Source: Cupriavidus sp. IDO
GTDB lineage: Bacteria; Pseudomonadota; Gammaproteobacteria; Burkholderiales; Burkholderiaceae
DNA length: 64,000 bases
Assembly: GCF_000812465.1 (NCBI RefSeq)
Contig: NZ_JWMA01000029.1
Span: forward strand, 1 to 64,000
Reading direction: 5' to 3'
Position 1 is the stretch's first letter. Every line of letters starts with the position of its first letter. The translations under genes were made by a program, and so were the position numbers. This document shows, in pieces, positions 1 through 64,000 of this stretch. The notes under the pieces were generated by a model. It saw only the letters and a program-made list of their open reading frames with translations, was not told the origin of the DNA and ran no database searches.

Positions 1-335
1 TCCAGGGGCTTCCTCCGCGGCCCTTCATAGTATCTCAGTGAAGCAGAACGTCAGCTTTGTTCCCGTTTGAGCAGGAATGAGCAAGTCTGACGGAACGGTT
101 TGACCTTGCGGCAACGACAACTTATATTGCCACGCACTATTGGTGTCTGATCCGCGTGTTGGAGGGATGCGCCAGCCACAAGGCGCGGCACCATGGCATG
201 AACCGGGCGGCCTGCCGGCCGTACCGAAACGGGGCAACCGCGCATCGACGGCGTGCGCGTGCGAAATGCACGCGCACGCCGTCGATGCGCTTTCCGGGAC
301 CATCGCGTCCCTATCGCTCCGTCAGGGGGATTGCC
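1..335. other. Non-coding leader region
   Basis: No convincing gene is seen in these 335 bases. They hold the 5' leader of the cupin-like gene that starts at 336, and the strong perfect hairpin at 240-290. A purine-rich GGGGA at about 326-330 serves as the ribosome binding site of that gene. Confidence 0.5.
240..290. repeat. Perfect 23-bp hairpin with 5-nt loop
   Basis: Bases 240-262 are the exact reverse complement of 268-290, with the loop GAAAT at 263-267. The stem is very GC-rich and ends 45 bases before the start of the downstream gene. The bases after it are not a clear U-tract, so it is a weak candidate for an intrinsic terminator. It may instead be a leader structure, an mRNA stabiliser or a protein-binding palindrome. 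Confidence 0.8.
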
Positions 336-1064
336 ATGCAGATCTTTACGCTGTTCGACGCGCAGATGCGCGACTTCGGCACCGGCCGCCGGCCGCGTTC
401 GGATTTCCACATCGGTTTCCGGTCGCGTGTCCTGGCGGCCAGTGCCGGTCTTGGTCACACATGCGATTACATTTTCCTGCGCACCGGCGAAACACAGAAC
501 GAATTTGTCACAAAGTGCCACGAATGGTGGGCATGCCTGCGTGGCGGCATCAGGATTGCCGAGGCGGGGCAAGAGCCGGTGCTGATGAGCGGCGGCGACA
601 TCTTTGTGCCGGCCGCCGGTGTGCCGATGCAGTTGAATATCATGCTGGACACGATTCTGGTACGCGTCATGCCGGCTCCCGATGACGCTCAGTCCGCGGG
701 GACGCCAGCCGCGCCGATTCAGGCGGAATTTGCGTGGCTTTCGGTGGGGGAGGACGACTGGGGGCGGCGCCTGCGTGCGCGTGGCCTGCGATGGGCGCTC
801 TGCTATCGCGGCGCATTGAGCCTGCACTGGAGGCCGGCGGCTCCGGATGCCAGGGGCCAGTGCGCACCTCTGCAACCGGGCACCTTGTACGCGCCGGATC
901 CGCAGGATGCCTGCGAGATCGACGTGCTGCAGCCGGGAAGCGGGCTGCTGTGCTGCATGCAAGGGGATCGCGCCGGCAATCTGCAGGCGCTTTGCGCGCC
1001 CGCCGGCCTCAATGAAGAACGCCGGGAACCATCCCGGCGCGAAGCGCTTTCGCTGCCGGGTTGA
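336..1064 (+). CDS. Hypothetical protein, cupin-like beta domain
   Basis: A 242-residue soluble protein with no signal peptide or membrane segment. I do not recognise the family with certainty. Residues about 60-110 alternate short hydrophobic strands with Gly/Asp turns (for example GGIRIAEAGQEPVLMSGGDI), and a second similar block follows at about 150-205. This pattern suggests a bicupin or a DUF2917-like fold, which is inference only. ATG 336 was chosen because GGGGA precedes it and the upstream in-frame extension runs through the hairpin and has non-protein-like composition. It is a single gene, convergent with the glutathione transferase. Confidence 0.6.
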   Translation: MQIFTLFDAQMRDFGTGRRPRSDFHIGFRSRVLAASAGLGHTCDYIFLRTGETQNEFVTKCHEWWACLRGGIRIAEAGQEPVLMSGGDIFVPAAGVPMQLNIMLDTILVRVMPAPDDAQSAGTPAAPIQAEFAWLSVGEDDWGRRLRARGLRWALCYRGALSLHWRPAAPDARGQCAPLQPGTLYAPDPQDACEIDVLQPGSGLLCCMQGDRAGNLQALCAPAGLNEERREPSRREALSLPG

Positions 1065-1082
1065 GCGGCAGCGCAGCCATGC

Positions 1083-1107
1083 GCGACACGCCGCCCGGGC
1101 GTGTCGC
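1083..1107. terminator. Hairpin between convergent genes
   Basis: A 10-bp perfect stem (1083-1092 with 1098-1107, loop GCCCG) sits between the stop codons of two convergent genes. There is no U-tract on either side, so it may only stabilise 3' ends or assist termination. Confidence 0.4.
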
Positions 1108-1119
1108 CGTCATCTTGCC

Positions 1120-1812
1120 TCAGTGACGCTTGTACTGCGTGGCGCCGAACAGGACCTCGCGTTCCTTGTCGCCTTGCAGCGGCTTGCGCTCCTTGGCCAG
1201 CACCTCGACGCCGCGCTTGACCGCCGGGCGTTCAGCGATTTCGTTGAACCAGCGCTTCAGCTGCGGATAGTCGTCCAGGTCCACGCCCTGGTTCTGCCAG
1301 CTGCGCAGCCAGGGGAAGGTGGCGATGTCGGCAATGGTGTACTGGTCGCCGGCGAGATACGCGTGCTTCGACAGCTGCGTATCGATCACGCCATAGAGGC
1401 GCTTCGCCTCGTTGGTATAGCGGTTGACCGCATACTCGATCTTCTCCGGGGCGTAGATGCGGAAGTGATGCGCCTGGCCGAGCATGGGACCCACGCCGCC
1501 CATCTGGAACATCAGCCACTGCAGCGCGTCGTACTTGCCGCGCACGTCCTCGGGCAGGAATTTGCCGGTCTTGCCGGCGAGGTAGAGCAGGATCGCGCCG
1601 GATTCGAACAGCGAGATCGGCTTGCCGTCAGGGCCGTCGGGGTCAACGATGGCGGGGATCTTGTTGTTGGGGCTGATCTTGAGGAAGTCTTCGCCGAACT
1701 GGTCGCCGGCGCCGATGTTGATCGGGTGGACCTTGTACTCCAGGCCGCACTCCTCGAGCATGATATGGACCTTGTGGCCGTTGGGCGTGGCCCAGGTGTA
1801 GACGTCGATCAT
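1120..1812 (-). CDS. yfcG: YfcG-type glutathione transferase / disulfide-bond oxidoreductase
   Basis: A 230-residue Nu-class GST-like protein. The N-terminal thioredoxin-fold domain (about 1-85) starts MIDVYTWATPNGHKV. Thr9 and Asn11 of this start match the glutathione-contacting residues known in E. coli YfcG, and SPNNKIPAIVD carries the cis-Pro loop. GGVGPMLGQAHHF opens the helical C-terminal domain and is a YfcG signature. YfcG has glutathione-dependent disulfide reductase activity, so redox maintenance is the likely role. The start at 1812 was chosen because AGGAG lies 8 bases upstream and the first residue then matches YfcG. The gene is monocistronic. Confidence 0.9.
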   Translation of the reverse strand: MIDVYTWATPNGHKVHIMLEECGLEYKVHPINIGAGDQFGEDFLKISPNNKIPAIVDPDGPDGKPISLFESGAILLYLAGKTGKFLPEDVRGKYDALQWLMFQMGGVGPMLGQAHHFRIYAPEKIEYAVNRYTNEAKRLYGVIDTQLSKHAYLAGDQYTIADIATFPWLRSWQNQGVDLDDYPQLKRWFNEIAERPAVKRGVEVLAKERKPLQGDKEREVLFGATQYKRH

Positions 1813-1883
1813 CGCAATTAGTCTCCTGGCTGTGATTACTGCCACATCCGCAACGGATGCGGCGAACCGGGGGATTTAAGCAC

Positions 1884-1917
1884 AGAAGAAAAAAACGCGC
1901 AGACAGGCTGCGCGTTT
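1884..1917 (-). terminator. Intrinsic terminator after acyl-CoA dehydrogenase
   Basis: Bases 1891-1901 pair perfectly with 1907-1917 over 11 bp with the loop ACAGG. On the minus strand the stem is followed by a run of T residues, so it terminates the acyl-CoA dehydrogenase transcript before the GST gene. Confidence 0.8.
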
Positions 1918-1963
1918 TCCACACTGCCGGCAGGGCCGGCCGTCTTGCGAGTGAGCCGGGGCT

Positions 1964-3226
<1,263 letters not shown>

Positions 3227-3322
3227 GTGGTCTCCTCGCTACTCCAGAAATTGGCACGGCCTTGTCAGGCGCGCCGGTATGCACGCGGCATTTGCCGATG
3301 GAATGCACTCTATCTGAAAGTC

Positions 3323-3346
3323 AGTAATTAGAAAAATGAATTTACT
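3323..3346. promoter_or_regulatory. Putative LysR operator between divergent genes
   Basis: The AT-rich stretch holds ATT-N9-AAT (3327-3341), which also satisfies T-N11-A (T3328, A3340), inside a larger imperfect palindrome AGTAATT...AATTTACT. It lies between the divergent acyl-CoA dehydrogenase and LysR genes, where LysR family boxes are normally found. Its role is inferred. Confidence 0.45.
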
Positions 3347-3384
3347 GGATTGGGTAGTATCAATATCCTGCATTCCATGCCAGA

Positions 3385-4332
3385 ATGCCTGCCATGCAGC
3401 TCTCCCGCATCGACCTCAATCTCTTCGTGGTGTTCGACGCCATCTACAGCGAAGGCAGCATCACCGCGGCCGCGCGCCAGCTCAACCTGACGCAGCCCGC
3501 CGTGAGCCATGCGCTGGGACGGCTGCGGACCTTGTTCGACGACCCATTGTTCGAGCGGCGCGGGCAGGGCATGGCGCCCACGCCGCTGGCGCGCTCGCTG
3601 GCATCCGAGGTGCGCGCCGCGCTGCAGTCCTTTGCCCGCACGCTGCAGGATACGCCGCACTTCGATCCCGCCGCGACCGTGCGCCGCTTCACCATCGGCA
3701 TGCGCGATGCGCTGGAGTCCACGTTGCTGCCGCCGCTGATGGCGCGTGTGACGGCGATGGCGCCGCAGGTGGAAATCGCCGCCATCCGCTTCGACCGGCG
3801 CGAGATGGAGTCCGAGCTGCTGGCCGGCACGCTCGATGCCGCCATCGACATCCTGCTGCCGGTGTCGCCGGCCATCCACCACGCGCCGTTCATGGCCGAT
3901 CCGATGGTGGTGCTGGCCCGGCGCGACCATCCGCTGGTGAAGAAGGAACTGACGCTCGATCGCTATCTCGCGGCCGAGCACGTACACGTGTCGTCGCGCC
4001 GCCGCGGAGCGGGGCTGGAAGACCAGGCCCTGCATCGCATGGGCCTGACGCGCCGGGTGCGGCTGCGCTGCCAGCACTATGCGGCCGCCTGCCGCGTGGT
4101 GAGCTGCACCGACCTGCTGGCAACGCTGCCGCTGCGCTACGCACGCATCGCCAACGAGCCGTACGCCAACCGGCTGCTGTCGCTGCCGTTCAAGGTGCCG
4201 ACGCTGGAGCTTCACCTGTACTGGCATGCGGGCGGCGAGAACGACGGCGCCAACCGCTGGCTGCGCGAGCAGCTGATGGCGGTGATGAGCTCGCTCGGCG
4301 GCGGCATGTCGGACGTGGCGCCGGCTGCCTGA
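3385..4332 (+). CDS. LysR family transcriptional regulator
   Basis: A 315-residue regulator. Residues about 5-65 form the winged helix-turn-helix (SITAAARQLNLTQPAVSHALGR), followed by a periplasmic-binding-like effector domain (about 95-300) of the type seen in NodD/NahR-like LysR proteins. The start could equally be ATG 3394 (MQLSRIDLNLF), which is the commoner N-terminus in this subfamily; neither has a good ribosome binding site. Divergent orientation suggests that it controls the acyl-CoA dehydrogenase and itself through the box at 3323-3346. The effector is unknown. Confidence 0.92.
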   Translation: MPAMQLSRIDLNLFVVFDAIYSEGSITAAARQLNLTQPAVSHALGRLRTLFDDPLFERRGQGMAPTPLARSLASEVRAALQSFARTLQDTPHFDPAATVRRFTIGMRDALESTLLPPLMARVTAMAPQVEIAAIRFDRREMESELLAGTLDAAIDILLPVSPAIHHAPFMADPMVVLARRDHPLVKKELTLDRYLAAEHVHVSSRRRGAGLEDQALHRMGLTRRVRLRCQHYAAACRVVSCTDLLATLPLRYARIANEPYANRLLSLPFKVPTLELHLYWHAGGENDGANRWLREQLMAVMSSLGGGMSDVAPAA

Positions 4333-4607
4333 TCCGGCGCTTCGGACGCGTCGGGTCATCCCTTTCAACGCGTTGATGTGATGCACTGCCGAGCCAGTGC
4401 GGCACATTTCGCGCTTCCGTGCAGCGCGCACGGGTCACACGTAAGCAATTGTTCGCAGGCTGGACGCTCATCCGGCACGCTCATAACATCGTCCGGTCCC
4501 ATCTGCCCCCGGCATCACAGCGCGAGCCAGCGCTTGCCTGCCGTCCCGTCCGCCTCGGCGGATCCCTGCGGGCAGTTCCCCCATCCCTATTACGACGATT
4601 CAGACCG

Positions 4608-5786
4608 ATGACCGGGAAACGCTTGCTTGCAAAAAACCACGCCCACTCGCCGCGATCCACGCGGCCGGCCTCGCAGTACCTGACGGCTGCCTGCGCTGCC
4701 GCCACCTTGCTCGTGCTATCCGCCTGTGGCGGCGGCGGTGATGGCGGCAGTGGGGGTACGTCCGGCTCAGGATCGGGCGCGCAGCCGGCAGCGCAAGGCA
4801 GCGCGTCCGGCCAGTCCGCCTCCGGCCCGAGCGGCACGACAACCGCTGGCGCCTGCTATACCGTCAGCGGCGCAGCGCCGGCGTCGGCCTCGGGTTCGAC
4901 CGTCACCTTGCTGCCGGCGCGCGGCAGCAGCGTGAGCAACTATCGCGTCCTCGACGAGCCGCGCAGCGCGGGGCTCTGCTACGCCAACTACCGGCGCGAG
5001 CAGGTCGGCCTGCCGCCGCTGGTTGCGCGCGATGCGCTCGGCAACACGGCCCAGAGCCACACCAGCTACATGCTGGCCAACAACGTGCTCACGCACGACG
5101 AGACCGCGGGCAACCCGGGCTATATCGGCGCGACCGCCGACGGCCGCATCCAGGCGGCCTATCCGACCAACGCCACCGCCGAAGTCGTGGCGGGTGCCAA
5201 CAAGTGGACTTCGGTGGCGAACGCCCAGCTGTCGATGTCGCCCAAGGACGCGCTGGTCTCCGACCTGATCGATGCACCATTCCACCGTTCGGCGCTGCTG
5301 GGCAGCTACGGTTCGGCCGGCAGCGGCTTCGCCGAAAGCGTGGGCCCGAACAACGGCGGCACTTCGGCCAGCTACTACCAGACCATCGATCTCGCGGATG
5401 CATCGAAGGGCGGCAGCGACAGCCAGATGGTGGCGTATCCGTTCAACGGCCAGGCGGACGTGCCGGCGAGCTGGGTGAATTCGGAAAGCCCCAATCCGGC
5501 TCCCGGCTATGCCGGCAGCACCATGGGCTACCCGGTTTCGCTGCAGGCCATCAACACCTCGCTGCAGTTCAATGCGGACAGCTTCACCATCACCGACGCG
5601 CAGGGCAACAACGTCAACTGCCTGAAGGTTGACAGCCGTTCATCGGGCCTGTCCAGCGCCGCGCGCGGGCTGGCTATCTGCACGCCGACCACACCGCTGG
5701 CGAGCCAGCAGCGCTATACGGTCGCAGTCACCGGCACGCTTGGCAGCCAGCCAGTCAGCCTGAACTGGTCCTTCACCACGCGCTGA
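4608..5786 (+). CDS. CAP-domain (SCP-like) lipoprotein
   Basis: A 392-residue exported protein. The N-terminus has a basic region, a hydrophobic stretch and the lipobox LSAC at about residues 39-42, then a Gly/Ser-rich linker (about 43-90). The SCP/PR1/CAP fold follows (about 115-260): LCYANYRREQVGLPPL, AQSHTSYMLANNVLTHDE and DLIDAPFHRSALL are the hallmark helices and the His-containing region. The C-terminal 130 residues look like a beta-sandwich with a Big_5-like pattern (DVPASW, TPLASQQRYTVAVTG and a final Trp-Ser-Phe). The role is probably at the cell surface and is not known. ATG 4608 was chosen because it gives a proper lipoprotein signal. The gene is alone in its strand block. Confidence 0.8.
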   Translation: MTGKRLLAKNHAHSPRSTRPASQYLTAACAAATLLVLSACGGGGDGGSGGTSGSGSGAQPAAQGSASGQSASGPSGTTTAGACYTVSGAAPASASGSTVTLLPARGSSVSNYRVLDEPRSAGLCYANYRREQVGLPPLVARDALGNTAQSHTSYMLANNVLTHDETAGNPGYIGATADGRIQAAYPTNATAEVVAGANKWTSVANAQLSMSPKDALVSDLIDAPFHRSALLGSYGSAGSGFAESVGPNNGGTSASYYQTIDLADASKGGSDSQMVAYPFNGQADVPASWVNSESPNPAPGYAGSTMGYPVSLQAINTSLQFNADSFTITDAQGNNVNCLKVDSRSSGLSSAARGLAICTPTTPLASQQRYTVAVTGTLGSQPVSLNWSFTTR

Positions 5787-5960
5787 GCTCCGCGCGCCGG
5801 CGCTCATGGCGAAACGGGGCAGAAGTGGGGCGAGGGTCGAGTGATTGCTGCCTTTTTCGCTGCAGTGCACAGAGGGTGCCGCGCCGAATCAGACGGCCGC
5901 CGACATCGGAATCGGCGCTTAGCCACTACAATGCCGACATCCTTCCCTCGGAGAGATCGG

Positions 5961-7871
5961 ATGGCTGACCTGGTTCCTACTACGATGGTCTGGCGAGGCA
6001 CGCTGGCCCTGACCCTGGCGGCGCTGCTTGGCGCTTGCGCGACACGAAGCGACGTACCTGCTGCAACCGCAGCAACCGCACCAACCGGTGCACCCGCTGC
6101 ACCAGTGGCATCATCCGCACCGGCGGCGCCTTCAGCGGCTCTGCCCGCCCCGCCTGAAGTTGCCTCGGGCTATCGCGCAGGCATGTCGACGGTCTACTCC
6201 GCGCGTCACATGGCTGCTGCCGCCAACCCGCTGGCAACCGAAGCCGGCCGCGATATCCTGCGCAAGGGCGGATCGGCGATCGATGCAGCCATTGCCATGC
6301 AGGCCGTCCTGACCCTGGTTGAGCCACAGGCGACCGGCATCGGCGGCGGTGGCTTCATCATGTACTGGGACGGCAAGCGCGTGCAGGCCTATGATGGCCG
6401 CGAGACCGCGCCGGCCGGCGCCAGGGAGAACCTGTTCTTGCGGCCCGACGGCAAGCCGATGGAATTCAACGAGGGCCGCATCGGCGGCCGCTCCGTCGGC
6501 GCGCCCGGCGTGCTGCGCGCGATGGAGCTGGCACACCGGCAGCACGGCAAGCTGCCGTGGGCCCGGCTGTTCGATCGTGCCATTTCGCTGGCGGAGAACG
6601 GCTTCCCGATCTCGGAGCGGCTCCATACGCAAGTGGCGGCCGACCAGTTCATCACAGCATCGCCCGAGATGCAGGCGTACTTCCTGGACCCGCAAGGCAA
6701 GCCCAAACCGGTTGGCACGATGCTGAAAAACCCGGAGCTGGCGCAGACGCTGCGCGATATCGCCCGCCATGGCGCGAGCGTGTTCTATACCGGACCGATT
6801 GCGAAGGACATCGCCACGAAAGTGAATGGCAGCGCCAATCCGGGCACGCTGTCGACGGCTGATCTGCGCGGCTACGTGGCCAAGGAACGCAAGCCGGTCT
6901 GCACCGACTACAAGCTCTGGAAGGTCTGCGGCATGCCGCCGCCGTCGTCAGGCGGCATTGCGATCGCGCAGATCCTTGGCACGCTGCAGGCGCTGGAAAC
7001 GCATAACCCAAAGTTTGCGCTGGCGGCGCTGAAACCAAGGGCGGTCAATACGCCGGCGGTGCTGGAGGCCAATCCCGCTGCCGTTCATGCCATCTCCGAA
7101 GCGCAACGCCTGGCCTATGCCGACCGCGGGCTATATGTGGCAGACCGCGATTTCGTGCCGGTCGATGTGGCGGCCCTGACGAAGCCGGACTACCTGGCCG
7201 AGCGCGCCAGGCTGATCGGTGACAACAGTGCCGGCAAGGCGCAGCCGGGCGTGCCGGACGGGCCGACGGTCGCGTTCGCGCCGGATCGTTCTCCGCCGCG
7301 CATCTCGACCTCGCAGATCGTGGCGGTCGATGACCGGGGCGGCGCAGTGTCGATGACGACTTCGGTCGAGGCATATTTCGGCTCGCACGTGATGGTGCGC
7401 GGCTTCATGCTCAACAACCAGCTCACCGACTTCTCGTTCGTGCCGAGCGAGAACGGCAAGCCGGTGGCAAACCGCGTGGAGCCGGGCAAGCGCCCGCGCT
7501 CGTCGATGGCGCCGACGCTGGTGTTCGACAGGAAGACTGGCCAGTTCCTGGCAGCGGTCGGCTCACCCGGTGGCTCCCAGATCATCGAGTACGTTTCGAA
7601 GACGCTGGTCGGCCTGCTCGACTGGAACATGGATGTGCAGGCGGCGGTCGGCATGGCCAACTTCGGCAGCCGCAACGGCCCGACAGAGCTGGAGAAGGGC
7701 CTGGTGACGCCGGCGCTGGCAGCAGCCCTGAAGCAGCGTGGGCATGAAGTGGCCGAGATCGAAATGACCAGTGGCACGCAGGCCATCATGCGCAAGCAGC
7801 GCGCCGACGGCAAGGTGGTCTGGGCGGGCGGCGCGGACCCGAGGCGGGAAGGGGTGGCGCTGGGAGATTGA
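5961..7871 (+). CDS. ggt: Gamma-glutamyltransferase
   Basis: A 636-residue Ntn-hydrolase that hydrolyses or transfers the gamma-glutamyl group of glutathione. The signal sequence ends in the lipobox LGAC (about residue 25), followed by an Ala/Pro-rich linker, so it is probably a membrane-anchored periplasmic enzyme. Family blocks are AIDAAIAMQAVLTLVEPQATGIGGG near residue 110, GAPGVLRAMELAH and PPPSSGGI. The autoprocessing site and nucleophile Thr should be in ISTSQIVAVDDRGGAVSMTT (about residue 450), and GSPGGSQIIEYV supplies the oxyanion region. GGAGAG lies upstream of ATG 5961. Confidence 0.93.
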   Translation: MADLVPTTMVWRGTLALTLAALLGACATRSDVPAATAATAPTGAPAAPVASSAPAAPSAALPAPPEVASGYRAGMSTVYSARHMAAAANPLATEAGRDILRKGGSAIDAAIAMQAVLTLVEPQATGIGGGGFIMYWDGKRVQAYDGRETAPAGARENLFLRPDGKPMEFNEGRIGGRSVGAPGVLRAMELAHRQHGKLPWARLFDRAISLAENGFPISERLHTQVAADQFITASPEMQAYFLDPQGKPKPVGTMLKNPELAQTLRDIARHGASVFYTGPIAKDIATKVNGSANPGTLSTADLRGYVAKERKPVCTDYKLWKVCGMPPPSSGGIAIAQILGTLQALETHNPKFALAALKPRAVNTPAVLEANPAAVHAISEAQRLAYADRGLYVADRDFVPVDVAALTKPDYLAERARLIGDNSAGKAQPGVPDGPTVAFAPDRSPPRISTSQIVAVDDRGGAVSMTTSVEAYFGSHVMVRGFMLNNQLTDFSFVPSENGKPVANRVEPGKRPRSSMAPTLVFDRKTGQFLAAVGSPGGSQIIEYVSKTLVGLLDWNMDVQAAVGMANFGSRNGPTELEKGLVTPALAAALKQRGHEVAEIEMTSGTQAIMRKQRADGKVVWAGGADPRREGVALGD

Positions 7872-7899
7872 GGCCGGCTTGCCCCCTCTGTGATTGCGG

Positions 7900-7930
7900 A
7901 AACGGGCGCCACGGCGCCCGTTTCTTGTTT
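7900..7930. terminator. Bidirectional terminator
   Basis: Bases 7900-7910 pair perfectly with 7913-7923 (11 bp, GC-rich core, T-rich on both flanks). It lies between the convergent gamma-glutamyltransferase and lipase genes. Confidence 0.85.
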
Positions 7931-7967
7931 ACCGGCTGATTGCAGGCGCGAGGGCCGGGGCTGCTGC

Positions 7968-9554
7968 TCAGAACTGCCCGAAGAAAGCCCTGGCAGCAGC
8001 CATGCAGAACGGCGCAACAAGCGTGCCGTGGTAGGCCTCGAGGACAGCCGCAGCGCCGCCGTCGGTGGCACCCCCTGCCACAGCCTGCGCGGCCAGGTTT
8101 GCCTTTGCGCTGGCAAAACCCTGCTTGATCGCGGCGTACGGGTCGGCGGGACCGGCGATGGGGGCGTCGACATCGAGCACGCTGGTCATCCCGGCCGGCA
8201 CGTTCGCGTTCTGCCAGAAAGCTTGCTGCACGGTCGCGTTGAAGAAGGACACGGTGGGATCGGCGCGCCCGCCGCAGAGCTGTACCGGCGCGCGTGGCAG
8301 CCAGTTGCGCAGATCATTGCGCCTGAAGTCCTGGCGCAACGGGTGAGCAGGGCTGGCGGCCGGCGCCATCGCCGCCGTCGGGCTCGGGAACGCGCCATCG
8401 GGATTCGCCAGCGAATCTTCCAGCAATCCCAGCCGGTAGTCATTGCGCACGAGATTCGCATTGCCGAAGCCCAACGCGAACAGGGGAGTCAGTTCCGGCG
8501 GTGTCAGCGGCGGGGAAAGGGGAGGTGTCAGGGAAGCAAACTGCGGCGCGGGCGGGACGTTGCTGAACAGCTGCGTGGCGGGCAGCTTGCCCCGCGCAAT
8601 CAGGGTTTCGACCGGGGTGACGCTCGGCAGCAGGTTCCCGATGCCAGGCGCGTAGGCGGCCTCGTAGATTTCGCCGGGGCGGTGGTAGAGATTGCGGTAC
8701 GAATGCTGGTAGCTCGTGGTGACCAGTACCGCGAATACCGTGGCGCCGATGCCCACCTCCCCGGCTACCAGCGCATCGCCCATGGCCGCCAGGGCATAGG
8801 GCCCCGACCCCGGCGCGGATGCCGTTACCGGAACCCCCATCGCCTGCAGCCGACGGTGCGTCGCCATGGCGACATGCCCGCCCTGCGAGTACCCGGTAAT
8901 GAAGAGCTTGCCGCTCTCCGAGGCTGGCCTGCCCGATCCGGGCTTGCGCATGGCGAAACGCGCGGCCCGCAGAGCATCGACCATATCGGCCGATTGCTGC
9001 CTGGCATTCAGGTACGGATGGTAGTCGAGTCCTGAGCCTGCATATCCCGCATAGTTGCTCGCGACGACGATATAGCCCTGGGCCGTGTACATGGCTGCAA
9101 CGCTGATGCCCTCGGACGCGCCGTCGCCATTGGCAGGATCGGCCTGCATCAGGTCGGCGATATTGAATTTGCGGTAGGTACTGGTCCCGTGCGCGTACAT
9201 CAGGGTCGGGCGCGGGCCGCTGCAGGCCTGGCCGCCCGGAATCATCAGGGCGGCGCTGGCTGTCGTCGGCTCGCCCGCGCCGCCGACCGTGCGGTACCGC
9301 AGGGTTACGATCTCGAGGTCGCACCTGGGCGCCCCGGTGACCTGCAGCAATTGCCGGCCCTCGTCGCTGGCATTGAGCTGCGCCAGCAGGGCGGCGGCAC
9401 TCAGGCGCAATGTTGTCTTCTGCTCCAGCAGGGCGCCGTCGCGGGCATCGCAGTCGCCGTCACGGCACGACATCGCGGATTGCGCACCGGCACTCGCACT
9501 CAGCACCGCACAGGCCATGGCCGCGAGGCCGCCCTTCAACAGGATTGCTCGCAT
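7968..9554 (-). CDS. Secreted alpha/beta-hydrolase, secretory lipase family
   Basis: A 528-residue exported hydrolase. Residues 1-24 are a classic signal peptide (cleavage after SAGA). The alpha/beta-hydrolase fold shows YAHGTS (oxyanion region, about residue 118) and the nucleophile elbow GYSQGGH (about residue 218). The motif CGGRADPTVSF near residue 427 is likely the Asp strand, and the His is probably in AYHGT. The overall pattern resembles the secretory lipase (LIP) family, which cleaves triglycerides or esters. GAGGAG precedes the start. It is monocistronic. Confidence 0.82.
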   Translation of the reverse strand: MRAILLKGGLAAMACAVLSASAGAQSAMSCRDGDCDARDGALLEQKTTLRLSAAALLAQLNASDEGRQLLQVTGAPRCDLEIVTLRYRTVGGAGEPTTASAALMIPGGQACSGPRPTLMYAHGTSTYRKFNIADLMQADPANGDGASEGISVAAMYTAQGYIVVASNYAGYAGSGLDYHPYLNARQQSADMVDALRAARFAMRKPGSGRPASESGKLFITGYSQGGHVAMATHRRLQAMGVPVTASAPGSGPYALAAMGDALVAGEVGIGATVFAVLVTTSYQHSYRNLYHRPGEIYEAAYAPGIGNLLPSVTPVETLIARGKLPATQLFSNVPPAPQFASLTPPLSPPLTPPELTPLFALGFGNANLVRNDYRLGLLEDSLANPDGAFPSPTAAMAPAASPAHPLRQDFRRNDLRNWLPRAPVQLCGGRADPTVSFFNATVQQAFWQNANVPAGMTSVLDVDAPIAGPADPYAAIKQGFASAKANLAAQAVAGGATDGGAAAVLEAYHGTLVAPFCMAAARAFFGQF

Positions 9555-9802
9555 CTCAGGTCTCCTCGACTCGGCTCGTTATTGGTCTTGGAACTGCGGG
9601 TAATGAGCGGAGTGTAGGTAAACCGGCTGGCGCGGCATAGGGCGGAATGCGCGCTTTGCCCGTGACGCGTCTCAGCGCTGAAGCGTTTTCAATTTGGTGC
9701 AGATCAGAGTTTAGGCGCAGGGCTCCTGGCAGCGAAACAGCTACGCTTCCAGGAATCCATGCAACTCAAATCACCCGCGGTACGGCCAGGACGCTTTCCC
9801 GT

Positions 9803-10879
9803 TCAGCCCTTGGCCTTCTGTGCATATTGCCATCCCATCTCCGCCATCGGACGCGCGCGCTTGCCTGCGTCCAGCGCCTGCGCCGACGACGCGGTGCCAT
9901 CCACCACACGCTTCATGATGCCCTGCAGGATGCCGGCGATGCGGAACATGCTGAAGGCCAGGTAGAAGTTCCAATCGCCGGTGATCGGGCGGCCGGTGCG
10001 CTGCTCGTACATGCGGCGGTAGGTGGCTTCGTCAGGAATGCCCAGCGCGGCATGGTCCAGCCCGGCGATGCCGCGGAACTGGCCCGGGGCGATATGCCAG
10101 CTCATGCAGTGGTAGCCGAAGTCCGCCATCGGATGGCCGAGGGTGGAGAGCTCCCAGTCCAGCACGGCCAGCACCTTCGGCTCGGTCGGATGGAACATGA
10201 GGTTGTCGAGACGGTAGTCGCCGTGGACGATGCAGGTGAGATCCGCATCCTCGTGGGGAATATGTTGCGGCAGCCATTCCATCAGCGCGTCCATGGCCGG
10301 GATCGATTCGGTCTCGGACAGCTTGTACTGCTTGCTCCAGCGCTCGATCTGGCGCTGGAAGTAGTTGCCGGGCTTGCCGTAGTCGCCGAGGCCGATCGCC
10401 TGGTAGTCCACGCTGTGCAGGGCCGCAATGACGCGGTTCATCTCGTCATAGATGGCGCTGCGTTCGGCCGGGCTCATGTCGGGCAGGGACTGGTCCCACA
10501 ACACGCGGCCGGCGACGAACTCCATGATGTAGAAGGCGCGGCCGATCACCGATTCGTCCTCGCACAGCGCGTACATCTTTGCCACCGGCACGTCGGTGCC
10601 GGCCAGCGCGGCCATCACGCGGTACTCGCGCTCGATGGCGTGGGCTGATGGCAGCAGCTTGGTCTTGGGACCGGGCTTGGCGCGCATCACGTAGGTCTGC
10701 CCAGGCGTGATGAGCTTGAAGGTCGGGTTCGACTGGCCGCCCTTGAACTGTTCTACGGTCAGCGGGCCGGCAAAGCCTTCCACGTGCTGGCGCATCCAGG
10801 CTTCCAGCGCCGCAGTGTCGAAGCGCTGCTGGTCCGCGACCGGGCGTGTGCCCTCGAAGTGCGAAACGTTGCTGCTCAT
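9803..10879 (-). CDS. ACAD11-kinase-like phosphotransferase (APH family)
   Basis: A 358-residue kinase-fold protein. GGQSNPTFKL (about residue 47), the Lys in YVMRAKPGPKTKLLP, IEREYRV and the catalytic loop VHGDYRLDNLMFHP (about residue 218) with LAVLDWELSTLGHPMADFG closely follow the N-terminal domain of human ACAD11. In animals that domain phosphorylates 4-hydroxyacyl-CoA, and LvaA does so for 4-hydroxyvaleryl-CoA in Pseudomonas; the same reaction is inferred here. It is the last gene of the HAD-ECH-phosphatase-kinase operon and has GGAG before the ATG. The matching dehydrogenase is at 1964-3226. Confidence 0.88.
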   Translation of the reverse strand: MSSNVSHFEGTRPVADQQRFDTAALEAWMRQHVEGFAGPLTVEQFKGGQSNPTFKLITPGQTYVMRAKPGPKTKLLPSAHAIEREYRVMAALAGTDVPVAKMYALCEDESVIGRAFYIMEFVAGRVLWDQSLPDMSPAERSAIYDEMNRVIAALHSVDYQAIGLGDYGKPGNYFQRQIERWSKQYKLSETESIPAMDALMEWLPQHIPHEDADLTCIVHGDYRLDNLMFHPTEPKVLAVLDWELSTLGHPMADFGYHCMSWHIAPGQFRGIAGLDHAALGIPDEATYRRMYEQRTGRPITGDWNFYLAFSMFRIAGILQGIMKRVVDGTASSAQALDAGKRARPMAEMGWQYAQKAKG

Positions 10880-10938
10880 GCTGTCTCCGTTGGTTTTCTG
10901 ATCGGTATGAGGGGGATTTCCGTGTACGGTGCCGGCGC

Positions 10939-11664
10939 TCAGTTGGCTGGCCGGCGCCCGCGCAGATACTGGTGCAGCAGGACTTCCATCGTCGTATGGC
11001 GCGACCCGCTGTGAACCGGCGTGGGCGGCGAATAGTTGGTCATCCGCACCACCCAGTCGAGCGGGCCGTCGCCCATGTCGAGCACGTTGATGCAGCCCGC
11101 GGTCTGCAGCAGCGAGCCGAAGAAGACGCGTCGGCCGCAGGTGATGGCCTGCGACAGGATCGCGCGGTTGGTGCCCCCGTGCAGCACCAGCAGGACGGTG
11201 TCCCAGTCGGGATCGTTGCGCAGGCGCTCCAGCGCCGGCAGCACGCGATCGAGGAAGTGACCGATGCTTTCGCCATTGAGGAAGCGCTTTTCCTCGGCCA
11301 CTTCGCCTTCGAAGGCGCCGACGAAGGCGTCGCGCAGGTCTTCGTCGGCAATATCCGCCAAGTCGCCGCCGCGAATCTCCTGCAGCTCGGGCCAGACTTC
11401 GGGCGTGACGTCGTGCATCTCCGGCAGCTCGGCCAGCACGCGCTGTGCGGTCTCGACCGTGCGCGGCAGGCCGCTGACGATGACGCGGTCAAAGCGGATG
11501 TGCTCGGCGGCAAGGGCCCGCCCGGCGGCGGTGGCCTGCATGCGGCCGGTCTCGTTGAGCGGGACCATCTCCGGCAGGGCGGGACGGCCGCCTTCGTCGA
11601 AGTACGAAACGGCGCCGTGGCGCATCAGGTAGATGCGGCGACGCGACGACGGCGGCAATTCCAT
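10939..11664 (-). CDS. Histidine phosphatase family protein
   Basis: A 241-residue phosphoglycerate-mutase-like phosphatase. The phosphoaccepting motif LMRHGAV is at residues 13-19, and the second His is in VLLVLHGGTNRAIL (about residue 160); SGLPRTVETA is the Arg-containing block. The substrate is unknown. AAGGAG lies upstream of the ATG. The neighbours are an enoyl-CoA hydratase 75 bases upstream and the APH-type kinase 60 bases downstream, which suggests that it acts on a phosphorylated acyl intermediate or a metabolite of the same pathway. That is inference. Confidence 0.85.
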   Translation of the reverse strand: MELPPSSRRRIYLMRHGAVSYFDEGGRPALPEMVPLNETGRMQATAAGRALAAEHIRFDRVIVSGLPRTVETAQRVLAELPEMHDVTPEVWPELQEIRGGDLADIADEDLRDAFVGAFEGEVAEEKRFLNGESIGHFLDRVLPALERLRNDPDWDTVLLVLHGGTNRAILSQAITCGRRVFFGSLLQTAGCINVLDMGDGPLDWVVRMTNYSPPTPVHSGSRHTTMEVLLHQYLRGRRPAN

Positions 11665-11739
11665 GCTTGTCTCCTTGCGGTTCGGCAGGGCCCGTCTGCG
11701 CGGGCTGCCTGCAGCGGCGCGCTGGGGCGCCGGCGGTGT

Positions 11740-12519
11740 TCAGCGGTAGCGCGGCTTGCGCTTTTCGAGGAAAGCGCTGATGCCTTCCCCGCCGTCCTTG
11801 TGATGCAGTGCGGCCACGAAGCTGTCGCGTTCGGCGGCCAGGTGTTCGGTCAGCGATGCAGTGCCTGCGCCATTGATCAGGCCCTTGATGCGGCCCACCG
11901 CATGCGGCGACTGCCCGGCCAGCCCTTCGGCCAGCTGCAGGGCCTCGGACAGCGCCTGTCCGGGCGGTACCACGCGGTTCACCAGGCCGAACTGCGCCAG
12001 GCGCGCGGCATCCACGGGCTTGCCCTCCATCATCAGTTCGCTGGCCAGCTGGCGTGGCAGCGCGCGCGCGAGCTCGTAGGAGCCGCCGCCATCGGGCGTG
12101 AGGCCCACCTTGACGTAGGCCATCACGAACTTGGCGTCGCTCGCGGCCACGACGAAATCGCAAGCCAGCACAACCGAGAACCCCGCGCCGGCCGCGGCGC
12201 CTTCCACGGCCGCGATGATCGGCTTGGGAAAGGCGTGCAGCGATTCGATCCAGTGGTTCAGGGTCTCGATACTCTCCGCCTGCACCGCGGGCGGCTTCGC
12301 GCGGTTGCCGAGCAGGCGGTTCAGGTTGCCGCCGGCACAGAACATGCCGTCAGCCCCGGTGATGATGACCGCGCGCAGCTCGTCATCGGTCGCGGCGGCA
12401 TCGAGCGCCTCCAGCGAGGCCGCGTAAATGTCCGGATGGAGCGCGTTGCGCGCCTCGGGGTTCGAGATGGTCAGCACCAGCGTCGAATCGACACGGGCGG
12501 AAAGCAGCTGTGCGGTCAT
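11740..12519 (-). CDS. Enoyl-CoA hydratase/isomerase family protein
   Basis: A 259-residue crotonase-fold enzyme. ISNPEARNALHPDIYAA begins the first beta-alpha unit, ADGMFCAGGNLNRLL (about residue 60) and AVEGAAAGAGFSVVLACDFV (about residue 102) form the two oxyanion-hole strands, and KVGLTPDGGGSYELARALP (about residue 130) is the region that carries the catalytic acid in crotonase. It probably hydrates 2-enoyl-CoA. Start 12519 (MTAQLL) was chosen because the longer in-frame extension is Arg-rich and overlaps the upstream gene. It begins 23 bases after the dehydrogenase stop, so it is co-transcribed. Confidence 0.9.
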   Translation of the reverse strand: MTAQLLSARVDSTLVLTISNPEARNALHPDIYAASLEALDAAATDDELRAVIITGADGMFCAGGNLNRLLGNRAKPPAVQAESIETLNHWIESLHAFPKPIIAAVEGAAAGAGFSVVLACDFVVAASDAKFVMAYVKVGLTPDGGGSYELARALPRQLASELMMEGKPVDAARLAQFGLVNRVVPPGQALSEALQLAEGLAGQSPHAVGRIKGLINGAGTASLTEHLAAERDSFVAALHHKDGGEGISAFLEKRKPRYR

Positions 12520-12542
12520 GGGGCGGCCTCGGGTGCGGGTGC

Positions 12543-14069
12543 TCAGTTCTCTTCGGTCAGCAGCGACAGGCCGAGTCCGGCACGGCGCCACAGCCACGGG
12601 CTCGGACGGTAGCGCATGTCGCCGGTCAGGGCTTCCATGTTGCGCAGGGTCTCCAGCACCAGTTGCGGGCCGACCGCGTCGCCGAGCGCCAGCGGGCCCT
12701 TGGGGTACCCCAGGCCCAGGTTCACGGCGAGGTCGATGTCCGACGGCGTCGCAATGCGCTGCTGGGCGATATCGCTGGCGATATTGATGATGCAGCAGAG
12801 CACGCGCTGGGCCACGAAGCCGGCCGAGTCGCGGATCACCGTAACGGGCACGCCATCGCTGGCGAACAGGCCGTGTGCGGCGTCGCGGGCCGCGGCGCTG
12901 GTGGCCGGCGTGGTCATCAGCGTGCGGCGCTTGGTGGCCTCAAACGGCAGCAGCGTGTCGATCGCAACCGTGCGCGCCGGATCCAGGCCCTGCTGCAGAG
13001 CGGTTGTGGTAGCGTCGAGGCCCAGCGGGGTGACGATGATCAGCGCATCGGCGGACGGCTGGTTGCCGGCTTCAGGCGTCACACCCATGGCGCCCAGCAG
13101 CCTGGTCACCATCGCGTGGCCACGCTCGCTCGCGTGGCTCACCCACACGCTGGACGGGCGCGCAGCCGGCACTGCGGTAGCGGCAGGCACCTGCTTCTGG
13201 CCATCGGCATAGCGATAGAAACCGGCGCCGGCCTTGCGGCCGATCAGGCCACCAACCGAGCGGACCGCCGTGATCGGCGACGGGCGGTAGCGCGGCTCCT
13301 GGTAGAACTGGTTGTAGATCGACTCCATCACCGGATGCGACACATCCAGCCCGGTCAGGTCCATCAGCTCGAACGGGCCCATGCGGAAGCCAGCCTGCTC
13401 GCGCATGATGTTGTCGATATCGGCAAACTCGGCCACGCCTTCCTGCGCAACCTTGAGGCCTTCGATGTTCATGCCGCGGCCGGCATGGTTGACGATGAAG
13501 CCGGGCATGTCCTTGCAGCGCACCGGCGTATGGCCCATGCGGCGCGACAGCGCCATCAGCGCATCGCCCACGGCCGGGTTGCCCGACAGGCCGTCGATCA
13601 CTTCCACGACCTTCATCAGCGGGACCGGATTGAAGAAGTGATAGCCGGCGATTCGGCCCGGCTGCTTTGCGCCCACTGCGATCGCGGTGATCGACAGCGA
13701 GGACGTGTTCGACGCGATGATAGCGTCCTCGCGCAGTACGGCTTCGAGTTTGGCGATGAGGTCGCGTTTGACTTCCAGCTTCTCGACGATGGCTTCCAGC
13801 ACCATATCGCAGCCGGCCAGGTCTTCCAGCGCGCCGCAGGGCTTTACGCGGGCCAGCGTGGCCTCGGCATCGGCCGCGCTGATCTTGCCCTTGTCGGCGA
13901 GTTTGGCCAGCGTGTCCTGCAGGTACTGGCGTGCAGCAGCCACGGCCTGCGGGTTGGCGTCGTACAGGTTGACGGTCAGGCCGGCCTGCGCGGCGATCTG
14001 CGCGATGCCACGGCCCATGGCGCCGGTGCCGACGATGCCGAGGGTGTCGATAGTGAAAGTGCTCATCAT
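12543..14069 (-). CDS. 3-hydroxyacyl-CoA dehydrogenase (PaaH/PaaC type)
   Basis: A 508-residue NAD-dependent dehydrogenase. The Rossmann motif GIVGTGAMGRGIAQIAAQAG is at about residues 11-30. IASNTSSLSITAIA, GYHFFNPVPLMKVVEVI (catalytic His) and the Glu/Asn of DMPGFIVNHAGRG follow. It is longer than the 280-residue short form: a second copy of the C-terminal domain (GFVAQRVLCCIINIASDIAQ, GLGYPKGPLALGD) covers about residues 390-500, as in phenylacetate-pathway PaaH. It opens the operon. The first two codons are both ATG, and the second may be the real start. Confidence 0.92.
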   Translation of the reverse strand: MMSTFTIDTLGIVGTGAMGRGIAQIAAQAGLTVNLYDANPQAVAAARQYLQDTLAKLADKGKISAADAEATLARVKPCGALEDLAGCDMVLEAIVEKLEVKRDLIAKLEAVLREDAIIASNTSSLSITAIAVGAKQPGRIAGYHFFNPVPLMKVVEVIDGLSGNPAVGDALMALSRRMGHTPVRCKDMPGFIVNHAGRGMNIEGLKVAQEGVAEFADIDNIMREQAGFRMGPFELMDLTGLDVSHPVMESIYNQFYQEPRYRPSPITAVRSVGGLIGRKAGAGFYRYADGQKQVPAATAVPAARPSSVWVSHASERGHAMVTRLLGAMGVTPEAGNQPSADALIIVTPLGLDATTTALQQGLDPARTVAIDTLLPFEATKRRTLMTTPATSAAARDAAHGLFASDGVPVTVIRDSAGFVAQRVLCCIINIASDIAQQRIATPSDIDLAVNLGLGYPKGPLALGDAVGPQLVLETLRNMEALTGDMRYRPSPWLWRRAGLGLSLLTEEN

Positions 14070-14252
14070 GCGTCCAAAAAGTTGTGGTTAAATTAGCACG
14101 ATCGTACGTTTTTTGCACCTTCCGTAACAGTGCAGAAAAGCAGGCCGCGTGCGCTGATCGGCCAGACCGGCGGCCCGGAGAGCCCCGGATGGTTCACAAT
14201 CGTCCCAAGCCAGCGCTTGCGGGCGATCATTCCAACATCGGAGAGAGACGAC

Positions 14253-14894
14253 ATGCTGAAACTATGCGGTTTTGCCGCCAGCAACTACTACAACAAGGTA
14301 AAACTGGCGCTTCTGGAAAAGAATGTGCCGTTCGAGGAGGTGCTGGCCTGGATCGGACAGACCGATGTCTCGGCCTCGCCGGCGGGCAAGGTGCCTTACA
14401 TCATCACCGATTCCGGCCCCTTGTGCGAATCGGAACCCATCGCCGAATACATCGAGGCGACCTACCCCCAGACCCCGCTGCTGCCCGCCGACTCGTACCA
14501 GGCCGCCAAAGTCCGCGAGCTCGTCACTTTCATGGAGCTGTACCTGGAGCTGACCGCCCGCGAGCTGTATCCGGAAGCCTTCTTCGGCGGCAAGGTCAGC
14601 GACAACGTGAAGGAGCGCCAGCACAAGCTGCTGTCACGCTACATTCCGGCATTTGCCAAGCTCACGAAATTCTCGCCGTATATCGGTGGCGATACGTTCA
14701 CGTTGGCCGACTGCGCGGCCGCCGTCCACCTGCCGCTGGTGTCGTCGTGCACCAAGATCATCTACGGCACCGATATGCTGGCCGACCTGCCGGTCAGGGA
14801 CTACCTGAAGAAGCTGTCCGAGCGCGAGGCGGTGCAGAAGGTGAATGCTGACCGGAAGGCGAATACGGAGTTGATGCTGAGCCGGAACAAGTAA
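14253..14894 (+). CDS. Glutathione S-transferase family protein
   Basis: A 213-residue GST. The thioredoxin-like N-domain (1-78) shows SNYYNKVKLALLEKNV, the cis-Pro loop GKVPYI and the glutathione-binding CESEPIAEYIE (the usual ES pair at about residues 63-64). The all-helical C-domain has YIGGDTFTLADCAAAVHLPL, where the N-capping box Asp is conserved. The substrate is unknown. GGAGAGAG precedes ATG 14253. It is divergent from the hydroxyacyl-CoA dehydrogenase operon and ends in a strong terminator. Confidence 0.88.
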   Translation: MLKLCGFAASNYYNKVKLALLEKNVPFEEVLAWIGQTDVSASPAGKVPYIITDSGPLCESEPIAEYIEATYPQTPLLPADSYQAAKVRELVTFMELYLELTARELYPEAFFGGKVSDNVKERQHKLLSRYIPAFAKLTKFSPYIGGDTFTLADCAAAVHLPLVSSCTKIIYGTDMLADLPVRDYLKKLSEREAVQKVNADRKANTELMLSRNK

Positions 14895-14913
14895 GGCGCG
14901 CAACACGCCAGAA

Positions 14914-14950
14914 AAGCAAAACGCCCGCGGAAATCGCGGGCGTTTTGCTT
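14914..14950. terminator. Bidirectional terminator
   Basis: A perfect 16-bp stem (14914-14929 with 14935-14950) with the loop GAAAT; the arms end in A-rich and T-rich runs, so it works in both directions between the convergent GST and aminotransferase genes. Confidence 0.88.
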
Positions 14951-14969
14951 CGGAGCCGATGGATACCGG

Positions 14970-16142
14970 CTACAGCTTGGCGAGCCGTTTCAGCGCCAGC
15001 GCCAGCGTCTCTTCCTTCTTGGCGAAGCAGAAGCGCACCAGGCCGGATTCACGCGGCTGCGAGTAGAAGGCCGAGACCGGGATCGCGGCCACGCCGATTT
15101 CGCGCGTCAGCCACATGGCGAAGTCGGCTTCGCTCAGGTCGGAAATGGCCGTGTAGTCGACGCACTGGAAGTAGGTGCCGTCCGAGGGCAGCAGCTTAAA
15201 GCGCGAGTTGGCCAGCCCGGCGCGGAAGTAGTCGCGCTTGGCCTGGTAGAAGGATGCCAGCTCGAGGTAGGGCGCCGGGTCGGCCATGTAGTCGGCCAGG
15301 CCGTGCTGCATCGGCGTGTTCACGGTGAACACATTGAACTGGTGGACTTTGCGGAATTCCGCCATCAACGCGACGGGCGCAGCCACGTAGCCGACCTTCC
15401 AGCCGGTGACATGATATGTCTTGCCGAAGCTCGAAATCACGAAGCTGCGGCGCGCCAGCTCGGGGTGGCGCGACACCGAGGCATGTTGCTGGCCGTCGTA
15501 GACCATATGCTCGTAGACCTCGTCCGACAGCAGCAGGATGTCGGTGCCCGCGAGCAACTGGGCCAGCTTGTCCATGTCGCCTGCGCGCCAGATGGTGCCG
15601 GTCGGGTTGTGCGGGGTGTTGAGGAGGATCATCCGCGTGCGCGGCGTAATGGCGGCAGCCAGGCGGTCGAACGGCACGCGGAAGTCGGGCGCGTCGAGCG
15701 TGACCGGCACCGCCTTCGCGCCGGCCAGTTCGATGGAGGGCAGGTAGCTGTCGTAGCAGGGCTCCAGCACGATGACTTCGTCGCCGGGGTGCACCGTGCA
15801 AAGGATCGTGGTCAGGATGCCCTGCGTGGCGCCTGCCGTGACCGTGATCTCGGTTTCCCAGTCATAAGCGTGGCCGTACAGATTCGCGATCTTGGCGGCG
15901 ATGGCCTGGCGCAGGCGCGGAATGCCGGCCATCGGCGGATACTGGTTGTGGCCCGTACGCATGGCGTGGGCGACCGCATCGACGATCTTCGGGTCGCAAT
16001 CGAAATCGGGAAAGCCCTGGCCCAGGTTGACGGCGTTCTTTTCGGCCGCGAGGGCGGACATCACGGTGAAGATCGTGGTGCCGACGCTGGGCAGGCGCGA
16101 CGGTGGCGGGGTCAGCGGGGCGAGGGTGGATTCTGCGGACAT
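14970..16142 (-). CDS. ybdL: YbdL-type methionine aminotransferase (PLP, fold type I)
   Basis: A 390-residue aminotransferase. It reads like E. coli YbdL throughout: LPSVGTTIFTVMSALAAEK, NLGQGFPDFD, ITVTAGATQGIL, LNTPHNPTGTIW, ISSFGKTYHVTGWKVGY (the PLP-binding Lys) and GLVRFCFAKKEETL. YbdL transfers the amino group of Met and aromatic amino acids to 2-oxo acids. The chosen start (MSAESTLAPL, 16142) lacks a good ribosome binding site; ATG 16178 is in frame and possible. The gene lies downstream of the PIN gene on the same strand with a short gap. Confidence 0.9.
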   Translation of the reverse strand: MSAESTLAPLTPPPSRLPSVGTTIFTVMSALAAEKNAVNLGQGFPDFDCDPKIVDAVAHAMRTGHNQYPPMAGIPRLRQAIAAKIANLYGHAYDWETEITVTAGATQGILTTILCTVHPGDEVIVLEPCYDSYLPSIELAGAKAVPVTLDAPDFRVPFDRLAAAITPRTRMILLNTPHNPTGTIWRAGDMDKLAQLLAGTDILLLSDEVYEHMVYDGQQHASVSRHPELARRSFVISSFGKTYHVTGWKVGYVAAPVALMAEFRKVHQFNVFTVNTPMQHGLADYMADPAPYLELASFYQAKRDYFRAGLANSRFKLLPSDGTYFQCVDYTAISDLSEADFAMWLTREIGVAAIPVSAFYSQPRESGLVRFCFAKKEETLALALKRLAKL

Positions 16143-16206
16143 GGCTGCGGCGAAGGATGGTGCGGTGGGACGGAACATTCTGGATTGGGAAGCGGCTCGC
16201 GCAATT

Positions 16207-16752
16207 CTAAAGGGATTCCGGCGAGGCGGCCGCGGGCGCTCCCTGCGCGGCGAGCCAGGCGCCGAACGCGGGCGGCTTGAGGACTTCCACGCCGCTGGAG
16301 CGGCGCAAGCGGCTCCTGAGCTTGAGCACGGCCTTGTCCTTGGAGACCAGGCAGGCCGCGTGCGCGAAGTGGGCCAGTTCGATGAACTTCTGGTCGTCGG
16401 TGTCTTTGCAGCGGGGCAGGTTGATGGCGCCGGCCTCGGCTTCGGTCGGCGCGGGCTCGAGGCTGGTGAGCCGGTCCACGGTGGCGAGAGCGGCGTCGAT
16501 GTCGACGGCAAAGCGCGCGAACTGCGGGTAGGCCAGCACCCGGCGCAGCTCTTCGCGGCAGTCGGCGCGGATCACCGGTGTGACGGCGCCGGCTTCCAGC
16601 GCGGCGCGGATCGGCTCGACGTGCGGGTCGCGGAAGACCAGCAGGTCGACCCAGATATTCGAGTCCAGCACCACGCGAGGCGCGTTGCCGTTGGAGGATG
16701 TGACGCCGACGGGGTCGGGCGCCGGGCCGCAGCCGGTGGGTTCGTTAGGCAT
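16207..16752 (-). CDS. Orphan PIN-domain protein (COG1569-like)
   Basis: A 181-residue protein with a PIN-like RNase fold. [14 protein letters not shown] (first acidic residue, about residue 28), the Glu/Asp cluster CREELRRVL, and [28 protein letters not shown] (about residues 115-140) carry the expected metal-binding acids. Related proteins are annotated as toxin components, but no antitoxin-sized gene adjoins it: upstream is the divergent yaaA (40 bases away) and downstream is an aminotransferase. It may be a solitary RNase or have a partner elsewhere. Confidence 0.82.
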
Positions 16753-16792
16753 TCGCTACAATCTTGGCTTTGTTTTCTGCCGCGATTTTGCC

Positions 16793-17578
16793 ATGCTCAT
16801 CGTTCTGTCTCCCGCCAAGTCGCTCGACTACGAAACACCCGCGCGTATCAAGACCCATACGCTGCCTCGCTTTATCGACCGCTCGGCGGCGCTGATCGAA
16901 CGCCTGCGCAAGCTGGCGCCGCAGGATATCGGCGCCCTGATGGACATTTCCGACAAGCTGGCCGTGCTCAACGTTACCCGCTACGCGGAGTGGTCGCCGG
17001 AATTCACCGCCGCCAACAGCAAGCAGGCCGTGCTGGCCTTCAACGGCGACGTCTACGATGGCTTCGATGCGAAAACGCTGACTGCCGACGACCTGGGCTT
17101 TGCGCAGAAGCATGTGCGCATCCTGTCCGGCCTGTACGGCGTGCTGCGTCCGCTCGATCGGATGCAGCCGTACCGGCTGGAAATGGGCACGCGGCTGGAC
17201 AATGCGGCCGGCAAGGACCTGTACGCCTTCTGGGGCGACGATGTCACGCAGATGATCAACGGCGACATGGCCGGACTCAAGCATGAAGGCGCGCCCACCC
17301 TGGTCAATCTCGCCTCGGAGGAGTATTTCAAGGTGGTGCGGCCCAAGGTGCTGCAGGCACGGGTGATCACGCCGGTGTTCGAGGACTGGAAGGGCGGCCG
17401 CTACAAGATCATTTCGTTCCATGCCAAGCGCGCGCGTGGCACCATGGCACGCTATGCCGTCACGCATCGCGTGACCGAGGCCGCGGCGCTCAAGCGCTTT
17501 GCCGGGGACGGCTATGCCTTCGAGGCGGCCGCCTCGGACGACACCCGCTGGGTGTTCCGCCGCCGCCTGGAAGACTGA
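16793..17578 (+). CDS. yaaA: Peroxide stress protein YaaA
   Basis: A 261-residue DUF328/UPF0246 protein. [13 protein letters not shown] at the start, [36 protein letters not shown] and [16 protein letters not shown] are the family signatures. In E. coli YaaA limits intracellular iron during peroxide stress and is under OxyR control. Here a TACAAT -10-like element lies about 30 bases before the start, in the gap with the divergent PIN gene, but no good -35 is seen. The M14 carboxypeptidase gene starts 28 bases after its stop and may be co-transcribed. Confidence 0.93.
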
Positions 17579-17606
17579 ACCGACTACGCCAAAGAGACTG
17601 AACGCC

Positions 17607-18749
17607 ATGACCTCAGCCCTGCATATCTCGACCAGCTTCGATTCGGGCGCGATCGACGTCGAAGCGCTCGATCACGCCGACGATATCCGCCTGCGCATCC
17701 GCGCCGACTCCCACGCCGATTTCCGCCAGTGGTTCCATTTCCGCCTGCAGGGCGCGGCGGGGCAGGCGTGCCGGCTGCAGTTCCTCAATGCCGGTGAATG
17801 CACCTATCCTGACGGCTGGCGCGACTACCGCGCGGTGGCCTCGTACGACCGGGCGCACTGGTTCCGCGTGCCGACGCGCTACGACGGCGGCGTGATGACG
17901 GTGGAATTCACGCCCGAGCACGACAGCGTCTGGTTCGCGTACTTCGAGCCGTACCCGGAAGAGCGCCACCTGTCGCTGCTGGCCACCTGCCAGCGCTCGC
18001 CGCTGGCGAAGCTGTCGCACCTGGGCAGCACGGTCGACGGCCGCGACCTGACCATGGTCACGCTGGGAAAGCCGGCGCCGGGCAAGAAGACCATCTGGAT
18101 GATTGCCCGCCAGCATCCCGGCGAAAGCATGGCCGAGTGGTTCTGCGAAGGCGTGCTGCAGCGGCTGACCGGCACCGGCATATGGGCGCATGATCCGGTC
18201 GCGCGCAAGCTGCTCGAGCGGGCCGTGTTCCATATTGTCCCGAACATGAATCCGGACGGTTCCGCGCGCGGCAACCTGCGCACCAACGCCGCCGGTGCCA
18301 ACCTGAACCGCGAATGGATGACGCCGAGCCGGGATACCAGCCCCGAGGTCTGGCACGTGCGCCGGGCCATCGAGGCAAGCGGCTGCGACCTGTTCTTCGA
18401 CATCCACGGCGACGAGGCGCTGCCGTACAACTTCGTTGCCGGCAGCGAGATGCTGCCGGGCTTTACCGAAGCGCAGCGCGTGGAGCAGGGCCGTTTCATC
18501 GAGGCCTTCAAGCGCGCCTCGCCCGATTTCCAGGACGTGCACGGCTACGCCGCCAGCAAGTACAACGCCGACGCGCTCAAGCTGGCCTCCAAGTACATCG
18601 GCCACACCTTCGGCTGCCTCGCGCTGACGCTGGAAATGCCGTTCAAGGACAATGCCGACCTGCCCGACGCCGCTGTCGGCTGGAACGGCGCACGCAGCGC
18701 CTTGCTGGGCACGGCCATGCTGCAGGCGATCCTGGACTACCTGGGCTGA
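17607..18749 (+). CDS. M14 family zinc carboxypeptidase, cytosolic CCP-like
   Basis: A 380-residue metallopeptidase with an N-terminal beta domain (about 1-115) and an M14 catalytic domain. The zinc ligands are in ARQHPGESMAEW (His and Glu, about residue 170) and FFDIHGDEALPYNFV (His, about residue 260). NMNPDGSARGNLRTNAAGAN has the substrate-carboxylate-binding Arg/Asn, and the general base Glu is in LTLEMPFKD near the C-terminus. The layout matches bacterial relatives of tubulin-deglutamylating carboxypeptidases; the bacterial substrate is unknown. There is no signal peptide. It follows yaaA closely and ends in a terminator. Confidence 0.88.
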   Translation: MTSALHISTSFDSGAIDVEALDHADDIRLRIRADSHADFRQWFHFRLQGAAGQACRLQFLNAGECTYPDGWRDYRAVASYDRAHWFRVPTRYDGGVMTVEFTPEHDSVWFAYFEPYPEERHLSLLATCQRSPLAKLSHLGSTVDGRDLTMVTLGKPAPGKKTIWMIARQHPGESMAEWFCEGVLQRLTGTGIWAHDPVARKLLERAVFHIVPNMNPDGSARGNLRTNAAGANLNREWMTPSRDTSPEVWHVRRAIEASGCDLFFDIHGDEALPYNFVAGSEMLPGFTEAQRVEQGRFIEAFKRASPDFQDVHGYAASKYNADALKLASKYIGHTFGCLALTLEMPFKDNADLPDAAVGWNGARSALLGTAMLQAILDYLG

Positions 18750-18758
18750 ATGCACGAC

Positions 18759-18787
18759 GAAAGGCCCGCCGGCATGGCGGGCCTTTC
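18759..18787. terminator. Bidirectional terminator
   Basis: A 12-bp perfect stem (18759-18770 with 18776-18787, loop GGCAT) between the convergent carboxypeptidase and lipoprotein genes, with short A and T runs at its base. Confidence 0.78.
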
Positions 18788-18805
18788 ACGCTATCGGCGC
18801 GGCGC

Positions 18806-19603
18806 TTATTGCGTCTTCTTCGTCGTCGAGGTCTTGCTGGTCGACTTGGCGGACGAAGATGTCTGCTTGCTGCTCGCCTTGGCAGTCGATTTGGACGACG
18901 ACTTGGACGAGCCGCTGCTCTTGCTTGCCTTGCTGCCCTTGTGGCTCTTGCCGGACGACGCGTGCGACGAGGCGTGCACCGCCGGCGCCGCGGCAGCTTC
19001 CGAGATGGTGGCGCCGCTGCTGTCCAGCAACTCGTACGCGAGCATCATGCCGTCGTCATAGCCGCAGCGGACCTTGACCGGTTGCCACTGGTCGTCGCCA
19101 CGCCGCTTGTGGGCGGTGGCCGGGAAGGTCACGACCGAGCTGACCGGCACGGATTGCTTGCCTTGCGAGAAGCGGCCGCTCCAGGATTCCACCGTGGCCT
19201 GGTCGGGGCCGAGCGCACCGGTCGGGATCTTCAGCGCATCGTAGCTCGAGGAGCGGGGCACTACCCAGCTCGCGTGGGCCGCGCAGTCCGCCACATCGGC
19301 CGTGGCGTTCTCGGTCTTCATCAGTTGCTCGCGCATCTTGACGCGATACTCGGCCAGGCTCACCCGGCCGCGATCGGGCAGGGTGACGGTCTTGGTGGGC
19401 GGCGTGGTGGAGGCGGCGGGTGTAGTCGGTGCGGCGGCGGGGCGGGCGGGCGCGGGCGCAGGCGTTGCGGCGGCCGGGCTGGCCGTGGCATCGGTGCCTT
19501 CGGCCGGCAGGTTGGCGCAGCCCGCCAGCGCGATCGCACCGGCCACTGCGGCAGTCAGCATGCTGAGGCGGCTGCCGATCAGTTCGGAAATTCGTCGGAT
19601 CAC
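18806..19603 (-). CDS. Putative lipoprotein with Lys/Ser-rich tail
   Basis: A 265-residue protein of unknown function. Starting at GTG 19603 gives a basic N-region (IRRISELIGSR), a hydrophobic core and the lipobox LAGC, so export and lipid attachment are likely; ATG 19561 would remove the basic residues. An Ala/Pro/Thr-rich linker follows, then a compact domain of about 120 residues (RVSLAEYRVKMREQLMKTE to GYDDGMMLAYELLDSSG) with two conserved-looking Cys. The last 55 residues are almost only Ser, Lys, Thr and Ala, like a histone H1 tail. I do not recognise the core domain. Confidence 0.7.
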   Translation of the reverse strand: MIRRISELIGSRLSMLTAAVAGAIALAGCANLPAEGTDATASPAAATPAPAPARPAAAPTTPAASTTPPTKTVTLPDRGRVSLAEYRVKMREQLMKTENATADVADCAAHASWVVPRSSSYDALKIPTGALGPDQATVESWSGRFSQGKQSVPVSSVVTFPATAHKRRGDDQWQPVKVRCGYDDGMMLAYELLDSSGATISEAAAAPAVHASSHASSGKSHKGSKASKSSGSSKSSSKSTAKASSKQTSSSAKSTSKTSTTKKTQ

Positions 19604-19853
19604 GGGTTTGTCTTGCCGTTGCAGGCAAGCTGGGTTCGCAAAGGATTGCCATGATAGAGGAAACCTATGCGGCAAAGTTCCTAAACTTTGTTACCCATTC
19701 TTCTAAGGCATCCGTTCGCCGATGATCCACGGAGAAACGTCGTGGATGGCGGCGGAACGCTCCCGTTTGCTAGCAGGAAAACTCCGGGTCGCGCAACTGA
19801 GGCGAACCCGGAGGTTATGGCGTGGCGCTACCCGAAGCGATGCAGTTCCCGAA

Positions 19854-20744
19854 TCAGGACAGCGCGCGTGACTGCATCGAACGCGTGAAGCGCAGCAGCT
19901 CGTCGAGCAGTGCATTCAGGTTGTGCCTGAGCCTGGCGAAGCCCTCGGTGTGGGTCAGTCCCGCCTCGTCCATATACAGCTTGCGGTTGATCTCGAGCTG
20001 CAGGCTGTGGCGCCCGGTCTGCGGCTGTCCGACCACGCGCACGATCTCCACGCCCTTGTAGGGGTGGTTGCGCCAGACGTCGTAGCCCATGTCCTTGAGC
20101 ACGCCCTCCACACGGTCGGTGAAGCGCTTGTCGCAGGTGGTGCCGTCACGGTCGCCGACTACGAAGTCAGGGTGCTGCAGCCCCGGAAACTCGGTGGCGT
20201 ATTGCGCGGCCTGGCTCGGCATCGAATGGCAGTTGATGTGCCACGCGCTGCCATGCGCGGCGACGGCGCGGTCGGCCAGCTTCTGCAGCTGCGCGTAGTA
20301 GGGCAGGTAGCAGCGGTTGATGCGGTCCTGCACCTCGGCCACGCTCAGCTTGCGGTCGTAGATGGCTTCGCCGGTGTCGAGCACGCGCCAGACCAGGCCT
20401 TTTCCGAGGCGGGTCTTGGACGTTTCCTGCTTCGCGCCCGGCCAGGGGGCGTCGAGCAGGACTTCGTCGATTTCCTCCAGCGCGCGGTTGGCGTCCAGGT
20501 AGCTGCGTGGAAAGCCCGCGCACAGCAGCGGAATGCCGCGCGCCGGCGCGCCGGCGTAGAGCTCGTCGACAAAGGTGTCCTCGGCTTGCCGTAGAAGGGC
20601 CAGCGGCAGCGTCGGGTCGGGGCGGAAGTCCGTCGGGTACGTCGTCGCGCTGTGCGGCGAATCGAGGAACAGCGCGCTGGGCGCGCCTTCCGGCTGGTAC
20701 AGGAAGTACGGACTATCCGCGGTCTTTCGGTCTGTTTCAGTCAT
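19854..20744 (-). CDS. N-formylglutamate amidohydrolase family protein
   Basis: A 296-residue zinc hydrolase of the N-formylglutamate deformylase family (HutG/FGase fold). LFLDSPHSATTYP (about residue 25), DTFVDELYA, FPRSYLDANRALEEID, WHINCHSMPS (about residue 165) and GRHSLQLEINRKLYMDE are the family motifs with metal-binding His/Asp/Glu. It probably releases formate from N-formylglutamate or a similar N-acyl amino acid. Start 20744 was chosen over an upstream TTG. The gene directly follows the Bug-type binding protein, so uptake and hydrolysis of one acidic substrate is a reasonable inference. Confidence 0.88.
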   Translation of the reverse strand: MTETDRKTADSPYFLYQPEGAPSALFLDSPHSATTYPTDFRPDPTLPLALLRQAEDTFVDELYAGAPARGIPLLCAGFPRSYLDANRALEEIDEVLLDAPWPGAKQETSKTRLGKGLVWRVLDTGEAIYDRKLSVAEVQDRINRCYLPYYAQLQKLADRAVAAHGSAWHINCHSMPSQAAQYATEFPGLQHPDFVVGDRDGTTCDKRFTDRVEGVLKDMGYDVWRNHPYKGVEIVRVVGQPQTGRHSLQLEINRKLYMDEAGLTHTEGFARLRHNLNALLDELLRFTRSMQSRALS

Positions 20745-20756
20745 GATGCTGCGCAA

Positions 20757-21743
20757 TCAGTCGAGGGAAATCCTGGCGGCGGCGGCAATGCGCTTGTTCT
20801 TGGCCACTTCGCTCTTGATCTGCGCGGCAAATTGCGCAGGCGTATTGCCTACCGGCGTGGCGCCCAGCTTCTCGAGCCTGGCCTTCACTTCCGGCAGCGC
20901 CAGCACCTTGAGCGCGGCGGCGTTGAGCTTGTTCTGGATGTCGGCCGGCAGGTTGGCCGGCGCGATCAGGCCAAACCAGGCGGCGTCGTTGACTTCCGGC
21001 AGGCCTAGCTCGGCAAAGGTCGGCACGTTGGGCAGCGCCGCCACGCGCCTGGGCGAGGCCACGGCCAGGGCGCGCAGCTTGCCGCCTTCGATGAACGGGA
21101 GCGACGACGGCAGGTTGTCGAACAGCACCTGCACCTGGCCGGCCAGCGCATCGTTCAGCGCCGGGCCCACGCCCTTGTACGGCACATGGAGAAGCTCGGT
21201 CTTGCTGCTCATCTTGAACAGTTCTCCCATCATGTGCGAGACGCTGCCGTTACCCGCCGAGCCATAGGCCAGCTTGTTCGGCTGTGACTTCGCCAGTGCG
21301 ATGAACGACTTCATGTCGGTGGCCTTCACCGCCGGGTTGATGCTCATCACATTCGGCACCGATGCCAGGTTGGTGATGGTGGTGAAGTCCTTGGTTGCAT
21401 CGTAGGACAGGCGCGGGTAGACCGCTGGATTGATGCCATGGGTGGACGCCGTGGCAATGCCGAGCGTGTAGCCGTCCGGCGCGGCCTTGGCCAGGTAGGC
21501 CGTGCCGATGCTGCCGCCGGCGCCGCCGCGGTTGTCCACCACGACGGCCTGGCCCAGCTGCTGGCCGAGCTTGTCGGCCACGATGCGGGCGACGATGTCC
21601 GTGGTGCCGCCCGCGGGGAAGGGCACTACCAGCGAGATGGGCTTGTTCGGGTAGTGGGTCTGCGCGGCGGCGGGCAGGGCAAAGGCAGCGGCGGCGGCAG
21701 CCGAAACGGCGGCGAGAACGTGGAGTAGGTGGCGGCGTTGCAT
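20757..21743 (-). CDS. Bug/TctC family periplasmic substrate-binding protein
   Basis: A 328-residue exported binding protein. Residues 1-27 are a signal peptide (MQRRHLLHVLAAVSA...ALPAAAQ). The mature protein starts YPNKPISLVVPFPAGGTTDIVAR, the standard Bug N-terminus, and has QLGQAVVVDNRGGAGGSIG and FAELGLPEVNDAAWFGL. This family is hugely expanded in Cupriavidus and Bordetella and binds small carboxylates. No TctAB membrane genes are adjacent, as is common. It starts a two-gene operon with the amidohydrolase (12-base gap) and is divergent from a LysR regulator. Confidence 0.93.
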   Translation of the reverse strand: MQRRHLLHVLAAVSAAAAAAFALPAAAQTHYPNKPISLVVPFPAGGTTDIVARIVADKLGQQLGQAVVVDNRGGAGGSIGTAYLAKAAPDGYTLGIATASTHGINPAVYPRLSYDATKDFTTITNLASVPNVMSINPAVKATDMKSFIALAKSQPNKLAYGSAGNGSVSHMMGELFKMSSKTELLHVPYKGVGPALNDALAGQVQVLFDNLPSSLPFIEGGKLRALAVASPRRVAALPNVPTFAELGLPEVNDAAWFGLIAPANLPADIQNKLNAAALKVLALPEVKARLEKLGATPVGNTPAQFAAQIKSEVAKNKRIAAAARISLD

Positions 21744-21841
21744 GCGATTTTCCGGGAAAGGGAGGGAAAAAGTGGTTTTCACGATTCTGCTCGCCCGAGC
21801 AAGCCGGCCGCAAACGAAATAAAATCCCGAGGTCATTCCAT

Positions 21842-21856
21842 TTGGTCGTGAACCAA
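21842..21856. promoter_or_regulatory. Putative LysR box (TTGGT-N5-ACCAA)
   Basis: A perfect 5-bp inverted repeat that also fits T-N11-A (T43, A55 of 21.8 kb). It sits immediately upstream of the ribosome binding site (AGAGG) of the LysR gene, in the gap between the divergent regulator and Bug operon. Autoregulation is inferred. Confidence 0.45.
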
Positions 21857-21866
21857 GAGGTGCTTT

Positions 21867-22784
21867 ATGCGACGTCTATGCCCGTCGCTCACCGAGTTGC
21901 AGGCGTTCGAGGCCGCCGCCCGCCACAACAGTTTTACCGTCGCTGCCCGTGAACTGCATGTCACCCAGGGGGCCGTCAGCAAGCAGGTGCGCAGCCTGGA
22001 GGCTTTCCTGGGCGTGGACCTGTTCGAGCGGGTGCGCCAGCGCTTGCTGCTGACAGCCGCCGGCGAGCGCTACCTGGAGCGCATCCGTCCCAGCCTGAAC
22101 GAGATCGAAGCTGCCACCGTCGAGCTGATCGCCCGGCAGGGCCGCGGCGGCATCCTGCACATCGCCAGCATGCCGACACTCGGCGCCAAGTGGCTGATCC
22201 CGCGGCTGCCGCAGTTCTTTGCCAGGTATCCGGATGTGACGCTGGAGTTCGTCCCGCACGCGCAGGGCTACGATTTTTCCGAGCCCGACCTCGATGCCGC
22301 GATTCGCTTCGGCGATGGTGTCTGGCCGGGCAGCCTGGCCGACTACATGACCGGGCGCGAAGTCCTGCCGGTCTGCCGCCCCGGGCTGCTGGACGACGAG
22401 CCGGACGGCGTCGCGCGCGCGCCCGCCACGCTGCTGCGCTACCCCTTGCTGCACCACACGACCGTGCCCGAGGCCTGGCCCGACTGGTTCTCGGAGCTGG
22501 GCGTGTCCACCCGCAAAGCGTGGAGCGGGGCGCGCTTCGACCAGTTCTCGCTGCTGACGCAGGCGGCGTTGTCGGGGCTCGGCATCGCGCTGATCCCGCG
22601 TTGCCTGATCGAAGCAGAACTCGCCAGCGGCGCGCTGATGGTGGCGCATCCGGCCAGGGTGCCCAGCAAGAAAGGCTACTACCTGTGCTACCCGGAGCAG
22701 AAGCAGCATCTGCCTGCGCTGCGCATCTTCCGCGAGTGGGTCATGGAAGGCGCGGACGTGCCGGCGGAGGGCGGGGCGGGCTAA
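21867..22784 (+). CDS. LysR family regulator, GcvA-like
   Basis: A 305-residue regulator. The helix-turn-helix is at about residues 20-45 (FTVAARELHVTQGAVSKQVR), with LEAFLGVDLFERVRQRLLLT after it. LHIASMPTLGAKWLIPRLPQF and FVPHAQGYDFSEPDLDAAIRFGDG are typical of the GcvA/AmpR-type effector domain. It is divergent from the Bug-amidohydrolase pair and presumably controls it. AGAGG precedes the ATG. Confidence 0.92.
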   Translation: MRRLCPSLTELQAFEAAARHNSFTVAARELHVTQGAVSKQVRSLEAFLGVDLFERVRQRLLLTAAGERYLERIRPSLNEIEAATVELIARQGRGGILHIASMPTLGAKWLIPRLPQFFARYPDVTLEFVPHAQGYDFSEPDLDAAIRFGDGVWPGSLADYMTGREVLPVCRPGLLDDEPDGVARAPATLLRYPLLHHTTVPEAWPDWFSELGVSTRKAWSGARFDQFSLLTQAALSGLGIALIPRCLIEAELASGALMVAHPARVPSKKGYYLCYPEQKQHLPALRIFREWVMEGADVPAEGGAG

Positions 22785-22811
22785 GAACCCGTTTCATTGT
22801 GAAACGGGTTC
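22785..22811. terminator. Terminator-like hairpin
   Basis: A perfect 12-bp stem (22785-22796 with 22800-22811, loop TTG) directly after the LysR stop codon and before the convergent VWA gene. It lacks a U-tract. Confidence 0.55.
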
Positions 22812-22847
22812 CAAGGCGTGCCCCGCAACTGAACAGAGATAGCGCGC

Positions 22848-24023
22848 TTACTTCGACAGCACCTTCATCGCCTGTTCCAGGCCGGCGAGCGTCACCGGGT
22901 ACATCCGACCCTTCATCAGCTGGTTGATGACGGTGATCGACTGCCGGTACTGCCACAGGCCTTCGGGCTCCGGGTTGAGCCAGACGAAGTGCGGGAACTG
23001 CTCGGTCATGCGGTTCAGCCACACGGCGCCGGCTTCGGCGTTGTTGTACTCCACCGAGCCGCCTGGCTGCAGGATCTCGTACGGGCTCATGGTGGCGTCG
23101 CCGACAAAGATGATCTTGTAGTCCGGCGTGTACTTGTGCAGCAGGTCCCACGTGGCCAGCTTCTCGGCGTGGCGGCGGCGGTTGTTCTTCCACACATGGT
23201 CGTACAGGCAGTTGTGGAAGTAGTAGTACTCCAGGTGCTTGAACTCGGTCTTGGTCGCCGAGAACAGCTCTTCCACGCGCTTGATGTGGTCGTCCATCGA
23301 GCCGCCCACGTCCATCAGCATCAGCACCTTGACCTTATTGTGGCGCTCGGGCCGCAGCTTGATGTCGAGCAGGCCGGCGTTGGCCGCGGTGGAGTGGATG
23401 GTGTCGTCCAGGTCCAGTTCGGTGTCGGCGCCTTCGCGGGCGAAGCGGCGCAGGCGGCGCAGCGCGACCTTGATGTTGCGCGTGCCGAGTTCGACCTGGT
23501 CGTCGTAGTCCTTGTAGGCGCGCGTCTCCCACACCTTGATGGCGGTGCGGTTGCCCTTGGACGGCCCGCCGATGCGGATGCCCTCGGGGTTGTAGCCGCC
23601 GTGGCCGAACGGCGAGGTGCCGCCCGTGCCGATCCACTTGTTGCCACCTTCGTGCTTCTCCTTCTGTTCCTCCAGGAGTTGCTTCAGGCGTTCCATCAGT
23701 TTGTCCAGGCCACCCATGGCCTCGATCTTGGCTTTCTCCTCGGGAGACAGCTCGCGTTCGAGGGTTTTCTGCAGCCAGTCGAGCGGAATGTCGGACTTCC
23801 AGTCGACCAGGCTTTCCACGCCCTTGAAGTAGGCGGCGAAGGTCTGGTCGAACTTGTCGAAGTGCTTCTCGTCCTTGACCAGCGTCATCCGCGACAGGTA
23901 GTAGAACTCGTCGATGGACGGGGAGATGACCTGCGCCTTGAGCGCTTCCAGCATGGTCAGGTATTCCTTGACCGAGACCGGCAGCTTGGCGTGGCGCAGC
24001 GAGAAGAAGAAATCGATCAGCAT
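22848..24023 (-). CDS. VWA-domain (CoxE-like) protein
   Basis: A 391-residue protein of the CoxE/YehP-like VWA class. The N-terminal part (about 1-190) is helical with a Gly-rich segment (GTGGTSPFGHGGYNPEGIRIGG). The VWA domain starts near residue 230 and has a variant MIDAS, LMDVGGSM (usual DxSxS, here D-x-G-x-S), then YYYFHNCLYDHVW and IIFVGDATMSPYE. Such proteins work with MoxR AAA+ ATPases as chaperone pairs that mature or remodel client proteins; the cognate moxR is two genes upstream in the same operon. Confidence 0.88.
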   Translation of the reverse strand: MLIDFFFSLRHAKLPVSVKEYLTMLEALKAQVISPSIDEFYYLSRMTLVKDEKHFDKFDQTFAAYFKGVESLVDWKSDIPLDWLQKTLERELSPEEKAKIEAMGGLDKLMERLKQLLEEQKEKHEGGNKWIGTGGTSPFGHGGYNPEGIRIGGPSKGNRTAIKVWETRAYKDYDDQVELGTRNIKVALRRLRRFAREGADTELDLDDTIHSTAANAGLLDIKLRPERHNKVKVLMLMDVGGSMDDHIKRVEELFSATKTEFKHLEYYYFHNCLYDHVWKNNRRRHAEKLATWDLLHKYTPDYKIIFVGDATMSPYEILQPGGSVEYNNAEAGAVWLNRMTEQFPHFVWLNPEPEGLWQYRQSITVINQLMKGRMYPVTLAGLEQAMKVLSK

Positions 24024-24051
24024 GATGCCTCGCTTTCAGTCGGCGGCCGCT

Positions 24052-24648
24052 TCAGCGCGGACGGTCGAGCTGGAATTGCAGGTGTTGGCGCACCGCCGGC
24101 CATTCGCTGGCGATGATCGAAAACACCACGGTGTCGCGCAAGGAGCCGTCCGGCAGGCGCTGGTGGTTGCGCAGCACGCCGTCCTGCTTTGCCCCGAGCC
24201 GGGCAATGGCGGCGCGGCTCTGCTGGTTCATCCAGTGCGTGCGGAATTCCACGGCGATGCATTGCAGGGCTTCGAACGCGTGGCGCAGCAGCATCAGCTT
24301 GCACTCGGTGTTGATCGGGGTGCGGTGCGCACTGCGTGCGTACCACGTCGCGCCGATCTCGAGCCGGCGGTTGGCGGCGTCGATGTGCATGAAGTTGGTC
24401 ATGCCGGCCAGCTTGCCGCTCGCGTTGTCGCGCACGGCGAATGGCTGCCACATGTCCTGCTCCTGCCATGCCAGCCGGTGCTCGATCTCGGCCTCGATGG
24501 CCTCGGGTGCGGGCACGCTGGTGTACCAGAGCTTCCACAGCTCGCCGTCGGCCACGGCCTCGCGCAGGCCGGGGGCGTGCGCGGCGGACAGCGGCTCGAG
24601 CGTGGCGTGCTTGCCGGTCAGCGTGACCGGCCGGACGAACGATGTCAT
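24052..24648 (-). CDS. GNAT acetyltransferase, RimJ/RimL type
   Basis: A 198-residue N-acetyltransferase. LTGKHATLEPLSAAHAPGL opens the fold, FAVRDNASGKLAGMTNF and RRLEIGATWYARSAHRTPINTE are the beta4/beta5 region, and EFRTHWMNQQSRAAIARLGAKQ with DGVLRNHQRLPDGSLRDTVVFSI is the RimL-like C-terminal signature. The substrate is unknown. It is placed between moxR (16-base gap) and the VWA gene (28-base gap), so it is part of the operon. Confidence 0.88.
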   Translation of the reverse strand: MTSFVRPVTLTGKHATLEPLSAAHAPGLREAVADGELWKLWYTSVPAPEAIEAEIEHRLAWQEQDMWQPFAVRDNASGKLAGMTNFMHIDAANRRLEIGATWYARSAHRTPINTECKLMLLRHAFEALQCIAVEFRTHWMNQQSRAAIARLGAKQDGVLRNHQRLPDGSLRDTVVFSIIASEWPAVRQHLQFQLDRPR

Positions 24649-24664
24649 GAACGACTGCCTGCCG

Positions 24665-25555
<891 letters not shown>

Positions 25556-26087
25556 GAGACAACCTGAGGTGGCGGGCGGTGGGCCGGTTTGATGTTCGGT
25601 GTGGTTTTTATGCCATGAAGGTCACGGCTGTAGAACGCGGCGGAAAACAGGGAAAGAGCGCCGGAAGAGGCATCGCCGCGGGTCTCCAGAGCCGCCTGGC
25701 AAATGCCATCCGGGACCGGCGAAAGCCGGTCGGAATGGGCCAGTATAAAAGAGCTTTGGCGTTCGCGTATGCCCCGGGCGCGCTGCTGGACTGCCGGGTG
25801 AAGCCTGCGGTACAATGCGGCGGTTTGACGCGCCCCCACGTCCAGTTCCCCAGTATCCGGCAGTCCGCGTTCTGTCTCTCTGCGGCCCTTCCGGGTCGCG
25901 GCGATTGCGAGAGATGGTTCCAGAATGGTGTTCCACAGCCCGGCATGCAGACCGGGTGCGACATGTCTGGCCGGCTGCGCCTCGGCGATCCCCGCGGGAA
26001 TGCCAGGGCTTGCGCAGAGGCATTCTGAAACCGTCTCCGCCCGACAGGGCAGGTCACGCACGGTTTAACTTCCAATCAGCTAAGACA
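25556..26087. other. Intergenic region between moxR and cytochrome genes
   Basis: No supported gene. A small GAAA-loop hairpin lies at 25714-25731 (7-bp stem). A sigma70-like element, TGGACT (25787-25792) with an 18-base spacer and TACAAT (25811-25816), could drive the cytochrome pair, leaving a leader of about 265 bases. On the minus strand a TATACT-like -10 near 25743-25748 could serve moxR. Both promoters are guesses by eye. Confidence 0.4.
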
Positions 26088-26435
26088 ATGAAAAAGCTCC
26101 TCACGATGGTGGTGCTGGGCGCGGCCGCAACGGCAGCGCAGGCCCAGGAAGTAAAGGGCAATGGAGACGCCGCCAAGGACAAGGTCGCAATGTGCATCGG
26201 CTGCCATGGCATTCCCGGCTACCGTGCATCGTTCCCGGAAATCTATGAAGTTCCGATGCTGGGCGGCCAGAGCGCCAAGTACATTGAGAACGCGCTGAAG
26301 AGTTATCAGAAGGGCGAGCGCAAGCACCCGACCATGCGTGGCATTGCCGCCACCCTGACCGACCAGGACATCGCCGACGTGGCTGCGTACTACTCGCAGC
26401 AGAAGGCCGGCTCGGCAACCAATTCCCTGAAGTAA
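26088..26435 (+). CDS. Small periplasmic c-type cytochrome
   Basis: A 115-residue class I cytochrome c with a 19-residue signal peptide (cleavage after AQA). The heme site is CIGCH at about residue 36, and the axial Met is probably in TMRGIAATLTDQDIADVAAYYSQ. It is a c553/c4-like electron carrier in the periplasm. It is followed 13 bases later by a second cytochrome gene, so the pair is likely co-transcribed and may form a di-heme relay with a terminal oxidase encoded elsewhere. Confidence 0.93.
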   Translation: MKKLLTMVVLGAAATAAQAQEVKGNGDAAKDKVAMCIGCHGIPGYRASFPEIYEVPMLGGQSAKYIENALKSYQKGERKHPTMRGIAATLTDQDIADVAAYYSQQKAGSATNSLK

Positions 26436-26448
26436 GAGGCTCCATATC

Positions 26449-26847
26449 ATGAAGACGCTTAAGACGCTTTCGTTCGCGATCGGCGCACTCGTGCTGGGTG
26501 CCTCCGCCATGTCGGCCTCGGCCGCGGATCTCGCTGCCGGCAAGGCGCTGGTCGAGAAGGGCAACTGCGTGGCCTGCCACGGCGCCGGCCTGAACGCACC
26601 GATTTCGCCGGACTACCCGAAGCTGGCAGGCCAGCACGCTGACTACCTGTACCACGCGCTGGCCTCGTACCAGACGTCGGGCAACACGCTGGTGGGCCGC
26701 TCCAACGCCATCATGGCAGGGCAGGTCAATTCCAATCCGGCCGTGACCGGTAAGGACGGCAAGCCGCGTCCCTTCACCCGCAAGGAGCTGAAGGACATCG
26801 CCGCCTATATCGAATCGCTGCCGGGCGACCTGGTGCTCAAGAAGTAA
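26449..26847 (+). CDS. Small periplasmic c-type cytochrome
   Basis: A 132-residue class I cytochrome c. The signal peptide covers about residues 1-24 (ends SASA). The heme-binding motif is CVACH (about residue 40), and YPKLAGQHADYLYHAL and RKELKDIAAYIESLPG are the characteristic helices of c4/c553 half-domains; an axial Met is probably in NAIMAGQV. It forms a two-gene unit with the preceding cytochrome and ends in a strong terminator. Confidence 0.93.
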   Translation: MKTLKTLSFAIGALVLGASAMSASAADLAAGKALVEKGNCVACHGAGLNAPISPDYPKLAGQHADYLYHALASYQTSGNTLVGRSNAIMAGQVNSNPAVTGKDGKPRPFTRKELKDIAAYIESLPGDLVLKK

Positions 26848-26868
26848 GGCACCCCCGTTTCGGGCAGG

Positions 26869-26899
26869 AAAAAAGCCGGCCAAGTGGCCGGCTTTTTCT
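26869..26899. terminator. Bidirectional terminator
   Basis: The 26869-26881 arm pairs with 26886-26897, loop AAGT, with A-run and T-run flanks. It separates the cytochrome pair from the convergent aroG. Confidence 0.9.
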
Positions 26900-26935
26900 T
26901 TGGGCTCGATGCGGGGATGCCCCCGCACGCGGCGC

Positions 26936-28015
26936 TCAGTTGCCGCTGCCGCTCACCAGCCGGCGGGCCTTGACGGCCTCGGCCAGCGTTTCAAGCACCT
27001 TCACCGAATCTTCCCAGCCGATGCACGCATCGGTGACGGACTGGCCGTAGGTCAGGTTCTCCACCGGCGTGCCCTGGACGTGGTCCTGGCGGCCGGCAAT
27101 GAGGTGCGATTCCACCATCACGCCCACGATGCGCTCGTCGCCGGCGGCCATCTGGCGGCCGATGTCTTCGCACACGGGGATCTGGTTCTCGTGCTTCTTG
27201 CTGCTGTTGGCGTGCGAGGCATCGATCATCAGCCGTGCCGCCAGGCCGGATTTCGCGATGGCCTCGCAGGCTTCCTGCACGCTGGCGGCGTCATAGTTCG
27301 GCGCCTTGCCGCCGCGCAGGATGATGTGGCAGTCCTCGTTGCCGGAGGTGGACACGATGGCGGAATGGCCGCCCTTGGTGACCGACAGGAAATGGTGGGG
27401 CTGCGACGCTGCCTTGATCGCATCGACGGCGATCTTCACGTTGCCGTCGGTGCCGTTCTTGAAGCCGACCGGGCACGACAGTCCCGACGCCAGCTCGCGG
27501 TGCACCTGCGACTCGGTCGTGCGCGCGCCGATCGCGCCCCAGCTCACCAGGTCGGCGATGTACTGCGGGCTGATCATGTCGAGGTACTCGGTGCCGGTGG
27601 GCACGCCCATTTCGCTGATGTTCAGCAGCAGCTCGCGCGCGGTGCGCAGGCCATCGTTGATCTTGAAGCTGCCATCCATGTACGGGTCGTTGATCAGGCC
27701 CTTCCAGCCCACCGTGGTGCGCGGCTTCTCGAAGTAGACGCGCATGACGACTTCCAGCTCGTTGGCAAAGCGGTCGCGCTGGACCTTGAGCAGCTTGGCG
27801 TATTCGAGGGCGGCGCGGGTGTCGTGGATCGAGCACGGTCCGATGATGACGATCAGGCGGTCATCCATGCCGTGCAGGATGCGGTGCATGGCCTGGCGCG
27901 CGCCGTAGATCACGTCCGAAGCCTTTTCGGAGCAGGCGAATTCGCGGATCAGGTGCGCCGGCGGCAGCAGTTCCTTGAGTTCGCGAATGCGCAGGTCGTC
28001 GGTGTTCTTCAGCAT
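26936..28015 (-). CDS. aroG: 3-deoxy-7-phosphoheptulonate (DAHP) synthase, AroG type
   Basis: A 359-residue type I-alpha DAHP synthase that condenses phosphoenolpyruvate and erythrose 4-phosphate, the first step of the shikimate pathway. IIGPCSIHD (about residue 60), VVMRVYFEKPRTTVGWKGLINDP, the metal-binding region around EYLDMISPQYIADLVSWGAIGART, GFKNGTDG and MIDASHANSSKKH are diagnostic. CGGAG precedes the ATG. The 5' leader holds a Phe/Tyr-rich leader peptide and an intrinsic terminator 65 bases before the start, so expression is probably controlled by attenuation in response to charged tRNA-Phe or tRNA-Tyr. Confidence 0.95.
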   Translation of the reverse strand: MLKNTDDLRIRELKELLPPAHLIREFACSEKASDVIYGARQAMHRILHGMDDRLIVIIGPCSIHDTRAALEYAKLLKVQRDRFANELEVVMRVYFEKPRTTVGWKGLINDPYMDGSFKINDGLRTARELLLNISEMGVPTGTEYLDMISPQYIADLVSWGAIGARTTESQVHRELASGLSCPVGFKNGTDGNVKIAVDAIKAASQPHHFLSVTKGGHSAIVSTSGNEDCHIILRGGKAPNYDAASVQEACEAIAKSGLAARLMIDASHANSSKKHENQIPVCEDIGRQMAAGDERIVGVMVESHLIAGRQDHVQGTPVENLTYGQSVTDACIGWEDSVKVLETLAEAVKARRLVSGSGN

Positions 28016-28079
28016 GATGGCTCCGGGTCTTTTGTGAGGTCGTGAGAGTCGGGGATCGGGTACGGAAACAATCGGATAT

Positions 28080-28156
28080 AAAAAAACCGCCAGGCTTGCT
28101 GGCGGTTTTTTTTGTATTCGGGGCGCTTACAGCCGTCCCTCTCTATCCGCCAGCGG
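28080..28156 (-). promoter_or_regulatory. aroG transcription attenuator (antiterminator/terminator)
   Basis: On the minus strand the sequence CCGCCAG (28099-28105) pairs with CTGGCGG (28087-28093) and is followed by seven T residues, forming a terminator 65 bases before aroG. The leader-peptide codons for Pro-Leu-Ala contain GCTGGCGG (28147-28154), which is exactly complementary to the terminator 5' arm (28098-28105). The two stems are mutually exclusive, which is the classic layout of ribosome-mediated attenuation. Confidence 0.8.
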
Positions 28157-28198
28157 TGTGAGATCGCTAAAAAAGTAAAAGTAAAACTTAGCGGACAT
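28127..28198 (-). CDS. Putative aroG leader peptide, 23 aa, Phe/Tyr-rich
   Basis: The minus-strand frame reads MSAKFYFYFFSDLTPLADREGRL and stops at 28127-28129; I give it in pieces: MSAK, then FYFYFF, then SDLTPLADREGRL. Six aromatic codons in a row (TTT TAC TTT TAC TTT TTT) precede the segment that can form the antiterminator. Ribosome stalling there at low charged tRNA-Phe or tRNA-Tyr would favour read-through into aroG. No good ribosome binding site is visible before the ATG. A longer overlapping frame whose stop falls 8 bases inside the leader could couple translation, which is speculative. Confidence 0.72.
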   Translation of the reverse strand: MSAKFYFYFFSDLTPLADREGRL

Positions 28199-28498
28199 GG
28201 CGGAGAAAGGCGTTGGCTGAGGTCAGCTTTGATCGATTTCGTTTCGAGGCGCGGGATTTATGCTGCGCTGCTTGACATAAAGGCAGAAAATTGCGCGCCC
28301 ATTGCAAAAAATTCGGGGTGTGTCCATTGCTGGCCGCACGGCGAAGCATCTTTATAGCGCCTTTCGTGGGCGTTGGCAAGTGCCGCGAGGGAGCTGGCGC
28401 CTCGCCGTCCCGGTGTGCGTGTACGCAGTTTTATTGCGCCCGGGGCAGTTCGCGCCGCCTATATTGGAATTGGCGGGGAGCGCCACGGAGGTGGAATC
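28199..28498. other. Divergent promoter region of aroG and methyltransferase
   Basis: No supported gene. The promoter of the aroG leader transcript should be here on the minus strand and that of the methyltransferase on the plus strand. I cannot assign -35 and -10 elements with confidence; TTGACA at about 28272-28277 on the plus strand has no matching -10 at the usual distance. Confidence 0.35.
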
Positions 28499-29554
28499 AT
28501 GGCAGTCGACGAAGGGAGGCTGAACGCCTTCGTGGAGAAGTTCGTCCACGATATCGGCGCTGTGATGCACGCTGCCACCGTGGTCGTGGGCGATGAGCTC
28601 GGCCTGTACAAGGCACTGGCCGAGAAGCCGATGACAGCCGAGGTGCTGGCCCAGAAGACGCACACCGACGTGCGCTACCTGCGCGAATGGCTGTCGGCCC
28701 AGGCGGCCAGCGGTTACGTGGACTATGACGCCGCCAGCGAACGGTTCAGCCTCAACGAGGAGCAGGCTTTCGCGCTGGCGCAGGAGGGCAGCCCCGCCTT
28801 TATTCCGGGCGCGTTCCAGATCGCCGTGGCGCAGTTCAGGGCGATTCCGAAGATGATCGACATCTTCCGCAATGGCCGCGGACTCGGCTGGCATGAACAC
28901 GATCCTGCATTATTCCACGGCACCGAGCGGTTCTTCAGGCCAGCTTACGCCGCGCATCTGGTGACGGAGTGGATTCCGGCGCTCGACGGCATGGAGGCGC
29001 GACTGAGAGCCGGCGCCAGCGTGGCGGACGTGGGCTGCGGCCATGGCGCGTCGACCATCATCATGGCGCAGGCGTATCCGGCTTCGCGCTTTACCGGCTT
29101 TGACTACCACGAGCCGTCGATCCGCTATGCGACCGAGGCAGCCCGGCGTGCCGGCGTGTCGGGCCACGTGCGCTTCGAAGTGGCGGCCGCCAAGGATTTC
29201 GGCGGCAAGGACTACGACCTGGTGGCGGTCTTCGATTGCCTGCATGACATGGGCGATCCCGCCGGTGCCGCGGCGCATGTGCGAGAGACGCTGCGTGCCG
29301 ATGGTGCGTGGATGATTGTCGAGCCGTTCGCCAACGACAAGCTGGAAGACAACCTCAATCCGGTGGGAAGGGTGTTCTATTCGGCCTCGACCTTTATCTG
29401 CACGCCGGCCTCGCGCTCGCAGGAAGTCGGGCTTTGCCTGGGGGCGCAGGCCGGGGAAACGCGCATGCGCGCAGTGGTGGAGCGGGGCGGCTTTTCGCAG
29501 TTCCGGCGCGTGGCGCAGACACCGTTCAACCTGATCTACGAAGCCAGGCCGTAA
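28499..29554 (+). CDS. Class I SAM-dependent methyltransferase with N-terminal winged-helix domain
   Basis: A 351-residue protein. Residues about 1-90 form a winged-helix/dimerisation domain (LYKALAEKPMTAEVLAQKTHTD, YLREWLSAQAASGYVDY). The Rossmann methyltransferase domain has motif I VADVGCGHGAST (about residue 176), the acidic loop GFDYHEPSIRYA, and motif IV LVAVFDCLHDMGDP. The layout resembles small-molecule O-methyltransferases and the methyltransferase-fold regulators; the substrate is unknown. GGAGGTGGA precedes ATG 28499. It stands alone between aroG and tldD. Confidence 0.85.
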   Translation: MAVDEGRLNAFVEKFVHDIGAVMHAATVVVGDELGLYKALAEKPMTAEVLAQKTHTDVRYLREWLSAQAASGYVDYDAASERFSLNEEQAFALAQEGSPAFIPGAFQIAVAQFRAIPKMIDIFRNGRGLGWHEHDPALFHGTERFFRPAYAAHLVTEWIPALDGMEARLRAGASVADVGCGHGASTIIMAQAYPASRFTGFDYHEPSIRYATEAARRAGVSGHVRFEVAAAKDFGGKDYDLVAVFDCLHDMGDPAGAAAHVRETLRADGAWMIVEPFANDKLEDNLNPVGRVFYSASTFICTPASRSQEVGLCLGAQAGETRMRAVVERGGFSQFRRVAQTPFNLIYEARP

Positions 29555-29583
29555 TGCCCCGCAAGGGCGGTGGCGCAAACGAA

Positions 29584-29608
29584 AACGGGACCCGCCGAGG
29601 GTCCCGTT
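29584..29608. terminator. Terminator-like hairpin between convergent genes
   Basis: A 10-bp perfect stem (29584-29593 with 29599-29608, loop GCCGA) lies between the convergent methyltransferase and tldD. The U-tract is short, so efficiency is uncertain. Confidence 0.6.
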
Positions 29609-29629
29609 CCGTTGCCGCGTGCAGTGCGG

Positions 29630-31090
29630 TCAAGCCGTGCCGCCCACCGTCATGTTCTCGATGCGCAGCGTCGGCTGGCCCACGCCCACCGGCACGCTCT
29701 GGCCTTCCTTGCCGCATACGCCCACCCCCGAATCCAGGCGCATGTCGTTGCCGATCATGGTGACGTCCTTGAGCGATTCCGGGCCGTTGCCGACCAGCGT
29801 GGCGCCCTTGACCGGGTAGGTGATCTTGCCGTCCTCGATCATGTACGCCTCGCTCGCGGAGAACACGAACTTGCCGTTGGTGATGTCGACCTGGCCGCCG
29901 CCGAAGTTGACCGCATACAGGCCGCGCTTGACGCTGGCGATGATCTCCTGCGGATCGCGGTCGCCATTGAGCATGTAGGTGTTGGTCATGCGCGGCATCG
30001 GCAGGGCGGCGTAGCTTTCGCGGCGCGCGTTGCCGGTGACCGGCAGCTTCATCAGGCGCGCGTTGAGCGTGTCCTGCATGTAGCCGCGCAGGATGCCGTC
30101 CTCGATCAGCGTGGTGCACTGGGTCGGGTTGCCTTCGTCATCCAGGTTGAGCGAGCCGCGGCGGTTGGCCAACGTGCCGTCGTCCACCACGGTCACGCCC
30201 CTGGCGGCCACGCGCTCGCCCATGCGGCCGGCGAAGGCCGACGAGCCCTTGCGGTTGAAGTCGCCCTCCAGGCCGTGGCCGACGGCTTCGTGCAGCAGCA
30301 CGCCGGGCCAGCCCGGGCCGAGCACCACGGTCATGGCGCCGGCCGGAGCGGGGCGGGCATCGAGGTTGACCAGTGCCGACGAGACCGCCTCGTCCACGTA
30401 CTTCTGCAGCAGTTCGTCGGTGAAATAGCCGTAGGCATAGCGGCCGCCGCCACCTGACGAACCGATCTCGCGGCGTCCGCCCTGCTCGGCAATCACCGTG
30501 ACCGACACGCGCACCAGCGGACGCACGTCGGCGGCGATCACGCCGTCGCTGCGCGCCACCAGCACCACGTCGTATTCGCCGGCCAGGCCTGCCATCACCT
30601 GGACCACGCGCGGGTCCTTGGCGCGGGCCATGCGCTCGATGCGCTCGAGCAGGGCAACCTTGTCGGCCGCGTCCATCGAGTCGAGCGGATCGTTCGGCGT
30701 GTAGAGATTGCGTCCGGTCTGCGAGGCCAGTTCGCCGGCTACCTTGATGCGGCCGTTGCCGGCGCGCCCGATCGTGCGCGTGGCCGCGGCGGCCTGCGAC
30801 AGCGCCGCCAGGCTGATGTCGTCCGAGTAGGCGAATGCAGTCTTGTCGCCCGACACCGCGCGCACACCTACGCCCTGGTCGATGCTGAAGCTGCCCGACT
30901 TGACGATGCCTTCTTCCAGGCTCCAGGCCTCGTTGCGGGTGTACTGGAAATACAGGTCCGCGTAGTCGACCTTGTGCGTGAAGATGTCGGCCAGCACGCG
31001 CTGCAGCTTGACTTCGTCAAGGCCATACGGCGCCAGCAGCAGTTGCTGCGCGGTGGCCAGGTTGCGGATTCCGAGATCGCCGACGTTCAT
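29630..31090 (-). CDS. tldD: Metalloprotease TldD
   Basis: A 486-residue zinc protease of the TldD/PmbA family. The zinc motif [11 protein letters not shown] (HExxxH) is near residue 257, and [61 protein letters not shown] and [13 protein letters not shown] are family blocks, each longer block cited only by its start. TldD works with TldE/PmbA to process microcin precursors and to degrade antitoxins such as CcdA. The partner pmbA is not in the window. A Nit-family amidase gene lies about 100 bases upstream on the same strand and yhdP is upstream of that, the usual beta/gammaproteobacterial order. Confidence 0.93.
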
Positions 31091-31188
31091 GAAATGTCCT
31101 TTCTTCTTTGGCCCGTGCCGGCTCGCAGCCGGCGCGGAAAATTCGGTTCGACGAGCGTCGTGCGCGACGCCCTCAGTTGCCGTACATG

Positions 31189-32010
31189 CTACAGCACCCT
31201 GTGCCGCAGTGCCGGCAGGTTTTGCCGGACTTCGGCCAGCCGCGCCGGGTCGATGACACCGCTGACCACGCCTTCGCCTTCAGGCAGCATGGCGAGCACT
31301 TCGCCCCAGGGGTCGACCAGCATCGAATGGCCCCAGGTGCGGCGGCCGTTCTCGTGCTTGCCCCCCTGTGCCGCGGCCAGCACATAGCACTGGTTCTCGA
31401 TGGCGCGGGCGCGCAGCAGGATTTCCCAGTGCGCCTGGCCTGTGGTGTAGGTGAAGGCGGCCGGCATCAGAATCAAGCTCGCGCCGTCATCGCCTGCCAG
31501 TCCGCGATACAGCTCCGGGAAGCGCAGGTCGTAGCACACCGACATCGCCACGCGGCCGCACGGTGCTTCAAAACTCACCGGCGTACGGCCGGCCACGATA
31601 GTGCGGGATTCGTTGTAGCTCTCGGTGCCGCGCGTGAAGCCGAACAGGTGGATCTTGTCGTAGCGCGCGACGCGTTCGCCGCGCGGATCGAAGGCGAGCG
31701 AGGTGTTGTAGACGCGCGCCGGATCGTCGCACCACATCGGCAGTGTGCCGCCGACCAGCCAGATGCCGTGGCGGCGCGCCGCGTCGGCCAGGAACTGCTG
31801 CACCGGGCCATCGCCGTCGCGCTCGCGCACGGCGACCTTGTCGGCTTCGCTGTTGCCCATCATGCAGAAGTACTCCGGCAGCAGCACCAGCTCGGCGCCG
31901 CCGCGGGCAGCTTCGGCGATCAGCACGTCGGCGCGCGCCAGGTTGGCATCAAGTGACGTGCCGGTCACGGTCTGTACGGCGGCAACGCGGAACGGGGCAG
32001 GGGCTGTCAT
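31189..32010 (-). CDS. Carbon-nitrogen hydrolase, Nit1-like (deaminated glutathione amidase type)
   Basis: A 273-residue nitrilase-superfamily amidase. The catalytic triad is visible: Glu in [12 protein letters not shown] (about residue 44), Lys in [10 protein letters not shown] (about residue 112) and Cys in [14 protein letters not shown] (about residue 155). The sequence resembles Nit1/YafV-type enzymes, which remove deaminated glutathione formed by transaminases; that specificity is inferred. ATG 32010 was chosen because it gives the family N-terminus (FRVAAVQ). It lies between yhdP and tldD on the same strand and is likely co-transcribed. Confidence 0.9.
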
Positions 32011-32074
32011 GGGATCGGATCCTCTCTTGTCGCGCGAAATGGCGGTCCAGGCAGTCCGGGCGGTCGCGGTGGCC

Positions 32075-35000
32075 TCAGCGCAGGAAGGCGGGCTCGGAGC
32101 GGTCCCGCACCGGCTGGCGTTGCGTCTTATTGTCCTCCACTTTGCTGATTTGCGGATTCGCCCAGCTGCCGCTGATGCGGTAGTGCTGCGTGAACACCTT
32201 GGAGAACTCGTCGGCAAACAGCAGCTGTGCAGCCAGCGTGCCAATGCCGAGCACCGGATTGATGAAGGCAGCCGCGACCGAGGTGGAGGTGGCGTTGATG
32301 CGCGGCACCACCTGCACTTCCATGTCCTGCGTCTCGCGCAGCAGGTTGGCGGAGCCGGTCATGCTGGCGATGATCTGCGGGCTCTTCAGCTCGAAATCCT
32401 GGATCGTGCCGACGCCGTTTTCGATGGTGCCCGATCCCGACACGCGGTCGAACAGCAGCCCGCGGCCAGACAGGCTGCGGAAGTCGAGCGTGGCAAAGCG
32501 CAGCAGCCCCTGCAGGCTGAGCACGCCCAGCAGCCGCGCCGCGCCCGGATCGACGCTCAGGATCTGGCCGTTTTCCAGATCCAGCGAGAGGCGGCCGGAC
32601 AGCGTGGGGTAGTCGATCGACAGCGGCGAACCGCGCCATGCCACCCGGCCTTCCAGCTTGCCCTTGCCGTCGCGCAGCGTATGCGGCAGGCCCAGGCGGT
32701 CCAGCGTTTCGCCGGCGTCGCGGATATCGATGGCAAAGCTCAGCAGCGTGCGGCGCTCGGCGTTCGCGCTGTCCCGCAGGCGGCGCGGCACGCGCCAGCT
32801 GCCGTTGCCGGTCAGCGTGGCGCCGGGTTGCTCGATCGACAGCCGGTCGAGGGTCCAGACCGGTTCGTTGCCGCTGCGGCTGGTGTGGGCCTTGACCTCG
32901 AGCTTGCCGAAGTCATGGCCGCGCAGCATGAACTGGTCGGCAACCAGGTCGATCGAAGGCAGCTCGTCGATGCTGCTGGCGAGGGCGTCGACGACGTTGT
33001 GTTCTTCGGTGCTGTCGGGCACGTTCAGGCGGCTCAGGCGCAGGCGCAGCGAGCCGGACGGCGAGCTGCCGTCATTGCGCCACTGCGTGGTGCCGGCGAC
33101 CTGGCGCGATTCGAGGCTGACGTTCCAGCCGCCGGCTTCGCGAGAAGCGTCGAGGGCGACGTCGTCAAGCTGGCGGCCCATCGCGTGCAGCGTGCGCGTG
33201 CGGGCGGTGATGCGGTCGGGCACGAAGGGCGACGCCGGCGTGCGTTCGCCGCCGGCCGACGCGCCGAGGTCTCCCAGGGCGGTATGCCAGGCATCGAAAT
33301 CGAAGTGATCGAGCGTGACTGCGGCGCTGACGCCGCTGGAGGGCAGCGGCGCGGCCGCCTGCTGTATGCCGATGCCGCCGGCCACAACCTCGGCGCTGCC
33401 GCCGTTGCGGTCGGGGCGCAGCAGATAGCGCGCGTTCAGCACGTTGCCAAGCTGCAGCAGCATTTCCTCGGTGCCGGCGCGGCCCGGGCCGCTGGCCGGC
33501 CGCAGTTCGAAGCGCAGCGGCAGGTCTTGCGCCGCCGGCTTGGCCAGTGGCGCGGGCAGCCCGAGCGCCATGCCGTTGAGGTCGGAACTGATCTGTACCT
33601 GGAGCAGGCGGTCGTGCGAGCCGATCACCGCGCTGTAACCGGTGCTGCCTTCCAGCCGCCCGGCCAGCGGCGCCATGGACGAACCGGCGAGCGCGTCGCG
33701 GATGCCGGCGGCCGAGGCATTGCCGCCGGCCGTTACGCGCACCGTGCCGTCGGCCTGGCTGCCGCCGCCGATCCGCACCTCGCCGCCGAGGAAGCGGGCC
33801 CGCACATTGTCGAGCTGGAAGCCATGTTCATTGAAGGCCACTACGCCGCTGGCGCCGCCCAGCGTCGGCAGTTGCGGGGTCAGCACGACGTCGTTGCCGG
33901 GGAAGTGGAATTGCCCGTCGACCTTGGCCGCGCTGGCGTTCGTCAGGGGCAGGTCAAGCTTCAGCCTGAGATTGCCATTGCCCTGCGCGCGCGAAGTTTC
34001 GGTGATGCGGCCGGTCCATTCGCGCACCGGCGAGGCGGCGATGTAGCGCAGGAAGCCCTGCACCGAACCGCTAGCGCCGCCATCGATCAGCAGGTGGCCG
34101 TGGTCGCTCAGGTCGTCGATGCGGCCACTGACCTCCTGCAGCGTGACGCCGGCAATGCCCTGCACCGTGGCGTGGCGGGCCAGGAACGACATGCCGCCGC
34201 GCTCGAACAGCACCTGGCCTGCAATGTCGGTGAAGTCGGGCCAGAGGCTGCCGCCGCCGGGTGCCGCTTCATGCGGGGCGATCTGGTAGCTGACGCGCTG
34301 GATCGGCACTTCAACACGGAAGTCGCCGGCTTTCTCGTGCGGCGCGTGGAACGGGAAATGCGTCAGGTCGCCCTTGAGCAGGAACTTGACGTTAGCCGCC
34401 TCGCCGCCTGTCAGCGCGCCGGCCAGGTAATGCCGGGTGCCGGCGGGCAGGCCCAGCGGCAGGTAACGCGGCACGCGCGCGACCTGGGCGCGGCTCAGTT
34501 CGCCAGTGAGGTCGGCGATGCCGGCGCTGCTGTCGCCGCCGGCGTGCCAGGTGCCACTGATCGTGCCCGCGGTATCGGCATTCGCAAAGCGGATGCCGTC
34601 CAGGTTCACTGTCAGCCTGCCGTTCTCGTGCGTCCAGCGCACGTCGCCGCCGATCTGGTCGAACGGCAGGCGGGGCTCCTCGAACATGCCGGGCAGCACT
34701 AGCGCCGAGCCCTGGCCGTCAAAGCGCGCCGTACCTTGCTGGTCATCGAAACTGAAGCTGCCGGACAGGCGGGAGAAACCGGGGGTGCCCAATCGCGCCT
34801 TGCCTTCCGGGCCGACGGCGGGCACCGCGGGCTGGCCGTTGACGGAAACCTCGCGCAAAGTGCCCTGCACCGTGTAGTGGGCCTTGCCGGTGCGGCGATC
34901 CAGCACGCCAACGCGGTCACGGCTCCAGTTGACGTTCAGGTTGTCGATATGGCCGGCCGGCTGCAGCGCGCGCAGCTGGCGCAGGATGGCCGTATCCACG

Positions 35001-36322
35001 GGCATCGACGTAGCCAGCGCGCGTACGGTGTTCAGGTCGAAGGTCGGGGCCTTGATCGAAAACCTGCGAAGCTGGTCCTTGTTGTCCAGCGCCCAGCCGA
35101 TCGTGACCTTGCGCATGCCTTCGCGCCAAGTGGTGTCGGAGGCAGCAGGCGGGCCTTCTGCCTGCTGGGGCTGCCACAGCAGGGTGTCGATGGTCAGCAG
35201 GTTGCTGCCGTCCCGGTCGGTGCGATGCAGGAGGAAGGCCTGCGCATTGGCCAGGCGCAGCGGCTCGGCCGCGCCGGTGAGCTGGAGGTCGACCCGGCTT
35301 GCCCGCAGCCGGCTCTGGCTGCGCGTGATGTGACCGGTGCGGAACTCGATGGTGCCATCGGTGCTGAAGGTGCCGCTTTCGACCCGGTCGAAGATGGCGA
35401 GGTAGCGCTGCACGACGGGCAGCTGCAATTGTCCGAGATCCCAGCTGGCCTGCCCGGTCCAGTAGCGCCAGTTGCCGGCGCTGTGCAGGTAGTCATGGCG
35501 GAACGTGGCCTGCAGCACCAGCGGCTGCGGGGCCAGCGCCCCGGCCTGTGCCTCCAGCCTGGCGACGTGCTTCGAGCCGTCGCGGCGGGCGCTGAAATGG
35601 ATTTCGGCGACGTCGAGCTGGGGCAGGCGGGCTTTCTCGTCGAGCCAGCGCAGCTTGCCGCCGGACAGGTCCAGGTTGCCCTGGGCCATCAGCCAGGCAA
35701 GGAAGCGGTCGTCGTCGGTCTGGCCGCCGGCGGCATCGACCACCATGCCGGCCACCAGCAGCTTGCCTTCGGGCGTGCGGCGCACCAGCAGGTCGGTGCG
35801 TGCGACGGCCAGGCTCACGAACTGGAGATCCATGCTGAACAGCGAGCGCCACGCCAGCTTGCCGTCGACCGAGCCGGCGGAGAACAACACGCGCCGCTGG
35901 TCGTCCGTCACGTTGATGTCACGCGCACGGAAAGCGGGGTGCCAGCCGTCCCAGTAGGTATCGAGCGCGCCAATGGTGAGGTGCGAGGACACCGCGATCG
36001 AGCCCCGGTCCTGGAGCCACTGGCGAGCCGCCGAGGCCTGTGGCCATAGCACGAAGCGGATCATCAGCACGGCCACCAGTGCCACGGCGCCCAGCACCAG
36101 TGCCAGGCGCAGCAGGGCACGGCCCAGCCCGGGCCAAAGCGGGTGGCTCAAGCCCGCGCGCACGGCGCGCATGCACGCGCGCGCGCATGCGCCAGCGCGC
36201 GCGGCGGGCGACAGGACGGGCGCTTCGAGCGTGGGGGAAGCGAGGCTGGTGGCGGCTTCGTGGCCACCCGCGCCGCCATGGGGGGGAGAACCGTCAGCGG
36301 GGGTGGGGGCGCGGCTGGACAT
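32075..36322 (-). CDS. yhdP: YhdP family AsmA-like envelope protein
   Basis: A 1415-residue protein with an N-terminal membrane anchor (about residues 65-90, LRLALVLGAVALVAVLMIRF) and a very long repetitive beta-rich region (DUF3971/AsmA-like) ending in a conserved C-terminal block (GVGTIQDFELKSPQIIASMT, TSVAAAFINPVLGIGTLAAQ). YhdP, TamB and YdbH are repeating-beta-groove bridges that move phospholipids from the inner to the outer membrane in E. coli. ATG 36322 is preferred to an upstream in-frame codon. It is divergent from glnE, with a 121-base gap. Confidence 0.9.
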   Translation of the reverse strand: MSSRAPTPADGSPPHGGAGGHEAATSLASPTLEAPVLSPAARAGACARACMRAVRAGLSHPLWPGLGRALLRLALVLGAVALVAVLMIRFVLWPQASAARQWLQDRGSIAVSSHLTIGALDTYWDGWHPAFRARDINVTDDQRRVLFSAGSVDGKLAWRSLFSMDLQFVSLAVARTDLLVRRTPEGKLLVAGMVVDAAGGQTDDDRFLAWLMAQGNLDLSGGKLRWLDEKARLPQLDVAEIHFSARRDGSKHVARLEAQAGALAPQPLVLQATFRHDYLHSAGNWRYWTGQASWDLGQLQLPVVQRYLAIFDRVESGTFSTDGTIEFRTGHITRSQSRLRASRVDLQLTGAAEPLRLANAQAFLLHRTDRDGSNLLTIDTLLWQPQQAEGPPAASDTTWREGMRKVTIGWALDNKDQLRRFSIKAPTFDLNTVRALATSMPVDTAILRQLRALQPAGHIDNLNVNWSRDRVGVLDRRTGKAHYTVQGTLREVSVNGQPAVPAVGPEGKARLGTPGFSRLSGSFSFDDQQGTARFDGQGSALVLPGMFEEPRLPFDQIGGDVRWTHENGRLTVNLDGIRFANADTAGTISGTWHAGGDSSAGIADLTGELSRAQVARVPRYLPLGLPAGTRHYLAGALTGGEAANVKFLLKGDLTHFPFHAPHEKAGDFRVEVPIQRVSYQIAPHEAAPGGGSLWPDFTDIAGQVLFERGGMSFLARHATVQGIAGVTLQEVSGRIDDLSDHGHLLIDGGASGSVQGFLRYIAASPVREWTGRITETSRAQGNGNLRLKLDLPLTNASAAKVDGQFHFPGNDVVLTPQLPTLGGASGVVAFNEHGFQLDNVRARFLGGEVRIGGGSQADGTVRVTAGGNASAAGIRDALAGSSMAPLAGRLEGSTGYSAVIGSHDRLLQVQISSDLNGMALGLPAPLAKPAAQDLPLRFELRPASGPGRAGTEEMLLQLGNVLNARYLLRPDRNGGSAEVVAGGIGIQQAAAPLPSSGVSAAVTLDHFDFDAWHTALGDLGASAGGERTPASPFVPDRITARTRTLHAMGRQLDDVALDASREAGGWNVSLESRQVAGTTQWRNDGSSPSGSLRLRLSRLNVPDSTEEHNVVDALASSIDELPSIDLVADQFMLRGHDFGKLEVKAHTSRSGNEPVWTLDRLSIEQPGATLTGNGSWRVPRRLRDSANAERRTLLSFAIDIRDAGETLDRLGLPHTLRDGKGKLEGRVAWRGSPLSIDYPTLSGRLSLDLENGQILSVDPGAARLLGVLSLQGLLRFATLDFRSLSGRGLLFDRVSGSGTIENGVGTIQDFELKSPQIIASMTGSANLLRETQDMEVQVVPRINATSTSVAAAFINPVLGIGTLAAQLLFADEFSKVFTQHYRISGSWANPQISKVEDNKTQRQPVRDRSEPAFLR

Positions 36323-36443
36323 GCGCAGATTATCCGACAATACTAGCCGCTCTCCAATCCGGTGCGGGGTCAAAGAAATACAACGTGCAACAGGACTTAC
36401 GCACGGACCGCACCTACCTGTTCTCGCATTTCAAGTTACTGGA

Positions 36444-39443
36444 ATGACTGCCTCAGATCCGACGAGTTCCGCCGCGGGCACGATCGCCGCAATCCAACAT
36501 GGCGCCGGCACCACACCCGTGGCTCCGGACGGCAAGGCAGAGGTGGCGGCTGGCGGCGCTGCGAACCAGGCGCTGGGCGGCATGGCTAGCGGCGCCTTCG
36601 CCACAACCGTAGCCGAGGCTCTGGCCCCGTCGGATTGCGGTGGCCACGTATTGTACTCGGCAGCGTATTCGCACTATGCACGGCGCATGCTGCAGGCCCG
36701 GCCGGAGCTTCCCGGCATCGTGGCGGACGCGCTTGGCCAACCGCTTTCGCGCGCCTGGATGGAAGCCAGGCTGAAGGTCCTGCACGAGCCCTCGGCCGAT
36801 GCCGAAGAGGCGGTCAAGCGCGCGCTGCGCCGGCTGCGTGCCGAGGTGATGTGCGTGGTGATCGAGCGCGACCTGCGCGGCGACGCGACGCTGGCCGAAG
36901 TCACCGGCGCCATGACCGATCTTGCCGAACTGTCGATCCAGTATGGCCTGGCGATGCTGGGCGACGACATGGCCGCTACCTATGGCCGGCCGGTTGGCGC
37001 GCAGGACGGCGAGTTGCAGGAGCTGGTGGTGGTCGGCATGGGCAAGCTCGGCGGGCGGGAGCTCAATGTCTCGTCCGACATCGACCTGATCTTCCTCTAT
37101 GACGACGACGGCGATACCCAGGGCGGGCAGCGCAGCCTGTCCAACCAGGAGTACTTCATCCGCCTTGGCCGGCGCCTGATCAACCTGCTGGCGGACGTGA
37201 CCGGGGACGGTTACGTCTTCCGCGTCGACATGCGCCTGCGCCCCAACGGCGATGCCGGGCCGCTGGTGTGCAGCCTGGGCATGCTGGAAGAGTACCTGGT
37301 GGTGCAGGGCCGCGAGTGGGAACGCTATGCCTGGATCAAGGCGCGCGTGGTGTCGGCGCTCGACACCCCGCACGCCCAGCGCACGGCATCGTTGCTGTCG
37401 CGGCTGACCACGCCGTTCATCTTCCGGCGCTACCTCGACTACGGCGTGATCGCCGCCATCCGCTCGCTGCACGCGCAGATCCGCAGCGAAGCCGCCAAGC
37501 GCAGCGGCGGGCTGGCGGGGCACGGCGTCAACCAGCGCTCGTTCAATATCAAGCTCGGCCGCGGCGGCATCCGCGAGATCGAATTCATGGCGCAGGTCTT
37601 CCAGCTGATCCGCGGCGGGCAGGACCCGGCGCTGCGCGTGCGCCCCACGCTGGAAGTGCTGGCCGTCGCGGTGGAGCGCGGGCTGCTGCCGGCCGGGCAG
37701 GCCGCCCAGCTGGCGGACGCGTATCGCTTCCTGCGCCAGCTCGAACACCGGCTGCAGTATCGCGACGACGCGCAGACGCATCACCTGCCGACTTCCGCCG
37801 AAGAACAGCTGGCCGTGGCCCGGATGATGGGCTGCGCCGACTGGCCGGCGCTCACCGCAAAGCTGGCGGCGCTGCAGGACCCGGTGGCCCAGCAGTTCGA
37901 AGCCACCTTTTCCGACCCCGACGCTGCGCCATGCGAGGCCTTGTGGCCGGGCCTGGTGCTGGAAGAGCAGCAGGCCGCCCGCACCCAGCGCGAAGGCCCG
38001 GACCAGAGCGATCCCGAAGACGCCGACGACTCCACGCCTTGCCAGCGATTGCAGGCCGCCGGTTTCACCGACTGTGCCGGGCTCTATGACCGCCTGCGCG
38101 CGATCGCCACGTCGCTGCGCTATCGCGCCTTGTCCGAATCCAGCCGCGTGCGCTTCGACCAGCTGGTCAACCGCGCGCTCGATCTCGCGGCCAGGCAGGA
38201 CGATGCGGACAGCACCATCACGCGCTTCGTGGATTTTCTCGATGCGATCATCCGGCGCGCTTCCTACCTGTCGCTGCTATCCGAGTATCCGCAGGCGATG
38301 GACCGCGTGGCCCAGACCCTGCACGCCTCGCGCTGGGCCGCGGATTACCTGACGCGCCACCCGCAACTGCTCGACGAACTGCTCGACAGCGACGCCCTGG
38401 TCGACGCACCGGACTGGCAGGCCTTCCGCAAGCGCCTGTCCGAAAAACTGCTGGCGGTCGATGGCCAGATCGAGCAGCAGATGGATGTGCTGCGCCGCGA
38501 GCACCATGCCGAGACCTTCCGCGTGCTGCTGCAGGATCTGCAGGGCTTGCTGACGGTGGAGCAGGTGGCCGACCGGCTGTCGGACCTGGCCGATGCGATG
38601 CTGGAAGTCACGCTGGAAACGGTCTGGCGCCAGCTGGCCACGCGCCACCGCGAGCAGCCACGCTTTGCCGTGATTGCCTATGGCCGGCTCGGCGGCAAGG
38701 AGCTTGGCTATGCGTCGGACCTCGACATCATCTTTCTGTATGACGATGAGCACGAGCGTGCGCCGGAAGTCTATGCCGCCTATGCGCGCCGGCTCATCAC
38801 CTGGCTGACCAGCCATACCGCCGCGGGCATGTTGTTCGACGTCGACACCCGCCTGCGTCCCAACGGCGCCGCCGGCTTGCTGGTGACGAGCTTCGACGCG
38901 TTCCGCCGCTACCAGCTGCGCGAGGGCGACAACACGGCGTGGGTCTGGGAGCACCAGGCCCTCACGCGAGCGCGCTTCTGCGCGGGCGATGCGGAGATCG
39001 GCGTGCGTTTCGAGGCGCTGCGCGACGAGATTCTGAGGCAGGCGCGCGACCCCGTCACCCTGCGCGACGACATCGCGCAGATGCGTCTCAAGGTGGCCGA
39101 AGGTCATCCCAACCAGACCGAGCTGTTCGACCTCAAGCACGACCGCGGCGGCATGGTCGATATCGAGTTCACCGTGCAGTACCTGGTGCTCTTGCACAGC
39201 CGTGCGCATCCGCAACTGACGCGCAATGCCGGCAATATCGCGCTGCTGCGCGAAGCGGGTGAGCTGGGCCTGATCGATGCGGGGCTGGCAATCGCGGTCG
39301 GCGATGCCTACCGGCTGTTTCGTGCCCGCCAGCACAAGCTGCGGCTGGACGGCAAGGACCAGGCGCGGCTGCCGCACGCTTCGGTGGCGGAGCAGACCGC
39401 GCACGTGCGCGGTCTGTGGCGGGCCGTGTTCGGTGACGCCTGA
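36444..39443 (+). CDS. glnE: Bifunctional glutamine synthetase adenylyltransferase/deadenylase
   Basis: A 999-residue regulator of glutamine synthetase. It has two nucleotidyltransferase domains: the deadenylase half (VGMGKLGGRELNVSSDIDLI, about residue 195) and the adenylyltransferase half (YGRLGGKELGYASDLDIIFL, about residue 745), both with intact DxD metal sites, and two PII-binding-type helical linkers (RGGIREIEFM and DRGGMVDIEFTVQYL). It is about 50 residues longer than the E. coli enzyme; the first 40 residues are Ala/Gly/Thr-rich, so a downstream start is possible. The stop overlaps the start of the rhombosortase gene. Confidence 0.95.
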   Translation: MTASDPTSSAAGTIAAIQHGAGTTPVAPDGKAEVAAGGAANQALGGMASGAFATTVAEALAPSDCGGHVLYSAAYSHYARRMLQARPELPGIVADALGQPLSRAWMEARLKVLHEPSADAEEAVKRALRRLRAEVMCVVIERDLRGDATLAEVTGAMTDLAELSIQYGLAMLGDDMAATYGRPVGAQDGELQELVVVGMGKLGGRELNVSSDIDLIFLYDDDGDTQGGQRSLSNQEYFIRLGRRLINLLADVTGDGYVFRVDMRLRPNGDAGPLVCSLGMLEEYLVVQGREWERYAWIKARVVSALDTPHAQRTASLLSRLTTPFIFRRYLDYGVIAAIRSLHAQIRSEAAKRSGGLAGHGVNQRSFNIKLGRGGIREIEFMAQVFQLIRGGQDPALRVRPTLEVLAVAVERGLLPAGQAAQLADAYRFLRQLEHRLQYRDDAQTHHLPTSAEEQLAVARMMGCADWPALTAKLAALQDPVAQQFEATFSDPDAAPCEALWPGLVLEEQQAARTQREGPDQSDPEDADDSTPCQRLQAAGFTDCAGLYDRLRAIATSLRYRALSESSRVRFDQLVNRALDLAARQDDADSTITRFVDFLDAIIRRASYLSLLSEYPQAMDRVAQTLHASRWAADYLTRHPQLLDELLDSDALVDAPDWQAFRKRLSEKLLAVDGQIEQQMDVLRREHHAETFRVLLQDLQGLLTVEQVADRLSDLADAMLEVTLETVWRQLATRHREQPRFAVIAYGRLGGKELGYASDLDIIFLYDDEHERAPEVYAAYARRLITWLTSHTAAGMLFDVDTRLRPNGAAGLLVTSFDAFRRYQLREGDNTAWVWEHQALTRARFCAGDAEIGVRFEALRDEILRQARDPVTLRDDIAQMRLKVAEGHPNQTELFDLKHDRGGMVDIEFTVQYLVLLHSRAHPQLTRNAGNIALLREAGELGLIDAGLAIAVGDAYRLFRARQHKLRLDGKDQARLPHASVAEQTAHVRGLWRAVFGDA

Positions 39444-40068
39444 GCGCCGTCGCACCGGTGCGACCTGGCCGGGCGTGCTGGCCGCGATTGCGGCGGTATG
39501 GGCGCTGTCGGCCCTCTTCACCTTTGTGCCGTGGCTGCATGCGCACGGCCTTTTCCTGCGCGACGCCGTGCGCACGGACCACGAGTGGTGGCGCTTGCTG
39601 AGCGCGATGTGGGCCCACCTCGGCTGGCGCCACTGGCTGGCCGATGCCTGCGCCGCGGCCGGCCTGTTGCTGCTGGCCGGGCGCGAAGCGCGCGCACGCG
39701 ACATGCTGCTGGTGCTTCTGATCTGCGGCGTCGCGGCGCAGATTGCCCTGCTGCGCGTCTCCGCCGTGGGCTGGTATGGCGGACTTTCCGGCGCATTGCA
39801 CGGGCTGGCACTATGGGGGGCGCTGACGCTGCTGCGTGGCGCAGGACTGTCGCGCGTGATCGGCGTACTGCTGAGCCTGGGCGTGCTGGTCAAGGTCTGG
39901 CTGGAGCAGTCGTGGCTGGCGCCAATCGTGTTCGAGCCGTCGTGGGGATTCGGGGTGGTTCGCGCCGCGCACGCAACTGGGGCGGTCGCGGGGCTGGTCT
40001 GCTGGGTGCTCCAGGAATGGTGGCGCGGCCGAGCCGGCGGCGGCCCGGATGCGGCCGATGCGCCTTGA
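39433..40068 (+). CDS. rrtA: Rhombosortase (rhomboid-family GlyGly-CTERM protease)
   Basis: A 211-residue integral membrane serine protease with about six hydrophobic segments. The rhomboid active site is GWYGGLSGALHGL (GxSG, about residue 117) and the catalytic His is probably in AAHATGAVAGL (about residue 184). HLGWRHWLADACAAAGLLLL (about residue 60) is the conserved N-terminal block with the oxyanion His. The short size and lack of extra domains fit rhombosortase rather than GlpG. Rhombosortases cleave the GlyGly-CTERM tail of exported proteins. The gene starts with GTG inside the end of glnE (11-base overlap, coupled translation). The only evident substrate is the convergent S8 protease next door. 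Confidence 0.88.
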   Translation: MTPERRRTGATWPGVLAAIAAVWALSALFTFVPWLHAHGLFLRDAVRTDHEWWRLLSAMWAHLGWRHWLADACAAAGLLLLAGREARARDMLLVLLICGVAAQIALLRVSAVGWYGGLSGALHGLALWGALTLLRGAGLSRVIGVLLSLGVLVKVWLEQSWLAPIVFEPSWGFGVVRAAHATGAVAGLVCWVLQEWWRGRAGGGPDAADAP

Positions 40069-40113
40069 TGTCGCCGTCTGGCCGTGAGACGCGCTGCCGG
40101 CGGCCCTGGTCCA

Positions 40114-41781
40114 CTAGCGCCTGCGGCGCAGCGTGAACGTCACCAGGCCACTGACTGCCAGCAGAAGCGCCGACCAGAGGGCCACCGCGCCTCCGCCACC
40201 GCCGCCACCTCCGCTTGATGTCGTTGCGGGCGCCGGCGCCGTCAGCGCGGGCGAAGCGGCTGCGGTCAGTGCCCCGTCGGCATCGAGCAGGCCGGCGCCG
40301 CAGACGCCGGGATTGATGGTGCAATAAGTGCCGGGCGGATGGGGGCGGGCCGAGCTCTTCAGGCCCGTGGTGACCTGCGCCGGAGTCAGCGAGGGCGTGA
40401 CGGCCAGCATCAGCGCCACAACGCCCGACACCATCGGCGCCGCAAAGCTGGTGCCCTGCGATGACGTGACCACGTACGCGCCCTGGGACGTCGTGCCGTC
40501 GTTGCTCAGCGTGCGGATGAACGACGGTGCGACCGTACACTTTCCGTTCAGTACCTTCGAATTGCCGCAGCCGCCACCCGGGGCGCTGATGGTGACCTGC
40601 GGCCCGACATTGGCGTAGCTGGCGTTCTCGCCGTCATTGGCGTTGGCGGTGACCGAAATCACGCCGGTGCAGTCAGCCGGCGCTTCGACCGCGCCCCGGT
40701 TGTTGCCGGCGGCGGCAACCACGACCACGCCGCGCGCAGTCAGGTCGTTGATGGCCTGCTGCTCGATACTCGAGCAGGTGCCGCCCCCAAGGCTGATGTT
40801 GACGATGCGCGCCGGAGTAGGATTGGGCGGCGCGTCCGGCACCGCTATGCCGCCGGCCCAGCGCATGCCGTCCACGGTATCGGACAACAGTGCTCCGCAG
40901 CGTCCCGAAACGCGCACCGGCTGGATGCGGGCATTCCAGTCGACGCCGGCGATATCGCGGCCGTTGTTCGTGATGGCGCCCAGTACACTCGCTACGCGAG
41001 TGCCGTGCCAGCTGTTGGACGTGGCAGTCGTGGTGGGCGTGGTACTGCCCGGGCAAGTGAAACCGGCGGGGACGTTGTCGCCTGCGTCGGTGGGATCGCT
41101 GTCACGCCCGTCACCATCGTTGGAGATGGTGGTATTGCTGATGAAGTCATAGCCCGGCACCAGCCTTGCGGCCAGGTCCGGGTGCGGCAGGTAGCCGGTG
41201 TCGAGCACGGCGATCACGATCCCGCTGCTGCCCTGCGTCCGGTCCCAGGCGCGCGGTAGGTTGGCGCCGCCGGCCACGGTGGCCGGTCCCATCATGTAGG
41301 GCTGGTTGATGCTGAAATCCGGATCGTTGGGTACGGTGTCATGCAGGTGCAGCCAGCGGTCCGGCACGGCGTCGGCCACGCGCGGGTCCTGGCGCAGCTT
41401 TGCCGCCACGGCTTCCGGATCGGTGCCGGAACCATAAGGCACGCTCATCAGCTGCATGTTGCCGGCCATGGAACGCCTGACCGACAGGCCAATGCCGGTG
41501 TTCTCGCGCACGCGCCGGATGCGGTCATCCTGATCGTCGGCGGCGGCGCTGGCCATGCTGGCGGCAGGCATGGCGGCTCCCGAAGCTGCTGAGCCGTTGG
41601 CATCACGCCAGCGCACGATGACATTGCCGGTATAGGCCGGGGCAGGGCGCGCCTCTGGTGCGGCCGCGGCGGGCGGCGCCATGGCCATCGATGAGGCCGC
41701 GGCGGTGGCAAGCACGACGGCACGCCATGCGCGGCGACAGACCAGGAAATTGCGGAAGACGGACTGCGCAGAGTGCGGCAT
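40114..41781 (-). CDS. S8 (subtilisin-like) serine protease with GlyGly-CTERM tail
   Basis: A 555-residue exported protease. Residues 1-41 are a long signal peptide (ends PPAAAA). A prodomain at about 45-150 contains NVIVRWRD and AKLRQDPRVADAVPDRWL. The catalytic triad is Asp in AVLDTGYLPHPDL, His in SWHGTRVASVLGA and Ser in GTSFAAPMVSGVVALML. The C-terminus is a Gly8 run, a hydrophobic helix (AVALWSALLLAVSGLVTFTL) and RRRR, the GlyGly-CTERM signal cut by rhombosortase. Secretion through a type II system and surface release or anchoring is inferred. AGGAGG lies before the ATG. Confidence 0.92.
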   Translation of the reverse strand: MPHSAQSVFRNFLVCRRAWRAVVLATAAASSMAMAPPAAAAPEARPAPAYTGNVIVRWRDANGSAASGAAMPAASMASAAADDQDDRIRRVRENTGIGLSVRRSMAGNMQLMSVPYGSGTDPEAVAAKLRQDPRVADAVPDRWLHLHDTVPNDPDFSINQPYMMGPATVAGGANLPRAWDRTQGSSGIVIAVLDTGYLPHPDLAARLVPGYDFISNTTISNDGDGRDSDPTDAGDNVPAGFTCPGSTTPTTTATSNSWHGTRVASVLGAITNNGRDIAGVDWNARIQPVRVSGRCGALLSDTVDGMRWAGGIAVPDAPPNPTPARIVNISLGGGTCSSIEQQAINDLTARGVVVVAAAGNNRGAVEAPADCTGVISVTANANDGENASYANVGPQVTISAPGGGCGNSKVLNGKCTVAPSFIRTLSNDGTTSQGAYVVTSSQGTSFAAPMVSGVVALMLAVTPSLTPAQVTTGLKSSARPHPPGTYCTINPGVCGAGLLDADGALTAAASPALTAPAPATTSSGGGGGGGGAVALWSALLLAVSGLVTFTLRRRR

Positions 41782-41872
41782 GCATTCCTCCTGATGGCGC
41801 CCGGACCTGTGCCGGGTGGCGTCGCAGCCCGTTTCGGGCGCTGCTATGTAGCGAATACGATCCGGCCCGAAT

Positions 41873-41909
41873 GTGCAAGGGGTACCGAAGGTTTAGACCC
41901 TGGGTACCG
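41873..41909 (-). promoter_or_regulatory. Direct repeats beside a putative -35 upstream of the S8 protease
   Basis: GGGTACCG occurs at 41880-41887 and again at 41902-41909, exactly 22 bases apart (two helical turns), each containing the palindrome GGTACC. On the minus strand they lie just upstream of TTGCAC (41873-41878), a possible -35 element, which is where an activator would bind. Promoter and factor are inferred. Confidence 0.4.
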
Positions 41910-41968
41910 CCGGGAGCACCTCGCCGGTTAAACGGCGATCCTGCTGCCCGGCAATCCGGCTTCCGACC

Positions 41969-42415
41969 TCAGTTCGGCGGCATGTCCCGGGAGGTGGGAA
42001 TGGTCCGGTTGGGCTTGATCACGCGGTCCGGCTCGGCCGTTTCAATGCGAGGCGCGGCGCGCAGCGTGGCGACGGCCTGGTCCAGCGTGGCATCGGCCGA
42101 CGGCGTGATGGCCGTGACCAGCCAGACGCCACCGGACATCGGACGCTTCACCACGAAGCGGATCGGACCTTCGATGCCTGCCAGCAGGCGGCCCGCGTCT
42201 TCCGACATATTCACCGCGGGCGGCGTGAAGCGGACCATGATGTCGCCCAGTGCGCGATCGGCGCTGATGCTGCCCGTGGGCGGGGCCGATGCCCCGGCCT
42301 GGGCCTGGCAGCCCGTCAGGGCAATCAGCGCCAGCCCGGCGGCAGCGCTGATTGCCACAACGGATCGGAGTGCGGGCCTGCGCCGGCTTCCGGATGGCGG
42401 CAAATGGCGGGTCAT
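41969..42415 (-). CDS. Lipoprotein resembling an S8 protease prodomain
   Basis: A 148-residue lipoprotein: basic N-region, hydrophobic core and lipobox LTGC at about residues 35-38. The mature part (ALGDIMVRFTPPA..., then VVKRPMSGGVWLVTA and ATLDQAVATLRAAPRIETAEPDR) parallels the prodomain of the protease encoded next on the strand (NVIVRWRD; SVRRSMAGNMQLMSV; PEAVAAKLRQDPRVADAVPDR). S8 prodomains act as folding chaperones and inhibitors, so this may be a membrane-tethered inhibitor or chaperone of the GlyGly-CTERM protease. No catalytic domain is attached. Start 42415 gives the lipoprotein signal. It lies 58 bases after recN and 187 before the protease. Confidence 0.82.
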   Translation of the reverse strand: MTRHLPPSGSRRRPALRSVVAISAAAGLALIALTGCQAQAGASAPPTGSISADRALGDIMVRFTPPAVNMSEDAGRLLAGIEGPIRFVVKRPMSGGVWLVTAITPSADATLDQAVATLRAAPRIETAEPDRVIKPNRTIPTSRDMPPN

Positions 42416-42473
42416 GGGTAAGGCTCCTTTGAATTCGTGGAAAGCTTGCCGGGGGGCGTCCAGCGCCGTGTCC

Positions 42474-44201
42474 TCAGCTGGCGACGCGGCGTGCGCGGCG
42501 GCCTTCCTTGCCGCCTGCGGCGCGCGCGCCCTGCGCCAGCATCTCTTCGGCATGTTGCAGGGTGGTGGCAGTGACGGTTGCGCCGCCGAGCATGCGCGCG
42601 GTCTCCACCACGCGGCCGGCGGCGTCGAGCGCGCGGATGCGCGAGCGCGTGACGGATGCCGCGGCGTCGCCGGTGGTTTCCTTGCTGACCAGCAGGTGGC
42701 TGCCAGCCTGCGCCGCGACCTGCGGCAGGTGGGTCACGCACAGCACCTGGCGCGCGCGGCCCAGTTCCTGCAGACGACGGCCCACCACCTCAGCGACTGC
42801 GCCGCCGATGCCGGTGTCGACTTCGTCGAAGATCAGTGTCGGCGTGGGCGAGGCTTCGCTGGTGATGACCGAGATAGCCAGGCTGATCCGCGCCAGTTCG
42901 CCACCGGAAGCGACCCGCGCCAGCGGCCGGGCGGTGACGCCGGCATGGCCGGCGACGAGGAATTCGATCTGCTCCAGTCCGAAGCTCTGGCCCTCGTCCA
43001 GCTGGTTGAGTGCCACCACGAAGCTGCCGCCTGCCATCGACAGGCCCTGCATCGCCTCGGTAACGGCGGCGGAGAGCAGGTCGGCTGCTTCCTTGCGGGC
43101 GTGGCTCAGGTGCTGGGCCAGGGTCAGGTAGGCGGCGCGGGCGGCGGCTTCGCGGGCCATCACCTTGTTCAGGTCCTGCGCGGCCTGCAGGTCGTCAAGC
43201 TGCTGGCGGAGGGCGATCAGCTCATCGGCCAGCTGCTCGGGCGGCAGGCGGTACTTGCGCGCGGTGGCATGCAGCGCCTGCATGCGTTCCTCGACGGTCT
43301 GCAGGCGCTCGGGATCGAGTTCGAGCCGGTCGACATAGCGCGTCAGCGAGTGCGCGGCTTCTTCGGCCTGCAACTGCGCCGGTTCCAGCGCGGCCAGCAC
43401 GTCGCGCAGCGCCGGATCGACATCGACCAGCTGCTGCAGCCGGTGCACGATCGTGTTGAGCGCCGACAGCACCGAGCCATCGGCTTCGGACAGGGCGTCG
43501 AGCGCGGCGCGGCTGCCGTCGATCAGTCCGGCCGCGTGCGACAGGCGGTTGTATTCGGACTGGATCTCGTCCCACTCGCCGGGCTGCGGGTTCAGCTTGT
43601 CGAGCTCGCCCACCTGCCATTCGAGCCGCTCGCGTTCGAGCTGCATCTCGCGCGACTGGTGCTCGACCGCCTCGCGCTGGCGCACGCAGGCGCGCCAGGC
43701 ACGCCAGGCCTCGGCCACCGCGCCGGCCTGCTGGGTCAGCCCGGCGTGGGCGTCGAACAGCAGGCGCTGGGCGTCGGGTCGCAGCAGCAGCTGGTGGGCA
43801 TGCTGGCCGTGGATGTCGACCAGCTGGTCGCCCACTTCGCGCAGTTGCGCGAGCGTGGCGGCGGCGCCGTTGATAAAGGCCTTGCTGCGGCCGCCGGCAT
43901 CGACGGTCCGGCGCAGCAGCACGGTGCGGCCGCCGTCGTCGTCCTCGCCGCTCAGCTCGCGTTCGGCCAGCCATGCGTCCAGGGCGGGGTGGGTGGAGAA
44001 GGTGGCGCTGACGCTGGCGCGCGCCGCGCCTTCGCGGACCACGCCGGCATCGGCCCGCTCGCCGAGCACGAGCGCCAGGGCATCGATCAGGATCGACTTG
44101 CCGGCGCCGGTTTCGCCGGTGAAGACAGTAAAGCCGGAGGAGAAGTCCAGGTCGAGCGTGTCGACAATGACGAAATCGCGGATGGACAGGCTGCGCAGCA
44201 T
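42474..44201 (-). CDS. recN: DNA repair protein RecN
   Basis: A 575-residue SMC-like ATPase that acts in double-strand break repair. MLRSLSIRDFVIVDTLDLDF and Walker A GETGAGKSILIDAL (about residue 29) start the protein, a long coiled coil spans about 160-350, and the C-terminal head has the ABC signature VASGGELARISLAI, Walker B TLIFDEVDTGIGG and LCVTHLPQVAAQA. In many bacteria recN is SOS-regulated; I see no clear LexA box here. It follows nadK on the same strand (38-base gap), a common beta/gammaproteobacterial order. Confidence 0.94.
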   Translation of the reverse strand: MLRSLSIRDFVIVDTLDLDFSSGFTVFTGETGAGKSILIDALALVLGERADAGVVREGAARASVSATFSTHPALDAWLAERELSGEDDDGGRTVLLRRTVDAGGRSKAFINGAAATLAQLREVGDQLVDIHGQHAHQLLLRPDAQRLLFDAHAGLTQQAGAVAEAWRAWRACVRQREAVEHQSREMQLERERLEWQVGELDKLNPQPGEWDEIQSEYNRLSHAAGLIDGSRAALDALSEADGSVLSALNTIVHRLQQLVDVDPALRDVLAALEPAQLQAEEAAHSLTRYVDRLELDPERLQTVEERMQALHATARKYRLPPEQLADELIALRQQLDDLQAAQDLNKVMAREAAARAAYLTLAQHLSHARKEAADLLSAAVTEAMQGLSMAGGSFVVALNQLDEGQSFGLEQIEFLVAGHAGVTARPLARVASGGELARISLAISVITSEASPTPTLIFDEVDTGIGGAVAEVVGRRLQELGRARQVLCVTHLPQVAAQAGSHLLVSKETTGDAAASVTRSRIRALDAAGRVVETARMLGGATVTATTLQHAEEMLAQGARAAGGKEGRRARRVAS

Positions 44202-44239
44202 CGTGGCGGGCGGGTGGAGTCAGTCAGTTGCGGGGCGCT

Positions 44240-45157
44240 TCAGAGGCGATTGTCTTCGGTCGGGTACTCGTGCCAGTGCAGCTTCTTGCGCAGCGTGGCG
44301 TAGTAGTTGTAGCCGACCGGGTGCAGCAGTTTGATAGTCTTGGCCGAACGGCGCACGACGATGCGGTCGCCCGGCAGCAGCGAGGTCAGCGACTGCATGT
44401 CGAAGTTGACGCTGGCGTCGCGCGCGGTGGCCACCTCGATGGTGACCTCAGCGTCGTGCGGCAGGACAATCGGACGGTTCGACAGCGCGTGCGGGGCGAT
44501 CGGGACCAGCACCAGGCCGGACAGCGTCGGATGCAGGATCGGCCCGCCGGCGGACAGCGCGTAGGCGGTCGAACCCGTCGCGGTCGAGACGATCAGGCCG
44601 TCGGAGCGCTGGTTGTACATGAAGTTGCCGTCCACCGACACCGCCAGCTCCACCATCCCGGAAATGCCGGAGCGGTTGACCACCACATCGTTCAGGGCCA
44701 GCGCGGAGAAGATCACGCCATCGTCGCGGATCACGCGCGATTCGAGCAGTAGCCGGGTCTCGGCCTCGTGCGCGCCGGCCAGCATGTCCGGCAGCACCGA
44801 TTGCACTTCTTCCAGCGGGATGTCGGTCATGAAGCCCAGCCGGCCGTGGTTCACGCCGATCAGCGGCACGTCATAGCCGGCCAGCTGGCGCGCGATGCCG
44901 AGCAGGGTGCCGTCGCCGCCGAGGACCACGGCCACGTCGGCCTGCTTGCCGATTTCCTCCGGCGACAGCGCCGGGTAGTCGGTCAGCCCGGTGGCCAGCG
45001 CGGTTTCGCGCTCGAACACGACATCCTGTCCGTTCCTCAGGATGGTCGAGGCGATCTCCTCCAGCGGGCCTTCGATGCCGGCGGTCGAGTGCCTGCCCAC
45101 CAGGGCAACGGTCTGGTAAGGGGTGCGCGAGGCGCTGGGCTTTGGGGGGGCGGACAT
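44240..45157 (-). CDS. nadK: NAD kinase
   Basis: A 305-residue ATP-NAD kinase that makes [22 protein letters not shown] (GGDGT motif, about residue 77), [26 protein letters not shown] (NE/D motif variant) and the Gly-rich [20 protein letters not shown] (about residue 190) are diagnostic. Start 45157 was chosen over an upstream in-frame codon because it places the first strand [10 protein letters not shown] at the usual distance. It is divergent from hrcA, a conserved pair in betaproteobacteria. Confidence 0.94.
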
Positions 45158-45270
45158 GCCGGGATTAGACCATACGGTTATGACCGTTGTCAGCAAACGG
45201 CCGCCGGCGTTTCCGGCCCAGCCATGGCCGGCCGCCCGAAGCGGTAAAACTTGCGTAAAATCGGGGCATC

Positions 45271-46305
45271 ATGGATGAACGTTCCAAAACGCTGCTCAAG
45301 ACTCTGATCGAGCGCTACATCGCCGAAGGGCAGCCGGTGGGCTCGCGGACCCTGTCCAAGTACTCCGGGCTCGACCTGTCGCCGGCGACCATTCGCAATG
45401 TGATGTCCGATCTGGAGGAAATGGGCTTTATCTCCAGCCCGCATACCTCGGCCGGCCGGATTCCGACGCCGCGCGGGTATCGCCTGTTCGTCGACAGCAT
45501 GCTGACGGCCAAGCCGCTCGATCGTGGCGCCAGCCTGGCCGAACTGACCGGCCAGATCCAGGGGCAGCTCGCCGGGCAGCAACTGGGGCCACAGCGCATG
45601 ATCACGGCGGCGGCGCACACGCTGTCGAACCTGTCGCACTTTGCCGGCGTGGTGATGACGCCGAGGCGCACGCAGTCGTTCCGCCAGATCGAGTTCATGC
45701 GGCTGTCGGACAAGCGCATCCTGCTGATCATCGTCAGCCCGGAAGGCGATGTGCAGAACCGCATCATCCAGACCGAACTGCCGTACACGCCCGCCCAGCT
45801 GATCGAGGCAGCGAATTTCTTCAATTCGCACTATGCCGGCATGAGCTTCGACACCGTGCGCGGCCACCTGCGGGTGGAACTGCAGGATCTGCGCCGCGAC
45901 ATGTCCCAGCTGATGCAGGCCACCGTCGAGGCCGGCAGCAGCGCCATGGCCGAGGAGGACGATCACGTCTTTATCAGCGGCGAACGCAAGCTGCTGGAGG
46001 TGGAAGACCTGGCCTCCAGCATGGACAAGCTGCGCAAGCTGTTCGATGTCTTCGAGCACAAGACCAGCCTGCTGCAGCTGCTCGATGTCTCCAGCCACGC
46101 GCAGGGCGTGCAGATCTTCATCGGCGGCGAAAGCCAGCTGGTGCCGCTGGAAGACATGGCGGTCATCACCGCGCCCTACGAAGTCGACGGCCAGATCGTT
46201 GGCACCCTGGGCGTGATCGGCCCGACCCGCATGGCCTACGAGCGGGTCATTCCGATCGTCGACATCACGGCGCGGCTGCTGTCCAGCGCGCTCAGCCAGA
46301 ACTAG
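45271..46305 (+). CDS. hrcA: Heat-inducible transcription repressor HrcA
   Basis: A 344-residue repressor that binds CIRCE elements. The N-terminal winged helix-turn-helix ([38 protein letters not shown]) is followed by the GAF-like and dimerisation regions ([46 protein letters not shown]). No CIRCE inverted repeat is seen upstream of it or elsewhere in the window, so its targets (probably groESL) lie outside. A GTAAAAT element at about 45256-45262 may be its -10. Confidence 0.95.
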
Positions 46306-46420
46306 AACCAGTGGTGCGGCTGGCGGGTCAGACAAGCGCTTACTGCATTTCCCTGAAGCCCGGCGATACCCGGCGCGCCGGACCGCTTGCGGTCGGCCGC
46401 CCCGCCACACCGGAAGCGAC

Positions 46421-47536
46421 ATGACGTTTTCTCCCGAACCGGCCTACCAGCACGGCCAGGCGCCGCGCACGGCGATCCTGCTGGTCAACCTCGGTACGCC
46501 AGACGCGCCCACGCCCAAGGCAGTAGGGCGCTACCTGAAGGAATTCCTGTCGGATCCCCGCGTGGTGGAGATCCCGCGCGCGGCCTGGCTGCCGCTGCTG
46601 CACGGCGTGATCCTGCCGCTGCGCTCGCGCGCGTCGGCCCTCAAGTACGAGTCGATCTGGCTGCGCGAGGCACATATGACGGGTTCGCCGCTGCTTGTGT
46701 ACAGCGAGCGGCAGGCCCACGCCCTGCAGCGGCTGCTGAGCCAGCAGGGGCACGAGGTGACCGTGGCGTGCGCGATGCGGTACGGCAACCCGTCGATCGC
46801 CTCGGTGCTGGAGGCGCTGCGCCGGCAGGGCACCGAGCATATCCTGGTGCTGCCGATGTACCCCCAGTTCTCGGGCACCACTACCGCGACGGCATTCGAC
46901 GAGGTCTTCCGCGTGCTCGGCCAGTGGCGCAACCAGCCGGAACTGCGCCTGGTCAAGCATTTCCACGATCATCCGGCCTATATCTCGGCGCTGCACCAGC
47001 AGGTTGGCGCTTACTGGGCGCAGCACGGCATGCCGGACTTCGCGCGCGGCGACAAGCTGATCCTGTCTTTCCACGGCGTGCCGCGGCGCACGTTCGAGCT
47101 TGGTGATCCGTATCATTGCGAATGCCTGAAGACTGGCCGCATGCTCGGTGAAGCGCTCGGTTTGCAGTCGGGGCAGTATCAGGTGACGTTTCAGTCTCGT
47201 TTTGGCAAGGCCGAATGGCTTCAGCCCTATACGGCGCCGACCTTGGCGGAACTGGGCAAGGTAGGAACCGGCCGCGTCGACGTGTTCTGTCCGGGCTTTC
47301 CCGCCGACTGCATCGAAACGCTGGAAGAAATCGCAATGGAAGGGCAGACCGAGTTCAAAGTCGCGGGCGGCAAGGAATTTCACTTCATTCCGTGCATGAA
47401 CGACTCGGCGCCCTGGATTGCGGGGCTGGCCGAGATCGGCCTGCAGCACGTCCAGGGCTGGCCGCTCAGTGCGCCGCATCCGCACGAACTGGAGGCGAGG
47501 CGCTCGCGCGCCCAGGCCCGGGGAGCCGCCGCATGA
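46421..47536 (+). CDS. hemH: Ferrochelatase
   Basis: A 371-residue enzyme that inserts ferrous iron into protoporphyrin IX, the last step of heme synthesis. [20 protein letters not shown] at the start, [18 protein letters not shown], the active-site His in [11 protein letters not shown] (about residue 209), [16 protein letters not shown] and [15 protein letters not shown] (acidic active-site Glu, about residue 290) are all present. ATGA overlap with hslR (ATG inside the hemH stop) points to coupled translation. Confidence 0.95.
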
Positions 47537-47928
47537 ACGTCAGTTTTGAGCCGGATGCCCGCCTGCGGATCGACAAATGGCTGTGGTGCGCGCGCTTCTT
47601 CAAGACCCGCTCGCTGGCAGCCGAGGCAGTCGACCGTGGCAAGGTCACGGTAAACGGGCAGGCCTGCAAGAACTCGCGCGAGGTGCGGCCGGGCGATACG
47701 GTCGCGATCGAGGCGCACCAGCAGCGCTGGGAGGTGGTCGTGAAGGGCATCGCACCGGCGCGGGGCTCGGCGTCGGTCGCACAGACGCTCTATGCCGAGA
47801 CCGCGGAAAGCCAGACGCGGCGCCAGGCCGAAAGCGAGCGGCGCCGCTACCAGCCCGAGCCGGCTTCGCAGTTGCAGGGACGGCCAACCAAGCGCGACCG
47901 GCGTCGCATTGACGATTTCAAGGGCTGA
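47533..47928 (+). CDS. hslR: Heat-shock protein Hsp15, S4-domain RNA-binding protein
   Basis: A 131-residue RNA-binding protein. The S4 domain spans about 11-70 ([44 protein letters not shown], the second block cited in part). The C-terminus is very basic ([17 protein letters not shown]). Hsp15 recognises 50S subunits with a blocked nascent chain and recycles them. It is translationally coupled to hemH and lies near hrcA and grpE, a stress-gene cluster. Confidence 0.92.
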
Positions 47929-47988
47929 AAATGACGACGCGGCTGCCCCGGCCATGCCGGAGCAGCCGCGCTGGGGTGTCGGCGGTAC

Positions 47989-48147
47989 TTATTGGCTGAC
48001 GATGGGGACGATGTAGTGCTTGAACACGGCCTTGCCGCTGCCATACTCGGTATCGCGCGGAGTGAACGCGCCGGACAGGCAGATGAACACCGTCATGACC
48101 GACAAGGCGGCAAGCAGGCAGAGCGTCAGGACAGGCAGCTTATGCAT
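47989..48147 (-). CDS. Small single-pass membrane or secreted protein, 52 aa
   Basis: A 52-residue frame opening MHKLPVLTLC and ending KHYIVPIVSQ. Residues about 5-26 are strongly hydrophobic, and the rest is short and polar (FTPRDTEYGSGKAVF). It could be a membrane microprotein or a cleaved exported peptide. A modest AAGGG precedes the ATG. It lies antisense between hslR and grpE. I recognise no family; a real gene is plausible because codon use is normal for the genome. Confidence 0.55.
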   Translation of the reverse strand: MHKLPVLTLCLLAALSVMTVFICLSGAFTPRDTEYGSGKAVFKHYIVPIVSQ

Positions 48148-48317
48148 GGCTAACCCTTCGGAAGATGCACAGAAGTGAACCATCTCCAAGCCCCCGGTAT
48201 TTTTGTCATTTTTCTTAAGAAGAATGTTAGTGAGTGCGGTGCAACAAAGCAATAAGCGGTCCATTGCATATAGCGAGTGTTTGTAACCTTGTGTTTCCAC
48301 GTCTCCAGATGGCCACT
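48148..48317. other. Intergenic region upstream of grpE
   Basis: AT-richer than its surroundings, with the 10-bp palindrome TTCTTAAGAA at 48212-48221. It probably holds the promoter of the minus-strand small gene. No further gene is supported. Confidence 0.35.
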
Positions 48318-48345
48318 CTTGAAATCGGGCCGGTTGCCTCCAAGT
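48318..48345 (+). promoter_or_regulatory. Candidate sigma32 heat-shock promoter of grpE
   Basis: CTTGAAA (48318-48324) matches the sigma32 -35 consensus exactly. After 13 bases CTCCAAGT (48338-48345) matches CCCCATNT at five of seven fixed positions. It is about 77 bases before the grpE start, which suits heat induction. Confidence 0.5.
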
Positions 48346-48421
48346 GCCCCTTACTCACGCCGATTTACCACCCGCGGCCCAATTCCAGGCTGGCCGCGAC
48401 AATGAATTGATACGGATCGAC

Positions 48422-48976
48422 ATGGAAGAACAGAAGCAGACGCCATCCACTACGACGCCTACGCCGGCCGGCGAAGAGGCGACCAACGCAGCGGCCCAGC
48501 CGGCCGAAAATGCTGCCGTGGAGGACGTGGCCGCCCAGCTGGCGGCGCTGGAAGCCAAGGCACGCGAGAACTATGAGTTGTATGTGCGTGCCGTCGCCGA
48601 AGGCGAAAACATCCGTCGCCGCGCGCAGGAAGATGTCACCAAGGCCCACAAGTTCGCCATCGAAAACTTTGCCGACAACCTGCTGCCGGTGATGGACAGC
48701 CTGCAGGCAGCGCTGGCCGACGGCTCGGGCGATATCGCCAAGCTGCGCGAAGGCGTGGAACTCACCGCCCGCCAGCTTGCAGCCGCCTTCGAGCGCGGCA
48801 AGATCGTCGAACTGAACCCGGTGGGCGAGAAGTTCGACCCGCACCGCCACCAGGCCATCTCGATGGTGCCATCGGAGCAGGAACCCAACACCGTGGTGAA
48901 CGTGCTCCAGCGCGGTTACACCATTGCCGACCGCGTGCTGCGCCCGGCGCTGGTGACGGTGTCGGCGCCCAAGTAA
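48422..48976 (+). CDS. grpE: Nucleotide exchange factor GrpE
   Basis: A 184-residue cochaperone that releases ADP from DnaK. A disordered acidic N-terminus (about 1-30) leads into the long dimerising helix ([40 protein letters not shown]) and the C-terminal beta-wing ([37 protein letters not shown]). Start 48422 (MEEQKQ) is the usual family start. The gene has its own probable heat-shock promoter and terminator, and dnaK is not next to it in this window. Confidence 0.95.
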
Positions 48977-49016
48977 GCCGCAATCGCAATCCGGCCTGGC
49001 CGGATCTGTCACGATG

Positions 49017-49050
49017 AGACGCCCGGCGCCTGACGGCCCGGGCGTCTTTT
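49017..49050 (+). terminator. Intrinsic terminator after grpE
   Basis: A 10-bp perfect stem (49017-49026 with 49038-49047) followed by TTTT. It ends only 19 bases before the thioredoxin-like gene, so that gene needs its own promoter or read-through. Confidence 0.82.
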
Positions 49051-49068
49051 GCTTTCCGGAGTCAAGCC

Positions 49069-49500
49069 ATGTCCAGCGAACCAGCTGCCGGCGCCGCAAA
49101 CGACGGCCCGGCTCCGCACCTTGATTACCGGGCTTTTGAGGCGTTCGGCATGCGGCAGGTGGATCCGGCTTCGATCGACGCCGCCATTGCCGAGGCCGGG
49201 GACGCGCTCGTCTGCGTATTCTTCTGGGGCCTGGACTGCTTCAACTGCGAGATGGCGAAGAAGGCGATGCTCGGTAATCCCGAGCCGATCCGCGCGCTGG
49301 AACTACACTGGCTGCACGCCAATGTCTACGAGCACCCGGAGCTGGGCCGGCGCTTCGGCCTGCACGGCATCCCGGTGTTCATGTTCTTCCATCGCGGCAA
49401 GAAGCTCGGGCGCGCGACCGGCTGGCATGGCCACGGCCAGTTCGCCGCCGCCGTGGCGAACGCACGGCTGAAGGCCAGCGGCAAGCCGCTGGCGGGCTGA
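49069..49500 (+). CDS. Thioredoxin-family protein with CFNC site
   Basis: A 143-residue thioredoxin-fold protein. The redox motif is CFNC in FFWGLDCFNCEMAKKAM (about residue 53), one residue type away from the WCGPC of thioredoxin, and the cis-Pro is in LHGIPVFMFFHRGKKLG. No signal peptide, so cytoplasmic. It may be a disulfide reductase linked to stress; proteins of this kind adjoin grpE in Cupriavidus and relatives. It is convergent with pldA. Confidence 0.87.
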   Translation: MSSEPAAGAANDGPAPHLDYRAFEAFGMRQVDPASIDAAIAEAGDALVCVFFWGLDCFNCEMAKKAMLGNPEPIRALELHWLHANVYEHPELGRRFGLHGIPVFMFFHRGKKLGRATGWHGHGQFAAAVANARLKASGKPLAG

Positions 49501-49518
49501 GGGCGAACGGCTCTCGGG

Positions 49519-50826
49519 TCAGCGCGACAGCGCGTACCCGATGCGGAACTGCCAGGGCATCTTCTGGTTGTAGTCGAGCAGGCTCTCGCCGTAGCCGATG
49601 AAGTAGCCGGCCATCAGGTACCCGGCCGTTCCGGGCAGCAGGCGCGCCAGCGGGTAGGTCAGCTGCGCGTCGACGCTGCCGTACCACTTCCATGTTCCCT
49701 TGCGCACGGTGGCCGACAGTTCCCAGGAGTCCGGCCTGCCATAGGCGATGCCCAGGTCCATGTAGCCGCGGTAGTGGGCGATGTCGGGGTTGTCGCTCTT
49801 CTCGAGATAGGCGTACAGCTTGGGTGCCACGCGCCAGTGCCAGTCGTTCTGGTCGCCGAAATAGAACGTCGGCTTGAAGAAGACGGTGTTGATGCTGCGA
49901 GACTCGGCGCCGCTGCGGCCGTTGGATTCATGCTCCAGCCCGGTCGCCAGCGACAGCCGGCTGATGGTCCGGTTATGCACGCCGGTGTCCGACAGGTAAT
50001 AGTAGACGCTGGGGCGGTAGTTGGTATCGCGGAACGGCTTGGACTGCTCGGACAGGTCCCAGAGCGAGAACTGGGTATAGGCGAAGTACAGGTTGTCGAT
50101 CAGCCGTTTCGAGGCCGGATTCTCGCCTTCGAAGATCCGGTACTTGAAGCTCAGCTGGAACTTCGCATTGGCGCCGTCATGCGGGCCGGCGATAAAGTAC
50201 ATCGGGTCATGGAAGGACAGGCGGGCGCTGTCGCGCAGGTCGGACGGCGAGGGCGCGGGCTGGCCTGCGGCAGCCACCGGCACCAGCGGCACCGGGGCAT
50301 TGTCGCCTTTCGTAGCCGCTTGGGCAGCCTCAGCCTGCGGCGCTGCCGCGACGGTTGCCGGTTGGGCTTGCTGCGCCGGTGGCGGTGTCGCCGGCTGCCG
50401 GTTCAGCGTGACCAGCACGGGCGCGGCGTCAATACCGCTTGCATCAAGCCGGATCTGGCCGCGCAGGGCCGGCGGCAGCGTCGCCGTGTACTGGATGGTG
50501 CGATTCTCGCCCTTGCGCAGATAGACAATCGACGGGCCTGCGCCAACACGCTGCAGCACGAGCTTCAGCGGCGCCTGCAGATCGCCGGAGGCAGTCACTT
50601 CCAGCGTTTCCGGCACCTGGTAGCGGCGCGTGCCGACATCGGCGCTGATCAGCAGCGTCAATGTCAGCGGCTGCGTGCCATCGATGACCCGGGGCGGCTG
50701 CAGCAGCGATACCGCAGCCTGGCCGGACAGGGGCCAGGCGAGGACGAGCGAGAGGCAGAGCAGCGCCAGGGACTTGCCAGTCGGCGGTGCTGACGTCCGC
50801 CGGCGAGAAAGCGTGGTCTGGGACAT
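49519..50826 (-). CDS. pldA: Outer membrane phospholipase A1
   Basis: A 435-residue outer-membrane enzyme that hydrolyses phospholipids in the outer leaflet. The signal peptide ends near residue 35. An N-terminal extension of about 150 residues (Ala/Pro/Gln-rich in part) precedes the barrel, which E. coli OmpLA lacks. The catalytic block GLEHESNGRSGAESRSIN carries the His-Ser-Asn triad, and the final residues (WQFRIGYALSR) look like a last beta-strand. Start 50826 was chosen by the signal peptide. It is monocistronic. Confidence 0.9.
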   Translation of the reverse strand: MSQTTLSRRRTSAPPTGKSLALLCLSLVLAWPLSGQAAVSLLQPPRVIDGTQPLTLTLLISADVGTRRYQVPETLEVTASGDLQAPLKLVLQRVGAGPSIVYLRKGENRTIQYTATLPPALRGQIRLDASGIDAAPVLVTLNRQPATPPPAQQAQPATVAAAPQAEAAQAATKGDNAPVPLVPVAAAGQPAPSPSDLRDSARLSFHDPMYFIAGPHDGANAKFQLSFKYRIFEGENPASKRLIDNLYFAYTQFSLWDLSEQSKPFRDTNYRPSVYYYLSDTGVHNRTISRLSLATGLEHESNGRSGAESRSINTVFFKPTFYFGDQNDWHWRVAPKLYAYLEKSDNPDIAHYRGYMDLGIAYGRPDSWELSATVRKGTWKWYGSVDAQLTYPLARLLPGTAGYLMAGYFIGYGESLLDYNQKMPWQFRIGYALSR

Positions 50827-50966
50827 GTATCGGCGTCGTGCCGCGTCGGGCCTGGCTGGTGACGCGGGCGGGGGCAAATGAGAATGCGCACAAGCCTACC
50901 ATGTCACTTCTGGCGGGTTGTGACGATTTGTACGCAGTTGCCGTGCTGCTTGCCGGGATCAGTCCA

Positions 50967-51398
50967 CTAGCGCCCGGCGCGCCGCTTGACGCAATCGATA
51001 TAGTGCGCGCCGTCCGGCGGCAGGCCGGAACGCTGGGCCTGCCACAGCATCTCGCCCAGGCACTCCATGACCTGATGCTGGGCCTCGTGCGGGGAGTCCA
51101 GCCGCTGCGCCAGCATTTCGTAAGCCTGCCGGATGCCGGGCGGCTGGTTGATCGACACCTGCTCGGAGATCGACAGGTGCATGGCCAGGTGCAGGAACGG
51201 GTTGGTCTCGCCGCCTTCGGGCGTAAAGTCCTGGGCCAGCGCGCCTTCGGTGTCGGTGAGCAGCGCGTGGTATTCGGGATGCTCGCCGATCCAGTCGACA
51301 GCGATGACTTCCAGCGGAGTCAGGACACTGCCCGAAAGCTGTTTCTGCCAGGCGTCGCAAAAGAAACGCCGGACTTCTTCTCGTGAGGGATTGAACAT
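50967..51398 (-). CDS. DUF1841 family protein
   Basis: A 143-residue soluble protein of a conserved betaproteobacterial family without assigned function. It starts MFNPSREEVRRFFCDAW, and HLAMHLSISEQVSINQPPGI and HEAQHQVMECLGEMLWQAQR form a conserved helical block with two His/Glu-rich segments that could bind a metal. ATG 51398 was chosen because it matches this family start. It is divergent from the EamA transporter. Confidence 0.85.
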   Translation of the reverse strand: MFNPSREEVRRFFCDAWQKQLSGSVLTPLEVIAVDWIGEHPEYHALLTDTEGALAQDFTPEGGETNPFLHLAMHLSISEQVSINQPPGIRQAYEMLAQRLDSPHEAQHQVMECLGEMLWQAQRSGLPPDGAHYIDCVKRRAGR

Positions 51399-51502
51399 GG
51401 TGGCGACATTGTAAACGACCGTGCGCGGCCCCGCTGGCGGGTTGGCGTGGCAGGCACAGCGGCCAGTAGAATGCGGGATCCTCGTTTTCCCATTGCCTGC
51501 CA

Positions 51503-52429
51503 ATGACCGTTTCCGCCTCGACCCTTTCCGATCACGCGCGCGACAAGTTCGTCGGTGTGCTGCTGATCGCACTTTCCGCGAGTGCGTTTGGGGCGATGGC
51601 CATTTTTGCCCGATTCGCTTACGAGGCTGGCGCGGATGTCTACGGCCTGCTGACGGTGCGCTTTGCACTGGCGGCCATTGCGCTGGCGTTCGTGATGCGG
51701 GCGCGCGGCATCCGGCTGCCGCCCTGGCGGCGCGTGCTGGCGCTGGCGGCAATGGGTGGTATCGGCTATGTCGGGCAGTCGTACTGCTTCTTTACGGCGC
51801 TCAACCATGCCCAGGCCAGCCTGGTTGCACTGCTGCTCTACCTGTACCCCCTGTTTGTCACCATTCTGGCGGCAATTTTCCTGAAAGAGCGGCTGACCAC
51901 GGCGGCTGTGGTGGCGCTGGTCCTGTGCTCGCTTGGCGCAGGGCTGACCGTGGGCGGCGGCGAGGGCAGCCCGCTCGGCATTGCGCTTGGACTGGCCGCG
52001 GCGGCGATTTATTCGGTCTACATCATCGTCGGCGCGCGGGTCACCGCCGGCGTCAATGCCATTGCCACCACGACAGTGATCTGCACCGCGGCCGCTCTGG
52101 TCTACGGGTCGATCAGCCTGCTGCGGTGGTCGGCCGGCATGCCGCCGCAGTTCCCGGCCACGGCGGGCGGCTGGCTGGCGATGCTGGGCATTGCGCTGCT
52201 ATCGACGGTGCTGGCGATCCTGACGTTCTTTGCCGGCTTGCAGCGCCTCGGTGCGGCGCAGGCTTCGATGTTGTCGACGCTGGAGCCAGTCGTCACGGTA
52301 GTACTGGCTGCAGTCTTGCTGGGCGAGCATATCGGCGCGGCTCAGGCGGTCGGAGGCGGCCTGATTCTGGCCGGCGTGCTGTGGCTGACGCGGCGAGCCG
52401 GCGCGCAGGGCAACATGCAACAGAATTGA
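51503..52429 (+). CDS. EamA/DMT family transporter
   Basis: A 308-residue inner-membrane protein with ten predicted hydrophobic helices in two EamA repeats (about 20-150 and 165-300). The second repeat carries GAAQASMLSTLEPVVTVVLA, the standard signature. Members export metabolites and amino acids; the substrate cannot be told from sequence. It is not obviously linked to its neighbours and is followed by the RutE-like gene. Confidence 0.9.
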   Translation: MTVSASTLSDHARDKFVGVLLIALSASAFGAMAIFARFAYEAGADVYGLLTVRFALAAIALAFVMRARGIRLPPWRRVLALAAMGGIGYVGQSYCFFTALNHAQASLVALLLYLYPLFVTILAAIFLKERLTTAAVVALVLCSLGAGLTVGGGEGSPLGIALGLAAAAIYSVYIIVGARVTAGVNAIATTTVICTAAALVYGSISLLRWSAGMPPQFPATAGGWLAMLGIALLSTVLAILTFFAGLQRLGAAQASMLSTLEPVVTVVLAAVLLGEHIGAAQAVGGGLILAGVLWLTRRAGAQGNMQQN

Positions 52430-52471
52430 ATCCCTTGCTCAAACCGGCTGTGGCAACAGCCGGAGACCCTT

Positions 52472-52506
52472 CTGTACAATTCGCGTTTTCTTACACTTTT
52501 GTACAG
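52472..52506 (+). promoter_or_regulatory. Inverted repeat CTGTACAA/TTGTACAG flanking the rutE-like promoter
   Basis: CTGTACAA (52472-52479) and its exact reverse complement TTGTACAG (52499-52506) are separated by 19 bases. The first overlaps TACAAT (52475-52480), a likely -10, and the second lies in the 5' leader just before the start codon. The arrangement fits a repressor operator pair; the protein is unknown. Confidence 0.45.
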
Positions 52507-52516
52507 GAACGAGCGC

Positions 52517-53104
52517 ATGACCCAGATCGATCAGGCAGCCCTGGCCCAGTTGTTCACCGAGGCCCGCACGCACAACGTGTGGCAAGACCGTCACGTGGAC
52601 GACGCCGTGCTTCACCAGATCTATGAGGCAATGAAGTTCGGCCCGACCGCGGCGAACAGCAGCCCGGCCCGGATCGTGTTCGTCAAGAGCGCCGCCGAGA
52701 AGGCCCGCCTGGTCGAGTGCGTGTCCGCCGGCAACACCGACAAGACTCGTTCCGCCCCGGTCACCGCAATCATCGCCTTCGACACCGCATTCCATGACCA
52801 GCTACCGAAGCTGTTCCCGCACGCCGACGCGCGTTCCTGGTATGCAGGCAACGATGAGAAGATCGCCCGCGACGCGCTGATGAACAGCTCGCTGCAAGGC
52901 GGCTATTTCATCCTGGCGGCCCGCGCCATGGGCCTCGATTGCGGTCCGATGGGCGGTTTCGACGCAGCCAAGGTCAACGCCGCGTTCTTCCCCGACGGCA
53001 AATGGTCGGTCAACTTCCTGTGCAACCTGGGTTACGGCGAAGCCGACAAGCTGTTCCCGCGCGGCCCGCGCCTGTCGTTCGACGAGGCCTGCCGTATCGT
53101 CTGA
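52517..53104 (+). CDS. RutE-like nitroreductase (malonic semialdehyde reductase family)
   Basis: A 195-residue flavin-dependent oxidoreductase. [20 protein letters not shown] and [12 protein letters not shown] (FMN contacts), [16 protein letters not shown] (about residue 138) and the C-terminal [20 protein letters not shown] match the RutE/HadB group. RutE reduces a toxic aldehyde of pyrimidine breakdown, but no other rut gene is near, so its substrate here is uncertain. ATG 52517 follows the inverted repeat at 52472-52506. Confidence 0.88.
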
Positions 53105-53128
53105 GTGCGGATCATTGCTGCACAAGAT

Positions 53129-53158
53129 GAAAGACCCGCTTTGGCGGGTCTTTTCTTT
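53129..53158 (+). terminator. Intrinsic terminator after the nitroreductase
   Basis: An 11-bp stem (53129-53139 with 53144-53154, loop TTTG), followed by TTTCTTT. Confidence 0.85.
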
Positions 53159-53252
53159 GGGACTTCGGTGATTTGTGGGGGGGACCGTTGCTGATGTTAC
53201 TGAGGGTAGTGGCTGCGGCCTGGCGTTGTCGGAGGTCGACGGCCCCGTTTCG

Positions 53253-53313
53253 CCCCTGAAGGGGCGACCTACTTTCGGGCGCGACCGAAAGTAGGTCGCC
53301 GGCTACGCCGGCG
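53253..53313. repeat. Composite of three consecutive perfect hairpins
   Basis: Three hairpins stand in a row: CCCC/GGGG with loop TGAA (53253-53264); a 15-bp perfect stem (53264-53278 with 53285-53299); and a 7-bp stem with loop TAC (53297-53303 with 53307-53313). They lie between convergent nitroreductase and nth genes. The shape and GC-rich arms are typical of dispersed intergenic palindromic elements of Cupriavidus and related genera. Only one copy is in the window. Confidence 0.75.
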
Positions 53314-53379
53314 AAACAGCAGAGCATCCAAGAACCCCGAACCGCGATCTGGTGAAGAACCTTTTCTTTTCGGTCAAAC

Positions 53380-54024
53380 TCATCCGCGCGGCGCTTCAGT
53401 CTTCTCGCGGTATTCGCACAGCGGCTCGATCACGCAGTGCCAGCATTCCGGCTTGCGCGCCTTGCAGACATAGCGGCCATGCAGGATCAGCCAGTGGTGG
53501 GCGTCATGGAGGAATTCCGGCGGCACTACCTTAAGCAGCTTCTGCTCGACGATCTGCACGGTCTTGCCGGGTGCCAGACCGGTACGGTTCGAGACGCGGA
53601 AGATGTGCGTATCGACGGCGATGGTCGGCTCGCCGAACGCGGTGTTGAGCACCACGTTGGCCGTCTTGCGCCCCACGCCGGGCAAGGCTTCCAGCGCGGC
53701 GCGATCAGGCGGCACCTTGCCGCCATGCTGTTCGACCAGGATGCGGCAGGTCTCGATCACATGTTTGGCCTTGGTCTTGTAGAGGCCGATGGTCTTGATG
53801 TATTCGCTCAGTCCGGCCTCGCCCAGCTCCAGCATCTGCCGCGGCGTGTGGGCGACGGGGAACAGCCTGCGTGTCGCCTTGTTGACGCCGACGTCGGTGG
53901 CCTGCGCCGACAGCAGGACCGCGATCAGCAGTTCAAACGGGGAGCTGTATTCGAGTTCGGTTGTCGGGGCCGGATTGACTTCACGCAGGGTTTCGAACAG
54001 GGCACGGCACTTGGCGGCATTCAT
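53380..54024 (-). CDS. nth: Endonuclease III
   Basis: A 214-residue base-excision repair glycosylase/lyase for oxidised pyrimidines. The helix-hairpin-helix is [20 protein letters not shown] (about residue 112), with the catalytic Lys in that segment and Asp in [10 protein letters not shown]. The [4Fe-4S] ligands are C-X6-C-X2-C-X5-C in [18 protein letters not shown] (near residue 190). Its ATG overlaps the rsxB stop (ATGA), so the two are translationally coupled. Confidence 0.95.
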
Positions 54025-54833
54025 TGTTCTTCGGGAGGAGTGTTGGTCTTGTCGTCTTTCGGTGCAGCCTTATCCGTGAGGCCGGCTTTGGCGCGGCGCG
54101 CCTCGGCGGCGTCGATCTGCGCCTGCACCGAGGGCGGGACATTTTCCGTGTTTTGCGGCCTGGCGGCCTGCTGCTTCTGGCGGGCGCGTTCGATCGCGGC
54201 CTGGATGATGGCCCGCTTGCGTTCCTGGGCCGCCCGTTCGGCGTCCGACTGCGCGGCCTCGGCCTGCAGGGCTTGCAGCTTGGCCGCAGCCTTGGCGGCC
54301 AGGCGCGCGTCATTTTCCTCGCGCTCGCGAACCAGCCTCGCCTTGCGGGACAGGTAGCGCGCATGGGCGGCATCGGCCTGCTCCTGCGACCACGCGGCCC
54401 AGCCGGTGCGCTCGCCCGTGACCGGAATCATGGCAATGCAGTCGACCGGGCAGGGCGCCACGCACAGGTCGCAACCGGTACACAGCTCGGGGATCACGGT
54501 ATGCATCTGCTTGGCCGCGCCGGCGATGGCGTCGACCGGACAGGCCTGGATGCAGAGCGTGCAGCCGATACAGAGGCTTTCGTCAATGCGGGCCACCGCG
54601 CGCGGCTGCTCGATGCCTCGCTCCGGATCCAGCGGCAGCGGTTCGACGCCGAGCGCAGCGGAAAGGCGGCGGATTCCCTCGGCGCCGCCGGGCGGGCACC
54701 GGTTGCAGGCGGCCTCGCCACTGGCCATGGCTTCCGCATAAGGGCGGCAGCCGTTAAATCCGCACTTGGTGCACTGGGTTTGCGGCAGCAATGCTTCGAG
54801 GCGGTCTGCGAGGGTCAGGGCGGCGGGAATCAC
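54021..54833 (-). CDS. rsxB: RsxB/RnfB-like ferredoxin with charged C-terminal extension
   Basis: A 270-residue iron-sulfur protein. The N-terminal 4Fe-4S module ([16 protein letters not shown], then CNRCPPGG) is like RnfB but lacks the N-terminal membrane helix. Two ferredoxin clusters follow: [16 protein letters not shown] (about residue 92) and [16 protein letters not shown] (about residue 122). From about residue 150 to the end the protein is a charged Ala/Arg/Glu-rich coiled-coil-like tail. Start is GTG. Other rsx genes are absent; it is coupled to nth. In E. coli Rsx keeps SoxR reduced; the role here is uncertain. Confidence 0.88.
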
Positions 54834-55092
54834 GACAACGGAAAGGAAATGGCAGGAACTGGTGAGGGACTTGGCAGCATGCGGGCAACAAAAGCCTGGC
54901 TGGCCTCTGCGGGCCGTGGCGCCGCAAGGATTATCCCCGATTTCGCTGCCTGACAGAAACGGCGATCATGCGGCGGGCTTGTTTCCGGGTGGAACGTACG
55001 CGCGCGCACGTTTTGCCGGCAGCAGGCCTGGCACGACCGACCGGCAGCCGGGTTGGCTGTGCCATAATCCGCGCAACCGATGATCGGGCACC
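54834..55092. other. Intergenic region between rsxB and TetR
   Basis: Holds the divergent promoters of the rsxB-nth pair and the tetR gene. CATAAT near 55062-55067 may be the -10 for tetR. No gene is supported. Confidence 0.4.
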
Positions 55093-55728
55093 ATGTCAAA
55101 CGAGACCAAAACCAAGCGGGACCCTGAAGGTACGCGCCGACGTATCCTGGCCGCAGCGACCGAGGAATTTGCCAAAGGGGGGCTGGCCGGCGCCCGTGTC
55201 GACCAGATCGCGCGCCGGGCCGAGACCAACGAGCGCATGCTGTACTACTACTACGGCAGCAAGGAAGGCCTGTTCCTGGCCGTGCTCGAAAAGCAGTACG
55301 CCGAATTCCGCGCCGCCGAGGAGCAACTGCACATCGTCGACGAAGATCCCGTGGCCGGCGTGCGCACGCTGGCGCGCTTCGTCTGGGACTGGTACTACCA
55401 GCATCCCGAGTTCATTCGCCTGGTCAACAGCGAAAACCTGCACGAGGCCCGTCACCTGAAGAAGTCGGCCCACTTGCACCAGCTGATCAATCCGGTGGTC
55501 AACGTGCTGGCGGATGTGATTCGGCGCGGGCAGCAGCAGGGCATGTTCCGGGACAATGTCGACGTCCCGCAGTTCTACCTGACGATCTCCGCGCTGGGCT
55601 ACTACGTGCTGTCGAACCGGTACACCATCAGCGCCGTGATCGGCCGTGACGTGGCGTCGGAAGACGAGCACGAGCGCTTTGCCGACCTGCATACGGACAT
55701 GCTGCTGTCCTACCTCGCGCGCCGCTGA
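55093..55728 (+). CDS. TetR family regulator
   Basis: A 211-residue repressor. Residues about 13-60 are the helix-turn-helix (RRRILAAATEEFAKGGLAGA, RVDQIARRAETNERMLYYYY, GSKEGLF). The ligand-binding core (about 70-205) has no obvious marker. It is convergent with phaZ; its target could be the divergent rsxB-nth pair or a distant gene. Confidence 0.92.
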   Translation: MSNETKTKRDPEGTRRRILAAATEEFAKGGLAGARVDQIARRAETNERMLYYYYGSKEGLFLAVLEKQYAEFRAAEEQLHIVDEDPVAGVRTLARFVWDWYYQHPEFIRLVNSENLHEARHLKKSAHLHQLINPVVNVLADVIRRGQQQGMFRDNVDVPQFYLTISALGYYVLSNRYTISAVIGRDVASEDEHERFADLHTDMLLSYLARR

Positions 55729-55749
55729 CCGGTCCGCCGCAGTACAAGG

Positions 55750-55785
55750 AAAAAGCCCGCGTCATTTCGACCGCGGGCTTTTTTG
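55750..55785. terminator. Bidirectional terminator
   Basis: AAAAAGCCCGCG (55750-55761) pairs with the CGCGGGCTTTTT at 55772-55783. It is between convergent tetR and phaZ. Confidence 0.9.
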
Positions 55786-55805
55786 TCGTACGTACGCCGG
55801 AGCGC

Positions 55806-57047
55806 TTAACGATACTTGCGGATGAACTCCCGCAGCTGCGGGTAGATGTCCTCGCGCCAGCGGCGGCCGGAGAAAATCCCGTAGTGTCCGCACTTCGTTG
55901 CAGTCAGATGCTCCTTGCGGGTCTTGGGGATACCCTCGCACAGGTCATGCGCCGCAGAGGTCTGGCCAGCGCCCGAGATATCGTCGAGCTCGCCCTCGAT
56001 GGTCAGCAGCGCGGTGCTCTTGATGTCCTGCGGGCGCACCGGATTGCCGTCGATGGACCAGGTGCCGTTTGCCAGGCGGAATTCCTGGAACACCTCGCGA
56101 ATGGTGTCGAGGTAGTACTCGGCTGCCATGTCGAGGACGGCGTTGTATTCGTCGTAGAAGCGCACGTGCGCCTCGGCATCATCGGCATCGCCTTCGACCA
56201 GGCTCAGGTAGTAGTCGTAGTGCGACGACAGGTGGCGGTCCGGGTTCATTGCCACGAAGCCCGCATGCTGCAGGAAGCCGGGGTAGACGCGGCGGCCGTG
56301 GCCGGGATAGTTGGCCGGCACCGTGTAGATGACGTTGTTCTCGAACCACTCGTATGACTTGTTGGTGGCGAGCGAGTTGACGGCGGTCGGGCTCTTGCGG
56401 GCATCGATGGGGCCGCCCATCATGGTCATCGTGCGCGGCGTCTTCTCGCCGGCGGAAGCCATCAGCGAGATCGCGGCCAGCACGGGCACGGTGGGCTGGC
56501 AGACCGAGATCACGTGCAGGTTTTCGGCGCCGATATGGCGGATGAATTCCTGGATGTAGTAGATGTAGTCGGACAGGTGGAAGGCACCGTCTTCCGCCGG
56601 CACCATGCGCGCGTCGACCCAGTCGGTCACATAGACCTTGTGGTCCTGCAGCAGCGTGCGGACGGTGTCGCGCAGCAGCGTGGCGTGGTGCCCGGACAGC
56701 GGCGCGGCGACCAGCACGACCGGCTCGTCCTTGAGCAGCTTGATGGTTTCCGGATCGTCGGCATAGCGCTTGAACCGGACCAGCTTGCAGAACGGCTTTT
56801 CCATCACGGTCTGCTCGACGATCGGGATGTCGCGACCGTTGGAGCGTACCGAGCGGATGTCGAACGTGGGTTTTTCGTATTCCTTGCCAAGCCGGTACAG
56901 CAGTTCATAGCCGGCGGCGAGGCGGGGGGCGCCAGGAACCAGCGAAAGCGGACTGAGGGGGTTGGTGAAGGTCTTGGCGGTCGCCTGTGCCCATGCGGTC
57001 AGTGGGTGCAGGAACGAGCGCTGGAACTCATGCAGTTGGTAGAGCAT
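55806..57047 (-). CDS. phaZ: Intracellular poly(3-hydroxybutyrate) depolymerase
   Basis: A 413-residue depolymerase that reads almost like PhaZ1 (PhaZa1) of Cupriavidus necator from start to end, a few residues shorter at the C-terminus. It degrades native PHB granules in the cytoplasm. The lipase-box-like site is VISVCQPTVP with Cys (about residue 183) as nucleophile instead of Ser, and the catalytic Asp and His are in GELDDISGAGQ and KCGHYGIFSGRR. No signal peptide. Start 57047 (MLYQLHEFQ) matches the known protein. It is monocistronic. Confidence 0.95.
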   Translation of the reverse strand: MLYQLHEFQRSFLHPLTAWAQATAKTFTNPLSPLSLVPGAPRLAAGYELLYRLGKEYEKPTFDIRSVRSNGRDIPIVEQTVMEKPFCKLVRFKRYADDPETIKLLKDEPVVLVAAPLSGHHATLLRDTVRTLLQDHKVYVTDWVDARMVPAEDGAFHLSDYIYYIQEFIRHIGAENLHVISVCQPTVPVLAAISLMASAGEKTPRTMTMMGGPIDARKSPTAVNSLATNKSYEWFENNVIYTVPANYPGHGRRVYPGFLQHAGFVAMNPDRHLSSHYDYYLSLVEGDADDAEAHVRFYDEYNAVLDMAAEYYLDTIREVFQEFRLANGTWSIDGNPVRPQDIKSTALLTIEGELDDISGAGQTSAAHDLCEGIPKTRKEHLTATKCGHYGIFSGRRWREDIYPQLREFIRKYR

Positions 57048-57218
57048 TGCCGGTTTGCCTGGTATTTCCGTCTTGTTGACGCGTATAACGCGTAGCCGAT
57101 TATGCACGCTATCGAATGATCGTGCGTTGCAGCATATACCCTAAGGTACGCTGGCAAACGGAAAAGACAATAGGCCAAAGGCCTGAATTCCGCATGACAA
57201 TCACTGAAAACAAAAGTA

Positions 57219-57245
57219 AAAACGGCGACCGAAGTCGCCGTTTTG
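57219..57245 (-). terminator. Terminator after tyrB
   Basis: An 11-bp stem (57219-57229 with 57234-57244, loop CGAA) with A and T runs, located downstream of the tyrB stop codon. Confidence 0.85.
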
Positions 57246-57303
57246 TTACTTTGTATCGTTGCAGTCGCTTTCGCGGCAGCGGGACCGCCTCAGCGAGTGC
57301 TGC

Positions 57304-58500
57304 TTACATTACTGCGGCAATGGCGTTGACCACAGCGTCGATATTGCGGCTGTTCAGCGCAGCCACGCAGATGCGGCCGGTGCTGACGGCGTAGATGCCG
57401 TGTTCGTTGCGCAGGCGGTCGACCTGGGCCGAAGTCAGGCCCGAGTACGAGAACATGCCGCGTTGCGCCTTCACGAACGAGAAGTCGCCCGGCACGCCCC
57501 TGGCGGCCAGCTTGTCAACCAGCGCGTGGCGCATCAGCTTGATGCGGTCGCGCATCTCGGCCAGTTCCTCCTCCCACATGGCGCGCAGTTCCGGGCTGTT
57601 CAGCACGGTCGCGACCACGGTGCCGCCGTGGGTCGGCGGGTTGGAGTAGTTGGTGCGGATCACGCGCTTGACCTGCGACATCACGCGCTGGGCTTCTTCC
57701 TTGCCGGTCGTCACGATCGACAGCGCGCCGACGCGCTCGCCATACAGCGAGAAGCTCTTCGAGAACGAGCTGGAGACGAAGAACGGCAGGCCCGACTCGG
57801 CAAACAGGTGAACGGCCGCGCCGTCCGGATCGATGCCATCGGCAAAACCCTGGTAAGCCATGTCGAGGAACGGGATCAGGTCGCGTTCCTTGATCAGTTC
57901 GACAACCTGCTTCCATTGCTCGGGCGAGAGGTCGACACCGGTCGGGTTGTGGCAGCAGGCGTGCAGCACCACGATGGTATTGGCCGGGTACGACTTGAGC
58001 GATTCGACCATGCCGGCGAAGTTCAGGCCGTGGCTGGCAGCGTCGTAGTAGGCGTAGTTGACGACCGGGAAGCCAGCGGCTTCAAACAGCGCGCGATGGT
58101 TTTCCCAGCTTGGGTCGCTGATGGCGACCTTCGAATCCGGATACAGGCGCTTGAGGAAGTCGGCGCCGATCTTCAGGGCGCCGGTGCCCCCCAGTGCCTG
58201 GGCCGTCACAACGCGGCCTTCGGTGATCAGCGGCGATTCCTTGCCGAACAGCAGCGCCTGCACGGCCTGGTCGTAGGCGGCGATGCCTTCGATAGGCAGG
58301 TAGCCACGCGGCGTGGCGGTGGTCAGACGGGCCTTTTCTGCCTCCTGGACGGCGCGCAGCAGGGGAATTTTCCCTTCGTCGGTGAAGTACACGCCGACGC
58401 CCAGATTGACCTTGGTGGCGCGGGTATCGGCATTGAAGGCTTCATTCAGGCCCAGGATGGGGTCACGCGGGGCCATCTCGACGGCAGAAAACAAACTCAT
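57304..58500 (-). CDS. tyrB: Aromatic/aspartate aminotransferase
   Basis: A 398-residue PLP enzyme of the AspC/TyrB subgroup. NLGVGVYFTDEGKIPLLRAV, HACCHNPTGVDLSPEQWKQV, the PLP-binding Lys in SSSFSKSFSLYGERVGALSI, and the C-terminal RGMFSYSGLT with RICVAALN are the family motifs. It likely makes tyrosine and phenylalanine (and can use aspartate). It is divergent from uvrB and ends at the terminator at 57219-57245. Confidence 0.93.
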   Translation of the reverse strand: MSLFSAVEMAPRDPILGLNEAFNADTRATKVNLGVGVYFTDEGKIPLLRAVQEAEKARLTTATPRGYLPIEGIAAYDQAVQALLFGKESPLITEGRVVTAQALGGTGALKIGADFLKRLYPDSKVAISDPSWENHRALFEAAGFPVVNYAYYDAASHGLNFAGMVESLKSYPANTIVVLHACCHNPTGVDLSPEQWKQVVELIKERDLIPFLDMAYQGFADGIDPDGAAVHLFAESGLPFFVSSSFSKSFSLYGERVGALSIVTTGKEEAQRVMSQVKRVIRTNYSNPPTHGGTVVATVLNSPELRAMWEEELAEMRDRIKLMRHALVDKLAARGVPGDFSFVKAQRGMFSYSGLTSAQVDRLRNEHGIYAVSTGRICVAALNSRNIDAVVNAIAAVM

Positions 58501-58666
58501 TTGGGATCTCGTGGTCAGCTATGTAACAAAACGGGAAGGCGTAGAATGCTCCGGACTGCGCTGGGGCATGCGGCAGATCCTGCTTGATTCGGCTTGAAGC
58601 GGGACTCGCAACCCCAAGATTCTAGCGTATCCGCCCCGTTTCCTGAGGTTTTTCCCCTACCCCCAT

Positions 58667-60757
58667 ATGTCGAATCTTGCCGAAGTCGCTCCGGTCCTGG
58701 ACGAAGACAAATTCGTCACTTTTGCCGGTTCCCCGTTCCAGCTCTACCAGCCGTTTCCGCCGGCCGGCGACCAGCCGGAAGCCATCCGGCAATTGGTGGA
58801 GGGCGTGGACGACGGCCTGTCGTTCCAGACCCTGCTGGGCGTTACCGGCTCCGGCAAGACCTTCACCATGGCCAACGTGATCGCGCGCATGGGGCGGCCG
58901 GCCATTGTCTTTGCGCCGAACAAGACGCTGGCGGCGCAGTTGTATTCGGAATTTCGCGAGTTCTTCCCGCGCAATGCCGTCGAGTACTTCGTCAGCTACT
59001 ACGACTACTACCAGCCTGAGGCCTATGTGCCGCAGCGCGACCTGTTTATCGAAAAGGACTCGTCGATCAACGAGCACATCGAGCAGATGCGCCTGTCGGC
59101 GACGAAGAGCCTGCTGGAGCGGCGCGACACGATCATCGTGGCGACCGTCTCGGCGATCTACGGTATCGGCAACCCGACCGAATACCACCAGATGATCTTG
59201 ATTCTGCGCACGGGCGACAAGATCAGCCAGCGCGACGTGATCGCGCGCCTGATTGCGATGCAGTACACCCGAAACGAGACCGATTTCCAGCGCGGCACCT
59301 TCCGCGTGCGCGGGGACACCATCGATATCTTCCCGGCGGAACATGCCGAGATGGCGGTGCGGCTGGAGATGTTCGATGACGAAGTGGAATCGCTGCAGTT
59401 CTTCGATCCGCTGACCGGCCGCGTGCGGCAGAAGATCCCGCGCTTCACGGTCTATCCGTCCAGCCACTATGTGACGCCGCGCGAGACCGTGCTGCGGGCG
59501 ATCGAGAACATCAAGACCGAACTGCGCGAGCGGCTGGATTTCTTTTACAAGGAAAACCGGCTGGTGGAAGCGCAGCGGCTGGAGCAGCGTACGCGCTTCG
59601 ACCTGGAAATGCTGTCGGAGCTCGGCTTCTGCAAAGGCATCGAGAACTACTCCCGGCACCTGTCCGGCGCCCGTCCCGGCGATCCGCCGCCCACGCTGGT
59701 CGACTACCTGCCGCCGGACGCGCTGATGTTCCTCGACGAATCGCACGTGCTGATCGGCCAGCTCAACGGCATGTACAACGGCGACAAGGCGCGCAAGACG
59801 ACGCTGGTGGAGTACGGCTTCCGTCTGCCTTCTGCGCTGGACAACCGGCCGCTGAAGTTCGACGAGTTCGAACGCAAGATGCGCCAGGTGATGTTCGTCT
59901 CGGCCACGCCGGCCCAGTTCGAGAAGGAACATGCAGGGCAGGTCGTCGAGCAGGTGGTGCGGCCGACCGGGCTGGTGGATCCGATCATTATCGTGCGGCC
60001 GGCCGGCACGCAGGTGGATGACCTGCTGTCGGAGATCCATCTGCGAGTCGGGGCGGGCGAGCGCGTGCTGGTGACCACGCTGACCAAGCGCATGGCCGAG
60101 CAGCTGACCGAGTTCCTGTCCGAAAACGGCGTCAAGGTTCGCTACCTGCACTCGGATATCGATACGGTGGAACGTGTCGAGATCATTCGCGACCTGCGTC
60201 TGGGCACGTTCGATGTGCTGGTCGGTATCAACCTGCTGCGCGAAGGGCTGGATATCCCGGAAGTCTCGCTGGTGGCCATTCTCGACGCGGACAAGGAAGG
60301 CTTCCTGCGTGCCGAGCGCTCCCTGATCCAGACCATCGGCCGCGCTGCGCGGAACGTCAACGGCACCGCCATCCTGTACGCCGACCGCATGACGGAGTCG
60401 ATGAAGAAGGCCATCGGCGAAACCGAGCGCCGCCGTGCCAAGCAGATTGCATTCAACGAGGCCAACGGCATCACGCCGCGCGGCGTGGTCAAGCGCATCA
60501 AGGACATCATCGACGGCGTCTACAACCCGGGCGAGGTCAAGGCGGAGTTGCTGGCCGCCCAGGAACGTGCGCGTTACGAGGACATGAGCGAGAAGCAGGT
60601 CTCGAAGGAGATCAAGCGGCTCGAAAAGCTTATGCTGGATCATGCTAAGAACCTGGAGTTCGAACAGGCCGCCCAGGTCCGCGACCAGCTTGCCAAGCTC
60701 AAGGCGCAGGTGTTCGGGGCCAGTGGAGACGGCGGGGCGGTGCTGCCGCCGGCCTGA
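58667..60757 (+). CDS. uvrB: UvrABC excinuclease subunit B
   Basis: A 696-residue DEAD-like helicase of nucleotide excision repair. Walker A is [17 protein letters not shown] (about residue 57), the beta-hairpin region is [17 protein letters not shown], helicase motif II is [13 protein letters not shown], and motif VI is [13 protein letters not shown]. The C-terminal UVR domain ([20 protein letters not shown]) binds UvrC. The start at 58667 (MSNLAEV) has no clear ribosome binding site. In many bacteria it is LexA-controlled, but I see no clear LexA box upstream. Confidence 0.96.
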
Positions 60758-60837
60758 TGCACGCGACGCGACGCGGTGCTTCGGCCGTGGCGGAAGGCCT
60801 ATAGTGGAAGGCGTCGCACCCATTCAGGAGATGCACC

Positions 60838-61137
60838 ATGGTCAAGCTCGCGCTGTGGGTCCCGCTGGAAGCCCGGCCCGGCAAGGAGAAGGAGGCCGAG
60901 CAGTTCCTGCTCGACGGCTTGCCGCTGGTGGAGCAGGAGGCCGGCACCACGGCCTGGTTCGCACTGCGGCTGGGCCCCTCGACGTTCGGCATTTTCGATG
61001 CGTTCCCGGACGAGGCATCGCGCGACGCGCACCTGGCCGGCAAGGTTGCCGCGGCATTGATGGCAAAGGCGCCGGACCTGTTCAACGGCCCGCCGTCGAT
61101 CCAGAAGCTGGAAATCCTGGCGGCAAAGCTGCCGTGA
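60838..61137 (+). CDS. Antibiotic biosynthesis monooxygenase (ABM)-domain protein
   Basis: A 99-residue protein with the ferredoxin-like ABM fold: LALWVPLEARPGKEKEAEQF, TTAWFALRLGPSTFGIFDAF, then HLAGKVAAALMAKA. Such proteins oxidise quinol-like or small aromatic compounds or degrade heme; here the role is unknown. A GGAG-like element precedes the ATG. It is followed by two small conserved-type genes. Confidence 0.85.
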   Translation: MVKLALWVPLEARPGKEKEAEQFLLDGLPLVEQEAGTTAWFALRLGPSTFGIFDAFPDEASRDAHLAGKVAAALMAKAPDLFNGPPSIQKLEILAAKLP

Positions 61138-61192
61138 CAAGTGGCCGGCGACGCTACTCCCGAGGGACCGGGCACAGATGGAGGAGGGCACG

Positions 61193-61414
61193 ATGGAACG
61201 TCAGTTCGAGTATGGCGGCTATGCGGTCGTAGCCAGCGCGGTCCCGCAGGTCACTGGCGGATTCGCGGCGCAATTGCGGATCGCTGATGCCTTTGGCGAG
61301 CCTTCCGGCCCGACTTTCGAGGCGATCGCCGGCGATGCACCCACTGAGGAAGCAGCGGTTGCCATGGCCGAAGCTGCTGCGATGCGGGCCATCGACGCAG
61401 GTGAGGTCAACTAG
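61193..61414 (+). CDS. Small hypothetical protein, 73 aa
   Basis: A 73-residue acidic protein, largely Ala/Glu-rich. ATG 61193 has the strong site GGAGGAGGG about 6 bases upstream and is preferred to ATG 61178. The N-terminal half looks beta-rich (FEYGGYAVVASAVPQV), the rest a helix (EEAAVAMAEAAAMRAIDAGE). I do not recognise the family. It is close to a second small gene (38-base gap), so they are probably transcribed together. Confidence 0.72.
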   Translation: MERQFEYGGYAVVASAVPQVTGGFAAQLRIADAFGEPSGPTFEAIAGDAPTEEAAVAMAEAAAMRAIDAGEVN

Positions 61415-61452
61415 GCTAGGGCGCTAACCCGCCGCCATCCCTGGAGACAACA

Positions 61453-61695
61453 ATGACCGAGTTGGGCGAATGGAAAAAAAAGGTCTACGAGACTCATGAG
61501 GTGCAAGTCCTGGTCCGCCAGCGCTCGCAGACCGAGTGGGAGTACACGGTGCGCGTCTGTCGCCCCAAGACCAATATCCGCGCCGCAGGTACCTTGCTCG
61601 AAAAATCCCTGATCACCGATCACTTCAAGTCGGCGCAGGCCGCGGAGGTGGCGGGGTTTGCGCACGGGGAGCGGCTGGCGAAGCAGCTGGCGTAA
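61453..61695 (+). CDS. Small hypothetical protein, 80 aa
   Basis: An 80-residue protein. It begins MTELGEWKKKVYETHEVQVL, continues with two beta-strand-like segments (QTEWEYTVRVCRP) and ends in a helix (KSAQAAEVAGFAHGERLAKQ). CTGGAGAC precedes the ATG. There is no signal peptide or membrane segment. The family is unknown to me; it follows the 73-residue gene closely. Confidence 0.72.
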   Translation: MTELGEWKKKVYETHEVQVLVRQRSQTEWEYTVRVCRPKTNIRAAGTLLEKSLITDHFKSAQAAEVAGFAHGERLAKQLA

Positions 61696-61875
61696 GCGCG
61701 TCGCAGCACATTCGGGGCATACCGCTCGGTAAGGACCGTTCAGGCGATACAATCGCGCCCTCCGTCGCAAGCGGCAGGGCAGGCCGGGAACGTGCGTCTT
61801 TGATCTCCTTTGCTTGCTGTTCGCCGTGCGTTCGCCGCTGAAGCCGGCATCACTTCAAGTTTGTGACAGCAAGCC

Positions 61876-62367
61876 ATGAAAAAATTCGCCATCCTGATGT
61901 GCTGCATGGGAAACATCTGCCGTTCGCCGACGGCCGAGGGCGTCTTGCGCGCCAAGCTCGTCGCCGCCGGGCTGGACCATCTCGTCGATCTCGATTCCGC
62001 CGGCACCCACGAATATCACCTTGGGCGCGCCCCGGATCCGCGTACCCAGCGCCACGCCTTGCGCCGGGGCTACGACCTTTCGGCCCTGCGCGCCCGCAAG
62101 GTGGGCGTGCCCGACTTCGAGCGCTTTGACCTGGTGCTGGCGATGGACCGCGACAACCTGGCAGGCCTCGCAGCCCTGTGCCCCGATGCCGGCGATGACA
62201 AGCTTCGCTTGCTGATGAGCTTCGCCACGCGTCACACGGTGGATGAAGTGCCTGATCCGTACTATGGCGAAGGCGACGGCTTCGAGCGCGTGCTCGACTA
62301 TGTCGAAGATGCCTGCGATGGCATCGTCGACATGGTCCGGCGGCGCCTGTCCGCCAACGCAGCCTGA
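61876..62367 (+). CDS. Low-molecular-weight protein tyrosine phosphatase
   Basis: A 163-residue phosphatase. The P-loop CMGNICRSPT (CX5R) is at residues about 10-19 and the general-acid Asp is in VPDPYYGEGDGF (about residue 126). LMW phosphatases of this type dephosphorylate Tyr-kinase or exopolysaccharide-related proteins; no polysaccharide genes are near. The Gcr-family gene starts 33 bases after its stop, so they may form an operon. Confidence 0.93.
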   Translation: MKKFAILMCCMGNICRSPTAEGVLRAKLVAAGLDHLVDLDSAGTHEYHLGRAPDPRTQRHALRRGYDLSALRARKVGVPDFERFDLVLAMDRDNLAGLAALCPDAGDDKLRLLMSFATRHTVDEVPDPYYGEGDGFERVLDYVEDACDGIVDMVRRRLSANAA

Positions 62368-62400
62368 GCGCTGCCCGCCCGATCCACCCCACGAGATTTC

Positions 62401-64000
62401 ATGCTTCGAACCCTGTTTCGCAAATGGCGCGAATCGCGCAATGCCAGCCTTCAACTTGACGCGATCCTCACGGCAGCCAACCCGGAGGCGCCACTGGCGG
62501 AACGCAACAGCTGGCTGATCGAACTGGGTTTCTGGGTGCGGCGCGACGGGCTGCCTGGCACGGATAGTGAAGATGGCAACAGGAGCCACCCGGAGCATGT
62601 CCGCATGCGCTACCTGCTGCAGGTGCTGGAGCGCAACCCGGAGTGGGCGGTGCAGTTTGCCCGCACCGTGCGCAGCATCATGCGCGAGAACGATCCCACC
62701 GCGCTGCTCTGCGACACTGGTGTCGCGTCGCATCCGGGCTTCGTCGGTGAAATGATCGACCGGCTGCAGGCGCGTTTCCTGCCGCCGCCGCCGAACCGCA
62801 GCGACATGGCGGCGCTGTTCGCGCAGCTGTTTGTCGGCGACAACGACGCCGAATGGGTGGAAGCGCTGGACGATGATTTGTTGTCCCGGCTGGCGCGAGT
62901 GCTGCAGGCCGGCGCGCTGCCGGACGAGGGCAACGCGCGCAGCGAAGCCCCGGGCTACTGGGCGGCGCTGGACCGGACGCTGGCAGCCAGCATCGAGGTG
63001 CTGGTGAGCCAGGTGCGTGCCACCGGTCTCAGCCAGTCGATCCGCTCGCGGCTCAGGGAGCGCGTGCAGGACACGCCGTTCTTCCGCCTCGACGGCGCCA
63101 TCATGGCCTTGTGCGAGGAAGGCCTGAGCCGCAGTGACGAGGCCTTTGGCCATCGGCTCAATTATTTCCGCGCGCTGCTGGACGGCTGCCATGGCGCGGT
63201 CCAGCATGTCTATGACGATCTCGAAGAAAACGGTGTTTCGGTTGAGGTCGTATTCCAGATCGAGCGGATGAAGGTGCGCCTCGCGCGCATCGAGCTGCTG
63301 CTGGCGGCGTGGGTGGAGCCCGGCCGGCGCGGCATGCATTCGCACCTGATTGCGGAACTCATCCGCTCCACGCAGGCACGCCGCAGCGTTTCGCATCTGG
63401 CGAGCACCACCTTCGCGCAGCTCGCGCGGAAGGTGGTAGAGCGCTCGGCCGAGACCGGCGAGCACTACATCACGCGGGACCGCAAGGAGTACAGCGAGCT
63501 GATGCGCGCGGCAGCCGGCGGCGGCCTGATCACGGTGGCCACGGTCTACCTGAAGTTCATAATCTACGGCCTGCATCTCGATAAATTCATCGAGGGCCTG
63601 CTCGCGTCGTTCAACTACGCGGGCAGCTTCCTGGCCATCCATTTCGCCCACTTCACGCTGGCCACCAAGCAGCCGGCAATGACCGGGCCAGCGCTGGCGC
63701 ATCGGCTCGACGGGGCGGGGCGGCCGGAGGGCCGGGAGATCTTCGTCGACGACACCATCGCCATGATCCGCTCCAACGCGGCAGCGATTTTCGGCAATCT
63801 CGCGGTGGTATTCCCGGTCGCACTGGCGATCCAGTGGCTGGCGCACAAGCTGTTCGGCGCCAACCTGATCACGCCGGCCAAGGCGATCGCCACCATCGAG
63901 TCGTTCTCGATCCTCGGGCCAACGCCGGTCTATGCAATCTTCACCGGCGTGCTGCTGTGGCTGTCGAGCCTGATCGCCGGCTGGGCGGACAACTGGTTTG
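62401..64000 (+). CDS. Gcr-family (COG4389) membrane protein, annotated as site-specific recombinase (partial)
   Basis: The reading frame is open from ATG 62401 to the window edge, at least 533 codons, with no stop seen. The N-terminal 300 residues are helical and Arg/Asp-rich with many Ala (MLRTLFRKWRESRNASLQLD, FPVALAIQWLAH later), and at least three strongly hydrophobic segments follow after about residue 375 (GGGLITVATVYLKFIIYGL, AAIFGNLAVVFPVALAIQWL, TPVYAIFTGVLLWLSSLIAG). The family name comes from a gonococcal recombinase claim; I see no recombinase catalytic motif, and the sequence looks like a membrane protein. Function is unknown. Confidence 0.8.
   Translation, partial: MLRTLFRKWRESRNASLQLDAILTAANPEAPLAERNSWLIELGFWVRRDGLPGTDSEDGNRSHPEHVRMRYLLQVLERNPEWAVQFARTVRSIMRENDPTALLCDTGVASHPGFVGEMIDRLQARFLPPPPNRSDMAALFAQLFVGDNDAEWVEALDDDLLSRLARVLQAGALPDEGNARSEAPGYWAALDRTLAASIEVLVSQVRATGLSQSIRSRLRERVQDTPFFRLDGAIMALCEEGLSRSDEAFGHRLNYFRALLDGCHGAVQHVYDDLEENGVSVEVVFQIERMKVRLARIELLLAAWVEPGRRGMHSHLIAELIRSTQARRSVSHLASTTFAQLARKVVERSAETGEHYITRDRKEYSELMRAAAGGGLITVATVYLKFIIYGLHLDKFIEGLLASFNYAGSFLAIHFAHFTLATKQPAMTGPALAHRLDGAGRPEGREIFVDDTIAMIRSNAAAIFGNLAVVFPVALAIQWLAHKLFGANLITPAKAIATIESFSILGPTPVYAIFTGVLLWLSSLIAGWADNWF

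Follow-up and report, generated by a model that had tools for sequence, protein, structure and literature searches.

The aroR-aroF attenuator of Corynebacterium glutamicum, reportedly described by Neshat et al. in 2014, is among the closest known relatives in design of the element analysed here. Its leader aroR is described as containing Phe-Tyr-Phe, and limitation of Phe raised transcription, while Tyr availability had no effect (PMC11802643, PMC4046766). Attenuation operates at pheA, pheST and trp of E. coli, whose DAHP synthase genes are repressed (PMC11802643; for aroG PMC11878033). Leader ORFs before shikimate-pathway genes have also been predicted, namely uORFC-13-1 with Phe in front of aroF in Acholeplasma (PMC8632094) and, from a survey of 2019, two shikimate-gene uORFs containing F and Y (PMC6429828). 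TrpR regulons were reported from eight gammaproteobacterial lineages and TyrR regulons from six, or seven in the table (PMC5343134). Regulators of the DAHP synthase step, which sets the carbon flow into Phe, Tyr, Trp and all chorismate products, are best described in the gammaproteobacteria. In the thr and ilv attenuators of E. coli and Salmonella, several different regulatory amino acids are represented in one leader. No aroG attenuator in betaproteobacteria was found in the accessible parts of the open literature; Vitreschak et al. 2004 or Panina et al. 2001 may have predicted one. The available main text of a Burkholderia cenocepacia start-site paper contained no mention of aroG, DAHP, attenuation or a leader peptide (PMC4603805).

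We analysed a stretch of 64,000 nucleotides from Cupriavidus sp. IDO (contig NZ_JWMA01000029.1, positions 1 to 64,000; hereafter the window), in which a first-pass annotation had proposed an attenuator in front of the DAHP synthase gene aroG. Like aroR-aroF, in which ribosome stalling raises transcription, this locus has an aromatic leader peptide before a DAHP synthase gene; C. glutamicum, however, is an actinobacterium with a Phe-Tyr-Phe triplet, whereas the window has six aromatic codons, and the likeness is one of published description. E. coli pheA (with pheL) and pheST share with the window a leader with Phe codons and, as we propose for aroG, transcription set by charged tRNA (PMC11802643). 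Again by description, those two systems control the Phe branch or a tRNA synthetase, whereas the element of the window precedes the common entry enzyme. The thr and ilv attenuators share the multi-amino-acid leader, but differ in the amino acids and the genes. Both uORFC-13-1 and the two F/Y uORFs of the 2019 survey resemble the window as predicted leader ORFs before a shikimate-pathway gene, the former also with an apparent terminator; unlike the window, uORFC-13-1 belongs to another phylum, and its description gives it an RBS and one or more Phe (PMC8632094; for the survey PMC6429828).

Architecture of the aroG leader region

The leader ORF was read on the minus strand at 28198-28127 as 23 codons, MSAKFYFYFFSDLTPLADREGRL followed by a stop codon, with the control codons TTT TAC TTT TAC TTT TTT at 28186-28169 encoding Phe Tyr Phe Tyr Phe Phe. 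The frame of the first-pass annotation was thereby confirmed at its place, and, as in other attenuators, the ORF was rich in codons for the end products. Searching the 7.93-Mb genome for six consecutive Phe/Tyr codons, (TWY)x6, gave a single site, which was the leader itself, and the reversed-pattern control gave none. Five Phe/Tyr codons in a row were commonplace, with 6 genome sites vs 12 in the control.

An intrinsic terminator was located between the leader and the first structural gene, as is typical of attenuators. Its hairpin, CCGCCAG/CTGGCGG at 28105-28087, was formed on the minus strand by region 3 (CCGCCAGC, 28105-28098), the 5' arm that is also used by the antiterminator, and region 4 (CTGGCGG, 28093-28087), the 3' arm, and was followed by a run of seven T at 28086-28080. 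The position of this terminator before the DAHP synthase gene had been given correctly by the annotation, and the ATG of aroG (28015) lay 64 bases beyond the T-run. Region 2 (GCTGGCGG, 28154-28147, minus strand), the 5' arm of the antiterminator, was identified by sequence reading and pairing counts. It was the exact complement of region 3, in agreement with the perfect pairing claimed earlier between the Pro-Leu-Ala codons (28147-28154) and the terminator 5' arm. Regions 2 and 4 are competing partners of region 3, and the antiterminator would exclude the terminator. A further element, the putative protector region 1 (CCTTTCTCCGCC, 28199-28210, minus strand), was found just 5' of the leader ATG and could pair in folds with GGCGGATAGAGAGG (28151-28138). 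The RNA of 28210-28075 had a folding z score of -3.84 against 200 shuffles, of which one was as low.

A generic promoter and terminator scan of 27950-28560 found neither a promoter nor a terminator. The scanner accepts a -10 box only if its sixth position is T and therefore missed the promoter described below, whose box ends in A; it also wants a T-run that starts after the stem and missed the terminator, whose Ts seem to be paired with an upstream A-run. A 2013 survey noted that Rfam then had only the His, Leu, Thr and Trp leaders (PMC3766115). In our search, none of the Rfam amino acid leader families was matched at the gathering score, with Thr_leader reaching 24.1 bits (gathering 55) and Leu_leader 20 (50) in the window, and 11 relatives gave no match. 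The gene presumed to be regulated, aroG (28015-26936, minus strand), was named a class I DAHP synthase by resemblance, and its ATG was preceded by GGAG.

Conservation among named relatives and in the genus

Named relatives were collected by a scan of genome contigs, from which the best 80 of 588 aroG loci were kept, nearly all from genera of the Burkholderiaceae or Oxalobacteraceae; the window aroG was 78-95% identical to these best 80. In all 80 of these best loci, a short ORF that starts with ATG and contains 5-7 F/Y/W within seven residues lay at most 450 nt upstream, so the aromatic codons were kept in relatives as the first-pass annotation had required. The leader read MSAKFYFYFFSDL... 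in part of Cupriavidus, MSAKFYFYFFWHL... in other Cupriavidus as well as in several Burkholderia and Caballeronia, MSFAKFFYFYFWHL... in Ralstonia and MSFARAYFFFYFSYSS... in Collimonas. Within the first 20 residues, Phe and Tyr occurred in 80 and Trp in 55 of the 80 leaders (best 80 of 588). When the criterion was made stricter, demanding an ATG ORF with at least four F/Y/W in seven residues and a terminator-like hairpin 35-90 nt after its stop, 79 of the 80 upstream regions (same best 80) passed vs 1/80 in antisense. The sole named failure, L051, had a frameshifted ORF that continues through the terminator.

The run was conserved as codons. FYFYF[FY] was spelled in 14 distinct ways at the DNA level, with the first and second codon positions fixed, save position 2 of codon 6 (Phe/Tyr), and the third position variable in all six codons. 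In three relatives (L052, L058 and L073), a small indel after the aromatic run left the run in frame and the RNA of region 2 intact, but the Pro-Leu-Ala peptide was lost. These frameshifts separate the coding constraint from the RNA constraint, which indicates that the aromatic run is preserved at the codon level and the sequence following it at the RNA level. In L015, a genus relative, the run read FHFYFYWHL. In Cupriavidus leaders (L033-L048), codon 11 or 12 differed between species, some having FYFYFFWHL and others FYFYFFSDL or GDL. As read from these sequences, the gain or loss of this Trp codon between species is a natural test of Trp sensing.

With a covariance model built from 36 leaders, each of 40 genus genomes gave a full-length match (E 6.4e-21 or better); one of them (G013) contained a second, shorter match (E 1.2e-11), and the remaining matches were weak (E 0.001 to 0.009) and covered mostly the terminator half. 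In seven genomes, a second copy of the gene was inspected beside a leader-bearing copy, and it was without a leader in 7/7 cases (L178, L177, L190, L195, L196, L201 and L209), including the second DAHP synthase gene of the window's own genome (L178).

The element is not a chance arrangement. A low-complexity U-rich stretch beside the ordinary terminator of an upstream gene could in principle look similar, and the terminator half alone did resemble other terminators in these genomes (weak matches over query 127-163 and weak partial model matches). This explanation is nevertheless hardly credible, being already contradicted by the conservation in 40/40 genus genomes, the antisense controls and the uniqueness of the codon run. 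The gene context also argues against it. The next long upstream ORF on the minus strand (29630-31090), which by eye we take to be tldD-like, ends at 29630, about 1.4 kb from the leader. The space between this gene and aroG holds a long plus-strand ORF (28499-29554), divergent from the leader and presumably, by its resemblance by eye, a SAM-dependent methyltransferase.

Distribution in the order and the class

To cover the order, 120 genomes were sampled, of which 92 had an AroG match of E 1e-60 or better, at 120 places in all. The upstream regions of 100 of these places were analysed, leaving out the window's own aroG and 19 others. The strict criterion picked out 27/100 upstream regions vs 0/100 in antisense, corresponding to 27 of 84 genomes and 13 of 35 families; none of the sampled members of the other 22 families had a leader. 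The order leader peptides were highly divergent, as in MSQRFYFFFYFWSYLSHRRAK, MTRRFFFFFYYFPCLLADGTG and MLRTAPYFFWFWYPTLLAAGRK, and the aromatic run and the following terminator were common to all. Phe was found within the first 20 residues of all 27 order leaders, Tyr in 23 and Trp in 16. With the covariance model, the 120 order genomes gave 28 matches of E 5.3e-5 or better, seven of which were training sequences of the model, and all 28 lay 31-145 bases upstream of the AroG match on the same strand. Another 17 weaker matches (E 2e-4 to 1e-2) covered mostly the terminator half, and by eye none was at an AroG place; given the strict filters of the search, weak copies may have gone unnoticed.

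The terminator should yield a separate short transcript, and a terminated RNA or the leader peptide could, alongside attenuation or in its place, have a trans-acting role as a small RNA or small protein, for which peTrpL of Sinorhizobium is a precedent (PMC7298713). We regard this as very improbable for the aroG leader. The peptide past the run and most of the RNA outside regions 2-4 vary between families, a pattern with which a role in one clade would still be compatible, and the frameshifted relatives retain the run and the helix but lose the rest of the peptide.

In two small order genomes of 2.2 and 2.0 Mb (L115 in G122 and L126 in G076), aroG was located about 35-60 bases after the end of a tldD-like gene (by eye, ...VGGTA stop) and the attenuator was missing, apparently lost in the course of genome reduction. 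Outside the order, the strict criterion was satisfied by 1 of 60 upstream regions of the class (L218). In two further loci outside the order (L262 and L271), short ORFs preceding DAHP synthase ended in the aromatic runs SFYYYFS and KFYFYYYFSA, with no G+C-rich terminator detected; these are possibly independent leaders of another type.

Conservation of the competing helices

Both helices were kept in an alignment of 36 leaders, which were chosen among loci having a leader and aligned with MAFFT without the GGCG/CCGYC anchor. Pairing between regions 2 and 3 was maintained in 98.6% of cells, vs 13-61% in slid controls, and pairing between regions 3 and 4 in 99.7%. Two pairs were changed on both sides in each helix, in 3 cells for 2:3 and in 9 cells for 3:4. 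The covariation score was matched by 0/500 shuffled controls for either helix, but the number of pairs changed on both sides was matched by 15/500 shuffles for 2:3 and 121/500 for 3:4. A-U/G-C exchange occurred at two positions of the terminator among 53 distinct triples, in which the invariance of the core is by construction because regions 2 and 3 were located there by the GGCG and CCGYC patterns. Helix covariation is modest, and the core five pairs hardly vary. In line with the earlier expectation for the two stems, both helices were retained, with a few compensatory changes.

In the divergent order loci, the complementarity between the sequence after the run and the terminator arm exceeded at least 95 of 100 shuffles in 15/27 cases, and in the other 12/27 it was equalled by six or more of 100. 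The same test was passed by 18 of 19 named loci, picked for diversity from the 80. Further counts were made on a set of 130 loci, consisting of the window, 80 named loci (best 80 of 588), 27 order loci and 22 genus relatives; L015 (FHFYFY) was dropped. An element like region 1 was found in 19/39 Cupriavidus/Ralstonia, 11/55 Burkholderia-group, 0/10 Oxalobacteraceae and 1/26 other loci, or 31 of 130, and region 1 is therefore not universal. In the free leader RNA of the window, region 2 was paired upstream with probability 1.00, also with a long 5' end; the mean of this upstream pairing over all loci was 0.49. The parts of the element, their conservation and their spacing are properties of the sequences themselves.

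Ribosome position and folding

The assumed ribosome footprint reached from 14 nt upstream to 16 nt downstream of the first base of the P-site codon. With this footprint, stalls at codons 5-10 of the window leader would leave region 2 free, and region 2 would be covered at codons 13-23. Across the 130 loci, 910 of 942 aromatic codons preceded the first codon at which region 2 is covered, compared with half of the leader codons on average; this order is favoured by the selection itself, as leaders were preselected for aromatic density and region 2 was sought at least 30 nt into the ORF.

When pairing across the ribosome was allowed, the predicted antiterminator probability in the window was 1.00 with A-site codons 2-5, 0.19 at codon 6 and 0.00 at codons 7-22, and region 2 went back to region 1 for stalls at codons 7-12. 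At the stop codon the probability was 1.00 again, the opposite of the model's expectation. A second fold, restricted to the RNA downstream of the ribosome, was designed after this result, which had supported the model less. In it, the probability of 2:3 pairing was above 0.8 at 846 of 905 aromatic stall positions; this held for all aromatic stall positions in 110 of 130 loci and for at least one in 127. A ribosome at the stop codon covered region 2 in 62/130 loci and failed to do so in 68/130, the window included.

Promoter and leader start codon

A sigma70-like promoter, TTGCCA-N17-TATAAA, was identified by pattern match at 28379-28351 on the minus strand, 152 nt before the leader ATG, and the transcript start is guessed to be near 28344. 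A transcript from this promoter-like site would include the leader. The pattern TTGnCA-16..18-TATAAn was sought in 129 loci, two of which had too little upstream sequence. It was present in 30/36 Cupriavidus/Ralstonia loci at 103-180 nt before the leader ATG, with a variable spacer sequence, and in 45/55 Burkholderia-group loci at 34-69 nt. No such pattern was found in 10 Oxalobacteraceae and 26 other order loci (36/36 outside Burkholderiaceae without it) or in 127 antisense controls. The gap between promoter and ATG, 103-180 nt in Cupriavidus and mostly 37 nt in the Burkholderia kin, corresponded to about 115 extra bases of 5' leader.

The first-pass annotation had cautioned that no clear Shine-Dalgarno (SD) site precedes the leader ATG. 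This was correct and general: an SD-like tetramer was present before the leader ATG in 3/130 loci, which makes the missing SD a conserved property. Among the remaining ATGs of these regions, downstream ones included, 152 of 689 were preceded by an SD-like site; such sites were thus rarer at the leader ATG than elsewhere, as if avoided.

The leader might accordingly be too poorly translated for tRNA sensing; the terminator would then restrain aroG at a constant level or in step with the translation rate, and the run would mostly report general translation. The scarcity of SD-like sites at leader ATGs compared with aroG ATGs, where they were present in 77/77 cases (in 3 of the 80 named loci, no ATG lay close to the match), is in line with this idea, as is the position of the window leader start within a stable 5' stem. 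It is improbable all the same, for a general translation sensor would have no need of aromatic codons, the F/Y/W run is kept across 13 order families while the remaining peptide turns over, and changes within the run are almost only synonymous.

Discussion

The element in front of aroG is very probably a ribosome-mediated transcription attenuator of the pheA/trp kind, presumably multivalent for aromatic tRNAs. The layout proposed by the first-pass annotation is supported by the aromatic codons, the conservation of both helices and the promoter-like site upstream of the leader. From this arrangement we infer how the leader would be transcribed and translated, where the ribosome would stall, when read-through would occur and which tRNAs would be relevant. 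Transcription would begin upstream of the leader. With ample charged Phe-tRNA and Tyr-tRNA, the ribosome would traverse FYFYFF and cover region 2, regions 3 and 4 would form the terminator, and aroG would be off. Without a ribosome, region 1 would pair with region 2, again leaving regions 3 and 4 to form the terminator. If a charged aromatic tRNA were scarce, the ribosome would stall on the run with region 2 free and region 1 kept apart; regions 2 and 3 would then pair first, and RNA polymerase would continue into aroG. Judged by this design, the attenuator most likely turns aroG on when charged aromatic tRNAs run short. Tyr may be sensed in addition to Phe, as the first-pass annotation suggested from the mixed run; in aroR-aroF, the closest precedent with experiments, limitation of Phe has an effect and Tyr has none.

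It is also conceivable, although we lean slightly against it, that one and the same leader responds, in the manner of an OR gate, to Phe, Tyr and, in many relatives though not in the window's own leader, Trp tRNA, that any one shortage would open aroG, and that this logic is spread over much of the order. If so, one RNA would do the work of the three isoenzymes and two repressors of E. coli, lineages with and without the Trp codon (FYFYFFWHL vs FYFYFFSDL in Cupriavidus) would be set apart by a single input, and SD-less initiation would set the gain.

The idea of an attenuated DAHP synthase gene has a precedent in aroF of Corynebacterium. New relative to the literature searched are the betaproteobacterial member (13/35 families), the leaders with three aromatic amino acids and a start codon that almost never has an SD. 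The element is in all likelihood a well-conserved attenuator with a known mechanism at a new address. The natural leaders with and without W and the natural frameshifts offer clear comparisons, and the attenuator could be used to engineer the production of aromatics in Cupriavidus necator. As a conserved attenuator without an Rfam family at the gathering score, it would help to explain how DAHP synthase is adjusted in Cupriavidus, Burkholderia, Ralstonia and their kin.
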